Part shown: positions 1 through 42,555 of the stretch, in pieces | Layout: each line of letters begins with the position of its first letter | Position numbering within the stretch: the first letter of the stretch is position 1 | Virus record (IMG/VR): IMGVR_UViG_3300044731_000682 | Location: 1-42,555 of that record | Reading direction: 5' to 3' (one strand) | DNA from: a virus | Length of the DNA: 42,555 nucleotides | Translations under genes and position numbers: made by a program | Notes under the pieces: model-generated | What the model was told of the DNA's origin: nothing | Seen by the model: only the letters and a program-made list of their open reading frames with translations | Database searches by the model: none

Positions 1-283
1 ACAGCCCGCTGCGCGGCGTCCCCTTGCGATGCCCCGCTGCCGCCCCAGGACTGCGCCTCAAATCGCGACGGGTCGCTGGTCGACCGCAAGGGCGCACCGT
101 CGATGCGCGCGGCGTCTAGCGCCCGTAGCGCGCCGAGAACGCCACCGAACGGCGGCCGGCTGCTCTCGCCGCGGTTCTCGCGCGCGATGATGGCGAGCGC
201 GACCTTGGTGGCCTCGTGCTGCCGCTTGGCCCGCTCGCGCAGCATGGCCGGCGTCACCGTCTCGACGGGCGCAGCGTCGCGGT
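1..283. repeat. Left copy of the terminal overlap
   Basis: This stretch matches 42273-42555 at 279 of 283 positions; the mismatches are at 48, 63, 147 and 156. A gene on the minus strand reads continuously from here into the right-hand copy, so this is most simply the overlap of a circular or circularly permuted assembly. All four differences fall in third codon positions of that gene and are silent, which points to two natural variants in a population and not to read errors. Confidence 0.95.
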
Positions 284-377
284 ACGGCTGCGCATCGAGC
301 GCGTCGACCAGCGCGACCTCGCTGACGTGGTCCTCGAGCAGCTGGCGCACGTCGACGCTAAGTCCGGACCTCTTCAT
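1..377 (-). CDS. Helix-turn-helix protein, 5' part (continues at 42555)
   Basis: This is the N-terminal part of a 343-residue protein whose remainder lies at 41618-42272. The ATG at 377-375 overlaps the stop of the RusA-like gene (ATGA, 374-377), which fixes the start and shows translational coupling. The first 40 residues (beginning MKRSGLSVDVRQLLEDHVSE) are visible only in this copy, because the right-hand copy ends before them. The region is basic and Ala-rich with no motif that I recognise. The DNA-binding part is at the C-terminus (see 41618-42555). The protein lies between the resolvase and the terminase genes. Confidence 0.85.
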   Translation of the reverse strand, partial: MKRSGLSVDVRQLLEDHVSEVALVDALDAQPYRDAAPVETVTPAMLRERAKRQHEATKVALAIIARENRGESSRPPFGGVLGALRALDAARIDGAPLRSTSDPSRFEAQSWGGSGASQGDAAQRA

Positions 378-841
378 GTCGCGTCGCCCTCGACTCTGGA
401 CGTTTGCGCGCGAGGTCTGGACGTTACGCGCGCAGCTCTGGACCTTTGCGGCTTCGCGACGATGACGCGCTCGAGTTCCACGACGCGCACCTCCACGCGG
501 GGACGTTCGCGGTCGACGTGCGTCGCGACGAGCAGCGTCGTGATCTGCGAATCGTCCAGATAGAGCACGCCGTTGAGCGCGTCGAGCACCGTCTTCGCGA
601 TGTTGTCGAGATCGCGTCGCCGCTCGTCAGGCAGGTACGCCTCGACGTCGACACGGTAGCGCGCGTGCTTGCTCGGCAACCACGGCCCGCGTGGTCGCGC
701 GGCGAGCGCGTGATAGCGCACGAGCTGCTGATACTGGCGCTGCTTTGCGGGCGTGAAGCGACGCGCGCCCACCGACGCCGCGCGCTGCCACGGAACGACC
801 GGCCCCGGCACCGTGAACGACACGTCGAGATTACACGCCAT
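374..841 (-). CDS. rusA: RusA-family Holliday junction resolvase
   Basis: This 155-residue protein resembles RusA, a dimeric Mg-dependent endonuclease that resolves Holliday junctions and branched DNA in phage recombination and before packaging. The N-terminus has the usual beta-strand with a Pro-rich turn (VPGPVVPWQR, about 11-20). The catalytic core is visible at about 77-97: the DLDN motif, a following Lys, the DALNG turn and the DDSQ segment, which supply the acidic residues and Lys of the family. The last 30 or so residues are a basic Arg-rich tail. The start overlaps the end of the methyltransferase gene by 11 nt and the stop overlaps the next start (ATGA). Length is only slightly more than typical RusA. 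Confidence 0.9.
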   Translation of the reverse strand: MACNLDVSFTVPGPVVPWQRAASVGARRFTPAKQRQYQQLVRYHALAARPRGPWLPSKHARYRVDVEAYLPDERRRDLDNIAKTVLDALNGVLYLDDSQITTLLVATHVDRERPRVEVRVVELERVIVAKPQRSRAARVTSRPRAQTSRVEGDAT

Positions 842-2300
842 CGAAGAGCCCCAGCTGTCTTGATGCCATGTCAGTCACTGTTGGCGCAACCGGCGCAGGC
901 TGCGGCGCTATCGGCGCAACGGGGCGCGGCTTGCGCTTCGTGGGCTTCGCTGGCGTCTTGAGCGCGTGCGCCACCCGTCGCCGGATGATCTCGACGTACT
1001 CAGCCTCGCGCTCGATGCCGATCGCGTCCACGCCCTCTTCGATGCACGCGAGCAACGTGGTGCCGCTACCGCAGAACGGGTCGAGCACGACGCCACCGGG
1101 CGGCGTTATCAGCCGCACCAGCCAGCGCATCAGCGCGATGCTCTTCACCGTGGGATGGCTGTTCGTGCGAGCCGCCGCGCCACGGTTGCGCGGGTTATCG
1201 CCGCCCGGTGCGCCAGCGACGCGGCCCTCGTCGCGCTGCTGCGGTTCAAGCTCGGCACAGCCAGCGTCGCGCTCGGAGCGCGAGGGCTTCGCGACATAGA
1301 AGAAGCGGGACGCGCCGCCGCCGGGATCTGCGGGCCAAGTGCCGATAGCTGCAGCGCTCTTTTCGTCGTCAAACATTCCGAAGCCTTTGCCGCCGCGTTG
1401 ACCTACACGCCCGGTCTTCGGCCTCGCGATGTCAGTCTGCTCATCCAGCATCGCCGCAGCCTCTTCGTCAAGCGTTACGTTCGCGGGCCAGCGACCTAGC
1501 GATGTGGTCTTCTCAAAGCGGTCGAGGGCACGCTCCTTCATCTTCTCTTCGTTGGCCTTGTGGGGGCGTTGCCATCCTTCGTGCAGTTTTGCGTCTGACT
1601 TTAAGAAACGAGACGGATTGCCCATATCCTCACCATCCGTCCCGATTCTGCACCCATCCACGTTGATCGCGCCCGTGCCATGCTTGATCACGTTCGACGC
1701 GATGGTGCCGTCGAGAGGCTTGCGCATCAGCCACCAGTCCTCAGCGGCGGGCTTGAGCGCGGTGCCCCAGCCTTGCCATTGGCGAGCGGCTTCGGTGGCT
1801 GGAGCGGTGATGGGCACTTCCTTGGGGGGCACTCCTCGCGAGTCGGTATTGGAGGCGTATGTTCCGCCCTTTTCTTCCGTTGTCTGGGCCGCGTTGCCCG
1901 TCAGCGTGCGAGTCCCGACTACTTTGCGCTCCGCTCCAGCAGCCTTGTCGATGGCTTTGCTCACGTCGAGGCTCTTCGGGAAGCCCGACCCGTACAGATG
2001 AACGACCTTGTCGCGAGGCTGCCAGCCCGCGTCCTCCCACGCCCAGCCCGTCCAGTGTGACGTGCGCGGCAACGCCCACACCAGCGCGTGACCTCCCGGC
2101 TTGATGACGCGCAAACACTCGCGCGCAATCTCTGCCATCCACGCGACCCACTCGGTGCGACCGCCCTTGTCTCGGTCCCAATCTTTGTTCATGAACGCGA
2201 TTCCCGCAGGAGGGTCGGTGACGATCGCGTCCACGCTGCACGCGTCCATCGCGCGTAACGCCTCGAGGCAATCGGCGTGGATGATGCGCGGCGCTTTCAT
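831..2300 (-). CDS. DNA adenine/cytosine-N4 methyltransferase (orphan)
   Basis: This 489-residue SAM-dependent DNA methyltransferase has the permuted beta-class order. Catalytic motif IV comes first (TDPPAG, about 28-33) and the SAM-binding motif I comes late (LDPFCGSGTT, about 406-415), preceded by the family segment NSHPTVKSIALMRWL. Motif IV is DPPA, not the common DPPY; I recall the PPAG form from other phage enzymes. About 370 residues separate the two motifs and probably include the target-recognition region (about 130-350). No restriction endonuclease lies beside it, so it probably protects phage DNA from host restriction or marks DNA. It starts with ATGA overlap on the upstream gene. 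Base specificity cannot be told from the sequence. Confidence 0.9.
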   Translation of the reverse strand: MKAPRIIHADCLEALRAMDACSVDAIVTDPPAGIAFMNKDWDRDKGGRTEWVAWMAEIARECLRVIKPGGHALVWALPRTSHWTGWAWEDAGWQPRDKVVHLYGSGFPKSLDVSKAIDKAAGAERKVVGTRTLTGNAAQTTEEKGGTYASNTDSRGVPPKEVPITAPATEAARQWQGWGTALKPAAEDWWLMRKPLDGTIASNVIKHGTGAINVDGCRIGTDGEDMGNPSRFLKSDAKLHEGWQRPHKANEEKMKERALDRFEKTTSLGRWPANVTLDEEAAAMLDEQTDIARPKTGRVGQRGGKGFGMFDDEKSAAAIGTWPADPGGGASRFFYVAKPSRSERDAGCAELEPQQRDEGRVAGAPGGDNPRNRGAAARTNSHPTVKSIALMRWLVRLITPPGGVVLDPFCGSGTTLLACIEEGVDAIGIEREAEYVEIIRRRVAHALKTPAKPTKRKPRPVAPIAPQPAPVAPTVTDMASRQLGLFDGV

Positions 2301-2554
2301 CGCGACCTCCCTCGCAGCTCGCGCTCAGCGTCCTGCGCCTCGTAGTCGGCCCGACGCTGCGCTGCTGCGCGCTCGTACTCCGCGCGCGACTCCGCGGCCT
2401 CCTCGCTCGTGCGCCCCCAGTGCGCGCGTTGCCGCGGTGTCCACGTGCGCTCCGAGGTCGCCAGCGATGGATTGCGCTCTATCTGGCAGCGGCCGCACGC
2501 GCCTGCGACGAATCCGGGGTGCCGCTTGCACTGCGGCGGTAGCTGACCGGGCAT
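2297..2554 (-). CDS. Small Cys-containing hypothetical protein
   Basis: This is an 85-residue protein beginning MPGQLPPQCKRHPGF. Its N-terminal third carries CKRH followed by CGRC (about residues 9-23), a possible zinc-binding knuckle. The C-terminal half is a charged Arg/Glu/Ala-rich helix (about 50-85) likely to form a coiled coil. The start shares one base with the stop of the upstream gene (TGATG) and the stop overlaps the methyltransferase start (ATGA), so it is firmly part of the leftward operon. An upstream extension in the same frame exists but has no coding character. Function unknown. Confidence 0.75.
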   Translation of the reverse strand: MPGQLPPQCKRHPGFVAGACGRCQIERNPSLATSERTWTPRQRAHWGRTSEEAAESRAEYERAAAQRRADYEAQDAERELRGRSR

Positions 2555-2787
2555 CAGTTTGACGTCCTGTCGGGCCTGATAGACAGCTCGACGGTGATCC
2601 GCTCGAGCCGCATCGGGCACCAGCGCGGCGGCGTCGTCGGCGGCTCCGTCGCAAGGTCTAGCGACGCGACGACGATGCGGTCGTCCGACACGGTGCACGC
2701 GTGCTCGATCGTCATTGAGTCGACGCCGCGGATATCGGTGCCGAGAAATGGGCACGTCGCGCACCCTTCAAAGATAATCAGCTGCAT
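2554..2787 (-). CDS. Small hypothetical protein with paired Cys
   Basis: This 77-residue protein begins MQLIIFEGCATCPFLGTDIR. It has a CxxC pair at about residues 9-12, a further Cys near 31 and the segment RWCPMR near 55-60, so it may bind a metal. It overlaps the last 10 nt of the upstream Cys-rich gene and is joined to the downstream gene by TGATG. It is not an obvious copy of the four paralogues upstream, but it continues the run of Cys-containing small genes. Function unknown. Confidence 0.75.
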   Translation of the reverse strand: MQLIIFEGCATCPFLGTDIRGVDSMTIEHACTVSDDRIVVASLDLATEPPTTPPRWCPMRLERITVELSIRPDRTSN

Positions 2788-3329
2788 TTGCGTTGCTCCG
2801 CGCGCGCTGGCGCTCGACACCGACGATCTGATTCCCGCTGCTGTTTGAGCCGCGCTTGATGCGCGCACGCCTCGCCGCAGTATTGCAGACGCCGCACGCT
2901 GGCGTCGTACGTAAATCGCCGCCGACACGTGGCGCACTGGAGCCGCGCTGGCCCGCGTCCCTTGCGCTGGCGATGCTGCGACGCCGTGATCGACGCTCGC
3001 CGCGCGCGATACGCGCACGCAGGCCCGCAGTAGTCGCAGCGGCGCATCGCGACCGGCCGCGTGAACTGCGTGCCGCAACCGACGCACCGACGCGGCAGCT
3101 CCTCGCGATACGGCCCCGGCCAGCACGTCGCCGTCCGCGCTGGTAGCGCCGTCCTCGACTGCGGTCGCAATCCCACGGTGCGCCGTTCGCGCGCGATGCG
3201 GTCGTGATCGACGCACGCCTCCGCGCTCGCAGGCCAGTGGCGCATGACGCCGCAGCACGCGCAGCGCTCGAGCTCGACGCCCGTTGCGTCGCGTCCTGCC
3301 GGCGTCCAGTCGTGCAGCTGCGCCGTCAT
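2778..3329 (-). CDS. Cys-rich zinc-finger protein, array paralogue 4 (three-finger)
   Basis: This 183-residue protein is the longest member of a four-gene tandem family. The first Cys module has a CxxCG-like core followed by VMRHWPASAEAC (about 22-39). After a variable linker comes GPYREE, then a treble-clef-like module CVGC..FTRP...CDYCGPAC. This copy has an extra third module CATC..FTYD...QYCGEAC followed by a basic tail. The final modules resemble the widespread CxxC-F-YCxxxC zinc ribbons often found in nucleic-acid-binding proteins. The chosen ATG at 3329 overlaps the upstream stop (ATGA). No enzymatic domain is visible; binding of DNA, RNA or a protein partner is an inference. Confidence 0.8.
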   Translation of the reverse strand: MTAQLHDWTPAGRDATGVELERCACCGVMRHWPASAEACVDHDRIARERRTVGLRPQSRTALPARTATCWPGPYREELPRRCVGCGTQFTRPVAMRRCDYCGPACAYRARRASITASQHRQRKGRGPARLQCATCRRRFTYDASVRRLQYCGEACAHQARLKQQRESDRRCRAPARAEQRKCS

Positions 3330-3724
3330 CGCGCACGCCTCTCGCGCGACGCCGCAGTACGCCTCTCGCGCTGCTTCGCCCAGCGTTCCATCTGCGACGT
3401 GCGCGCCGCCTCCCACGCGCACAACGGGCCGCAGAACTCGCAGCGCGTCATCGTCACCGGCCTGCGATACGTCGCCGCGCAGCGCCGACACTCGCGCGAC
3501 GCCTCGCCCTCGCGATACGGCCCTGCCCAGACGCCCGACGACGGCTGCGGCCTCTTGCGCGCGTACGCCTTGCGCTTGCTGCTGCGCTGAATGCCCGCGC
3601 GTCGCGCCGACGTGCACGCATCCTCCGCGAGCGGCCAGTGCGCCATGACGCCGCAATACCGGCAGCGAGAGCGCGGCTCACCGAGGTCGCTGCGGCCCTC
3701 GTCGTGCCAGTCGTGCCCGCTCAC
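3326..3724 (-). CDS. Cys-rich zinc-finger protein, array paralogue 3
   Basis: This 132-residue protein has the family layout: CRYCGVMAHWPLAEDAC at about 21-37, a basic linker, WAGPYREGE, then CRRCAATYRRPVTMTRCEFC followed by GPLC and a basic Arg-rich tail. It starts with GTG at 3724, which overlaps the upstream stop (GTGA). Its stop overlaps the start of the next paralogue (ATGA). Identity with its neighbours is concentrated at the Cys, His, Trp and GPY positions; the linkers differ freely, as expected for old duplicates kept for a metal-bound fold. Function unknown. Confidence 0.8.
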   Translation of the reverse strand: MSGHDWHDEGRSDLGEPRSRCRYCGVMAHWPLAEDACTSARRAGIQRSSKRKAYARKRPQPSSGVWAGPYREGEASRECRRCAATYRRPVTMTRCEFCGPLCAWEAARTSQMERWAKQRERRTAASRERRAR

Positions 3725-4095
3725 GACCGCTGCCTCCGCTGCTGCGCGCTATTGGCTGCGCGGAGATTCTCGACGCTGCACACGCGGCAGCACGTCTGGA
3801 GACGCGGCCACCGACGAGGACGCCGGAACGACCGCTGACAGGCGCGACACGTCCGCGGCTGCTCCGCGGCGTACGGCCCATCCCACTGGCCCGCGTGCAG
3901 AGGCTGCGTCTCGTCCAGCGCGGGGGGCGTGATCTGCGTCCGCACGCACGTCGCGTGAGCCGCGGGCCAGTGGCGCAGCACCGCGCAGCGCGAGCACCGT
4001 ACGCGCTCGGCACCGTCAGGCAGCTTGCCATCGGGATACCACTGGTGCGGCAGCACGTAGCCCGGCAGCGCATCGTCATCGTCGTCGTCGATCAC
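3721..4095 (-). CDS. Cys-rich zinc-finger protein, array paralogue 2
   Basis: This 124-residue protein begins with an acidic Asp run (MIDDDDDD). It then has CSRCAVLRHWPAAHATC, a linker, WDGPYAAEQ and CRACQRSFRRPRRWPRLQTC followed by CRVC, and ends with a basic tail. The acidic start is unlike the other copies. The GTG start at 4095 overlaps the upstream stop (GTGA), and its own stop overlaps the GTG of the next gene. It belongs to the same family by the CxxC..HW..C and GPY..CxxC patterns. It may act as a nucleic-acid-binding or host-interacting factor, but nothing in the sequence proves this. Confidence 0.8.
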   Translation of the reverse strand: MIDDDDDDALPGYVLPHQWYPDGKLPDGAERVRCSRCAVLRHWPAAHATCVRTQITPPALDETQPLHAGQWDGPYAAEQPRTCRACQRSFRRPRRWPRLQTCCRVCSVENLRAANSAQQRRQRS

Positions 4096-4472
4096 GACCG
4101 CGCCTCCTGCCGCGCACGATACGCCGCAGCGTCGGCGCGATTGCGGTCGAGCATATTATCGCGCGCGCACATGGGGCCGCAGAACGACATGACGCGAAAC
4201 CTCTTCGGGTGCCGGAACTTGCTGCCGCAGCGCTTGCACGTCGACCAGCGGTTCTTTGCGTACGGCCCGTCCCAGTGCACCGACGCGCCGTTGCCTTGCA
4301 CGACCGGCTGCGGAGCCGATGTCGTCGCGTGAACGCGGTAGCGCGCGTTGCACAAATACGGGCACGCGTCGCGAGCGCCCGCCCAGTGGCCTAGCATCCC
4401 GCAGCGCGCGCATCGCAGACGCGGCTCGCCGTCCTCGCGATAGCCGTCAGCAACGAAGCAATGCGCCGTCAT
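4092..4472 (-). CDS. Cys-rich zinc-finger protein, array paralogue 1
   Basis: This 126-residue protein is the first transcribed member of the four-gene family. It has CARCGMLGHWAGARDAC at about 21-37, WDGPYAKNR, then CKRCGSKFRHPKRFRVMSFC followed by GPMC and a basic C-terminal tail. The ATG at 4472 overlaps the stop of the upstream gene (ATGA), so the in-frame extension further upstream is unlikely to be used. The pattern fits two small zinc-binding modules separated by a flexible linker. No known name can be given with confidence. Confidence 0.8.
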   Translation of the reverse strand: MTAHCFVADGYREDGEPRLRCARCGMLGHWAGARDACPYLCNARYRVHATTSAPQPVVQGNGASVHWDGPYAKNRWSTCKRCGSKFRHPKRFRVMSFCGPMCARDNMLDRNRADAAAYRARQEARS

Positions 4473-4753
4473 CGCGGGCTTTCGTGGATGCGCGCCCGCA
4501 TCATCGCAGCAGCCAGCCGCGAGCGAATCTCGCGGACGTGGACGCCGCAACGGTACGCAGCCTCAACGTATAGGTGCTCGTCCAGCGCGCATCCGAGGGA
4601 TATCTCGCGCGTCAAGACCAGCAGCGCCGTCGTCTGGATGGCGGCGTGGAGCTGGCCGTGGACTTCGTCGTCGTGGCACTCGACCACGTCCAGCCACGCC
4701 TGCTCGAGAGCAGAGCCAGCAGGGTCGAGCCTACGTGCAGCATCATCACTCAT
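4469..4753 (-). CDS. Hypothetical helical protein
   Basis: This 94-residue protein begins MSDDAARRLDPAGSALEQAW. Its start is supported by a strong ribosome binding site (GGAGG, 6 nt before ATG) and by ATGA overlap with the upstream gene. It appears mostly alpha-helical, with an acidic patch (VECHDDEVHG) and an Ala/Arg-rich end. No domain is recognised. It sits between the helicase pair and the Cys-rich array in the leftward operon. Confidence 0.75.
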   Translation of the reverse strand: MSDDAARRLDPAGSALEQAWLDVVECHDDEVHGQLHAAIQTTALLVLTREISLGCALDEHLYVEAAYRCGVHVREIRSRLAAAMMRARIHESPR

Positions 4754-5133
4754 TGCGTCCTCCCCACCGACGACGGAGCTGCACCAGCACCGGCACCGGC
4801 ACCTTCTACTCTCCGACCCCGTCGCCGCCCGTCCCCCTCGCCAGCGCCGCCCGCCTCCCCACCAACCGGGTGCGAGGGAGCCGAGCAAGACCCCCCTACC
4901 CCCCATCGACTTTGTGGTGAGATCACCACTTCGTCGGAGTCCAGTCGTCGGCGCATGGGGCGCTTCGTTTCTGGCCGGGGGGAGGTGTCTTGCTCAGCGC
5001 CTTGCACCCGTCGCCGGTCTGCTCGGTCGCCTTCGCGAAGTGGTGGAGCCCCTACGTCCACCCAGTCAACTCGCGGCTGACTGCCCGCGCCGGTCATACG
5101 ATACGCCACGCCCGCTGTCAAAAACTTTTTCAT
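4750..5133 (-). CDS. Low-complexity basic hypothetical protein
   Basis: This 127-residue frame is joined by ATGA overlaps to both the helicase upstream (5130-5133) and the next gene (4750-4753), which is the main reason to accept it. It begins MKKFLTAGVAYRMTGAG. Most of the rest is low complexity: Arg-rich and acidic stretches, then Gly/Ala repeats (GAGAGAGAAP). There is no recognised domain. A 16-bp palindrome (4914-4929) lies inside the frame. It could instead be a spacer that happens to stay open in GC-rich DNA. Confidence 0.55.
   Translation of the reverse strand: MKKFLTAGVAYRMTGAGSQPRVDWVDVGAPPLREGDRADRRRVQGAEQDTSPRPETKRPMRRRLDSDEVVISPQSRWGVGGSCSAPSHPVGGEAGGAGEGDGRRRGRRVEGAGAGAGAAPSSVGRTQ
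4914..4929. promoter_or_regulatory. Perfect 7-bp inverted repeat, operator-like
   Basis: The sequence GTGGTGAGATCACCAC has perfect 7-bp arms around a 2-bp centre. This is the size of a site for a dimeric repressor, or of a restriction/methylation target. It lies inside the 127-residue low-complexity frame and 160 bp upstream of the 94-residue gene. No partner protein can be assigned. Confidence 0.4.
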
Positions 5134-6761
5134 GGCTGGTTGAACTCCGGTCCGTTGCCACGCACCCAGCCATTCGCCTCAAGCGCGCTGCACAGCTTTT
5201 TAGCTTGTTCAAAGGTGATGTACGTCGTGTCGTATCCGCGCTTCGCCAGTTCACGAGCCTGAGGAGGCGTACACATTCCCTTCCTGTATCTTGCGATTTG
5301 CGCGCCGATCACCTGATGCGCTTGCCGCTTCGATAGGTCCGGTGAGCCGATGCCCCACTTCGTCAAAAGCGCGCGCTGCTCGTCAGTCATTCGCACGCCG
5401 CCGTCATATTTGGGAATCGGAAGCGCACCGCCGAACTTGCTCGCAAACGGATCGACTTGTCGACTTGCGTATCGCGGCTCGGCGTAAACCTTTGCGTTGC
5501 GCCTGCGCGCCTCGTCCTCCTTGCGCCGCCGTTCCAGTTCCTGCGCCGCGCGTTCGGCTTCCTTGCTTTCGCGCTCGGCCTGCGCGTAGGCGCGTTCAAG
5601 CGACATTCCTTGATCAGACAGCTCCTGCATCCGCTCCTGCCACCGCTCAGGCAGCGGGTTCTCGCCCATCAACACCTCGACCGGGCTGCACAGCTTGTGC
5701 GTCGTGCCGACCATGCCGACGAAGTCGATCACGAGCAGGTTCTCTTTGCCCTCGTGCTTGCGTGTGCCGCGGCCGATGCACTGGGTCATCAACGCACGCG
5801 ACTTCGTTGGACGTGCAAGCGCCACGCAGCTGGTGTGCGGTGAGTCGAAACCCTCCGTCAAAACCGCGCAATTTACAAGGAATTGCACTTCGCCTGCTTC
5901 ATATTCGTCCAGAATCCGCTGACGCAATTCGCTGCCCGTTTCGCCATGCACAACCGCAGCTTTTGCCTTCGTGTATGCGGCCAGCACGTCAACCAGCGCC
6001 TTCGCGGTCGCGACCGTAGGCGTGAAAACAATCGTCGGACGCTTCCCGGCTTCGCGCACAAGCGGCCCAGCCATTTCGTGCAACACGCGGTCGTTGTTCA
6101 TCGCTTGCTCAAGGTCGGCGGCAGTTAGGTCGCCGTTGCGCGAGCGGACGCGCGTAATGTCGAGGTGTTCGACGGCGATCTGCTGCGCGATGATGCTCGT
6201 CAGATGCCCGCGCTGGATGCCCTCGTAAATGTCCATCCGATACGCGCAGCTATCGAACAGTTCTCCAAGTCCGACCTTGTCGAGACGGTCAGGCGTCGCC
6301 GTGACCCCCAGAACTTGCGATGCGTGGAAATGATCGAGGATTTTGCGGTAGGTCGCGCTTGTTGCGTGGTGCGCTTCGTCCACGACAATCGACGTAAAAT
6401 CCCACGGGTTGAAGCGTTGCAAGCGTTTCGTCATCGACAGCGTCTGCACGCTCGCGACGACGAACGGCTGCGGCATCAGCGACGACGTAGTCTGTCCCGC
6501 CATCTCAACGCCAACCTGCGCATCAGGGATCTGCCTCTTCAATCGCGCAACGGCTTGATTCACAAGCTCCTCGCGATGCGCGAGGACAAGCACACGTCCG
6601 CCGTGAAGTGCCTGTCTACGCTTCGCCCACTCGCAGAAGATGGTCGTCTTTCCGAGGCCGGTGGCGAGCACGATCAACGTGGACCGCAGCCCCTTCTCGC
6701 CGTGTTCGCGCTCGATAGCGGAGACGGCTTCCAATTGATAATCACGAAGCTTCACGGTCAT
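5130..6761 (-). CDS. Superfamily 2 DEAD/DEAH-box helicase
   Basis: This 543-residue ATP-dependent helicase is of the kind related to the type III restriction/UvrB helicase core. Motif I is ATGLGKT (33-39), motif Ia is near LVLAHREELVNQA (58-70), motif II is DEAH (128-131), motif III is TATPDR (154-159), and motif VI is QCIGRGTR (327-334). A charged, probably coiled segment follows (about 375-415), and the last 130 residues are a phage-specific extension. It probably unwinds phage DNA in replication or recombination. It is coupled to the ParB-like gene upstream (ATGA) and to the small gene downstream. Confidence 0.92.
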   Translation of the reverse strand: MTVKLRDYQLEAVSAIEREHGEKGLRSTLIVLATGLGKTTIFCEWAKRRQALHGGRVLVLAHREELVNQAVARLKRQIPDAQVGVEMAGQTTSSLMPQPFVVASVQTLSMTKRLQRFNPWDFTSIVVDEAHHATSATYRKILDHFHASQVLGVTATPDRLDKVGLGELFDSCAYRMDIYEGIQRGHLTSIIAQQIAVEHLDITRVRSRNGDLTAADLEQAMNNDRVLHEMAGPLVREAGKRPTIVFTPTVATAKALVDVLAAYTKAKAAVVHGETGSELRQRILDEYEAGEVQFLVNCAVLTEGFDSPHTSCVALARPTKSRALMTQCIGRGTRKHEGKENLLVIDFVGMVGTTHKLCSPVEVLMGENPLPERWQERMQELSDQGMSLERAYAQAERESKEAERAAQELERRRKEDEARRRNAKVYAEPRYASRQVDPFASKFGGALPIPKYDGGVRMTDEQRALLTKWGIGSPDLSKRQAHQVIGAQIARYRKGMCTPPQARELAKRGYDTTYITFEQAKKLCSALEANGWVRGNGPEFNQP

Positions 6762-7879
6762 CGCGCACCTCGCTTGCCGTTCCGCGCGTTAGCGCCGTCA
6801 ACCCGCTGCTGGAAATCTTCGGGGCACAACCAACCAGTCGCGCCGCAGGGGTTGCAATAGACCGGATGCTCGCCGCCCGTGCCATCGCATTCCGAGCAGA
6901 CCACCCACGGACGCAAGCGTTCCACCGACATTTCGGCTTGCTTGAGCGAACGGCTCAGCGACCAACCATCGAGATCGGCATGGCGCACCAGCGCGCCGTT
7001 GGTGATGTTTTTCGATGCGCGCGTGAGGGCCGCGCGATGCTGCCCTGATGCGTTCTTCGCGGCGACGATGGTCGCGACCGTCGCTTCGTATTGCCGCGTC
7101 AACAGCGTCCACTTGTAGATCAAGCATCCCGGCACCTCGCGCCCCTGATGGTCGCAGAGCACGGACGGCTTCTCGACCTTCGCGGGCTCAGCGGCGACGT
7201 CGTCCTCGAGCTCGGCGTCGTAGCCGTCGAAGCCGTCGTCGTCGGCCTCCTCGTCGGCCACCGGCTGAACAGGCGGAATCGGCTTCGCGGGCTGCTGCGC
7301 ATCCTCGAAAGCCTTGTCTTTCCGAGCCTTTGCGACTGGCGAATGGCCCGTTGCGACGTGTCCTTTTTCAGTGAGCTTCTTACCGGAACCAGACTCAATC
7401 TTGGAAGTGGTAACGGTTTCCACTTCCAGATTTTCCATATTCTGAGCCTGCAATTCGCGGCGAATTGTCGCGGCGAATGGATGGGAGACGCCACAATGCG
7501 CAGCGATAGCTCGGTCACCTTTCCCCTTGGATTTTGGATGCCGTAGTGCTGCAATCACAGCCGCGCGCTTATCAGCGTTCGTTCGCGCAAGCCCGCGGTT
7601 AGCCGCGCACGCAAGCCATTGCGCGTCTTCGATCGTGCCCTCGCGGATATGCGCGTCGATAGTGCGCTGCCCTCGACGGATTGCGACGGCGTGACGGTGG
7701 AAGCCGTCGACCAGCCACAACGAGTTCCCGTCGTCCACGACGTGGATCGGCGGAAATGTCGCACCCGCCTCGGCCGCGTCAAAATACTCGTCCAGCGTGG
7801 CCTTGTCGTACAGCGCCTCGCGAATCTGCGTGCCGCCGTCAAGCCGGATGCGCGTGATGTCGACCGTGACAGCAGCCAT
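6758..7879 (-). CDS. ParB-like protein with C-terminal zinc ribbon
   Basis: This 373-residue protein starts at the ATG at 7879, which shares a base with the upstream stop (TGATG); a longer frame upstream is not needed. Residues 1-100 form a ParB/Srx-type N domain with the signature DGFHRHAVA. A helix-turn-helix follows (DRAIAAHCGVSHPFAATIRR). A linker rich in Glu and Asp is followed by a C-terminal DnaJ-like double CxxC (CSECDGTG and CNPCGATG). In phages such proteins may bind, nick or partition DNA or control transcription; the exact role here cannot be told. Its position just before the helicase suggests a part in replication. Confidence 0.85.
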   Translation of the reverse strand: MAAVTVDITRIRLDGGTQIREALYDKATLDEYFDAAEAGATFPPIHVVDDGNSLWLVDGFHRHAVAIRRGQRTIDAHIREGTIEDAQWLACAANRGLARTNADKRAAVIAALRHPKSKGKGDRAIAAHCGVSHPFAATIRRELQAQNMENLEVETVTTSKIESGSGKKLTEKGHVATGHSPVAKARKDKAFEDAQQPAKPIPPVQPVADEEADDDGFDGYDAELEDDVAAEPAKVEKPSVLCDHQGREVPGCLIYKWTLLTRQYEATVATIVAAKNASGQHRAALTRASKNITNGALVRHADLDGWSLSRSLKQAEMSVERLRPWVVCSECDGTGGEHPVYCNPCGATGWLCPEDFQQRVDGANARNGKRGAR

Positions 7880-8064
7880 CAGACACCTGCCTTTCGAGCG
7901 AGCAGGAAGGCGCGACGCAGCCACGCGGACGGCGTCAGGTGATCGGCGGCAGCGACCTCTTCAAGCACGACGCGCTCTTCAGGCGTCATCATCATCGAGA
8001 ACCGCTCCGTGCGTGGATTCTCCACGCGCCGAGCATCTAGGACAGGATTCCGTCGGCGTGACAT
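7879..8064 (-). CDS. Small ribbon-helix-helix-like DNA-binding protein
   Basis: This 61-residue protein begins MSRRRNPVLDARR. It has the basic start, short strand (TERFSMMMTPEE) and two helices (ERVVLEEVAAADHLTPSAWLRRAF) expected of ribbon-helix-helix or mobilisation-protein-like DNA binders. The start at 8064 is chosen because AAAGGAG lies 6 nt before it; an in-frame ATG 30 nt upstream lacks such a site. It is the first gene of the long leftward operon, just after the TTGACA promoter at 8110-8137, so it may control that operon. Its stop shares a base with the ParB-like start. Confidence 0.75.
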   Translation of the reverse strand: MSRRRNPVLDARRVENPRTERFSMMMTPEERVVLEEVAAADHLTPSAWLRRAFLLARKAGV

Positions 8065-8109
8065 ATTCAACTCCTTTGCGCGTAAAGCGCGCATCGAACG
8101 GGAGTCGTA

Positions 8110-8137
8110 TGCATATCACGTTGCGCTGGTATGTCAA
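8110..8137 (-). promoter_or_regulatory. Leftward sigma-70-like promoter
   Basis: On the minus strand a perfect -35 (TTGACA, 8137-8132) is followed after 16 bp by TATGCA (8115-8110), or after 18 bp by TGCATA. The -10 is weak, but the -35 is exact and the site lies between a terminator hairpin and the first gene of the operon (8064). The predicted transcript would begin near 8103 and read through the replication genes toward the terminase genes. Confidence 0.55.
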
Positions 8138-8155
8138 CGCGCGAGGATAAGAAAA

Positions 8156-8218
8156 GGACCAGCAGCTGACGCCCTACGTCGCGGGTAGGGAGTCGCGACG
8201 GCGTCGAGCTGCTGGTCC
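8156..8218 (-). terminator. Terminator hairpin ending the 9957-8293 leftward unit
   Basis: An 18-base arm GGACCAGCAGCTGACGCC (8156-8173) pairs with its complement at 8200-8218, with one bulged G at 8206. On the minus strand the stem is followed by TTTTCTTATC, the usual T-rich end of a Rho-independent terminator. The direction fits termination after the 8293-8793 gene, just before the next leftward promoter. Confidence 0.75.
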
Positions 8219-8259
8219 GCGTGGTGATTACGCCGCGCACGTCATGAGGTCAATGTCAC

Positions 8260-8286
8260 GGGGTCACTTCTGCGAATTGTGACCCC
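8260..8286. repeat. Second hairpin downstream of 8293 gene
   Basis: GGGGTCAC (8260-8267) and GTGACCCC (8279-8286) form a perfect 8-bp stem with an 11-base loop, 6 bases after the stop of the secreted-protein gene. There is no T run on either side, so it is more likely to stabilise the mRNA end or bind a protein than to terminate alone. Confidence 0.55.
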
Positions 8287-8292
8287 GGATAG

Positions 8293-8793
8293 TCACGGCA
8301 ACCGCCAGAACGCGTTAGCGGTGTCGCCGCAGTCGACGCGCCGCCAGCCTAACCGCAACGCGCGCGCGAGATCGTCGCCGCTCGCAGCGCCCCAGTGCTC
8401 CGCGTCGCATCGCCCCGGCCCTCCGCGCTGGACGGCGACGAGTGCGCGAGCATAGAGCCGCTGCAAGCGCGGCGTGCCGCCCTCTGGTAGCGCGCGGATG
8501 CGGGCCTGCCGCAGCGAGGGTCGCGACGCGCGGTGCACGGCGCAGTAGCGGCGCGCCATCGATGCGACGCTCATCTCGCCTCGAGCAGCGCGCCGCTCGA
8601 GCACGTCGAGGATGGCGGGCCAGTCCTCCGCGCGCGAGCTCTCCGCGACGAGGCAGCGCGCGATGTCGGCGGCGTCGTGCGACGCGGCTGCGGGCGGGTC
8701 TTGCGCTTCCGCGACGTTGCAGGCCGAGCAGCTGCCGAAGCCGATGACGGCGAGCAGCGCGCCGAGCACGATGTCATCGAGGATGCGGGTCAT
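8293..8793 (-). CDS. Secreted protein, possible cell-wall hydrolase
   Basis: This 166-residue protein has its start at 8793 supported by GGAGG 5 nt upstream and by ATGA overlap with the upstream gene. Residues 1-30 look like a Sec signal: a hydrophobic core (IVLGALLAVIGFG), two Cys, then AEAQ as a likely cleavage point. The mature part (IARCLVAESSRAEDWPAILDVLERRA) recalls the helical core with a catalytic Glu of SleB-type or transglycosylase-like hydrolases, and the end has CGDTANAFW. This likeness is only by eye. It is the last gene before the terminator. Confidence 0.7.
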   Translation of the reverse strand: MTRILDDIVLGALLAVIGFGSCSACNVAEAQDPPAAASHDAADIARCLVAESSRAEDWPAILDVLERRAARGEMSVASMARRYCAVHRASRPSLRQARIRALPEGGTPRLQRLYARALVAVQRGGPGRCDAEHWGAASGDDLARALRLGWRRVDCGDTANAFWRLP

Positions 8794-9137
8794 AGATCCT
8801 CCGTAAGACACGGACCCACTGTGAACCAAGAGGCTCGATCATCGCGTGGATGCATATAAGTCATCATCAGTCCAGTTGTATAACCGTGGAAACGGCCAGC
8901 GGAAACTCCCATTCGAAGGCGTTTGGTAGACTCTCGAACTTCGGCGCACGTCAAGCCTGTTCGCCGCGCAATCGCGCGCACCGACGACTTGATATGCCGT
9001 GGGTCGGGTTTTTTTAGACGAAGGTTGCGGCGGTAAAGCCGTATCAAATCGTCTGCGACTTGGCGGTCATTTCCTTGCACAGCTGCGCGAACCGCCGCGT
9101 ACAATTTCTCCCAACGGGGGTCTGGTTTGCTATTCAC
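8790..9137 (-). CDS. Hypothetical protein with possible helix-turn-helix
   Basis: This 115-residue protein starts at GTG 9137, with the strong site GGAGGTGA just upstream and GTGA overlap with the preceding gene. The middle (RAIARRTGLTCAEVRESTKRL, in two parts about residues 53-73) has the spacing of a helix-turn-helix. The first third is basic and helical. The end (YTTGLMMTYMHPRDDRASWF) has no known match. It may be a small regulator. Confidence 0.75.
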   Translation of the reverse strand: MNSKPDPRWEKLYAAVRAAVQGNDRQVADDLIRLYRRNLRLKKPDPRHIKSSVRAIARRTGLTCAEVRESTKRLRMGVSAGRFHGYTTGLMMTYMHPRDDRASWFTVGPCLTEDL

Positions 9138-9355
9138 GCGTCACCTCCGCGGCCAGTGATGCGCGGGCCGCTTTCGGCATCGCGGCGAGCGCGCCACGAC
9201 GGCAGCGAGATATCGTCGTCCGCGCGCGTGCTGAGCAGCGCGGCGATGGCAGCGTCACGCAGCGCGCCGACGACGAGGCGAGCAGCGAGACGCGCCTCGC
9301 GGACGTGCGCGACAGCGAGGTCGAGGAGAAGCGAGCGGCGACGGTGCGGGCTCAT
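9134..9355 (-). CDS. Small hypothetical protein
   Basis: This 73-residue frame starts at ATG 9355, which overlaps the stop of the AT-hook gene (ATGA), and ends in GTGA overlap with the next gene. The first half is an Ala/Leu/Arg-rich helix (LLLDLAVAHVREARLAARLV) and the rest is polar. No domain is recognised. The support is mainly the overlap at both ends. Confidence 0.6.
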   Translation of the reverse strand: MSPHRRRSLLLDLAVAHVREARLAARLVVGALRDAAIAALLSTRADDDISLPSWRARRDAESGPRITGRGGDA

Positions 9356-9957
9356 GGCGCGTCCTCCACGACGACGCGCGACTCGCCGGCGACGACGGGT
9401 TCCTCGACGGGCGGCTCCTCGAGGCGAGCCAACGCGGCGCGGATGCGGTCCAGCGTGTCCGGTATAGACGGCGAGGCAAGGCGCACGGCGTTGACCACGA
9501 GCTGCCCGATGTCTGCGGCGGTGATGGCAGGCTCTTCAACGGGCGCGGCCTCGACGCGCGGCGTGCGCTTGTGCGGTGGCGTGGCGACGACCTCCGCGGG
9601 CACCTTGCGCGGGCGACCTCGAGGACGGCGCGGCGGCTGCTCGACGGGCACGACGGGCGCGACTTCCACGACGACCTCGACGGGCGGCGGCGGCGCGAGC
9701 GGCACCTTGCGCGGGCGACCACGCTTGCGCTTGACGGGCTCGTCGCTGGCGATCTCGACGGGCGGTGGCGCGACGACCTTGCGCGCGCGACTCGGCGGCA
9801 GCTGCGGGCCACCGACGCGCTGTTGCTCGATGAGCGTGACGACGTAGCGCGACACCGACTCGTCGGCGGCTGCGGCGAGGTCGCGCAGGAGGTCGTGCGT
9901 GTGCACGGGCAGGCGCACGAAAAGGGCGGGCAGTTTTGAGGACGGCGTGTCAGGCAT
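9352..9957 (-). CDS. Ribbon-helix-helix protein with two AT-hooks
   Basis: This 201-residue protein starts at the internal ATG 9957. The N-terminal 50 residues (ALFVRLPVHTHDLLRDLAAA, then DESVSRYVVTLIEQQ) fit a ribbon-helix-helix fold. A Pro/Val linker carries two AT-hook cores, KRKRGRPRKVP and RPRGRPRKVP, coded in part by an exact 18-bp DNA repeat (9601-9618 and 9703-9720). The C-terminal part has a helical region (TAADIGQLVVNAVRLASPS). AT-hooks bind the minor groove of AT-rich DNA, and the only AT-rich palindromes I see lie directly upstream (10015-10053). It is probably the regulator of the divergent promoters; this is inference. No clear Shine-Dalgarno site precedes the start. Confidence 0.8.
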   Translation of the reverse strand: MPDTPSSKLPALFVRLPVHTHDLLRDLAAAADESVSRYVVTLIEQQRVGGPQLPPSRARKVVAPPPVEIASDEPVKRKRGRPRKVPLAPPPPVEVVVEVAPVVPVEQPPRRPRGRPRKVPAEVVATPPHKRTPRVEAAPVEEPAITAADIGQLVVNAVRLASPSIPDTLDRIRAALARLEEPPVEEPVVAGESRVVVEDAP

Positions 9958-9980
9958 GGCCGCGACGGCTAGCAGTTGAT

Positions 9981-10010
9981 CTAGCAGCGCGCAAGCCGAC
10001 CGCGTGCTAG
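9981..10010. repeat. CTAGCA inverted repeat in divergent control region
   Basis: CTAGCA (9981-9986) and TGCTAG (10005-10010) face each other, with CGCG inner matches and one extra base. A further CTAGCAG lies at 9969-9975. The core GCTAGC recurs at 9968, 10006 and 10496, the last inside the spacer of the second rightward promoter. It could be a regulator site, but GCTAGC also occurs elsewhere (for example near 16547 and 33343), so this is weak. Confidence 0.35.
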
Positions 10011-10014
10011 CGCA

Positions 10015-10053
10015 CGAAATAAATATTTCGCACGCCACGCGAAATAATATTTG
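10015..10053. promoter_or_regulatory. Tandem AT-rich operator-like palindromes
   Basis: Two related palindromic sites stand out in GC-rich DNA: CGAAATAAATATTTCG (10015-10030, perfect 7-bp arms) and CGAAATAATATTTG (10040-10053). Their centres are about 24 bp apart, roughly two helical turns, and the second overlaps the -35 of the rightward promoter (10051-10056). They are candidate operators for the adjacent RHH/AT-hook protein. Confidence 0.6.
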
Positions 10054-10079
10054 ACTCGATATAGCACCGGGCTTATACG
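10051..10079 (+). promoter_or_regulatory. Rightward sigma-70 promoter P1
   Basis: TTGACT (10051-10056), a 17-bp spacer and TATACG (10074-10079) form a strong sigma-70 promoter reading toward 10129. Transcription would start near 10086 and give a leader of about 43 nt. The -35 overlaps an AT-rich palindrome, so the promoter is probably regulated. Confidence 0.75.
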
Positions 10080-10128
10080 TAGGGGGTCAGCGGCGCGGTG
10101 CCGCGACGCACGGAGAGTAGAGACGACC

Positions 10129-10479
10129 ATGACGACCACGACGACCACGACGACCTGCACCTCGGCTGACGTTTCTCGCGCTGCTGCGGCGCACCGCGCG
10201 CTGCGACAGGTCAGCGAGCTGCACGGCCTCGTGACCGAGCAGATCGACGCGGAGCGCGACGCGACGAGCGACACCGACAAGGCAATCCTCAACACGCGCA
10301 TTGCCAAGACCTTCGCGCGCATCGCCGCGGCCTACCGTCGCAGCGCCGCAGCCGGTGGCCGCCGTTTCTTCATTGGCCAGCAGCCTGGCTCCGGTGATCG
10401 TGAGCGCGCCGCCGCCAATCGCGCCGACGCTGACGCCGCGCATCACCGCGAGGTCGCGCGCTTCTACCGCGGTGCGTGA
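10129..10479 (+). CDS. Early protein with poly-Thr start
   Basis: This 116-residue protein is the first gene of the rightward block. It opens with eight Thr in a row, coded by an ACGACC-type microsatellite (10122-10157). The rest is a helical, charged sequence (LHGLVTEQIDAERDATSDTD and IAKTFARIAAAYRRS) ending in His/Arg-rich residues. The start at 10129 is chosen after the GGAG at 10112-10115 and because the frame upstream lies in the promoter region. No domain is recognised. Its place just after a regulated promoter suggests an early, host-directed protein, but that is inference. Confidence 0.7.
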   Translation: MTTTTTTTTCTSADVSRAAAAHRALRQVSELHGLVTEQIDAERDATSDTDKAILNTRIAKTFARIAAAYRRSAAAGGRRFFIGQQPGSGDRERAAANRADADAAHHREVARFYRGA

Positions 10480-10486
10480 ATAAAGC

Positions 10487-10515
10487 TTGACGGTTGCTAG
10501 CGCCTACCTTATAAA
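10487..10515 (+). promoter_or_regulatory. Rightward sigma-70 promoter P2
   Basis: TTGACG (10487-10492), an exact 17-bp spacer and TATAAA (10510-10515) make a near-consensus sigma-70 promoter just after the stop of the preceding gene. Transcription would start near 10522, right before the CGACGGT inverted repeat. Confidence 0.8.
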
Positions 10516-10523
10516 CATCACGT

Positions 10524-10542
10524 CGACGGTTAGGGACCGTCG
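10524..10542. promoter_or_regulatory. Inverted repeat at start of the P2 transcript
   Basis: CGACGGT (10524-10530) and ACCGTCG (10536-10542) form perfect 7-bp arms around TAGGG. The site lies a few bases after the predicted P2 start, where it could be an operator or a 5' leader hairpin that protects the mRNA. Confidence 0.5.
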
Positions 10543-10564
10543 CATTACAGAGAGCGAGGACATC

Positions 10565-11095
10565 ATGACGACCAGCTACCAGATTACCGCGCGCGACACC
10601 GGCCACTGTCTCGGCATCTACGAGGGCGCGACGCCCGCTGATGCCGTCGAGGAGCTGCACCGCGACGCAGGCTACGCAGGCAGCGGCGAGGCTGCCGCGG
10701 CGCTCGAGATGACCGTCGAGGCGCTGCTCGCGCAGCTCGACGTGCGCGAGACTCGCGTCGCCAGCGACGACGACGTCGCGCACATCGTCGACCTCATGAT
10801 CAGCGACGATTGCGCGGCGCTCATTGCCGACCGCGACGACGTCACCGAGGACAACGCGTGCCGTGAATTGCTCGCGAGCTGCACCGAGGCGGACTACGTG
10901 TCCTGCGGCTGGTCCGACCGCGCCATCATCTGGCAGCTGCGTAATGCGGCGTCGGTGTCGCAAATCGGCGGTTTCGCTACCGACGCCGACACCATCGACC
11001 GCGTGCGCGATGCCTACGTCACGCAGCTCGTCGCAGACGCCGCCAGCGAGGCCGACGTCGAGGCGATGATCGCGGACCTCGAGGTGGCGTCGTGA
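10565..11095 (+). CDS. Acidic early protein
   Basis: This 176-residue protein begins MTTSYQITARDTGHCLGIYE. It is strongly acidic and Ala-rich, with many Asp residues (for example ASDDDVAHIVDLMISDD) and few basic ones. The start is preceded by GAGGACATC, a leader nearly identical to the one before the gene at 11808. An earlier TTG-initiated frame would include the P2 promoter and is rejected. No domain is recognised; such acidic phage proteins are sometimes DNA mimics or inhibitors, but there is no direct evidence here. It ends in GTGA overlap with the next gene. Confidence 0.8.
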   Translation: MTTSYQITARDTGHCLGIYEGATPADAVEELHRDAGYAGSGEAAAALEMTVEALLAQLDVRETRVASDDDVAHIVDLMISDDCAALIADRDDVTEDNACRELLASCTEADYVSCGWSDRAIIWQLRNAASVSQIGGFATDADTIDRVRDAYVTQLVADAASEADVEAMIADLEVAS

Positions 11096-11721
11096 GCGTG
11101 CGTGACGCACTGCGCTACGGCGAGTTCCCCGCGGGATTCGGCGTGTCCATCGGCACCGCGCACGCGAACTGCGCCGCTGCGGTGACGGCTGCGCGCGAGG
11201 CATGGCGCGACGGCGGCAGCGACACCGCGTATCTGCGCGCGACGCTCGCCGCGATCACCGATGCGGAGCGCGCCCTCGGCGCAGCGTGCGCCGACGTCCG
11301 TGGGCGCTCGATGACGGAGGCCGCTCACGCCATCGCTGGCGCGTACGAGCTGCGCGCGCATGAGCGCCAGTGCCGCGCCGACATCGCGGAGGCGTGTCGC
11401 CTGCGCGCTCGAGCAGCCATCGGCCCCGAGGTCTGCGCGCAGGTCGATGCCATCCACGAGGCGACGCGCCAGCGCATCGACGCGGCGCGCGACGCGTACC
11501 TCGCAGGCGGCGAGCAGCGCACGTACCGCGAGACGCTGCTTCGCGAGCACCGAGAGGCACAGCGCGAACTCGACGTCGTCCTCGCGGCGCACGGTGACGG
11601 CGCGTGGGCGGCAGCCGATCAGCGGCGGCTTGACGCGCATCTGAGTCGCGCCAGCGAGGACTACCGGCAGCGCTACATCGCAGAGCGCGACGCACGGCGC
11701 GCTGCGGGCGAGCGCTACTAG
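11092..11721 (+). CDS. Helical hypothetical protein
   Basis: This 209-residue protein starts at GTG, which overlaps the upstream stop (GTGA). It is almost entirely Ala/Arg/Glu-rich helix, likely to form helical bundles or coiled coils (for example ACRLRARAAIGPEVCAQVDA and LREHREAQRELDVVLAAHG). Four scattered Cys do not form a clear metal site. It is co-transcribed with the acidic protein from P2. Function unknown. Confidence 0.8.
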   Translation: MSVRDALRYGEFPAGFGVSIGTAHANCAAAVTAAREAWRDGGSDTAYLRATLAAITDAERALGAACADVRGRSMTEAAHAIAGAYELRAHERQCRADIAEACRLRARAAIGPEVCAQVDAIHEATRQRIDAARDAYLAGGEQRTYRETLLREHREAQRELDVVLAAHGDGAWAAADQRRLDAHLSRASEDYRQRYIAERDARRAAGERY

Positions 11722-11807
11722 GCCGAAACCGCGCGCTCCACGCGAGCGCCGGTCGCGACGTGACGCGTCGCCTGACGAGGCCGTCAGACCACCACAGCGA
11801 GGACACC

Positions 11808-12071
11808 ATGAGCACCACGAACACGACGACGATGACGACGATGATGGAGAGCACGATGGGCGACATGGGGCTGCGTGCGATTCGCGCTTACCGCTGCGGC
11901 GTGAGCGCCATGCCCGAGGTGGCGTGGATCGTGGACGTCGTCACCGAGACGTCGATCACGGGCAGCGGCACCGGCGCGACCTTCGAGGCGGCGTTGGCCT
12001 CCGCGGTCGAGAGCACCCGCCAGTCCGCGGGCCAGATCTTCTACATCGTGCAGCGCGACGGGGCGCTGTGA
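11808..12071 (+). CDS. Small early protein with Thr/Met-rich start
   Basis: This 87-residue protein begins MSTTNTTTMTTMMESTMGDM, then has a compact beta-rich part (AYRCGVSAMPEVAWIVDVV and GQIFYIVQRDG). The leader AGCGAGGACACCATGA matches that of the gene at 10565 except at one base. The Thr-rich start recalls the gene at 10129. It shares one base with the next gene (TGATG). Function unknown. Confidence 0.7.
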   Translation: MSTTNTTTMTTMMESTMGDMGLRAIRAYRCGVSAMPEVAWIVDVVTETSITGSGTGATFEAALASAVESTRQSAGQIFYIVQRDGAL

Positions 12072-12196
12072 TGCGCGCGCCGGGTAACCCGCACGGCGGG
12101 CTCGTCGCCGCGCTTGTCGCCGTCTGCGAGGGCTGCGCGTGCCCCGCGTGCCGCCAGCTGCGGCGGCGCATCGCTGCGGCTGGGAGGCCGTCGTGA
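12071..12196 (+). CDS. Very small Cys-knuckle protein
   Basis: This 41-residue protein begins MRAPGNPHGGLVAALVAVCE. The centre has CEGCACPAC, four Cys spaced C-x2-C-x-C-x2-C, followed by a basic end (RQLRRRIAAAGR). It is accepted because both its start and its stop are joined to neighbours by TGATG. It may bind zinc or be a small DNA- or RNA-binding peptide. Confidence 0.6.
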   Translation: MRAPGNPHGGLVAALVAVCEGCACPACRQLRRRIAAAGRPS

Positions 12197-12681
12197 TGTC
12201 GAAGTACTGGGTGCGCGTGCGCGCGGAGTACGTCGTGCCCGTGCTCGCGACGTCGCGCGAGGATGCGTTGCAACTGGACGAGGGCGACCTCGTGGACGAG
12301 CTGACGCCCGAGTCGCTGTACTCGTGCGAGATCATCGGCGCGGTCGCTGACAGCGAGCGGCACGTCTGGCCGACGAGCGCCGCGGCCCTCGACGTCGAGG
12401 AGGTCGGCATCGCCGCGCGCGACGACGCGGACCTGAGCGCCGCCATGCTCGAGGTGGGCGAGCGTATCCGCGCGCAGTTCCGCGGCGTCAGCATGAGCGG
12501 CGACGAGTTGCGGTCGCTGGTGAGTCGTGCTATCGCCGCGATGAGCCAGCAGGTCGCGGAGTCGGTACTGGGAGCCGACGCTGATGACCGGTGGGCGCGC
12601 CTGCCGCGACTGGCAGAGCGCATTCGATTGAGCGCTGACAGCAGCGCTCGTGCCTATACGAAATGGAGGACGCAATCATGA
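12196..12681 (+). CDS. Hypothetical protein
   Basis: This 161-residue protein starts at ATG 12196, sharing a base with the upstream stop. The first 40 residues (KYWVRVRAEYVVPVLATSRE, then DALQLDEGDL) look like a small alpha/beta domain. The rest is acidic and helical with a basic end. It overlaps the RecT-like start by 4 nt (ATGA), so it is expressed with the recombination genes. No domain is recognised. Confidence 0.75.
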   Translation: MSKYWVRVRAEYVVPVLATSREDALQLDEGDLVDELTPESLYSCEIIGAVADSERHVWPTSAAALDVEEVGIAARDDADLSAAMLEVGERIRAQFRGVSMSGDELRSLVSRAIAAMSQQVAESVLGADADDRWARLPRLAERIRLSADSSARAYTKWRTQS

Positions 12682-13484
12682 GTGAAATCAAGGTCGCTGG
12701 TCTGGATATGGTGTCGTCGTTGGCTGACGTGCTGCGGCTCGCGGAGACGCTTGCCGCGGCAAAGGGCGGGTTCATCCCCGATCATTTCCGCACTCCCGCG
12801 CAGGTCGCCGCCGTCATCCTCGCAGGCCGCGAGTTGGGCGTCGGCCCGATGGCGTCGCTGCGGTCGTTCTACTTGGTCAACGGCAAGCTCGGAATGGACG
12901 CCAGCTTCGTGTCGGGCCGGATGCTCGCGCACGGCATCGGCCTCGAGTGGCTCAGCGACACCGACGAGTGCGCCAGCGTGCGATTGACGCGCCCGAACTG
13001 CGCGCCGTACACGAGCACCTTTACGCGCGCCGACGCCGAGCGTGCGGGCCTCTGGGGCTCCGCGACGTGGCGCAAGTACCCGCGCGCCATGCTGCGTGCA
13101 CGCGCGATTACTGCGGGTGCGCGTGCCTACGCCGCCGACGCGTTTAGCGGCAGCGTCTACACGCGCGAGGAGTTGAGCGCGCCGCAGCACGACGAGGAGC
13201 CGCGCGTCGAGCACGTCGCCGTCGTGGAGGGCGTGCCCGCGACACCGACGCTCGAGGACGGCGCAGAGCGCATCGTCGCGGCGCTCGACGTGGCGAGCAC
13301 CGACGTCGAGCTCGCGCAGCTGCGGGCCGAGCTGGTCGCGCCTGCGTGGGCGTCGCTGAGCGCGGCGGGGCGCGAGCGCGTGAGCGCGGCGGGCAAGGCT
13401 GCGAAGGCGCGCATCGACGAGAGCAAGAGCGCGATCATCGCGCGGATGAACGCAGACCGCGAGAGCGGCGAGGAGAGCACATGA
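12678..13484 (+). CDS. recT: RecT-like single-strand annealing protein
   Basis: This 268-residue protein matches the RecT group of phage annealing proteins, which pair complementary single strands in homologous recombination. The typical segments are visible: a helical start, LAGRELGVGPMASLRSFYLV, NGKLGMDASFV, then WRKYPRAMLRARAITAGARA and a following AADAFSG. The start at 12678 has GGAGG 9 nt before it and overlaps the upstream stop (ATGA). The C-terminal 90 residues are a variable helical tail. The SSB gene follows directly. No exonuclease partner is recognised nearby. Confidence 0.85.
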   Translation: MSEIKVAGLDMVSSLADVLRLAETLAAAKGGFIPDHFRTPAQVAAVILAGRELGVGPMASLRSFYLVNGKLGMDASFVSGRMLAHGIGLEWLSDTDECASVRLTRPNCAPYTSTFTRADAERAGLWGSATWRKYPRAMLRARAITAGARAYAADAFSGSVYTREELSAPQHDEEPRVEHVAVVEGVPATPTLEDGAERIVAALDVASTDVELAQLRAELVAPAWASLSAAGRERVSAAGKAAKARIDESKSAIIARMNADRESGEEST

Positions 13485-13885
13485 GCAGCGACCTGAATAC
13501 GATTTCCGTGACCGGCCGGTGTACGCGTGACGCGGAGGTGCGTGACACGAAGAACGGTGACCGCGTGTGCAACGTCGCGATTGCCGTCAACGGCTTCAAG
13601 AAGGACGAGCCGCCCGTCTACTTTGACCTCGTGATCTGGGGCAAAAAGTCGGGCGTTGCGCCCTACTTGAAGAAGGGCACGCCGGTCGGCGTCACGGGCC
13701 GTTTCAGCTTGCGTCAGTTTGAGAAGCGCGACGGCACGCGCGGCGCTGCGCCTGAGATCACGGTCACGGAAATTGCGCTCGTCGGCGGCAAGCGCGAGGC
13801 CAGCGACGGCCCCATCGTGGAGCGGCGCGGGAAGCCTGCGGCGAGCAACTGGGACAGCGGCGGCGACGATGACCTGCCGTTCTGA
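13481..13885 (+). CDS. ssb: Single-stranded DNA-binding protein
   Basis: This 134-residue SSB binds and protects single-stranded DNA in replication and recombination. The OB-fold runs over about residues 5-105 (NTISVTGRCTRDAEVRDTKN, then YFDLVIWGKK and VGVTGRFSLRQFE). The tail is short and acidic and ends in DDDLPF, the standard SSB tip that recruits partner proteins. It overlaps the RecT-like gene (ATGA). The DNA coding its last residues is duplicated at 14265-14294. Confidence 0.93.
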   Translation: MSSDLNTISVTGRCTRDAEVRDTKNGDRVCNVAIAVNGFKKDEPPVYFDLVIWGKKSGVAPYLKKGTPVGVTGRFSLRQFEKRDGTRGAAPEITVTEIALVGGKREASDGPIVERRGKPAASNWDSGGDDDLPF

Positions 13886-13888
13886 CGA
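13859..13888 (+). repeat. Direct repeat, left copy (SSB 3' end)
   Basis: These 30 bases, which code the SSB tip and stop, recur at 14265-14294 with two mismatches. In the right copy the same frame would still read GGNDDLPF and stop, so it is a remnant of an SSB end. The two copies bound a segment of about 406 bp. Confidence 0.85.
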
Positions 13889-14062
13889 AATACGGCAATG
13901 AAAGCTACTAAACGCGACCCGCGCGACATGGATTTCATGGAGCGACACAGACTTGGAATCATTCTTACGGAGAATGATCGCTTCAATGCCGGTCTTCCGA
14001 TGAACGAAGTCGGAACATCAATCGTTGCCGGTTTGGTCACTATTACTCACAAAGGGAAAATC
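13886..14062. other. AT-richer intergenic segment with inverted repeat
   Basis: This 177-base stretch after SSB is less GC-rich than its surroundings. A frame from ATG 13898 runs into the next gene but lacks a ribosome binding site. The clear element is ATCATTCT (13958-13965) facing AGAATGAT (13971-13978) across TACGG, a perfect 8-bp hairpin or operator. I see no good promoter. An origin or protein-binding site is possible. Confidence 0.5.
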
Positions 14063-14263
14063 ATGTCCGATAAATCCGAGAAACAGGTTTCCATCCGCCT
14101 CCCCGAGTCCGCCCTGGCGCGCGCGGAGGCGCTCGTCGGCGTGCTCGCCGCGCTGCCCGAATACGCGGCGTTCCGCATTGAACGCGCCGTCGTCCTGCGC
14201 ATCGCCGTCCTGCGCGGCCTCGCCGAGCTCGAACGCGAGCATCATCGGAATATGACGGAATGA
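14063..14263 (+). CDS. Small ribbon-helix-helix-like protein
   Basis: This 66-residue protein begins MSDKSEKQVSIRLPESALAR. The pattern of a short strand (KQVSIRLPE) followed by two helices resembles ribbon-helix-helix DNA-binding proteins. The start at 14063 has AAAGGGA 8 nt upstream. An in-frame ATG at 13898 would give 121 residues, but its extra part has no matching ribosome site. The whole gene lies inside the segment bounded by the SSB-end repeats. It ends in ATGA overlap with the next gene. Confidence 0.7.
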   Translation: MSDKSEKQVSIRLPESALARAEALVGVLAALPEYAAFRIERAVVLRIAVLRGLAELEREHHRNMTE

Positions 14264-14508
14264 CGGCGGCAACGATGACCTGCCGTTTTGACGACGCCGA
14301 GCAGCTTGCGCTGGCGCAGCAGCACAACGCTGCGCTGGCGCGGACGCTGTACGCGGCAACCGTCGAGCGCGACGCACTGCGCGCGGAGCTTGAGGCCGCA
14401 CGCGCTGCGCTGGGAGCGGCGTGGTGCGGCGGCACGCTCGCAGAGGGCATCACGCGGAAGTGCGCATGGTTGGAAAGCTTGATCAATGATGTAGAGAAAT
14501 TGCAATAA
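14260..14508 (+). CDS. Small coiled-coil protein
   Basis: This 82-residue protein starts at ATG 14260 by ATGA overlap. Its first codons run through the right copy of the SSB-end repeat in a different frame, so its start was made by that duplication. The middle (ARTLYAATVERDALRAELEA and following) is a clear coiled coil, and two Cys lie near the end. Function unknown. Confidence 0.7.
   Translation: MTAATMTCRFDDAEQLALAQQHNAALARTLYAATVERDALRAELEAARAALGAAWCGGTLAEGITRKCAWLESLINDVEKLQ
14265..14294 (+). repeat. Direct repeat, right copy (SSB 3' end)
   Basis: This is the right-hand copy of the SSB 3' end, differing from 13859-13888 at two positions. Here it is read in another frame, as part of the coiled-coil gene at 14260. 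Confidence 0.85.
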
Positions 14509-14535
14509 CAACACGAGTCGAATTAGGAGACGCAC

Positions 14536-15387
14536 ATGGAACAGTGGAAGCCCGGTAATTACGGTTGGCTGTCGACGTCGGTTCTTGAAAACACCTCCCT
14601 TACGGCATACGACAAAATCGTCTTGACGTTCGTGCGGACGTTTTCAGAAATACAGCGAAAGAAGCCAATTGGCGACGCGCAGCAGAATCGCATCGTTGAA
14701 CTTCCTCCCTCGAGCATCACGTCGCAGATGTGCGGGCTTCCCGAGACGACGACGCACGATGCCCTGCATCGGCTTGCACACCAAGGGTTTGTGAAGCTGC
14801 ATGAAAAGCTGTCGCGGCGACGTCGCGTGGAAATCTTGCCCGTGGCGCTTGTCGCGCCGTCGCTTCGGTTCGATTGGATGATCTGCTCACGCCACGATAT
14901 CAAGCCGGTTGATCGCATCGTCTTGATGGATGTTTGTGAATGGGCGAGTAGCGATCGCAATCCCACACCGGGGCGCGACTCTCGAAACGTGCACAGCATT
15001 GCAGCGCGTTGCGGAATTGACGTTCGTTCCGTACAGGTTGCGATTTTGCATTTGTCTCGTGATGGGTTTATCCGACTCCAATTGACCAACCATTTCGAAG
15101 CCCGCATCCCGTGCGAGCCTATGGCTGAGCGTACTGTCGCGCCGCCGCAGGCTCCGAAGCTGTTTCAGCCGCCTCCTGATTTGCTGGACGAAGATGCGCC
15201 AGAGCTTCAGCTGTCGTTGGACACGACGAAGCGCCCGCAAGATGCGACGGCCTCGACGCGCGAGAAGCAACTCGAGCAACGTGTCGCAGAACTTGAGCAG
15301 CAACTTGCGGCGAAAGCGCGCATCCAGCAGCTCGCGCGTCGCGTCGCAGAGCTTGAGCAACAGCTTGCGTCGGAAGAGCAGCCATGA
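14536..15387 (+). CDS. Replication-initiator-like protein
   Basis: This 283-residue protein begins MEQWKPGNYGWLSTSVLEN, with AGGAG upstream. It appears to hold two winged helix-turn-helix domains. The first (about 22-105) contains LPPSSITSQMCGLPETTTHD and a basic wing (LSRRRRVEIL). The second (about 125-190) contains VHSIAARCGIDVRSVQVAIL. The layout recalls phage O-type or plasmid replication proteins that bind origin repeats. The C-terminal 60 residues form a coiled coil with a 20-residue internal duplication (RVAELEQQLA twice). Initiator function is inference from layout and from the SSB/RecT context. Confidence 0.65.
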   Translation: MEQWKPGNYGWLSTSVLENTSLTAYDKIVLTFVRTFSEIQRKKPIGDAQQNRIVELPPSSITSQMCGLPETTTHDALHRLAHQGFVKLHEKLSRRRRVEILPVALVAPSLRFDWMICSRHDIKPVDRIVLMDVCEWASSDRNPTPGRDSRNVHSIAARCGIDVRSVQVAILHLSRDGFIRLQLTNHFEARIPCEPMAERTVAPPQAPKLFQPPPDLLDEDAPELQLSLDTTKRPQDATASTREKQLEQRVAELEQQLAAKARIQQLARRVAELEQQLASEEQP

Positions 15388-15857
15388 GCGACGACGATAT
15401 CCACTCATGCGGGCCAACGTGCAGCCGCGAGGCGTGCGCGAAAGCGCGGCAGGACGCGCACGCGCTAATCGTCAAGCACGGCACCCATAGCGGCGCGGTC
15501 TACGAGACGCTGTACGCGGTGCAGCACGGCGACCTCGACCTCGAGGAAGCGTCGCGCGTCATCGACGCCATCTGCGACGCGCGCGTGGGAGGCATGGCTG
15601 CGGACCAAGCGCTCGTCGTGCGCGCCATGCGCGACGGGCGCTCGACCATTCACTGGCGCGCGGACGAGACGGCGGCGACGGCGCTTATCCGCGAGCGCGA
15701 CTTGCTGGCGGTAAAGGTCGAGGAGCTGCACGCGCGGATGCGACTCGTAGAGGCTGTTACGCAGCGCGGACCGCGCTACGTCGATATGCACCTTGAGGCT
15801 ACCGCTGACAGCGTGATCGACGAGGTTCGTGCTGCGCTGCGTGGTGATGGTCTGTGA
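15384..15857 (+). CDS. Hypothetical protein with N-terminal Cys cluster
   Basis: This 157-residue protein starts by ATGA overlap with the upstream gene. The N-terminus has CGPTCSREAC, preceded by His (about 8-18), a possible zinc site. The rest is helical, with a long charged helix near the end (TALIRERDLLAVKVEELHAR). No domain is recognised. It continues the rightward operon. Confidence 0.75.
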   Translation: MSDDDIHSCGPTCSREACAKARQDAHALIVKHGTHSGAVYETLYAVQHGDLDLEEASRVIDAICDARVGGMAADQALVVRAMRDGRSTIHWRADETAATALIRERDLLAVKVEELHARMRLVEAVTQRGPRYVDMHLEATADSVIDEVRAALRGDGL

Positions 15858-16165
15858 CGTCCGCTGACGTGCGCCGCGTCGCGATCGGCGTGCTCGCCGT
15901 CGCGCTGCGCGAGCAGAAGGCCCGCGTCGCTGCACTGCGCGCCGAGCACGGGCGCACGTCGCGGCAGGCTAAACAGGCCGTGCTGCGGCTCGATGAAATG
16001 CGCGAGGCGTACGAAGCGCAGAGCGGCGAGCAGTCCACCGAGCGCACGGCGAGGATGCTGCTGGGCGAACTCGTGCGCGCGATCGATAGCGGCGAGGACA
16101 CCGCGAGTACGCTGTGGATTGCGCGCGATTACCTTGGAAGGGAGCAGCCTAATGACCGAGCGTGA
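15854..16165 (+). CDS. Coiled-coil hypothetical protein
   Basis: This 103-residue protein starts at GTG 15854, overlapping the previous stop (GTGA). It is helical and charged (LREQKARVAALRAEHGRTSR), probably a coiled coil. It overlaps the next gene by 14 nt. Function unknown. Confidence 0.75.
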   Translation: MTSADVRRVAIGVLAVALREQKARVAALRAEHGRTSRQAKQAVLRLDEMREAYEAQSGEQSTERTARMLLGELVRAIDSGEDTASTLWIARDYLGREQPNDRA

Positions 16166-16379
16166 CCAGATTGCCGAACTCATCCAGCAGCTTGGCCTCG
16201 TGCGCGCAGAGCTGCGTCGCTGCGAAGTGCAGCGCGACGACACGGCGACGACGCTGCGCCGCGTGCAGGCCGAGCTGCGGCAGGCGCTCGACGGGCGCGA
16301 GCGGGAGTATCACCGCGCCGAGGAAGCGCTCGAGCAGGCCGCAGCGCTGCGCGACCAGTTGGCGAAGCTGTCGCCCTGA
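16152..16379 (+). CDS. Coiled-coil hypothetical protein, last rightward gene
   Basis: This 75-residue protein has the strong ribosome site GGAAGGGAG, 7 nt before the ATG. It is one long predicted coiled coil (DQIAELIQQLGLVRAELRRC and onward) with regular Leu and Glu/Arg spacing. It is the last gene before the convergent terminator. Function unknown. Confidence 0.75.
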   Translation: MTERDQIAELIQQLGLVRAELRRCEVQRDDTATTLRRVQAELRQALDGREREYHRAEEALEQAAALRDQLAKLSP

Positions 16380-16391
16380 CGGAAAACGAAA

Positions 16392-16431
16392 TGCCCCGCG
16401 CCTCCAGCCCGAAGGCCGGAAGCGCGGGGCA
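16392..16431. terminator. Convergent terminator hairpin
   Basis: TGCCCCGCGC (16392-16401) and GCGCGGGGCA (16422-16431) form a perfect 10-bp stem between the converging rightward and leftward blocks. On the minus strand it is followed by TTTCGTTTTCC, a fair T-rich tract, so it best serves the leftward late genes. Its position suggests that it also slows transcription from the other side. The rest of 16380-16470 holds no gene. Confidence 0.75.
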
Positions 16432-16470
16432 CACGGGCGCGGCGAGGAGGCTACCGACGCCGAGGGGAGA

Positions 16471-16773
16471 CTAGAGCGCGGCGATGGTGATGAGCATCGA
16501 GCCTGCGAGTGTGCGTGCTGGCGTGGCGTCCGTGGTGATCACGACGCTAGCGAGCCACGACTCGCCGACGCGCCCGCCTGAGAGCCACACCGTCGCCGTC
16601 GAGCCGCTGTTGCTGGGCGCGCGTGCGCCGGTGCCGATCGCGAGGTCGCTGCCTGTCGCCGCGCCCTCAGTGGTTCGCGTGACCGTCCACGTCGCGGAGG
16701 CGATGGCCTCGCCGCTGGCAAGCTCGAACACGAGCGAGTAGTCGAGCACGTCGTCAGAGAACTTCGTCGTCAT
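16471..16773 (-). CDS. Phage fibre-tail adaptor-like protein
   Basis: This 100-residue protein begins MTTKFSDDVLDYSLVFELAS. The sequence DDVLDYSLVFELASGEAIAS, then ATWTV, STATVWLSGGRVGE and SVVITT matches the pattern I recall for the small Ig-like proteins called fibre-tail adaptors (short beta-strands with a WLSGG turn). It is the last gene of the leftward late block, next to the repeat-containing fibre-like protein, which fits a role in attaching tail fibres. It overlaps the upstream stop (ATGA). Confidence 0.65.
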   Translation of the reverse strand: MTTKFSDDVLDYSLVFELASGEAIASATWTVTRTTEGAATGSDLAIGTGARAPSNSGSTATVWLSGGRVGESWLASVVITTDATPARTLAGSMLITIAAL

Positions 16774-17600
16774 GCGGCCCTCGTCGTGATGCGGCTGGGC
16801 CGCGCTGTGGTGGCGATGCGGGTAGGTGCCGGCACGTCTGCTGCGCGAGGCTGCGCGGGCACCTCGTCGGCGCGGACCTCGATGACGGCGTCCATGATGC
16901 GCGGCGGCGACGGTACGCGGCGCGTGCGCTCAGCCGAGGGCACGAAGGGCACGTTGGACGCCAGCAGCTCGAGCGCGCCCAGCGTGACGCCGACCTCGCC
17001 GCGCGTCGTCTGCTGAGCGGTCGCCGTCGCGGTGAGCGTGCCGAGCACTACGTCGAGCGTGCCGATCGGGTCGACGCGTGCCGTAGACGCTACCGTCAGA
17101 TCGCCAAGCGTGACGTCGGCCGTTGCCGCCACGAGGACGCCGCCTGCTGCGCTCGCAGTCGCGGCCCCGAGCGTCGCAGTGGCCGCTCCGTCCACGCGGA
17201 CTGTAGCGGCGCTGGCGAGCGTGGCAGCGCCGAGCGTGACGGTCAGCGCGCCAGCGACGCGCACGGCAGCGGCGCTGCTGACGGTCAGCGTGCCGAGCGT
17301 GACGGTCAGTGTGCCCGTCGCACTTGGCGTTGCGACGGTGCCCGTGCTCGAGACGGTCGCCGCGCCCAGCGTCGCGGTCAGGTCGCCGTCGACCAGCACC
17401 GTACCGGCCGACGACGACGTCAGCGCGTCGAGCGTGATCGATGCATCGCCATCGACGCGGACGGTGCCGTCAGCGCTCGACGTGAGCGCGCCGAGCGTCG
17501 TCGTCAGCGTGCCGGTGATTCCGGGTGCAGCGTCCCCGAGGCCGAAGACCTCGATGCTACCAAGGAGGCCGACGAGGCTGCGGTCGAGTGACGTCGCCAT
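16770..17600 (-). CDS. Fibre-like protein of about nine beta repeats
   Basis: This 276-residue protein is built mostly of about nine units of around 21 residues with the pattern GTLTVTLGALTVSSxATVRV, followed by a short turn (DG, AG or TG). The units span about residues 28-215. Such regular TLG-A/T-L-T units suggest a beta-solenoid or stacked strands, as in tail fibres and surface-exposed virion proteins. The C-terminal 60 residues are Pro/Arg-rich and different. One copy of the same motif occurs in the tail protein at 22712-23476. A repeat of this kind could gain or lose units by recombination. Confidence 0.7.
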   Translation of the reverse strand: MATSLDRSLVGLLGSIEVFGLGDAAPGITGTLTTTLGALTSSADGTVRVDGDASITLDALTSSSAGTVLVDGDLTATLGAATVSSTGTVATPSATGTLTVTLGTLTVSSAAAVRVAGALTVTLGAATLASAATVRVDGAATATLGAATASAAGGVLVAATADVTLGDLTVASTARVDPIGTLDVVLGTLTATATAQQTTRGEVGVTLGALELLASNVPFVPSAERTRRVPSPPRIMDAVIEVRADEVPAQPRAADVPAPTRIATTARPSRITTRAA

Positions 17601-17613
17601 CGTCTACCTCCGC

Positions 17614-18411
17614 TCAGCCGTTGACGACTTGGAAGTCCACGTCGGGCAAACCCGACGACGTGCTGTCGGCCGCGACCATCACGTAAAACGCGGAGTCCTC
17701 ATAGACCTGCAACAGCGCGCCGACGTCAATCACTGACTGACGATCGAGGCCGTTGGCGATAGGCACGCGGCCCTCCGCGAGACGCCGCAGCACCATCACG
17801 TTGAAGGTACCGACAGTCGCCGTGCTGCCCTGCACGTTGGTGATGAGTTGTACGCCGGAGTCGCCGCTTTGCAGCGGCAGCTGCCAGCAGCGGCCGACCG
17901 TCTGTGCAGCACCGATGCCGACAGCGCCAGTCGTGCGAGAGCCGGTGCCGCCTTGGTTGGTGTAGGTGACGTTGACGGCTTGGTTGCCTGTCGCCGCCGT
18001 TACTTGCTCACACCAAATCTCGAGGCCCGCGTAGTTGGTACCGGGCACTCGGCCGGAAAACGAGGGTTGTGCCGTGAGCGCGGTGTTCGCGTTGAACGCA
18101 TACGCGCCCGAAAGGAACAAGCGGTCGAACACCGCGATACGGCACGCGACGGTGCTGCCGAATGAAACGCGCCCAAGATATCCCGACGCGCCGCCGCCAA
18201 ATGCGTTGATGAGCGGGTAACCCGCAGTCGCGTCAGTCGGCACGACACCGGCCGCCGTCGACGTGCCCGCAAGCACGCCCGCGCCGGGCTGGCCTGCAAG
18301 GTCGATGAGCGAAAACCAGCCGTTGGCGACCGTCGTACGCGTGGCCGTCTTGTTCCAGCGCACGCGCTGTTTGGTCGCGCCGATGAGGCCGTCGAGAGTC
18401 GTGATCGCCAT
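17614..18411 (-). CDS. Putative virion protein
   Basis: This 265-residue protein begins MAITTLDGLIGATKQRVRWN. It is rich in Gly, Thr, Ala and Ser, with alternating hydrophobic strands (for example GYLGRVSFGSTVACRIAVFD and GTFNVMVLRRLAEGRVPIAN), typical of tail or fibre structural proteins. No enzyme motif is seen. It sits between the small zinc-knuckle gene and the repeat protein. Confidence 0.65.
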   Translation of the reverse strand: MAITTLDGLIGATKQRVRWNKTATRTTVANGWFSLIDLAGQPGAGVLAGTSTAAGVVPTDATAGYPLINAFGGGASGYLGRVSFGSTVACRIAVFDRLFLSGAYAFNANTALTAQPSFSGRVPGTNYAGLEIWCEQVTAATGNQAVNVTYTNQGGTGSRTTGAVGIGAAQTVGRCWQLPLQSGDSGVQLITNVQGSTATVGTFNVMVLRRLAEGRVPIANGLDRQSVIDVGALLQVYEDSAFYVMVAADSTSSGLPDVDFQVVNG

Positions 18412-18414
18412 GGT

Positions 18415-18558
18415 CTAGCCCTCGCTCGCGGGAATGGGGTCGTCTTCGCTCTCGCTGGGCCAGCCAATGCCCGAGTTGTCGTGGCCGCGCCCCTCGCAGA
18501 GCGCGCATTGCGTCTCCGCAGGATGCTGACCCGTGCCGTGGCAGTCGGCGCAGCGCAT
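18415..18558 (-). CDS. Tiny double zinc-knuckle protein
   Basis: This 47-residue protein has two DnaJ-like motifs: CADCHGTG (about 3-10) and CALCEGRG (about 18-25), that is CxxCxGxG twice. An acidic tail follows (SESEDDPIPASEG). The start shares a base with the upstream stop (TGATG) and the stop lies 3 nt before the next start. The protein would bind one zinc. A chaperone-like or assembly role is conceivable but not shown. Confidence 0.65.
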   Translation of the reverse strand: MRCADCHGTGQHPAETQCALCEGRGHDNSGIGWPSESEDDPIPASEG

Positions 18559-18965
18559 CAGGAATTTGCGTCGGTGAGCGTGAAGGTCGTGATCGACACG
18601 GCCTGACCGCTGGCGATGCTGGTATTGTCTAGCGTCATATCACCGCCGCCACCCGTCGCGGTTACGGTTCCTTGGATACCGCACGTCGTGCCATCGCTCG
18701 CGTACACGCGAAAGTGCGCGGCGGTGCCGGTGTTGTCGGCGGTGAGGTCTTCCCAAGTCCCGCTCTTCGACTTGCTGCCGCTCGATGCCGCAGCCATCCA
18801 GTCCGTGGGCAGATTCAGCGTCGCGAGCACGGTGCCGCTGTCAGCGGTCGCGCAGTTGGCGGGCGCAGCGCCGGTGCGGATCTTGAGCACGGCACTGGTG
18901 CCGATAGACGTCTCGATAGCGTCGAGGCGCGCGTTGCGAACTGCGACAGAAAGTTGGACAGCCAT
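18558..18965 (-). CDS. Conserved phage structural-type protein
   Basis: This 135-residue protein begins MAVQLSVAVRNARLDAIETS. Segments such as IGTSAVLKIRTGAAPANCAT, then LPTDWMAAAS and GTVTATGGGGDMTLDN followed by SIASGQAV, are familiar to me from a widespread phage family of unknown function located among tail genes. It is beta-rich and probably a minor virion component. It is coupled to the zinc-knuckle gene downstream. Confidence 0.75.
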   Translation of the reverse strand: MAVQLSVAVRNARLDAIETSIGTSAVLKIRTGAAPANCATADSGTVLATLNLPTDWMAAASSGSKSKSGTWEDLTADNTGTAAHFRVYASDGTTCGIQGTVTATGGGGDMTLDNTSIASGQAVSITTFTLTDANS

Positions 18966-18977
18966 GATGAATCCTCC

Positions 18978-19574
18978 TCAGATTTTCCAGCGCTCGCGCA
19001 ATGCGCGCATAACCAAACCGCCCGAGTCGACCTTACCAGCGCTCAGGTGCGCGTGCTCGAGGTGCCCCGCGAAAGTGCTCTGCACACCGGGCGTCATCAC
19101 CTGCGGCTCAGTTCCGGCGCACGCGCGCGGGATGCCGTAGTCGGCGCTGAGCTGCTCCGCGAGCGCGATGATGGACGCGTACTGCGGCGGCAAGAAATCG
19201 AGGCCTGCGACGTGCCTCCCGTGCACGCGACACGCGATACGCGGGCGTGGGCGCGCTGGCGATGCGGGCTGCGTGCCCTTGCTAACGATCTCGACGCCGA
19301 TGGTCCATTCGTTGGCGAGGCCCGCGTGGTACGTGACCGTCGACACGGGGTCCGCGCACTGGACGACGCGGCCATCCGGGTCGATCACGTAATGCACCGA
19401 CAGCTTGCGATTGCGCAGCGTCGTGCACACGGCCTCCGCAGGACGCTCGCCCGCGGTCCAGTGCCAGACCACCGCGCGCGGTGGGCGCTTGCGACGGCGG
19501 CAGCCCTCGCCCGGCGGCTCCCACCAGCAGCGCGGCGTCAGCGTGCGCCCATCGACCGGATCGAACGTCGTCAT
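18978..19574 (-). CDS. N-acetylmuramoyl-L-alanine amidase (endolysin)
   Basis: This 198-residue endolysin is of the amidase_2 (PGRP-like zinc amidase) type, which cuts between muramic acid and the peptide stem. The first zinc ligand is in AVVWHWTAGE, the fold continues in LSVHYVIDPDGRVVQCAD and WTIGVEIVSKG, and later ligands lie in GHLEHAHLSAGKVDSGG. No signal peptide is seen, so it would need the holin. The start at 19574 follows GAGAGGGCG and overlaps the upstream stop (ATGA). Confidence 0.9.
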   Translation of the reverse strand: MTTFDPVDGRTLTPRCWWEPPGEGCRRRKRPPRAVVWHWTAGERPAEAVCTTLRNRKLSVHYVIDPDGRVVQCADPVSTVTYHAGLANEWTIGVEIVSKGTQPASPARPRPRIACRVHGRHVAGLDFLPPQYASIIALAEQLSADYGIPRACAGTEPQVMTPGVQSTFAGHLEHAHLSAGKVDSGGLVMRALRERWKI

Positions 19575-19732
19575 CGTTTCGCCCTCTCGTCTAGCCAGCC
19601 GACCACGGCCGTCGCGCGCGACCACACGCGAGACGCGCAGCCGTCGTGCCCGAGTGTGTATAGCGCGCCGCGCAGCATCAGCGCGTGCTCGAGGACCAGC
19701 GTGCTCGCCAGCCTCACCAGCTGCTGCCTCAC
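19571..19732 (-). CDS. Small lysis-cassette protein
   Basis: This 53-residue protein begins at a GTG (19732) that overlaps the upstream stop (GTGA), and it ends in ATGA overlap with the endolysin start. The sequence MRQQLVRLASTLVLEHALML is an amphipathic helix, and the rest (WSRATAVVGWLDERAKR) is another. It has no clear transmembrane segment. The exact coupling on both sides supports it as real. Function unknown. Confidence 0.6.
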   Translation of the reverse strand: MRQQLVRLASTLVLEHALMLRGALYTLGHDGCASRVWSRATAVVGWLDERAKR

Positions 19733-19890
19733 GACGCCGTCCAGAAGCGCCGTGCGGCATCCTCAAGCTCGCGCATCAGCTCCTGCTCGCGCGCCCGCGC
19801 CACGTCGGCCTTACGTGCCCGCACGAGCGCCACAGCAGCCCGCAGGAGCGCGTCACGCGCCTCGTCCAGCGTAGGACGCGGGTCACTCAT
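19729..19890 (-). CDS. Small coiled-coil lysis-cassette protein
   Basis: This 53-residue protein begins MSDPRPTLDEARDALLRAAV. It is a single charged helix (VRARKADVARAREQELMREL) likely to form a coiled coil. The start at 19890 overlaps the upstream gene by 8 nt and the stop overlaps the next GTG. Function unknown. Confidence 0.65.
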   Translation of the reverse strand: MSDPRPTLDEARDALLRAAVALVRARKADVARAREQELMRELEDAARRFWTAS

Positions 19891-20146
19891 CAGACGCGCC
19901 GAAACGGGCTGCTATGCGCGCGGCTGCGGCTGCGTCCTGCGCGGCGACGTCGTCCTCGATGTCCACGACGCGCCGGATAGCGTCGACGATCTGCGTCCGC
20001 GTGCGGCCCGTCTGCGAGAGACGAGCGGCGACCCCGAGCGCCGCGTGCAGAATGGCGGCGACGTCGCGCGGATGACCAGCTGGCAGCGCGAAGGTGGCGC
20101 TCTGCGACACGCTCGACAGCGACGCAAGGATTTCACTCAGCGACAT
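19883..20146 (-). CDS. Hypothetical protein in lysis cassette
   Basis: This 87-residue protein begins MSLSEILASLSSVSQSATFA, with GGAGGCG 3 nt before the ATG. It is helical and acidic at the end (IRRVVDIEDDVAAQDAAAAA). It overlaps the lipoprotein gene upstream by 14 nt. No domain is recognised. Confidence 0.65.
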   Translation of the reverse strand: MSLSEILASLSSVSQSATFALPAGHPRDVAAILHAALGVAARLSQTGRTRTQIVDAIRRVVDIEDDVAAQDAAAAARIAARFGASDE

Positions 20147-20669
20147 CGGCGCCTCCTGCGAGCACAGCCACGGACAACAGCATCGCCGGTGGCGCGGGCA
20201 CGTCGAGCGCCAGCGCACGGCCCGTCTCGGCCCACGCCTGCCACGCCACGACGACGCGCGCGGCGATGCGCGCCCACCGCGCCGGGTCGTCCACGTCGCC
20301 AGCGGCCGCGAGGACGAGCACGTCCACGTATGCGTCGTGCGCGAGGCGCAGCGCGTCGTATGCGAGCACAGCGGACTCGTAGCGCTCGCGCACGACCTCG
20401 ACGCCCTGCTCCGCGACCTCGCGCGTCGGCGCGGCATCGATGGCCTCGTGCAGCGCGCGCTCGCGATGCTCGAGCAGCTCTGCGCCCGCGGCCGTGATCG
20501 CCTCGCCAGTCGCGTCGGCGACGCCCGCGTGCACCTGGAGCGCCGACGCACCGCAGCCGCCCGACAGGCACGCCGCGAGCGTCAGGCCCGCCATCGCGAG
20601 CAGCCACGCGAAGCCTGCGACGATGCCAGCCTTGCGCTGAAACTCAGCGCTCCGCAGCGTGGCTGTCAT
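20133..20669 (-). CDS. Lipoprotein, possible outer spanin
   Basis: This 178-residue protein has a basic start, a hydrophobic segment (IVAGFAWLLAMAGLTL) and then LAAC, a good lipobox at about residues 31-34, with another Cys shortly after. The mature part is helical and acidic (AAGAELLEHRERALHEAIDA and onward). Together with the adjacent coiled-coil membrane protein (20875-21225) it could be the outer half of a two-part spanin that fuses inner and outer membranes. It is longer than typical outer spanins, so another secreted role is possible. The start overlaps the holin-like stop (ATGA). Confidence 0.65.
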   Translation of the reverse strand: MTATLRSAEFQRKAGIVAGFAWLLAMAGLTLAACLSGGCGASALQVHAGVADATGEAITAAGAELLEHRERALHEAIDAAPTREVAEQGVEVVRERYESAVLAYDALRLAHDAYVDVLVLAAAGDVDDPARWARIAARVVVAWQAWAETGRALALDVPAPPAMLLSVAVLAGGADVAE

Positions 20670-20878
20670 GGCGCGTCCCCGCTCGGCGGCTGACGCCACG
20701 ACTGGAGCGTCGCGGCGATGGCGACAGCGGCGACGGCGAGCAGCTCGCGCACGAGCGTCGGCGTCGATGCAGGTAGCACCGGCAGCACCGCAGTGAGCAC
20801 TAGCGACAGCGACGCCAGCCAGCCACCGACCATCGGCAGCGTCACCGCGATTGCGGGCTTCTTCTTCTTCGGGCTCAT
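20666..20878 (-). CDS. Holin-like small membrane protein
   Basis: This 70-residue protein begins MSPKKKKPAIAVTLPMVGGW. It has a positively charged N-terminus and two predicted membrane spans (WLASLSLVLTAVLPVLPAST and LVRELLAVAAVAIAATLQSW), with a short polar end. That is the usual layout of a class II holin, and its place beside the endolysin cassette supports it. The start at 20878 overlaps the upstream stop (ATGA). Confidence 0.75.
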   Translation of the reverse strand: MSPKKKKPAIAVTLPMVGGWLASLSLVLTAVLPVLPASTPTLVRELLAVAAVAIAATLQSWRQPPSGDAP

Positions 20879-21225
20879 TCTCCGCTGCCTTTCTGCGCGG
20901 CCATCCACGCGGCCACCGTGTTCGCCTGATCACGTTCACGCTCGGCTTGCGCGAGCTGCTGCTTCAATTCGAAGATGCGTGCGTCGCGCTCAGCCTTCTC
21001 GACGGTGAGCTTCGCATACGACTTGGCCTGAGCGGCGATGCGCTCCTCGTACTCGCGGCGCTCCTCGTCGCAATCCGCGCGCTCACGCACGAGTTCGGCG
21101 CGCAAGTAATCGACTTCCTTCGACGCCGATCGCGACTGGCCGTCCAGCCGACGCACGAGGCCGCGCACGATGACGAGCGCCGATGGTGTCGCGGCCAATG
21201 CTGCGATGAGCTGCCAAATCATCAT
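20875..21225 (-). CDS. Inner spanin-like (Rz-like) protein
   Basis: This 116-residue protein has one N-terminal membrane span (MMIWQLIAALAATPSALVIV), then a long charged coiled coil (VDYLRAELVRERADCDEERR and LTVEKAERDARIFELKQQLA). This is the layout of Rz-type inner spanins, which act after the endolysin at Gram-negative envelopes. It lies next to the holin-like gene. The adjacent lipoprotein would be its partner. Confidence 0.7.
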   Translation of the reverse strand: MMIWQLIAALAATPSALVIVRGLVRRLDGQSRSASKEVDYLRAELVRERADCDEERREYEERIAAQAKSYAKLTVEKAERDARIFELKQQLAQAERERDQANTVAAWMAAQKGSGE

Positions 21226-21308
21226 CGCAACACCTCGTCGTCATAGCGCCGCCTGCACGGGCACGTCGAGATAGCCCGCCATGCGCGCCAGCGAGACGCC
21301 GCGTCATT
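21226..21308. other. Short non-coding gap
   Basis: This 83-base gap separates the lysis cassette from the tail genes. A frame from an ATG at 21271 would give only 13 residues (MAGYLDVPVQAAL) and has no ribosome site, so I do not call it a gene. I see no promoter or terminator. Confidence 0.4.
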
Positions 21309-21677
21309 TCAGAGGACTCCCGGTCCGTTGGACCGATACCACTTCAACGTGCCGCCCGGCGTGCTGATGACGCGGAAATAGCGCTGCTGCGGCGTCACGC
21401 GAACTCGCACCTGCACGCTCGCAGGGAACGGCCCGAAGCACGTCGCGGTGCTGACGACCGGCGTAGTGATCGTGCTGGTGCCGTCCTTTGAGAACACAAT
21501 GAAAAACTCGGCCGTCGCGCAGAACGTCACGAACTGCGGCCCGAGTGCGTTCGTCGCGCCGGTGACGCCAGTGTCCTGCGCGGCCGTCGCCGTTGCAGCG
21601 GTCATCGTGACCTGCGAAATCGCGTCCTGTTCAGGCGGCAGGACGTCGGCGTCTTCACGGAGAATGGTATCGCTCAT
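21309..21677 (-). CDS. Putative virion protein
   Basis: This 122-residue protein has GAGGAG before the ATG. After an acidic start (MSDTILREDADVLPPEQDAI) it is Thr/Val/Ala-rich with beta character (FVTFCATAEFFIVFSKDGTS and VQVRVRVTPQQRYFRVI) and a final Trp/Tyr-rich end. It is likely to be a tail or fibre component. No domain name can be given. Confidence 0.65.
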   Translation of the reverse strand: MSDTILREDADVLPPEQDAISQVTMTAATATAAQDTGVTGATNALGPQFVTFCATAEFFIVFSKDGTSTITTPVVSTATCFGPFPASVQVRVRVTPQQRYFRVISTPGGTLKWYRSNGPGVL

Positions 21678-21704
21678 GGTCTGCTCTCCTCGCGCGCGTG
21701 GCGC

Positions 21705-22715
21705 TCAATACTCGACGGCCGCGACGGTCGCGACGTAGAAGGTGCCGGCGCCTGCGCTGCGCCGAATGTCGATCGTCAGCGTCTTTGACACGCTCGTCAG
21801 CAGCGCGCCGCTAGGCCAGCCCGTGGCCTGCGTCAGATCCTCGCAGAGAATGTCGGCAGCGAAGTCGCCGGTCACCCATGACCAGCCGGTGCCCGGTGTC
21901 GTTGCAGCGATGGTGATCGTGGACGTCGTCGCGTTGTTTGTGACGCGAATCTCGCCGCTCGTCGCGCCATCGCTGGCGCTGACGTAGACCGCGAAACGCA
22001 CGTTGCCGGTCGTGTCGGTGCGATAGACCTTGCGCGCCAAAATCGGCACCTCAAGCAAAATGCTCGCGAAGGTTCCGCTCGTCGTCGACCACGCGTCCGT
22101 CGTCGTGCGCGGTCGCGCGATGTTGAAATACTGGCGACGCTGCGGGCTTGCGAGCGCCAGCGCGACACCGACGATTGACGAGTAATCGCGCGCCTCGATG
22201 GGCTCGCGCACCTGTAGCGTCGTGAGCTCGACGCCGAGGTCTGCCGCGTCACCGTCGAGCGTAATGCGCGGAGCCTCAAAGCACGTCACGCCGAGCACCG
22301 TGACCGTCGCGCTCGATGCCGCGTTGGTCAGCGTGAAGTTGATGGTCTGGAGGCTGGCGCTCTTCGCGCTCAAATCTTCCTGATACACGAGCAGCGTGCC
22401 CGAGTCCGCGATGATGTAGTTCTGCGTGGCGCTCGACGTGTCCTTGAACTCAAGCACTGCATTACCGCTTAGCCACAAGTGCCATGTGCGGCGCACCGCG
22501 CGCCCCGGTGGCGTGACGCGAAAATACCACGTCGCGGTCGAGCCCGCGGCAATCGCGAAGTTTGGCGCGAACGCAGGCACGAGCACTTCGCCGTTTCCGC
22601 CGCACCAGTTGGCCAGTTCGCCCGCGTCAAGCCACGTCCTCGCGCGTACAGCCTGCCCCGTGACGACGTCGGCTTCTGCGATGATGGTGCGCGCTGCGGG
22701 TACGGTCGCGGTCAT
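21705..22715 (-). CDS. Putative tail/fibre structural protein
   Basis: This 336-residue protein begins MTATVPAARTIIAEADVVTG. It is rich in Thr, Ala, Ser and Val and in beta-strands (TWYFRVTPPGRAVRRTWHLW and VRFAVYVSASDGATSGEIRV). Aromatic residues near the start (TWLDAGELANWCGG) recall the start of the next protein (TWRSIANNWN), so the two may share a small module. It overlaps that gene (ATGA). Receptor contact or tail-tip decoration is possible. Confidence 0.65.
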   Translation of the reverse strand: MTATVPAARTIIAEADVVTGQAVRARTWLDAGELANWCGGNGEVLVPAFAPNFAIAAGSTATWYFRVTPPGRAVRRTWHLWLSGNAVLEFKDTSSATQNYIIADSGTLLVYQEDLSAKSASLQTINFTLTNAASSATVTVLGVTCFEAPRITLDGDAADLGVELTTLQVREPIEARDYSSIVGVALALASPQRRQYFNIARPRTTTDAWSTTSGTFASILLEVPILARKVYRTDTTGNVRFAVYVSASDGATSGEIRVTNNATTSTITIAATTPGTGWSWVTGDFAADILCEDLTQATGWPSGALLTSVSKTLTIDIRRSAGAGTFYVATVAAVEY

Positions 22716-23476
22716 AGCGGCACCTGCTCTGCGGCGTATGCCTGCGTGGCGTACACGCTCAACGTGGACACTGCCTTCGCCCAGACCTCGACGGTCACGA
22801 GCACCGCAGCGACGCTTGACGGCGACGTGCCTGACAGCCCATTCACGATGGCGTAATTCACAAACTCCGCGTCGAGCGTGACGTAGCCGTCAATGCGCCA
22901 GAGGTTGGTCGCGTTGTTGAAGGCCGCCGTCTCAAGCACGTTCGCTGGCGCGGTCGTGAGTCCCATTTGCTCGTTCGCGGTGCCCGCGATGCACACGCCG
23001 ATGCGGAGGTACGCGCTCGCGGTCGATCGGCCGCCAACAGCGAGACGCACGGTGTACGGTCTGCCATCAGCGCCGACGAGCAACGGGAACGGCCCGAAGC
23101 TCACGAGCCGCCCCCAGACGCTTGAGCCCTTGCTGTTGCCGATGCCGCCAGTGGTCGTGCTTTCAGCGGCCCAGCAGACCAGCGTGCGCGAGCGCTCGTC
23201 CGCGGTGTGATTCCAGTTGTTCGCGATGCTGCGCCACGTAGACGTGCGGACGGGTTGCGCCTCGTAATCCGCGAGCGTCGTGGAAATGCCGCGTATCAAA
23301 CCTCGCGGCGAGATGCCCGTGCTCGCGAGCGTCAGCGCGCCGAGAGTCGAGTTGACGACGCCGACGCGCGCGTTCGCGAGCCCATACGTAACCTCGAGCA
23401 GCTCGAGGGTGTAGTCGCGAGTCTCTCCGAACTCCGTCGGCAGCAGCTCGAGCAGATATCCGGTGTAGTCGGCCAT
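22712..23476 (-). CDS. Putative tail-tip structural protein
   Basis: This 254-residue protein begins MADYTGYLLELLPTEFGETR. Near residue 40 it carries one copy of the beta-repeat motif (VVNSTLGALTLASTG), the same unit that is repeated in the 276-residue fibre-like protein. The rest is beta-rich with segments TSTWRSIANNWNHTADERSR and SSVWGRLVSFGPFPLLV. This links the tail-tip and fibre genes as parts of one structure. No enzyme motif is seen. Confidence 0.65.
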   Translation of the reverse strand: MADYTGYLLELLPTEFGETRDYTLELLEVTYGLANARVGVVNSTLGALTLASTGISPRGLIRGISTTLADYEAQPVRTSTWRSIANNWNHTADERSRTLVCWAAESTTTGGIGNSKGSSVWGRLVSFGPFPLLVGADGRPYTVRLAVGGRSTASAYLRIGVCIAGTANEQMGLTTAPANVLETAAFNNATNLWRIDGYVTLDAEFVNYAIVNGLSGTSPSSVAAVLVTVEVWAKAVSTLSVYATQAYAAEQVPL

Positions 23477-23482
23477 GACGTA

Positions 23483-24391
23483 TCAGAGCGGCTGCACACC
23501 GTTTGCAAACGGAACGATGAAATAGACCGCGTAGACGTAGCGCTCGCCGCCCGAGGTTGTGAACGTGTTTGGATAGTTTCGGTAGAAACTTGCCAACCTG
23601 ATATTTTTCAGGAAGCCGAGCACGTTTGCTGGCGAGCTCGCGGAGCCGCGCCCGATCATGACAGGAATCGCGGTATCACCGCTGCCCCACGGGCTCGCGA
23701 CCGCAGTGTTGTTCGACGTGCTCGACGCGCCATACACCGGGAAAGACCAGTCGGCAGTCGTCCAAACCGTCGTCGGCGAGTAGTAATACGTCCATAGAGA
23801 GCCGGTGAAGTCGAAACCCGCATTTCCGGCGCCAGCCGCGACGATCCACGGGTGCGCGTTCGACGGATCATACGTGCTGTTCGCGATGGCCTCTACCACC
23901 AGCGACCCGCGCAGCGTCGAAGTGCCATCCGTCATCAGCGCATAGAACGGCCGGATTCCCGCAGCATTCTCGGCTGCGTCGTACGTGACGAGGTGTCCGC
24001 GCGCTGATCCAGACGAATTGAACAGAGTTGCGTTGTTGACGATGGTCGTTTCGTCTGTCGCGGTGGCGCACGTCGGAAGCGCCGTCGCGGTCCCGTTGGC
24101 TTGCGGCGCCGCACGCGAAACTTTGATCGAAAATGTCGTGTTTGCGCCGCGCCGCTGCACGTATAGCCAGACCTTCGACGCCGCGTCGACCAGCACGTAC
24201 CACGCGTTCGCCACGTCGAAGAGCGCGACCGTATTTACGCGATCTGGCGAGGCTGCGTTCGTCGCCGTCGTGCCATCGCTGGTGCCGACGATCGTCCAGC
24301 CGTTTGCCAGCAGAAGCGTCTTCAAATCGAAGAGCAGCTGCGAGCCCTGTCGAGTCGAGCAGTCGATATTGACGCTTGATACCTTTGCCAT
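23483..24391 (-). CDS. Putative tail structural protein
   Basis: This 302-residue protein begins MAKVSSVNIDCSTRQGSQLL. It is a mixed alpha/beta protein with many Thr, Ala, Asn and aromatic residues (TGSLWTYYYSPTTVWTTADW and LASFYRNYPNTFTTSGG). It lies between the tail-tip protein and the large 887-residue tail gene. It may be a receptor-binding or tail-tip protein. No known domain is recognised. Confidence 0.65.
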   Translation of the reverse strand: MAKVSSVNIDCSTRQGSQLLFDLKTLLLANGWTIVGTSDGTTATNAASPDRVNTVALFDVANAWYVLVDAASKVWLYVQRRGANTTFSIKVSRAAPQANGTATALPTCATATDETTIVNNATLFNSSGSARGHLVTYDAAENAAGIRPFYALMTDGTSTLRGSLVVEAIANSTYDPSNAHPWIVAAGAGNAGFDFTGSLWTYYYSPTTVWTTADWSFPVYGASSTSNNTAVASPWGSGDTAIPVMIGRGSASSPANVLGFLKNIRLASFYRNYPNTFTTSGGERYVYAVYFIVPFANGVQPL

Positions 24392-24399
24392 GTAGCTCC

Positions 24400-27063
24400 T
24401 CAGCTGGCCAGTTGCCGCGGGGGCACGTCGCCGCTCGCGAAGGGGATTTCGTTGTCCGGTGCACCGACAGCGATGAACGCGTATTGCTCCTGCAAAGCCT
24501 GCACGATGGTTGCGTCATGGTACTCAAGCGTGCGCGTGCCGGTGGGAATAGTGCCTGCCGTGCGCGTGGCGCGCACCGTTCGCGTCGACACGGTCACGGT
24601 CGTCACGGTGAGTTCTGCGGCGCTCGGCGTCGCATTGTCGTACGTCGCGATGAGCACGCGGTCGCCGGTCTGCCACGCGCCAGTCGCTGCGTATCCGGCA
24701 GGCTGCGACGAGTCGAGCACGATATCGTACGTGCTGCCGGTCACCAGCGTCACGGTGTCGATGAGCGACGATGGTGCATAGCCTGCGACGCGCACCTGTG
24801 TCGTCAGCACCGTCAGCTCCACGACGGCATCAAGCGGCTTGACCTTGCGCCCAATGACGACGCCGCTTGCCGCGACGATGCCGCGACCGCCAGCGTCGAC
24901 GTCAGGGAGCTGCGCGATGGTGACGCTGACCTGCGAGCCAATGACGGCGTCGATCGCACTGAGCGTGCACGCGACGGTGATCGTGGAGTACGCGGCACCC
25001 AGCACGCCAAGCCACGTCTGCGCCATCGCGAGGACTTCGGAGTACGGGATATCCGCGTCACCGGCCCACGTTGAGCGCGGCTCGATCTTCATCATCGTGG
25101 GCAGCGGGTTCCGCGAAAGCGCCGCCGCGTCGCGCACCACGAACGTCCTGCCGACGTGCTTGCTCGTCAACGGATCGAATCCGGTCTTGAGCTGGATGGT
25201 GTTGACGAGGCCGTACGCGTTAGGCTCCCAGCCCGGCATTTGCGCGCCACTGAGATTATTGCTCGCGTCGATGGTGTAGCTGGTGCTTTCAGTCGCTGCG
25301 CCCGCACGAAACTCGCGGAAGGCCAGCCGACCGTCCGTGGTCACATACGGCACGAGCCCGTACAGCTTGCATTCGTCCTCGATCATTTTCGCGACGCTGA
25401 CGTCGGATGCGCCTGCGTACGTGCGCGCGCGCAGCCAGTCGCGGCCCAGCGAGACGGCGTCGACCGTCGTGGTGATCGCGCTCGTGTCGACGTGCTCCGT
25501 CGTTACCAGCGGCATACGGCCCGATGGTGCGTACGTGGGCGAGTCCGTGGTCAGCGCGACGAGGAAGTCTGCGAAGGTGCCTTCGGCCGCGTATGTGCGC
25601 GAGCTGGTGACGGTCGGCACCGACGTGCCAGTGTAGTAGCGATCGAGCGCTGTCGGCATCAGGCCGGGAATGCGCCGCACGCGCAGCGTCGCCTTGCGCG
25701 TCGTGGAGTCCCATGAGAGCACGTCGTACTGGCGTGTCAGCGCGTCTTTGCCGTCGAACGCGGGCCACTCAAGCGAGACGCTGTCGCCGGTCGCGAGCGT
25801 AATGCTGCCGCCGATGTAGATGGTTTGCGTGCTGATGGCGGCGCTGAGGTAGCCGACAAAGCCGCGAGGCACGGTGCCTGCGCCCTCAATGCGGTCAAAC
25901 GAATACGGCTCGTAGGATTGGCTCGAGGACACCGAGAACACGCGCACGCCATCGCCTTGGCGCACCATCGGAAGCCCAGCCGAGTAGACCGGATCGATGC
26001 GCGAAGAGCTTTCGTTGAGCGTGTCGACATTGCACCAGCGGTGAGAGCCTGACGGCGTCGAGTAAAGAAACCGCCACGCGCTCGTCGTCGTCGGAGTCGG
26101 CACCAGCGACGGCCGCTCGCCTGACGTGCGATTGAGCGCGTGCGTGCCCCAAGTGCTTGAGGCCGTGCGAATCAGCGCCTCAAGAGCCGCGCAAAACTCC
26201 TCCTGCGTCTCGTAGTAGCCCTCAAGGTCTGCGCCGCCGACTGTCGCTGTGTGCGCGACTGCGCTGTCGATGTCAGCGCCCCCGAGAATGCTGATCTGAA
26301 ACAACGGCGCGGTGCGCGCGTTGTAATTGATTCCGCGTAACGTACTGGGCTCCGCGAGGTCCGCGCTCAGCGTTTGGTTGAGCACGCTCGCGATGCTGTC
26401 GAGCTGCACCTCCCACGTCGTCAGGTCGCGCAGCTTCGGCTGCGCAGCGACGATGCCGCGCCATACCAGCGTGCCGTCGCCCGTCTCGCCGTCGCCGTAC
26501 GCGTACAGGTACGCGATGCTGCCCTCGACAGTCGGCCGTCCGTTGGCGAGGCCGCTCTCCTCAAAGGTGACTTCGGGCCGCGTCAGGCCCAGCGTCGTGT
26601 CAACCGTGTGCGCCGTCGCGATGGTGTCGCGATAGCCGCGCGTCACTGTCGGCGCGGCAGTGCCACCGCCAGACGTAATCTTGAAGCACTCATTACCGAG
26701 GAAAAAGATATCGCCGTTCGCGGTGTTCGTGCTGGTCAGCGGGATAGACACCGCCGTCGCGCTCACCGACGACGACAGGTAATTGATGCGCGTCGGCTGC
26801 CGCGAGAACGAGTCGCCGGTGCGATGCGAGCCGTCATCGATGATGCGCGCAGTGAACCCGCTCGCACGCAGCTTGACGGCCGCAGGGTCCAGCGACTCGC
26901 CCCACTGGACGCTGCGTGCCTCGAGGCCGCCAATGCGCGTGCGGTCCTCCGTGCCTGCGCCGATGAGCGCCGACGACGACACGAACTCGTAGGGATGTCC
27001 CGCGATGACGAGCCGGAACGCAATCGCGCCCGAGCCGGACACCGCGACATCAGCCCACGTCAT
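24400..27063 (-). CDS. Large tail protein, probable tail-tip/baseplate hub
   Basis: This 887-residue protein is the largest in the window. It begins MTWADVAVSGSGAIAFRLVI. The first half is rich in beta-strands and short turns (LVIAGHPYEFVSSSALIG). The middle (MIEDECKLYGLVPYVTTDGR, then LAFREFRAG) resembles the hub domains of long-tailed phages. The final third has strand repeats and a Pro-rich end (DNEIPFASGDVPPRQLAS). Its place after the tape measure and the distal tail-like gene fits a hub or tail fibre-connecting protein. The start overlaps the upstream stop (ATGA). Confidence 0.7.
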   Translation of the reverse strand: MTWADVAVSGSGAIAFRLVIAGHPYEFVSSSALIGAGTEDRTRIGGLEARSVQWGESLDPAAVKLRASGFTARIIDDGSHRTGDSFSRQPTRINYLSSSVSATAVSIPLTSTNTANGDIFFLGNECFKITSGGGTAAPTVTRGYRDTIATAHTVDTTLGLTRPEVTFEESGLANGRPTVEGSIAYLYAYGDGETGDGTLVWRGIVAAQPKLRDLTTWEVQLDSIASVLNQTLSADLAEPSTLRGINYNARTAPLFQISILGGADIDSAVAHTATVGGADLEGYYETQEEFCAALEALIRTASSTWGTHALNRTSGERPSLVPTPTTTSAWRFLYSTPSGSHRWCNVDTLNESSSRIDPVYSAGLPMVRQGDGVRVFSVSSSQSYEPYSFDRIEGAGTVPRGFVGYLSAAISTQTIYIGGSITLATGDSVSLEWPAFDGKDALTRQYDVLSWDSTTRKATLRVRRIPGLMPTALDRYYTGTSVPTVTSSRTYAAEGTFADFLVALTTDSPTYAPSGRMPLVTTEHVDTSAITTTVDAVSLGRDWLRARTYAGASDVSVAKMIEDECKLYGLVPYVTTDGRLAFREFRAGAATESTSYTIDASNNLSGAQMPGWEPNAYGLVNTIQLKTGFDPLTSKHVGRTFVVRDAAALSRNPLPTMMKIEPRSTWAGDADIPYSEVLAMAQTWLGVLGAAYSTITVACTLSAIDAVIGSQVSVTIAQLPDVDAGGRGIVAASGVVIGRKVKPLDAVVELTVLTTQVRVAGYAPSSLIDTVTLVTGSTYDIVLDSSQPAGYAATGAWQTGDRVLIATYDNATPSAAELTVTTVTVSTRTVRATRTAGTIPTGTRTLEYHDATIVQALQEQYAFIAVGAPDNEIPFASGDVPPRQLAS

Positions 27064-27899
27064 GGCACCTCGACAAGCGTGGTGATCGACCGCGTTTGCA
27101 GCGGCATCGACCAGTGACCGTCGTAGTCAGCCGTCACGCGCGTCGGGTCAAAGTGCGCTGCGTCGCCGCGAATCTTGTAGACGCTTGCGCCGTTGAGCCC
27201 GGCCGTGCGGTCAACGAGCGCAAATGGCAACGTCGCGCGCAGGTGCTTGTAGAAAGCCTCCCACGTCCACGTCACCTTGGTAGCCGCGCCGACGTCTGCG
27301 ATGCGCACCGCAGTACCGCCAACGCCAGGACTCGCGCTCCACTCCGCGTCGGTGGGACCGGCTTGCGTCTCGAAGGGCTGCACCCAGTCGCGATACGTCG
27401 GAAGCTCCACAGGGTGCGTGCTGTACGATTGCCCGTTGTCGGACTCAGCGTAGGAGATGCGCCCTGCGGGCTCGTACGTCTCGTGCACCTGCGACTGGCC
27501 AGCGAGGCGCGCGATGATGAGGTACTTCGGGCGCTGCGTGGAGGTGTACGTCGACGCCGCGCTGAGGTTTGCGGAGAAGCCGAGTAGGTCACGCATCGCG
27601 ACGCCCTGCGCGCCGCTCCACGTCACCGTAAAGTTCCCCGCGGCGCTGAGCGTATATCGGCACGTCGACGCGCTGAACGTGACGGTGAGGCCCGCGACGA
27701 TGCCCTCGATGCCGTTGATGAAAAGCGCGATCGGCACGCCGTCAACGGTCGCCTGCACGTTGCCATGCATATAGACGCCGCTGGCGAATCCCACGTTGCC
27801 CGTGAGCGTGCCGCCGAACACCGCAGCGTTCGCGCCGCCGACAGTGCCGAGGCCAAGCCGCGCAAAGTCCCACGCGCACGAGTAGAGATCACGCGGCAT
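27060..27899 (-). CDS. Tail protein, distal-tail position
   Basis: This 279-residue protein follows the tape measure, where distal tail proteins are usually coded. A GTG at 27902 and an ATG at 27899 are both possible starts; I chose the ATG, which shares a base with the tape-measure stop and lies 8 nt after a GGGGG tract. It is beta-rich with aromatic segments (YSCAWDFARLGLGTVGG and VELPTYRDWVQPFETQ). No motif proves the name. Confidence 0.65.
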   Translation of the reverse strand: MPRDLYSCAWDFARLGLGTVGGANAAVFGGTLTGNVGFASGVYMHGNVQATVDGVPIALFINGIEGIVAGLTVTFSASTCRYTLSAAGNFTVTWSGAQGVAMRDLLGFSANLSAASTYTSTQRPKYLIIARLAGQSQVHETYEPAGRISYAESDNGQSYSTHPVELPTYRDWVQPFETQAGPTDAEWSASPGVGGTAVRIADVGAATKVTWTWEAFYKHLRATLPFALVDRTAGLNGASVYKIRGDAAHFDPTRVTADYDGHWSMPLQTRSITTLVEVP

Positions 27900-29359
27900 C
27901 ACATCCCCCGCCCGAGACGCCCGTGCGCCTCGCTGATCATGCCGCTGATATCGCGCCCGAGCTGCGCGCGGTCTGCGGCGTATACAAGCCCACTACTGCC
28001 CCAGTTGATGACGACCGTGGTGCCTGCGCCCTCAGCCGTGCCGGGCGTCAGCGCTGGCCCGCCAGTGGCCGCAGCGGGCGCGCCACCGCCACCACCAGCG
28101 CCGCCGAACGCACCCGTTGCCGCGCCCGCGACGCCCGCTGCTACGCCCACCGCAGCCCATTTGGCAGCCGCCGCGAAGTGACCAGCCGCTGTTGGTGAGC
28201 CGACCGCGAGCGCGCTGATGCCGAGCGCGGTTTGCTTGAGGCCCTGCACGATGGCCTCAGTCGTCAGCGCACGCGCGACGTCCTGCACCATGCCGAGCGC
28301 GGCTTCTCCCATCGACTTGCTGCCGTCCAGCCACGCAGAGACGCTGCTCGCAAAGGCGCTCTCAAGCGCTTGGAACACGCTGTCGTTGATCGACTTGAGC
28401 CGCTCAGCTGCTTCTTCCTCTTGCCGCTCGCGCGCCTCGAGAAACTCGCGATTCCGATCGAGCTGCTCGAGGTAACGGCGCTGTTGGACGTCGTCCTCTT
28501 TGGCCTGAATAGCGGCAACGGCTTCAGGCTCGCGGCCGAGCGTCTCCATATCAAGACCCTCAAGCGTCAATGCGCCACCGCCACCAGCCTCCCGCATTAG
28601 TTCTTCCAACGTAGGCCGACTAACGCCACCACGACCACCGCCTCTGCCACCGCGTCGAGTCGCGCGCTCACTAGCCGCGGCTGCGGCAGTAGCAGGCGCT
28701 TCGGGAAATGCTGCTGCTGCTGCCACGTTCTCTTCGAGTCGTGCCTGCTGGTCTTTGATGCGCTGAATCTCGCGAGCGTTTTCGCCTGAGAAATTAGTCA
28801 GTTCGAGCAGTTCAAGACGTTCTGCTAAGCGCTGGCGTTCGATATCAAGTTGCTCTGGCGCTGCAATGCCGAGAGCCAACTGCCTACTGCGTGCAGCCTG
28901 CTCTTGCTGCTTTTTGCGTCGCTGTTCGATTTCATCAAACGCATCCGCAGCGTTGTAGAGTTCACGCGTCAGCTTGCGTGTTTCGTCTGCCGTGTTGCTT
29001 TGCTCTTGGCCATAGCTTTTCCACAGCGACACGCCTGCCGTGACCACGACGCTGACCGCCGCGACCGCAAGTCCAAGCGGACCAAGGCCCGCGGTCGTGA
29101 GTCCTTGGATGACGCCCGTCGCGCTGCCTGCGACGCTGATAACCTGCCCAAGCCCCGGCACGAGCTGTCCGACAGCCTGACCAGCAAGGCCGAGCGCGGA
29201 GCCAAACTGGCCGATCTGCGGCTGCGCGGCCTGTGCGGCTTGCCCGACCTTTGCCGTCGATGCCGCCGCTTGGTCCGCGCTCGACGCGGTCTGCTTGAGC
29301 GCGGTCTGCGCCTGCGTCGAGTCGAACGTGATCTTACCTTGGACGTCGAAGTCAGCCAT
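27899..29359 (-). CDS. Tape measure protein
   Basis: This 486-residue protein has tape measure features: a helical start rich in Ala and Gln (TALKQTASSADQAAASTAKV), hydrophobic segments (LGPLGLAVAAVSVVVTAGVS), charged coiled coils (EQRRKKQQEQAARSRQLALG), and a Gly/Ala-rich hydrophobic stretch near the end (KWAAVGVAAGVAGAATGAFG). It is short for the family. Tail length scales with this protein at about 0.15 nm per residue, which would give a tail near 70 nm. It follows the two small genes in the tail chaperone position. Confidence 0.85.
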   Translation of the reverse strand: MADFDVQGKITFDSTQAQTALKQTASSADQAAASTAKVGQAAQAAQPQIGQFGSALGLAGQAVGQLVPGLGQVISVAGSATGVIQGLTTAGLGPLGLAVAAVSVVVTAGVSLWKSYGQEQSNTADETRKLTRELYNAADAFDEIEQRRKKQQEQAARSRQLALGIAAPEQLDIERQRLAERLELLELTNFSGENAREIQRIKDQQARLEENVAAAAAFPEAPATAAAAASERATRRGGRGGGRGGVSRPTLEELMREAGGGGALTLEGLDMETLGREPEAVAAIQAKEDDVQQRRYLEQLDRNREFLEARERQEEEAAERLKSINDSVFQALESAFASSVSAWLDGSKSMGEAALGMVQDVARALTTEAIVQGLKQTALGISALAVGSPTAAGHFAAAAKWAAVGVAAGVAGAATGAFGGAGGGGGAPAAATGGPALTPGTAEGAGTTVVINWGSSGLVYAADRAQLGRDISGMISEAHGRLGRGM

Positions 29360-29365
29360 CGGAAG

Positions 29366-29728
29366 TCATCCCTTTCGCTGAGCTTCGGCCATGCGCCGCT
29401 CTGCCTCGCGCCGCTCGCGCTCCGCACGCATATCCAGCGCTTCGACGTGATTCTGCGCGCCGTCGATCGCCAGCATCGCCTCGAGCACGACTGCGATCTG
29501 CTGGTCGACGTCGACCGCGCCGTTCGCCCAGTGACGCCGCAGCACGAGCGCCTGCGCCACGACAGGATCACCGTACGCGCGCCACGGGCACGACGTCGGC
29601 GGCTCACCGAGCATCCGCACGACGCCGTCACGCATACGCGCCACGGACGCTCCGAGGCCGCTCAGGGCCGCGCGACGCACCGGGGCGCGGCGCTCACCGC
29701 CGCAGTCACAGTCCCACGCCTGACGCAC
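29366..29728 (-). CDS. Putative second tail assembly chaperone
   Basis: This 120-residue protein lies between the 198-residue gene and the tape measure. I chose the GTG at 29728 because GGAGG lies 8 nt before it; the frame itself stays open to 29866, overlapping the end of the upstream gene in the -1 frame. The start holds CDCGG (about 7-11). The rest is helical and charged (ALDMRAERERREAERRMAEA). Position fits a lambda gpT-like chaperone, but I see no canonical slippery site. Confidence 0.7.
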   Translation of the reverse strand: MRQAWDCDCGGERRAPVRRAALSGLGASVARMRDGVVRMLGEPPTSCPWRAYGDPVVAQALVLRRHWANGAVDVDQQIAVVLEAMLAIDGAQNHVEALDMRAERERREAERRMAEAQRKG

Positions 29729-29748
29729 CGCTGCGGCCTCCGGACGGG

Positions 29749-30345
29749 CTAGGTCGAGCCCGCGTCGGTGGTCGAGGTGTCGGATGTGCTCGCTGCGGGG
29801 GAGTCCACACGGGACAGGGACTGCACCACCAGCTCGTGCACCGAGGTAGCCGGAAGCGGTGCACAAACCGCGACGAAAGGGCCGATTTTGCTCCGCGCAT
29901 ATGCGACCGCGCCGATTTCATAAATCGCGTGAATGCCCACAATCTGAGCAATGTAATTCACCCCATCACCGTCGAGCATGGGACGTCCGTCCGCGTTCTC
30001 GCGTGGAAAGATCGCCTCCGTCCTCCAACCCAGCGGCGGCGACACCTCCGCGCGCACCAGCGCGTAGCTGATGGCGCGCAGCCACCGCGCCTCCGCAGTC
30101 TGTAACGAGTCGCACTGCGCGCGCTCGTAGACGTGAAGCGGCCGCAGCACGAAGACGCTCGCTCGCTTGCCGGGAACGAAACGCAGCAATCTCGTGTCGC
30201 GCGAGCCGTACACGACGTCACTCATGCGCTCGCCAGTCGCGCCGAAATGCGTGTCGAAGTCACGGCCCATCGCAGCGCGGTCGATTGCTGGGTCGAAACT
30301 GACGTAGCACTCGAGGTGCTTCGTCGGGTCTGTCTCGTGCGTCAT
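29749..30345 (-). CDS. Putative tail assembly chaperone
   Basis: This 198-residue protein begins MTHETDPTKHLECYVSFDPA, with GGAGG upstream. It lies between the major tail protein and the tape measure, where tail assembly chaperones are coded. The main part is alpha/beta (LLRFVPGKRASVFVLRPLHV and ARWLRAISYALVRAEVSPPL) and the end is Ser/Thr/Asp-rich. Sequence alone does not give a known name, so the call rests on position. Confidence 0.65.
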   Translation of the reverse strand: MTHETDPTKHLECYVSFDPAIDRAAMGRDFDTHFGATGERMSDVVYGSRDTRLLRFVPGKRASVFVLRPLHVYERAQCDSLQTAEARWLRAISYALVRAEVSPPLGWRTEAIFPRENADGRPMLDGDGVNYIAQIVGIHAIYEIGAVAYARSKIGPFVAVCAPLPATSVHELVVQSLSRVDSPAASTSDTSTTDAGST

Positions 30346-30383
30346 GCGGTGCGCCTCCTCAAGCGCCGCGCGACGATAGCACG

Positions 30384-31646
30384 TCAGAAGACGTGGATGC
30401 GGAACGCGCTGCGCTGGTTGTCGGTGCTAGGCGATGCGATAGCCTCGTCGTTGCGACCGGCCCACGACACGAGGAGGCCGTACAGGTCATTCGCAGGCGT
30501 GCGCGGCGGCACCACCGACAGCTGAATCGTCGGCGCGCTGAGCAGCACGATTCCAGCGGTCGTCATGCCGACTTGCTGAAACAAGCTGAGGTCCGTGCGA
30601 TTCGTGTCGGCCGTGATCCAGTTCGTAGCCGTGTCGTCGTAGACCTGCACTTGCCCGGTGATTGCGCGACCGCGCGCGCGCTTCCATCCGATGATGCCCG
30701 AATCTCCGGGGCCCTCTGGCGACGTCACGGGGAGGTTCGCCATCCCCGGCGTCCACGTCGAGCTGCTGTGCGAGACGACGTTGCGCGTCTGCGTGCTCGT
30801 GATGGTGCCCGTGCCGAGGATGAGCTCGCTCGTCATGTGCGCAATCGGAGAGAAATCCGTGATCGTCGCAGCGCTCAGCGAGAACGACGACGAGCGCACC
30901 CACGACGCACCGGTCAGCTGAGTCGACAGCTTCGCGATCTGCCCCTGCGTGATATCGATCGACATCGTGCCCTGCATCCCAAGGCCGACGTACTCATCGC
31001 CGCTCTCTTGACCCTCGACGATGAATTGCAGCGTCGAAAGAAAGCCCGCGATGTTGTTCGTCAGGCCGAACGTCGTGGCCCAGTAAACAGCCGCGCCCGC
31101 TTGCGGAGCCGTGCTGTGCGCGACCTTTGGAACGACTGCGTTAGCCGTGACGCTCAGGATTTCGCGCGCTTCGATCAGGCCACTTGGCAGCACGACGGCG
31201 TAAGCGCCACCGGGCGCGCCGAGCGTGTTGCCGTGGCCCGCGGTCACGTTGACGCTGGACGTGGTCGAGCCAGCCGTGACAGCCGTTGCGCTTGCCTGCG
31301 GAGTGCCCTGATACGCAGCGCCCATCAGCGCCGACAGCAGACGACCAAGCGCCCACGTCGTGGACCATGCGTTGTTGCCGTCCTGCGGCGCACCCGTGCC
31401 CGCGAGGTACGTCGTCAGCGCCAGCGTCGAAGACTTCTTCGCGAGCACCATCTTCGAGTTCGTGTAGCTGTGCAGGTATTGCTGCTGCAGCTCAGGCTCA
31501 AGATGGTCGGTGAGTGGAACGAAAGTGCCGCTATTCTCCACCACGGGCAGGTCGAGGAAGTTCGCGAGCGTGCCTGTCTCGTCGACGGCAAATGCCGCTT
31601 CGGCTGCGATTCTCGTGCGGCCAAGCGCTGAAACTTGAACGGTCAT
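30384..31646 (-). CDS. Major tail tube protein
   Basis: This 420-residue protein begins MTVQVSALGRTRIAAEAAFA. It has the Gly/Thr/Ser-rich, beta-strand composition of tail tube proteins, with the tube-like segments EYVGLGMQGTMSIDITQGQI, then AKLSTQLTGASWV and GWKRARGRAITGQVQVYDD. It lies upstream of the chaperone and tape-measure genes and downstream of connector genes. AAGGAG precedes the ATG. It is longer than many tube proteins, so it may carry an extra decorating domain. Confidence 0.75.
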   Translation of the reverse strand: MTVQVSALGRTRIAAEAAFAVDETGTLANFLDLPVVENSGTFVPLTDHLEPELQQQYLHSYTNSKMVLAKKSSTLALTTYLAGTGAPQDGNNAWSTTWALGRLLSALMGAAYQGTPQASATAVTAGSTTSSVNVTAGHGNTLGAPGGAYAVVLPSGLIEAREILSVTANAVVPKVAHSTAPQAGAAVYWATTFGLTNNIAGFLSTLQFIVEGQESGDEYVGLGMQGTMSIDITQGQIAKLSTQLTGASWVRSSSFSLSAATITDFSPIAHMTSELILGTGTITSTQTRNVVSHSSSTWTPGMANLPVTSPEGPGDSGIIGWKRARGRAITGQVQVYDDTATNWITADTNRTDLSLFQQVGMTTAGIVLLSAPTIQLSVVPPRTPANDLYGLLVSWAGRNDEAIASPSTDNQRSAFRIHVF

Positions 31647-31658
31647 GTGAATCTCTCC

Positions 31659-32201
31659 TTACGCGACTGCCGATGCCGTGAGCACCGTGCCGCTGAATCG
31701 CTGCTCGAGCTGATAAAGGCCACCGCCTTCGGTCTGCCCAGACCGCGGCGCATCATCGCGCAGGACCGTCGTGCCCTGCCACGCGAGCACGCCGGAAACG
31801 ATGCCGGTGGCGGTGCCCGCAAACGTCGTCGCGAGCTTGCCGGGCCACGCGTACGCCTGCGCGACGAGGTCGCTGGCTGCTGCCGCCGCGGCCTTCACGG
31901 CCTGATAGTCGACCGCAAACAGCGTCTGCGAGTCGAGCAGATAGGTATAGGTCAGCGTGACCTCGAGGCCGCGGAACCACTGGTTGACGGGCTGCTGCGG
32001 CCTGTCGGGCGAGACTGGATACGCGACCGCGATCTCAACACGCGGCGTCGCCGTCGTGCGCATCGAGAGCGTCATGTCGTCAGCGCCACCCGCGATATCG
32101 CAGGACAGCAGGCCAACGGGCACGGCGCGCACACCCGCGATCTTGCCCTCGATCACCTCGCGCAGCGCGGTGCGGATGGCGACGTCATCGACAGCAGCCA
32201 T
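31659..32201 (-). CDS. Putative tail terminator/completion protein
   Basis: This 180-residue protein begins MAAVDDVAIRTALREVIEGK. It has an alpha/beta arrangement (VEIAVAYPVSPDRPQQPVNQ and LEVTLTYTYLLDSQTLFAVD) and lies between the gpG-like gene and the major tail protein, where tail terminators are usually coded. The start shares a base with the upstream TAA (TAATG). The function is from position. Confidence 0.65.
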   Translation of the reverse strand: MAAVDDVAIRTALREVIEGKIAGVRAVPVGLLSCDIAGGADDMTLSMRTTATPRVEIAVAYPVSPDRPQQPVNQWFRGLEVTLTYTYLLDSQTLFAVDYQAVKAAAAAASDLVAQAYAWPGKLATTFAGTATGIVSGVLAWQGTTVLRDDAPRSGQTEGGGLYQLEQRFSGTVLTASAVA

Positions 32202-32692
32202 TAGCGCACCTTCCCGTTCACGATGTAGTTGCCGACGCTCTTGAAGATGCGGTCGAACACGACGCCAGCTTGGCCAGTCTCGACCAGCTCGCCGTCGCGC
32301 GTGATCGGCAAAAACGGGCGAGCTGGAATATGCACTTGGCCATTTTTCTTCTTTGTCCCGAACTGCTGAAACCCCGCGTATTTCGCAGTCGCGAAGAAGA
32401 AGATGCTGCGCGCGCCGCTTGCGGTGTTCGTGCTTTTCTTGAGGTGGCCGCTGTCATTCAGTGGACTTGCTGAGTTCTTGCGCCGCTTTTCAATCGTCGC
32501 AGGAGCGAGCGGCAGCTTCCACGCCACGCCACCGGGCGAAACGTAGTTGTTGTACGGCATCGTTATCAGCCGCTTCACCGCTTCCGCACCGACCTTCATG
32601 GCGGGCGTCATGTCCTGCGTGCGCGCAGCCATCGCCGTGATTTTGCGATGCAAATCCTTCGGCGACTTGCCCGGTGGATAGCTGACAGCCAT
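32201..32692 (-). CDS. Virion morphogenesis protein (Mu gpG/phage_tail_S type)
   Basis: This 163-residue protein matches the virion morphogenesis family. A basic helical start (PKDLHRKITAMAARTQDMTP) is followed by LNDSGHLKKSTN, then YAGFQQFGTKKKNGQVHIPA and RPFLPI, which are the conserved SGxLxxS, YAxxxQFG and IPARPFL segments. Such proteins join head and tail or finish the tail. It is in the head-tail connector block. Confidence 0.85.
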   Translation of the reverse strand: MAVSYPPGKSPKDLHRKITAMAARTQDMTPAMKVGAEAVKRLITMPYNNYVSPGGVAWKLPLAPATIEKRRKNSASPLNDSGHLKKSTNTASGARSIFFFATAKYAGFQQFGTKKKNGQVHIPARPFLPITRDGELVETGQAGVVFDRIFKSVGNYIVNGKVR

Positions 32693-33156
32693 CAGAACAG
32701 GATGAGCGAGCGCGTCGAGAAGATGCGCTCGCTGCTTGTGAGTTCGGTGCCGTTGATGATGTCCGCGCCACCGTCGCCGCCGAGCGGGTCGCGCGACAGG
32801 CCTGGCAGGTCGAGCCGCACGCCATCGGTGGCGTAGATGCTTGACGGGTCAGGGATGGTCGCGACGATTTCCGCGGGGATGGTGACGCCGCGCGCGTAGA
32901 AGCTCGCGAGTTTCAGCCAGACGCCGAAGCTGATGAGCCGCAGCAGCTCAAAGGCGTCGCCGCTCGACGGCTGTTGCGGCGACAGCGTGACGCTCGAATA
33001 GCCGCCCTTCACGCACGCGCTGAGCACGACAGAGTCCGCGCTCGCGATGTACGCCGCGCGTGCACCGCTGTCGGTGGCGATGGCCGCGTACTGCGCAGGG
33101 CCACGCGTGCCGCCGCCCAGCATCGACTCGATGTACGCGTCCGTGAGCAGGGCCAT
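32692..33156 (-). CDS. Head-tail connector, Mu gp36-like position
   Basis: This 154-residue protein begins MALLTDAYIESMLGGGTRGP, with AAGGAGG before the ATG. An early helical part (YAAIATDSGARAAYIASADS) and the later helical segment (GDAFELLRLISFGVWLKLAS) fit the small helical head-completion proteins of the Mu gp36 type. I chose 33156, not an in-frame start at 33195, because of the strong ribosome site. Confidence 0.7.
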   Translation of the reverse strand: MALLTDAYIESMLGGGTRGPAQYAAIATDSGARAAYIASADSVVLSACVKGGYSSVTLSPQQPSSGDAFELLRLISFGVWLKLASFYARGVTIPAEIVATIPDPSSIYATDGVRLDLPGLSRDPLGGDGGADIINGTELTSSERIFSTRSLILF

Positions 33157-33157
33157 G

Positions 33158-33421
33158 TCACGCCTCCTTGCGTTGGAAATAGCCGGGTGCGTCACCCGAA
33201 GACGTGAGCGTAACGAACGTCATGCCGCTGGGCTTCGTGACGAGCACCCGCGTGAGGCCGGTGCCGTCCACGTCGAGGGTCTTCACCACAGCCTCGCAGA
33301 CCACGCCAGCGAAGGTCACGAAGCGCACGACTTCTCCGACAGCTAGCGGCCGCTGTAGCGCCTCTGCCGCGCTCGCAGACGCCTCCGCGTCGGCCTTAGC
33401 CTTGCGCTTCGCCCCAGCCAC
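33158..33421 (-). CDS. Small protein in connector block
   Basis: This 87-residue protein starts at a GTG at 33421, 1 nt after the upstream stop, with AGGGG nearby. A basic Lys/Ala-rich helix (AGAKRKAKADAEASASAAEA) is followed by a beta-rich part (GEVVRFVTFAGVVCEAVVKT and GLTRVLVTKPSGMTFV). It may be a head-tail joining or minor capsid protein. The exact function is unknown. Confidence 0.65.
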   Translation of the reverse strand: MAGAKRKAKADAEASASAAEALQRPLAVGEVVRFVTFAGVVCEAVVKTLDVDGTGLTRVLVTKPSGMTFVTLTSSGDAPGYFQRKEA

Positions 33422-33422
33422 G

Positions 33423-33971
33423 TCAGCGCCCCTGCCGCTGCGTCGCAGCGTCGAGCCGCGCGTTGATTTTCGCCAGCGCCTCGACGATGCCGCCGAGCAC
33501 CGCCGCGTCCGTGGTGGACGAGGTCGACGCCTGCGCCGCCGTCTGCGCGATGACGGCTGCACGCTTGCGCTCGTGCTCGAGCTCGATGGTGTCGAGCTCA
33601 CCGACGACCTCGACGCTCGTGAGCGGCAGCGGGTCGCGCAGCGTGATCGCGCGGAACTGCGACTCAGCCGACAGCGGGCACTCGCCCTCAGGCCGACGCG
33701 TTTCGGCAACCCACGCGGCGACATACTGCGGAAGGTTGGTCTTGCACGCGTCGTACTCAGCCTCGCGCGTCTCGAGCAGCTTCATCAGCTGCGGGAGGTC
33801 GCTGCGATAGATCTGAATCTCATGCGTGCCGCTCGCATATGCGCGGCCGTCGTTGAGCATCTGGCCCATGTGACCGGAGCGCACGGTGACGCGCACGAGC
33901 AGCCTCGCCTCTGGTCGAGCGTTGGCGGCGACGTGCCCGTAAGGCGTAACCGCATCGTATTGAAGTTCCAT
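33423..33971 (-). CDS. Hypothetical head protein
   Basis: This 182-residue protein begins MELQYDAVTPYGHVAANARP, with AGAGGAGAT before the ATG. The start is alpha/beta (EARLLVRVTVRSGHMGQMLN); the end is a helical acidic/basic region (LDTIELEHERKRAAVIAQTA). It is in the place of the Mu gp35 gene. No domain is recognised. Confidence 0.65.
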   Translation of the reverse strand: MELQYDAVTPYGHVAANARPEARLLVRVTVRSGHMGQMLNDGRAYASGTHEIQIYRSDLPQLMKLLETREAEYDACKTNLPQYVAAWVAETRRPEGECPLSAESQFRAITLRDPLPLTSVEVVGELDTIELEHERKRAAVIAQTAAQASTSSTTDAAVLGGIVEALAKINARLDAATQRQGR

Positions 33972-34109
33972 GACTCATCTCCTCTGATGACGCTGCGGTG
34001 TGCAGCGGGACCGTAGGCCGGAGTTGCACCGGCCGCGCGCGTGATGCGCGCTGCTGCTCGCACGGTTGTTGGTGACATGACCTCTCAGCGAGAAATCATG
34101 TCGAGGTCG
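33972..34109. other. Gap after the capsid gene with GC-rich hairpin
   Basis: This 138-base gap lies between the capsid and the 182-residue gene. GGCCGG (34016-34021) and CCGGCC (34029-34034) form a 6-bp hairpin. A T run does not follow, so it may be a processing or attenuation site and not a full terminator. A frame from ATG 34078 is open but its ribosome site is poorly spaced, so it is not called. Confidence 0.45.
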
Positions 34110-35081
34110 TCAAAGGATGCCACCATAGATGCACTGCCACATCCCGGCAGCGTACTGGCCGTCCGCGATCAAGCCGAAGGTCAGCGCGTCATTCTGCATG
34201 ACCGTGGGCGACGAGAGGTCGATGTCGAGCTGCTCGCGCGGCGCAGCGCCTTCCACAAAGAAAAGCGGCTTCGCCCCGCCGGGGCCTTCGCCAACCAGAT
34301 ACCAGTAGTCGTCCTGCGTGCCGACGAGGCGCGGATTGACGATGAGGTCAACGAGGCCGTTGTAGGCGTTGCTGACGCCAGCGCTCGCGACGACCGACGC
34401 AGCGGCCTCGAGGCCCGTTGCGGCGACGCTGCGACCACGGATGTCCATCTTCGTGATCTCCGCGCCGACGAGCCGATTCTTCGGGCCGACGACGAGGTAG
34501 CGCGGGACGATGCGGAACGGCTCGCCGTTCTCGCGCTGCAGCGACGTCATCGACGCGAACGCCGTGTCGAACGTCAGCGGCGAGAGCGCCGAGGTCGTCT
34601 TGTTCGACTGATTGCCCGAGGGGCCATTCGGGTGCGAGGTCGAGATGAGGTTGACGCCGTCGTAGCCGACGGGGCCATCGCCCGAGTTCAGGAACAGGCC
34701 GGTGTGCAGCACAAAGTCCTTGTAGCTCTGCGCCGCGCTCATGAACTTCCGCACGCGCGCCGCGACGATGCCGGTGCGGTCGTACTCCGCATCACGACGA
34801 CGCACCTTGAGCTGCACAGCCCACGACGTCAGCGCGACGTTGAGGCGGTACGCGCGCGACACGCCGGTCTGGCGCGCACCGGCGAACTCGAGCCAGTTGC
34901 CCAAGAAGTCCTCGAGGATGATAGACGTGGTCGTGCCGCCGTCCGCGGGGATCGTCTCGCAGATCGCGTTGACGAGGCCTTCGTCCGCAGAGGACGTGAA
35001 GAGCTCGTCGGCCATCGTGCGGAAGACCGTTGCTGCCGCGTCAATGGCAGTCTGATTAATGACGTGTGAAGAGTCAGCCAT
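34110..35081 (-). CDS. Major capsid protein (Mu gpT-like)
   Basis: This 323-residue protein forms the phage head shell. It begins MADSSHVINQTAIDAAATVF. The segment HTGLFLNSGDGPVGYDGVNL, then ISTSHPNG, resembles the FDGxxLFxxxH motif of Mu gpT-type capsids. FVEGAAPREQLDIDLSSPTV near the end also fits. It follows the protease/scaffold and decoration genes in Mu order. AGGAG lies before the ATG. Its length is close to gpT proteins. Confidence 0.85.
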   Translation of the reverse strand: MADSSHVINQTAIDAAATVFRTMADELFTSSADEGLVNAICETIPADGGTTTSIILEDFLGNWLEFAGARQTGVSRAYRLNVALTSWAVQLKVRRRDAEYDRTGIVAARVRKFMSAAQSYKDFVLHTGLFLNSGDGPVGYDGVNLISTSHPNGPSGNQSNKTTSALSPLTFDTAFASMTSLQRENGEPFRIVPRYLVVGPKNRLVGAEITKMDIRGRSVAATGLEAAASVVASAGVSNAYNGLVDLIVNPRLVGTQDDYWYLVGEGPGGAKPLFFVEGAAPREQLDIDLSSPTVMQNDALTFGLIADGQYAAGMWQCIYGGIL

Positions 35082-35120
35082 GTTGGAATCTCCTGTAAAT
35101 CGTTGGCGCTTAGAGCGCTA

Positions 35121-35543
35121 TCAAACCGTCGCCGCCGAGCGGATCTTGACCCACGCGGCCGTAGTGCCGACAGGCTGCACGATCTCGCCGACCTTGACGT
35201 CGTTAGTCGCGGCGGCAGCCGTGGTTACGAGGTCCGAGTCGAAGATCACGCACGCAGCGCCAGTGACGGCCGCAAGCGTCGCGTTCGCGCCGAGCAGCTC
35301 CTCGTGGCCGAACTTGACGTTGATGGTCGCGCCCGCGGCGGCAGACACAACCGTGTTGGTGGCGATGCCGACGAAGCCGCACGAAGCGGTGTCAGCGCCG
35401 GGAAGCGCGAGGCCGGTCGCGAGCGTCACCATCACGAGCGAGCCCTCGTAGATGGTCGTGCCGGTCGTGCAGGTGTACGTGGCGTAGGAAGCGAGAGCGT
35501 CGTTGCGCGTCTGACGCGCGGTCATTGCGGTGAGTGCAGCCAT
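35121..35543 (-). CDS. Capsid decoration-like protein
   Basis: This 140-residue protein begins MAALTAMTARQTRNDALASY, with AGGAGATTCAC before the ATG. Beta-rich segments (GSLVMVTLATGLALPGADTA and GATINVKFGHEELLGANATL) recall small DUF2190-like proteins often coded beside the capsid gene. A decorating role is inferred. The gap to the capsid gene has only a weak 5-bp hairpin (GCGCT/AGCGC). Confidence 0.7.
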   Translation of the reverse strand: MAALTAMTARQTRNDALASYATYTCTTGTTIYEGSLVMVTLATGLALPGADTASCGFVGIATNTVVSAAAGATINVKFGHEELLGANATLAAVTGAACVIFDSDLVTTAAAATNDVKVGEIVQPVGTTAAWVKIRSAATV

Positions 35544-35561
35544 TGTGAATCTCCTGAGTGA

Positions 35562-35577
35562 GCGTTGATATCAGCGC
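35562..35577. repeat. Near-perfect palindrome between scaffold and decoration genes
   Basis: GCGTTGATATCAGCGC is palindromic except for one pair. It lies just after the protease/scaffold stop. It may be a short hairpin that helps set different mRNA levels for the scaffold and the downstream capsid genes. Evidence is slight. Confidence 0.35.
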
Positions 35578-35580
35578 GCG

Positions 35581-37110
35581 TCAAGCGCCCGAGTTGTTGC
35601 GAGCCGCGTGCTTGCTGAGCATCACGGCGACGTGCTTCTTCGCGGCCTCGCCACGCAGGCCAGCGGCCTTGGCGTCAGCCTCGAAGATCTTGGCGATCGG
35701 GTCTTGCGACGCCGACAGCGCGAGGGTGTTCGTCGGGGCCTTCGGGCCAGTGACGAGCGAGCCGACGGGCGGCTGCGCGGTCGCGGGAAGCGCCGAGTAA
35801 ATATCAAGCGCGATCTGCTCCGACTGCTGCGACGCCGTCACGAACGCGGCGCGCTGCGCCTCGGTGACGCGGCCTTCGCTGAGCAGGCGCGAGAACGACG
35901 CGTCGATGCGCGCGGTGCGCTCGAGGGCGACGCGCTGCTCGCGCTCCTTGCTGAGCTCCGCGACCTGCGCCTGCAAGGCCTTCACGGTCGCCGCGAGCTC
36001 GACGGCGCGGGCCTTGTGCGCGCTGAGCTCGACGCTCGTGCGCGAAAGCTGAGCGTTGGCGTCGGCCGTCATGCCGCTCACCGGGCCAGCGACCAGCATC
36101 GCCGCAAGCTGGTCGAGCTTCTCGGTGACTGCCGCGAGCACGCCAGCCTCGTCCATGCCCGTGGCTTCCACGAGCTTCGACAGCACCATCGTCGCAGCGG
36201 CCTCGCTGGCCTCTTCGACAAGCTCCTCAGTCTCGGGCATCCCCTCCGCGACGGCCTCTTCGACCATGGCGACGTCGTCCTGAAGCGCGATGCCCGAAAG
36301 ACGCCGGATGCCCTGCGCGATGCGCGAAAGCTCCTTGAGCTTCTTCTCGTTCATCGCCGCGTCGACAACTTCCTCCGTGATCGTCGCAGCGGGCATGGCC
36401 TCCTCGGCCATCGCGCCCGCAAGCGCCACAAGCGCGTCAAACGCCTTCTTCATTTTCTCCGGCGTCGCGTCTTTCTTGAGACCGAGCGCCGTCGCGATTG
36501 CCATCAAAACCTTCGTGGGATCCATTGCGAGACTCCTTGTTGACCTCCGCGACGGAGTCCCGACGCGGGAGAGAGTGATGGGCGTCATGCCCGGTAGAAA
36601 CGGTGACGGCGTGAGGCCGAGCTCGTACAGCTCAGCGAGGCCAGCGACCTCGCCAGTCGCGCGGTCAATCGGCGCGAAGTCAACAACGACTGAGCAGAAG
36701 CGCTGCGCGCCCGACGCGATGCGCTTGGCGGCGTCGTCAGTCCACTCGACGTAGCCCCACAGCTCGCAGCCCGTCGCGCCGTCGCGCACCTCGAGCGCCT
36801 GAATCCAGCCAGCCGCGTCGATGGGCACGCCCATGTCGTGGCGCGGGTGGCCCCAGAGCACGGGCACCGGCTGCTCGCCTGCGTCGTAGAGGCGTTTGAT
36901 GTCGCCGAAGACTTCGCGCGTGAATGCAAACGGCCCAGCTGGGTGGCCGTTCCACTCGCTCTCGTAGGCCATCTCAACCCACGAGCACTGAGCGTTGGCG
37001 AGCAGCGGTGCCTTCATGGTGGGCTGCGCGGCGACGTCAGCGAACGCGCCGAGCGTGGCGCGCAGCGCGAGCTTGCGTGAGCCGTCGAAGGCTGTTGCGG
37101 TAGATGCCAT
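35581..37110 (-). CDS. Head maturation protease with scaffold domain (Mu gpI-like)
   Basis: This 509-residue protein starts at ATG 37110, sharing a base with the upstream TAA. The first 200 residues match phage head protease genes of the Mu gpI type (WNGHPAGPFAFTREVFGDIK, VPVLWGHPRHDMGVPIDAAG and LYELGLTPSPFLPGMTPI). The remainder is a helical, acidic then charged scaffold-like region (KLKELSRIAQGIRRLSGIAL and VELSAHKARAVELAATVKAL). In Mu a nested gene makes the scaffold from the 3' half of the protease gene; here the ATG of MDPTKVLMAIATALG is a candidate internal start (36523). The protein would cut itself, the scaffold and possibly the capsid. Confidence 0.82.
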   Translation of the reverse strand: MASTATAFDGSRKLALRATLGAFADVAAQPTMKAPLLANAQCSWVEMAYESEWNGHPAGPFAFTREVFGDIKRLYDAGEQPVPVLWGHPRHDMGVPIDAAGWIQALEVRDGATGCELWGYVEWTDDAAKRIASGAQRFCSVVVDFAPIDRATGEVAGLAELYELGLTPSPFLPGMTPITLSRVGTPSRRSTRSLAMDPTKVLMAIATALGLKKDATPEKMKKAFDALVALAGAMAEEAMPAATITEEVVDAAMNEKKLKELSRIAQGIRRLSGIALQDDVAMVEEAVAEGMPETEELVEEASEAAATMVLSKLVEATGMDEAGVLAAVTEKLDQLAAMLVAGPVSGMTADANAQLSRTSVELSAHKARAVELAATVKALQAQVAELSKEREQRVALERTARIDASFSRLLSEGRVTEAQRAAFVTASQQSEQIALDIYSALPATAQPPVGSLVTGPKAPTNTLALSASQDPIAKIFEADAKAAGLRGEAAKKHVAVMLSKHAARNNSGA

Positions 37111-38096
37111 TATGACCTCACAAAAGACGATGCGCCGAAGCCGGGCGTCAGCATGAATCCCGATGGGATGCTGGTGATGACCTGCAAGCCCTCGTCGCGG
37201 AGTTCTTCTTCCGACAGCGTCGTGATGACGCAGCGACACTGGAATCCGGCAGGCGGCGAGATGTTCGCGAACGACGAATCATCAGCGCGCCAAACCTTGC
37301 GATTCATCGGCGCGTGCTCAGCGCGCACGCGATTGTCCTGCGCCGTGAGCCACTGCCTATACGGGCGAGCCTCGAGGACGTCGGGGTCATTCATTTGCGT
37401 CCAGCGTCCCGCGCCATACGCGCTTGCGACGTTGGTCCTGTAGACGTTCTCAAGGTAACTGGGATCCTGCGGCGCAATGCCGAGCGTGATGGTCTGGTCT
37501 TCCATCGCGCGTCGGAAGTCGCGCAGCGTGTTGCCTTCTTCGAGCGTGCGCTGTAGCTCCTCGACGGCGCGTCGCGAGATGACGTCGAGCTGCTCGTCGG
37601 TGGCCAGCGCAGCGCGACGGCGATACGCGCGCAGCACAAACTCGAGGATGTCGGGGTCACCGCCGCGCTCGCGCCAGAAGGCCACCGCTTCCGAAAATGG
37701 CATCTTCAAGAACGCGGGCCGCAAGTCGACCGCGAGCTGCCGTTGCGCGCCCTGCGGGTCGAGCTCCACGAGGCGCACGAACATCTGGCCTGCGAGGTCG
37801 GATTTCACCGACGCTTCGTAAATCAGCCGCTCAAGTTCCGGCGTGCCCTTGAACGCGGCGACGGCCTCTTCGATAGCGCTCGCGCCACCGGCCGACGCGA
37901 CGGCGATGGCCTCGCGTACCGGCGTGAACGCGACGACGCCCTCAAGCGTAGTCTCCGCGGCGACGACGTACGGTCGCCCGATTACTGCCTGTACGCGCGC
38001 CTTGTCCGCGGGGTCGCTGAGAGCGAGGACGTCCGCGAAGTCGCCGACGTCATCGACAGCGCTGGCATCCCATGCGCCGAGCCCGGCGACGTCGAG
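37110..38096 (-). CDS. Minor head protein (MuF/SPP1 gp7-like), read by -1 frameshift
   Basis: The 3' part is a clear MuF domain: PFSEAVAFWRERGG, then ENVYRTNVASAYGAGRW, RPYRQWLTAQDNRVRAEHAP and ISPPAGFQCRCVITTLS. In the same frame, the stretch upstream of the only acceptable start (GTG 37808) stays open and looks coding (ARVQAVIGRPYVVAAETTLE, EGVVAFTPVREAIAVASAGG and ELERLIYEASV), with no ATG, GTG or TTG back to a stop at 38130. No ribosome site precedes GTG 37808. A -1 slip at 38096-38102 in the portal gene enters this frame exactly. The portal-MuF fusion would be about 795 residues (467 portal plus 328). A sequence error that dropped one base is the alternative. Confidence 0.8.
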   Translation of the reverse strand, partial: LDVAGLGAWDASAVDDVGDFADVLALSDPADKARVQAVIGRPYVVAAETTLEGVVAFTPVREAIAVASAGGASAIEEAVAAFKGTPELERLIYEASVKSDLAGQMFVRLVELDPQGAQRQLAVDLRPAFLKMPFSEAVAFWRERGGDPDILEFVLRAYRRRAALATDEQLDVISRRAVEELQRTLEEGNTLRDFRRAMEDQTITLGIAPQDPSYLENVYRTNVASAYGAGRWTQMNDPDVLEARPYRQWLTAQDNRVRAEHAPMNRKVWRADDSSFANISPPAGFQCRCVITTLSEEELRDEGLQVITSIPSGFMLTPGFGASSFVRS

Positions 38097-39496
38097 AAAG
38101 GGCGCTCCGCGGACGCACCTCCGAGCGTTTCAGCGGGCGTCACGGCCTCGATCGATGGCGAGCCCGTCTCGACTGGCGGCGCGGCCTCAAAGGGCAGCGG
38201 AGAGCCCGGAGGCGCAGGCGGTAGCTGAATCTTCGCGATGTTCTCGCCGCCGTCCTCGACGCTCCACGCGGGCAAGCCCAGCGAGGCGCGGATTTCGTTG
38301 ACGCGCACGCTGCCGGTGTCGATGGCGTCGCGCGTGATCGGCAGGCTGTCGTCAAAGAGCGTCTCGATGACCGGCAGCGGGATATCGGCGCGGCGCAGAT
38401 TGTAGTACGCGAGCCACCTGACCACGTCGCGCGTGATTGAGCCCCACATCAGCGTCGAGTCGAGCTTGCTGTTCTCGAGCCGCACGCCGTCGCGCGTCTC
38501 CGTGCTCGAGCGCGAGCCGTTTGCGCCGCTGAGATAGAGATCGGGACTGACGCCGAGCGCGAGGAACAGCTCCTCGTTCAGCGACGCACGAAGCTCTTTC
38601 CAGACGCCCGTCGAGCCTGCGCCTGCAGGGTCGATGATCTTGATATCCGACGTGCCGCTCGTGACACCGACGCTGTCGGCCGTGAGCTGCTGTAGGTCGT
38701 CGAGGATGCGCTGCCGCTGCGCGCTATCCGACGACGCGGCCATCTGCGCGAGCACAAGTGGATTGCCGAATCGCTCAGCGCCAACCAACCAGAACGTCCA
38801 GACGTTGCGCTTGAACATCCAGTAAAAGACCGCCGCGAGGAAGTCGCCTTGGTCCATCGGCCGGCCGGGGTCCGTCCACGGCACGTGCACGAGGAACTTC
38901 GCCGGATAGTTGATCGTGTTGTACCACTGGTAGTCAAAGTCCCTGACCTCGAGTGACCAGTCCTGCGCGTACCGCAAGTTGCGCGTTTGCACTGGCACCG
39001 GCTGCGGCATCCACGCGCCGCCGCGACGCGACCACACCAGCTCGTGACACGAGATGCCCATGCCGATGGCGTCGAGGACGCGCATCAGGAACGTCTCGCG
39101 CGCCTCAAGCGACACGAGCCATTCCTTGGTCAACTGCACCAGCTCTTCAGCAGCGCCGCGCATCTCGGGCGCGACGTCGTCGGCCATGCGCACGGCGAAG
39201 CCGCGGCCAGCCACCGACGAGCGGCGCGTCGAGTACGCGCGACGCACGACGGGGTCACGGCGCATCTGCGTCGCCATGTCCGCCCAATACTCGTAATTGC
39301 CGAAGTCGAGCTCGCGCAGCGCCGTCGAGATGCGCCCCGGCGACACCGGCTGTAGCGCGCGCCCGCTGATGGCCGACAGCGACTGCGGCCTGATGACGCG
39401 ACCCATCTCGGGGATGCGCGTGACCGGCCCCATCGGCTCAGGCGCAGCGGCAGCGACCGGCGCGGTCTTCTGCGTGCGTGGCTTGCGAGACGTCAT
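37982..39496 (-). CDS. Portal protein (DUF935, Mu gp29-like)
   Basis: This 504-residue protein is the unshifted portal product. The portal forms the ring through which DNA enters and leaves the head. DUF935 features are visible: MRRDPVVRRAYSTRRSSVAG, then DAIGMGISCHELVWSRRGGA, VPVQTRNLRYAQDWSLEVRD, FLAAVFYWMFKRNVWTFWLV and RVNEIRASLGLPAWS. The main fold ends by about residue 425. The last 37 residues after the slippery site are Ser/Thr/Arg-rich and look non-native, and they overlap the MuF frame. Most of the gene is normal; only the end is odd. Confidence 0.9.
   Translation of the reverse strand: MTSRKPRTQKTAPVAAAAPEPMGPVTRIPEMGRVIRPQSLSAISGRALQPVSPGRISTALRELDFGNYEYWADMATQMRRDPVVRRAYSTRRSSVAGRGFAVRMADDVAPEMRGAAEELVQLTKEWLVSLEARETFLMRVLDAIGMGISCHELVWSRRGGAWMPQPVPVQTRNLRYAQDWSLEVRDFDYQWYNTINYPAKFLVHVPWTDPGRPMDQGDFLAAVFYWMFKRNVWTFWLVGAERFGNPLVLAQMAASSDSAQRQRILDDLQQLTADSVGVTSGTSDIKIIDPAGAGSTGVWKELRASLNEELFLALGVSPDLYLSGANGSRSSTETRDGVRLENSKLDSTLMWGSITRDVVRWLAYYNLRRADIPLPVIETLFDDSLPITRDAIDTGSVRVNEIRASLGLPAWSVEDGGENIAKIQLPPAPPGSPLPFEAAPPVETGSPSIEAVTPAETLGGASAERPFSTSPGSAHGMPALSMTSATSRTSSLSATPRTRRAYRQ
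38075..38102 (-). other. Candidate programmed -1 frameshift signal
   Basis: On the minus strand CCCTTTC (38102-38096) is in portal phase C CCT TTC, the canonical X XXY YYZ heptamer. After a 7-nt spacer comes a hairpin with CGCCG (38088-38084), loop GGCT and CGGCG (38079-38075). The spacing of 7 nt fits known -1 signals. The same tRNA reads TTC and TTT, and CCT to CCC changes only the wobble base. The -1 frame leads into the minor head protein. Confidence 0.75.
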
Positions 39497-39499
39497 CGG

Positions 39500-40987
39500 C
39501 TAACCCCAGTAGTTCTTGCGCCCGACGCGGGGCGCGTAGTCTGTCGTCAGGTCAGCAGACACGCGCCTGCCAGTGCTCGCGACGCCGCTGCCGACGTGCA
39601 TCTCCGCGAGCAGGTCGAACGCAGCCGCGAGCGCGTCGACTTGGTCGTCGTGCGCGTCGCCCTGCCCCGTAAATCGCGCGACCTCGTCGCAGAGGTCAGG
39701 CAGCCACGCAGCGCCCTCGCGCACGAGCACGCGGCCCGCGTTCCACGCTGCTGCCAGCGGTGTGGCGCGCGCGTACTTGTCTCCGATGGCCGTCTTGACC
39801 TCGACTTGCAGCCCGACTCCTCGAGGTGGCGGCAGCGCGAGGAAGTCGAGCGCGCCGCGGTCAGCGCCGCCTGCGTAGATGCGCGACGCGGTGTGCGGCC
39901 AGCGTGCCCTAAGCATCGCGAGCTGCTGCGCGAAATCGCTCGCACGCATCTGCGCGCGCAGCACGTCGAGGACGTAGTACCGCGCGTCCTGCCCTTGTCC
40001 CGCCTTGCCCATCACCACTGCCACCGACCAGTCCGCGCTCGTCTTCGCTGAGTATGCGAGGTCGAGCCCGATGCCGCGCGTGAGCTCGCCCGGTGGCGTC
40101 GAGTACGTCGTCGGCGTTGCTGAGAAAACTGCGCCACCGCGCGCTCGAGGCTGGCCCATGTAAAGCGCTGCCCACTCGTACGGCCCGACCTCGCGCTCGC
40201 GCTGGCGCAGGAACTCACGCGGGCGCTGCGACGGCCACAGCGACTCGTCCTCGGCGGTGATCGCCGGGAGATTCACGACCTCCCAGCCGTCAGCTTCGAG
40301 CCTGCCGATGAGGTCGTCGGGATGCCAGCGTGTATGCACAACGATGCACGAGCCCGTGGGCGCGATGCGCGTGAGCGCCGTCGACCGCAGCCAGTCGGAA
40401 ATCTTCTCGCGCTCGCGCCGCGACTCAGCCTCTTCGCGATTTTTGTGCGGGTCATCGACCACGACGACCTGCGCGGCATAGCCGGTGAGCGGCCCGCCGA
40501 TGCCCGTCGCGAGCAGACCACCACCCTCGACCAGACGCCAGCGTCCAGCCGCGCTCGTGTCGTCGCGCAGTGACAGCCCGGCCTCGCGTGCGAGGTCGCG
40601 AATCTCTTTGCTGCGGTCGTGCGCGAAGTCGGCCGAATACGACGCGTACACCACTGGCCACGTCGGATGACGCGACAGCATCTGCACGATTCCATGCTGG
40701 ATCAGCGTGGTCTTGCCGAACTGCGCCGGGACGCTCACGCACGCACGCACCGTCTCGCCACGCATCGCGCGCTCGAAGAGAGCGGCCACCGGCGCGAGGT
40801 GCTGCGGCGGCTCCCATCGCGGAGACAGCGCGTGCACGTAATCCACGAGGCTCAGCCTGCGCCGCGGGTCTTCGCGTGACGGCGACTTCTCCGCGCGCAG
40901 TCGCTCAAGCTCCTGCGCCGCTGCCGCTCGCAGCCGCGTCGACACCTGCGCCTGCCGCCGACCGCGTATCAGCTCGCGCACCGTCAT
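39500..40987 (-). CDS. terL: Terminase large subunit
   Basis: This 495-residue terminase ATPase/nuclease cuts and pumps DNA into the head. The Walker A-like site is VPAQFGKT (86-93), Walker B is VVVVDDP (174-180), and the segment HTRWHPDDLIG (218-228) is typical of this group. The nuclease domain has GLDLAYSAKTSADWS (from 307) and DAHDDQVDA (444-452). I chose ATG 40987, which shares a base with the small-subunit stop; a TTG directly before it is unlikely. Packaging type (cos or pac) cannot be told. Confidence 0.94.
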   Translation of the reverse strand: MTVRELIRGRRQAQVSTRLRAAAAQELERLRAEKSPSREDPRRRLSLVDYVHALSPRWEPPQHLAPVAALFERAMRGETVRACVSVPAQFGKTTLIQHGIVQMLSRHPTWPVVYASYSADFAHDRSKEIRDLAREAGLSLRDDTSAAGRWRLVEGGGLLATGIGGPLTGYAAQVVVVDDPHKNREEAESRREREKISDWLRSTALTRIAPTGSCIVVHTRWHPDDLIGRLEADGWEVVNLPAITAEDESLWPSQRPREFLRQREREVGPYEWAALYMGQPRARGGAVFSATPTTYSTPPGELTRGIGLDLAYSAKTSADWSVAVVMGKAGQGQDARYYVLDVLRAQMRASDFAQQLAMLRARWPHTASRIYAGGADRGALDFLALPPPRGVGLQVEVKTAIGDKYARATPLAAAWNAGRVLVREGAAWLPDLCDEVARFTGQGDAHDDQVDALAAAFDLLAEMHVGSGVASTGRRVSADLTTDYAPRVGRKNYWG

Positions 40988-41517
40988 CAATGCGCCTCGT
41001 CTGCGGCCTCGTCGTCGTCGGCCCTGTCATCGCCAGCAAGCCGCGCGAGCAGCACCGCGTACCACTCAGACGGCAAGCACTCGCGAGCAGCCGTCAGCAC
41101 GTCGTTTGCCGCGGCCTCCTGCGCGCGGATGACGAGCTGCTGCGAGGGCGCGTACGTCTCAGGCATCGTGCGCTCAAGCAGCCATGCGCGAGCTTTCCAG
41201 TCGCTTTCCTCGCCAGCCTGCGTGGGCTTGGCTTGCAGCCGTATCTGGTCGAGCATGGACTGCTCGAATGCCGAGCGCGCGCGTGCGACAGCGCCGAAGA
41301 AATCCGCGTATGGCTCGCGTCCTGCGTCAGCCTGCGAGCGCCACTTCTCGATGCATCGCGGCGACACGCCCTCGGCTTCGAGCGCTGCCGGTAGACGCAG
41401 CCCGTTCTCGACTCGCGCGCATACCCGCTGCGTGAACGCTGGCGTGATGTGCGACGGCCTGCCGAGCGGCGCGCTCAGCTGCCGAGGCTCCTCGCCCTTC
41501 CGCTGCCGCTTGCTCAT
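40987..41517 (-). CDS. terS: Terminase small subunit
   Basis: This 176-residue protein begins MSKRQRKGEEPRQLSAPLGR. Its N-terminal half is a helix-turn-helix of the kind found in small terminases (GRPSHITPAFTQRVCARVEN, LRLPAALEAEGVSPRCIEKW), followed by YADFFGAVARARSAFEQSM. It would recognise the packaging site and load TerL. The stop shares a base with the TerL start. An in-frame extension to 41664 would overlap the upstream gene; the ATG at 41517 is more likely. Confidence 0.8.
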   Translation of the reverse strand: MSKRQRKGEEPRQLSAPLGRPSHITPAFTQRVCARVENGLRLPAALEAEGVSPRCIEKWRSQADAGREPYADFFGAVARARSAFEQSMLDQIRLQAKPTQAGEESDWKARAWLLERTMPETYAPSQQLVIRAQEAAANDVLTAARECLPSEWYAVLLARLAGDDRADDDEAADEAH

Positions 41518-41574
41518 GCCATCACCATCGCAGGAATCCCGCGCATTGTAAGGGACGCACGCAATACAGGGTCG

Positions 41575-41591
41575 GCGCAAGCCGATTGCGC
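41575..41591. repeat. Short hairpin upstream of TerS
   Basis: GCGCAA (41575-41580) and TTGCGC (41586-41591) form a 6-bp stem with loop GCCGA in the 100-base gap (41518-41617) between the HTH gene and TerS. A TACAAT -10-like sequence lies on the minus strand near 41545-41550 but has no good -35. The gap may hold a weak promoter or attenuator for packaging and head genes. Confidence 0.4.
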
Positions 41592-41617
41592 GGCAACGAT
41601 AGGCGCGCATTGACGCA

Positions 41618-42555
41618 TCATTCGCCCCTCTTGCGCGGCTTCGGTGGACGCCTGCCAGACGCAAGGTGCTCGGCCATCCACGTTTGCAGCTCGGCCTTCA
41701 CCGCGACGACGCCCGCAAAGGTCTTGTAAACCGGCAGCGACTTCTCGTCTGACAGATACCGCACGGTGCGCTCGCTACAGCCGCACGTCGTCGCAATCTC
41801 TTTCCAGCCTTGCAGATCCCACGGTGTTGCCCTGCTCGCAGCCATAGCCGTCAACCTCCCGTCGTGCGGGACCAGCCCGCGCGCGCTCATTGCCCGATAT
41901 AGCTCTAGCAGCCCCTCGCGTCGCATCGTGATCACGTGCCCGACTGGCACCTCGACGCCGAACGCCTGCGACGCGTACGCCGCGATATCGCTGGCAAGCG
42001 GCTCCTCGTACGGGTCAACGTCCTCCTCGCCCTTGCGCGGCCTGCCACGCACCGCGATGCGCGTCTTAGGCTTCTGCTGCCGCACGCCCTCCCCGAAGCG
42101 CGGCTGCGGATGCTGCATCGGTAGTCGGCTGCCCATGACGCCGAGCACCGACCACACGACGACCGCCCGCGCCTGCGCTGCCGACAGCCGCTCCTCGACC
42201 GGGTACGTGCGCAGCGTCCAGCCGTCCGCGAGGCACAGCGCCCACAGCCGCGACACGGGCGCGATGCGCTCGACAGCCCGCTGCGCGGCGTCCCCTTGCG
42301 ATGCCCCGCTGCCGCCCCAAGACTGCGCCTCAAACCGCGACGGGTCGCTGGTCGACCGCAAGGGCGCACCGTCGATGCGCGCGGCGTCTAGCGCCCGTAG
42401 CGCGCCGAGAACGCCACCAAACGGCGGGCGGCTGCTCTCGCCGCGGTTCTCGCGCGCGATGATGGCGAGCGCGACCTTGGTGGCCTCGTGCTGCCGCTTG
42501 GCCCGCTCGCGCAGCATGGCCGGCGTCACCGTCTCGACGGGCGCAGCGTCGCGGT
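41618..42555 (-). CDS. Helix-turn-helix protein, 3' part (begins at 377 of left copy)
   Basis: This is the 3' part of a 343-residue protein; the true ATG lies at 377-375 in the left copy of the overlap. The C-terminal 60 residues contain a MerR/excisionase-like helix-turn-helix (WKEIATTCGCSERTVRYLSD followed by LPVYKTFAGVVAVKAELQTW). Further upstream is an AT-hook-like core (RGRPRKGEED). The middle is helical. It is probably a DNA-binding regulator or packaging-associated factor, because it sits between RusA and TerS. The GTG at 42529 is an internal Val codon, not the start. Confidence 0.82.
   Translation of the reverse strand, partial: RDAAPVETVTPAMLRERAKRQHEATKVALAIIARENRGESSRPPFGGVLGALRALDAARIDGAPLRSTSDPSRFEAQSWGGSGASQGDAAQRAVERIAPVSRLWALCLADGWTLRTYPVEERLSAAQARAVVVWSVLGVMGSRLPMQHPQPRFGEGVRQQKPKTRIAVRGRPRKGEEDVDPYEEPLASDIAAYASQAFGVEVPVGHVITMRREGLLELYRAMSARGLVPHDGRLTAMAASRATPWDLQGWKEIATTCGCSERTVRYLSDEKSLPVYKTFAGVVAVKAELQTWMAEHLASGRRPPKPRKRGE
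42273..42555. repeat. Right copy of the terminal overlap
   Basis: This is the match to 1-283 with four silent third-position differences. See the left copy. It shows that the sequence is circular or circularly permuted, and it carries a second allele of the spanning gene. Confidence 0.95.

Follow-up and report, generated by a model that had tools for sequence, protein, structure and literature searches.

In phage Mu, the portal (gp29) and the MuF-type minor head protein (gp30) are encoded by separate genes, as the sequence-only reading of the present locus had stated, and each has a start annotated for it. The locus described here carries homologous domains in the same order; in Mu, the last 20 nt of the portal gene are shared with gp30, which lies at +1, not −1. 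The classical place for −1 frameshifting is the tail-chaperone position. There, G/GT frameshifting is described for lambda and for many other phages with tails (Xu, Hendrix and Duda 2004, via PMC4493119 and PMC3556154). Frameshifting is also described for SPP1 gp17.1/gp17.1* (+1, 3:1 ratio; PMC6316719), T7 capsid gene 10, where the frameshift product forms ~10% of the capsid proteins (PMC3185693), and the major head protein of Lactobacillus phage A2 (PMC10885494). In these three cases, as in our proposal, a minority of a structural protein is lengthened at its C-terminus by frameshifting, but they concern the tail tube and capsid shell, present in many copies, whereas here the portal ring is concerned, which according to PMC3185693 is a dodecamer built from one protein. 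In the section of PMC10885494 that treats the PRFect predictions, MuF-like and VIP2 genes are listed as false positives of that tool. That frameshift prediction also touches MuF, but its partner is toxin-like, and the portal is not named in that section. We found no report of portal-MuF frameshifting in full-text searches of the open-licence literature, to which the search was confined.

The window, i.e. the whole 42,555-nt stretch of viral DNA analysed (L001 among our loci), contains a Mu-type portal gene located between those of the terminase large subunit and the head maturation protease (Table 1). The zero-frame product consists of 467 residues up to the putative slip and the 37-residue unshifted tail, and matched Portal_Mu (PF06074) with 163.8 bits against a cut-off of 23.9. 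The −1 frame adds 328 residues after the slip, including the MuF domain, which identifies a minor head protein (PF04233, 60.6 bits against a cut-off of 29.6); the portal and MuF parts would be joined by a Pro/Ala-rich linker that varies in length. Direct reading and translation bore out the features that had first drawn attention to the locus, namely the in-phase heptamer, the open −1 frame with MuF, and predicted products of 504 and 795 aa. The earlier estimate of about 290 nt free of ATG, GTG and TTG was likewise accurate, as the earliest candidate in the −1 frame, GTG 37808, lies 294 nt past the first base of the heptamer and has no SD. Structure predictions of the two halves were unusable (mean pLDDT 46 for MuF and 36 for the portal).

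Table 1. Coordinates of the features in the window.
Feature	Position	Strand	Remarks
Tail-chaperone extension	29366..29881	(-)	second C CCT TTC (29881-29875) and −1 extension; tail-chaperone frameshift, internal control
Gene in tail-chaperone (lambda G-like) position, zero frame	29749..30345	(-)	upstream of tape-measure-like gene; frameshift anatomy; itself unmatched in PHROG
Mu I-like head maturation protease, next gene	35581..37110	(-)	PF10123, E 4.4e-26; ATG at 37110 overlaps MuF stop
−1 reading frame	37110..38129	(-)	open throughout; PF04233 Phage_Mu_F, E 3e-16; stop ends at 37110
Unshifted portal tail	37982..38095	(-)	37 aa; 13-50 aa among complete relative tails listed
Portal gene, zero frame	37982..39496	(-)	504 aa; PF06074 Portal_Mu, E 8.5e-48; phrog_113 portal
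Downstream block CTCGGCGnnTGGGATGCC	38064..38081	(-)	all positions but nn invariant; may be a 3' element or a protein-level motif, LG(A/G)WDA
Hairpin CGCCG-GGCT-CGGCG	38075..38088	(-)	from the sequence-only reading; present in window, not conserved
Slippery heptamer C CCT TTC	38096..38102	(-)	X XXY YYZ phase; in phase in 34/34 distinct junctions
Tentative 4-bp hairpin ACGC...GCGT	38113..38128	(-)	GGAGG in loop
SD-like GGAGGTG	38116..38122	(-)	13 nt upstream of heptamer; candidate 5' stimulator
Terminase large subunit, preceding gene	39500..40990	(-)	PF17289, PF03237, phrog_38

Among the IMG/VR locus entries having both matches, MuF lies at −1 behind an in-phase CCCTTTC in 76 of 77. The exception, L085, is remote (~26-28% identical) and has an ordinary separate MuF gene. 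Seven loci were not judged, one of the two matches being absent (L041, L047, L048, L051, L068, L071 and L074). The clade comprises 34 distinct junctions, the window counted, and its portals are as little as 39% identical to that of the window (39-46% for L081-L083). The proposal that relatives should share the heptamer thus held, and among the clade entries with both matches we found neither a plain fused gene created by one extra base nor a separate MuF start replacing the heptamer. A pattern scan of IMG/VR detected the arrangement in 51 contigs, whose names carry 42 different dataset numbers. Profile searches of viral contigs returned no new close relatives and added one remote locus (L121), and a MuF profile search of GTDB genomes for the host yielded no relative. 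When the complete fused genes, of which 34 are distinct (a different set from the 34 distinct junctions), were aligned over 963 codon columns, four runs of at least 7 nt proved invariant, and three of them, the heptamer included, fall within 39 nt starting at the slip.

Silent sites are constrained at the slip, as had been anticipated. Across the three 15-codon bins at the site, the observed/expected synonymous diversity falls to 0.28, 0.34 and 0.53. The remaining bins that have 5 or more usable codons give 0.56-1.58, although three bins elsewhere with 1-3 usable codons reach 0.14-0.33. The heptamer, in the zero-frame phase of a −1 site, is both conserved over diverged relatives and embedded in a region of lowered synonymous variation. 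In the dN/dS calculation, which omitted three remote genes, the −1 frame gave 0.61 for the overlap, 0.25 immediately after it, and the portal body 0.19. The zero-frame tail gave 1.09, and because of this value it is taken as not constrained as protein, in keeping with its initial description as non-native. Judging by these ratios, the −1 frame is under purifying selection and the unshifted tail is not. We must also note that both frames keep the Pro-Phe residues, and constraint on the protein could account for some of the conservation of the heptamer, though its third positions are also fixed. The joined sequences read the seventh base of the heptamer twice, and TTTCCC-type entries at the site are an artefact of this join. 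GTA, a rare Val codon, creates the zero-frame stop at one column in 25 of 34 genes, which resembled selection for the stop; nothing is concluded from this, as the count is equal at a nearby column where no stop results.

The sequences flanking the heptamer were also compared. An SD-like element is found upstream at equal spacing in all 34 distinct junctions, as GGAGG (25), GGGGG (8) or GGGAG (1). The GC-rich 5-bp hairpin that the sequence-only reading had placed downstream does exist in the window, but its conservation fails, with all five pairs formed in just 9 of 34 distinct junctions, and it was rejected as a conserved stimulator. By this comparison, the upstream element is better conserved than the downstream hairpin; the second flanking signal that is conserved is the downstream block at 38064-38081. 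The tentative upstream hairpin is paired in 32/32 distinct rows, and two of its four pairs show changes on both sides. Mapped on the tree, the states of this hairpin require six changes, which are few events; they may be independent, which would favour the hairpin, or may reflect blocks swapped between lineages. The window fold around the site has a z of −2.79 relative to shuffles, 3 of 200 of which were equally stable. As a conserved structure, the best window fold was rejected: it holds in only 80% of cells, and its covariation does not exceed that of shuffles, 461 of 500 of which scored as high. For folding, 33 of the 34 junctions were aligned, L011 being cut; RNAalifold gave a weak result (covariation term −0.63), and a helix scan of the same alignment revealed no convincing covarying helix downstream.

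The window provides an internal control. On its minus strand, CCCTTTC occurs in phase in two of the 21 genes checked, with no further occurrences, and the second site, at 29881, is located just upstream of the tape-measure-like gene; the portal site, in the head module, is not. A slippery heptamer is present at the tail-chaperone site in all 14 relatives found (12 CCCTTTC, one CCCTTTT and one TTTTTTC). The portal site resembles lambda-type G/GT in that a late gene would give short and extended forms through a −1 slip on an X XXY YYZ heptamer, but here the gene encodes the portal and the extension is the MuF domain.

Outside the clade, we surveyed 72 loci (76 rows less 4 duplicate loci), made up of L085, L121, 20 and 30 search-returned loci and 20 hand-picked regions. 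MuF is a separate gene in 41, shares one ORF with the portal in 6 and has no match within the stretch examined in 25. None of the 47 portal-MuF loci judged has a frameshift of the clade type. The 6 of 47 single ORFs do not represent a frequency, because 20 regions were hand-picked, several for long open frames. These ORFs are in prophage loci, whole in L267, L268, L270, L271 and L272 and partial in L286, where an inner stop is reported in the region; as in the putative fusion, both domains would lie in one chain, but here they share one open frame, in frame, so that a slip is unnecessary. Three of the 25 loci without MuF were inspected, and no head genes were found beside the portal-like ORF. 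One locus, L232, has a split portal, the second half of which is counted among the 41 and the other among the 25. Another of the 41, L223, has MuF at −1 and an in-phase GGGCCCG in the overlap, but a GTG start is also present where the portal stops. The homology in YPCBV-1 starts 69 nt ahead of the annotated MuF start.

The comparison of these sequences establishes the site with its phase and its conservation. It also shows that the −1 frame is translated from the slip on, that a shared start is lacking and that the unshifted tail is unconstrained as protein. We consider a conserved programmed −1 frameshift in the Mu-type portal gene, giving the portal and a portal-MuF fusion, to be the best explanation as a whole (probability roughly 0.92); programmed −1 ribosomal frameshifting at the portal slip site, taken by itself, seems highly probable. 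It is very unlikely that internal initiation, whether at the conserved Met 107 of the −1 product or at some non-canonical start, instead yields MuF as a protein on its own, with the fusion immaterial. Met 107 is invariant in 13/13 aligned MuF proteins, its ATG lying ~318-336 nt after the heptamer in most, and other Mu-type phages do have separate MuF genes, a short one in Mushu (246 aa by coordinates). Nevertheless, the −1 residues before Met 107 are conserved as protein (the dN/dS of 0.25 beyond the overlap), and therefore something translates them. Across the 34 junctions, no start codon position before Met 107 is common to the clade, and no clear SD precedes the candidates listed. The −1 frame opens merely 27 nt upstream of the heptamer in 20 junctions; a GTG in its open part upstream of the heptamer occurs in three (L033, L035 and L081), and five (L030, L031, L032, L038 and L050) have a start codon 63-72 nt past the first base of the heptamer, which is not clade-wide. 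The −1 frame is thus a selected coding frame without a shared start of its own, and internal initiation would leave the invariant heptamer unexplained.

Slippage of RNA polymerase, rather than of the ribosome, would yield the identical two proteins and is inseparable by sequence alone. Transcriptional slippage usually needs longer runs, however, and here the runs are just three C and three T; what persists is a tandem heptamer in a specific phase, and at the tail site the sequence varies to CCCTTTT and TTTTTTC yet keeps X XXY YYZ, which makes this explanation extremely unlikely. The single portal-MuF ORFs of other genomes (6 loci) could suggest that one base is missing from a plain fused gene, but a sequencing or assembly error is ruled out in practice because the arrangement recurs in the 51 contigs and 42 dataset numbers, at 34 distinct junctions, and the in-frame version appears in no clade locus entry with both matches. 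Chance is likewise ruled out in practice. A further alternative shares the frameshift with our preferred explanation and differs just in the later steps: the slip would mainly couple the amounts of the two products, the linker would be cut early, and virion rings would be unmixed. In its favour, the head maturation protease gene directly follows, and the Pro/Ala-rich linker varies in length; we regard this alternative as less likely than not.

According to the programmed frameshift model, a ribosome that does not slip at GGAGG...C CCT TTC would reach a stop 13-50 codons later and release the portal (504 aa in the window). Slipping back one base would move Pro from CCU to CCC and Phe from UUC to UUU, perhaps promoted by anti-SD pairing with GGAGG, and would give a single chain of ~795 aa with portal, linker and MuF minor head domain. 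Such a chain is plausible because single portal-MuF ORFs occur elsewhere. Both products would be made, and in the phages of the clade one gene very probably gives rise to a shorter and a longer portal protein. The fused subunits would be a minority in the portal ring, so that the portal vertex would carry a few MuF domains on the inner side of the head, and the linker may be cut later by the maturation protease. Whether the ring indeed combines plain and MuF-bearing subunits, in a ratio and copy number set by the ribosomal slip rate, we judge an even proposition.

With such a frameshift, gene callers will split or truncate these portal-MuF genes. The proposed portal-MuF frameshift would provide a testable system relating slip rate to MuF copies, assembly and infection. 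MuF joined to a fraction of the portal subunits would explain, for one lineage, the placement of few MuF-type proteins inside the head. If the mixed-ring model is true, translation, and not the binding of a separate protein, would fix how many internal minor-head domains the packaging vertex carries.

The window is a 42,555-base virus record from IMG/VR with 67% G+C, and its portal gene lies in a Mu-type head module. The sequence-only reading had proposed that a one-base backward slip at C CCT TTC joins the portal to MuF. On re-check, its heptamer and the open -1 frame with the MuF domain were confirmed, as were the product lengths of 504 and 795 residues and the unshifted tail of 37 residues. 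The earliest ATG, GTG or TTG of the -1 frame was likewise found to be GTG 37808, which has no Shine-Dalgarno (SD) site. A -1 slip would still let both tRNAs pair, the one in the P site moving from CCU to CCC and the one in the A site from UUC to UUU.

Features of the two heptamer sites and the head module in the window
Feature	Position	Strand	Content or context
Head module, Mu-type		minus	terminase large subunit, portal (Portal_Mu), Phage_Mu_F, Mu I-like protease, gpT-like head protein
Portal frame	39496-37982	minus	
Slippery heptamer C CCT TTC	38102-38096	minus	in portal frame
-1 frame	open 38129 to 37110	minus	holds MuF domain
Gene with second C CCT TTC	29749-30345	minus	just upstream of tape-measure-like protein
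Second C CCT TTC	29881-29875	minus	in gene 29749-30345
-1 frame behind second heptamer	runs to 29366	minus	

Comparison with related phages strongly supports the predicted -1 frameshifting at the portal-MuF join. Two scans of viral contigs gathered 51 portal and 52 MuF loci. Both matches were present in 77 locus entries, with some contigs counted twice; seven more loci, with one match missing, were left out. MuF lay in the -1 frame behind an in-phase CCCTTTC in 76 of the 77; the sole exception is the remote relative L085 (~26-28% identity), whose MuF lies at +1 and starts at an ATG of its own. The sequence-only reading had named conservation in relatives as a check, and the seven bases were identical at all 34 distinct junctions, the window included. 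At the lower limit of this clade (L081-L083), identity is 39-46% for the portal and 57-61% for MuF. When viral contigs were scanned for the DNA pattern, 51 showed the same arrangement, with 42 dataset numbers among their names.

The -1 frame opens just 27 nt before the heptamer in 20 of the 34 junctions. Upstream of the heptamer, the open -1 frame contains a GTG in three junctions (L033, L035, L081), and in five (L030, L031, L032, L038, L050) a start codon follows the heptamer's first base by 63-72 nt; elsewhere the first -1-frame start lies further on, or the sequence is cut off. The earliest start position common to the aligned MuF proteins is Met 107 (13/13), deep within the conserved -1 product.

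Across the 34 distinct complete fused genes, silent sites were constrained at the slip, a check that the sequence-only reading had suggested. The three bins covering the site, each with 5-7 usable codons, had synonymous diversities of 0.28, 0.34 and 0.53 relative to the gene average. Elsewhere the values ran from 0.56 to 1.58 in bins with five or more usable codons, and were 0.14-0.33 in three bins of 1-3 codons. Codons were invariant in 19 of 208 amino-acid-invariant degenerate columns, and six of the 19 fall between the slip Pro and 11 codons past it. By Nei-Gojobori counting, with three remote genes excluded, dN/dS was 0.19 in the portal body, 0.61 in the -1 frame inside the overlap and 0.25 directly past it, and 1.09 in the unshifted zero-frame tail. 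The latter three ratios indicate, on substitution patterns, that, from the slip onward, the MuF frame is read as protein and that the unshifted tail (13-50 residues where complete) is unconstrained. Over the last 12 portal codons dS fell to 0.13, compared with 0.36 for the portal body, consistent with a signal at the nucleotide level immediately upstream of the slip. At each of codon columns +36 and +39 past the slip, 25 of 34 genes have the rare Val codon GTA (4% of Val codons overall); one of these columns produces the zero-frame stop.

The downstream hairpin of the sequence-only reading was not conserved, all five pairs being present in 9 of 34 junctions. The best fold of a 101-nt stretch of the window was stabler than its shuffles (z -2.79), and its covariation across relatives did not exceed shuffle level. 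Upstream, a G-rich element stands 15 nt before the heptamer (GGAGG in 25 of 34 junctions, GGGGG in 8, GGGAG in 1); many genes of the window phage are preceded by SD-like sites. An ACGC...GCGT pairing surrounds this element in all 32 distinct rows, and at two of its four pairs both sides have changed. Six changes are required to place its states on the tree; because these could be either genuine events or exchanged blocks, we call the hairpin tentative. The downstream block CTCGGCGnnTGGGATGCC (38064-38081, minus strand) is invariant in 34/34 junctions except at nn, and may represent a protein motif, an RNA element, or the two together. It includes the Asp codon GAT; 80% of Asp codons are GAC. 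The portal C-terminal linker upstream of the slip comes in a short and a long version, the latter with ~100 residues more, and the two versions separate loci L037-L040 and L042-L044 from the others. Junction alleles disagree with the tree, and blocks may have been swapped among these phages.

The minus strand of the window carries two copies of CCCTTTC, both of them in phase. The second, which serves as an internal control, lies in a gene that, by its position and frameshift anatomy, appears to encode the tail chaperone; together with its -1 frame it shows the same anatomy as lambda G/GT, and it had no PHROG match. A TTG ORF at 29366-29866 is unlikely to be a gene in its own right. A search of 20 related records matched the chaperone-position gene in 14, the other six being 10.9 to 29.4 kb long. 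In all 14, an in-phase heptamer occupies the corresponding position: CCCTTTC in 12, CCCTTTT in one (L203) and TTTTTTC in one (L212). The tail site thus conserves the heptamer pattern, not the exact bases, and the lineage employs such a heptamer where the mechanism is well established.

Outside the clade, MuF is a separate annotated gene in all six named Mu-like phages examined. Among 47 loci with Mu-type portals in which both genes were judged, 41 had separate genes and six one ORF (five whole, one partial), counts that are not frequencies because some loci were picked for long open frames; none of the 47 had MuF behind a slippery heptamer without a nearby start. Another 25 portal rows had no MuF match within the stretch covered. 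The single ORFs with Mu-type portal and MuF (loci L267, L268, L270, L271, L272 and L286, the last a partial match) span 670-904 aa from stop to stop, in genomes of the same phylum as a Paracoccus MAG. A portal-MuF chain therefore occurs elsewhere, and the clade very probably produces it by frameshifting. Portal-like ORFs without a MuF match, most of ~390-450 aa (639 in L238), were seen at 23 loci between L238 and L266. No head genes lay beside the ORF in the three inspected (L239, L247, L264), which are perhaps remnants or domesticated genes. In Chromohalobacter phage YPCBV-1 (L197, ~1801-1870), MuF homology begins within the portal gene, 69 nt ahead of the annotated MuF start; this start is probably annotated too late.

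No description of portal-MuF frameshifting was found in full-text searches of the open-licence literature, including passages of PMC7911831, PMC10299305, PMC5506516, PMC6316719, PMC10885494, PMC10612066, PMC3556154, PMC4493119 and PMC3185693. The PRFect false positives include MuF-like and VIP2, a different pair from the portal-MuF of this clade (PMC10885494). In SPP1, gp7 attaches to the portal and is taken into the procapsid in few copies, and ~25% of the virions that lack gp7 are infectious (PMC6316719). Frameshifting itself is already known; no earlier report of its conserved use in a portal gene was found. Slippage here would likely yield a minority of MuF-bearing portal subunits: by arithmetic only, if 10-30% of ribosomes slipped, each 12-mer would carry one to four MuF.
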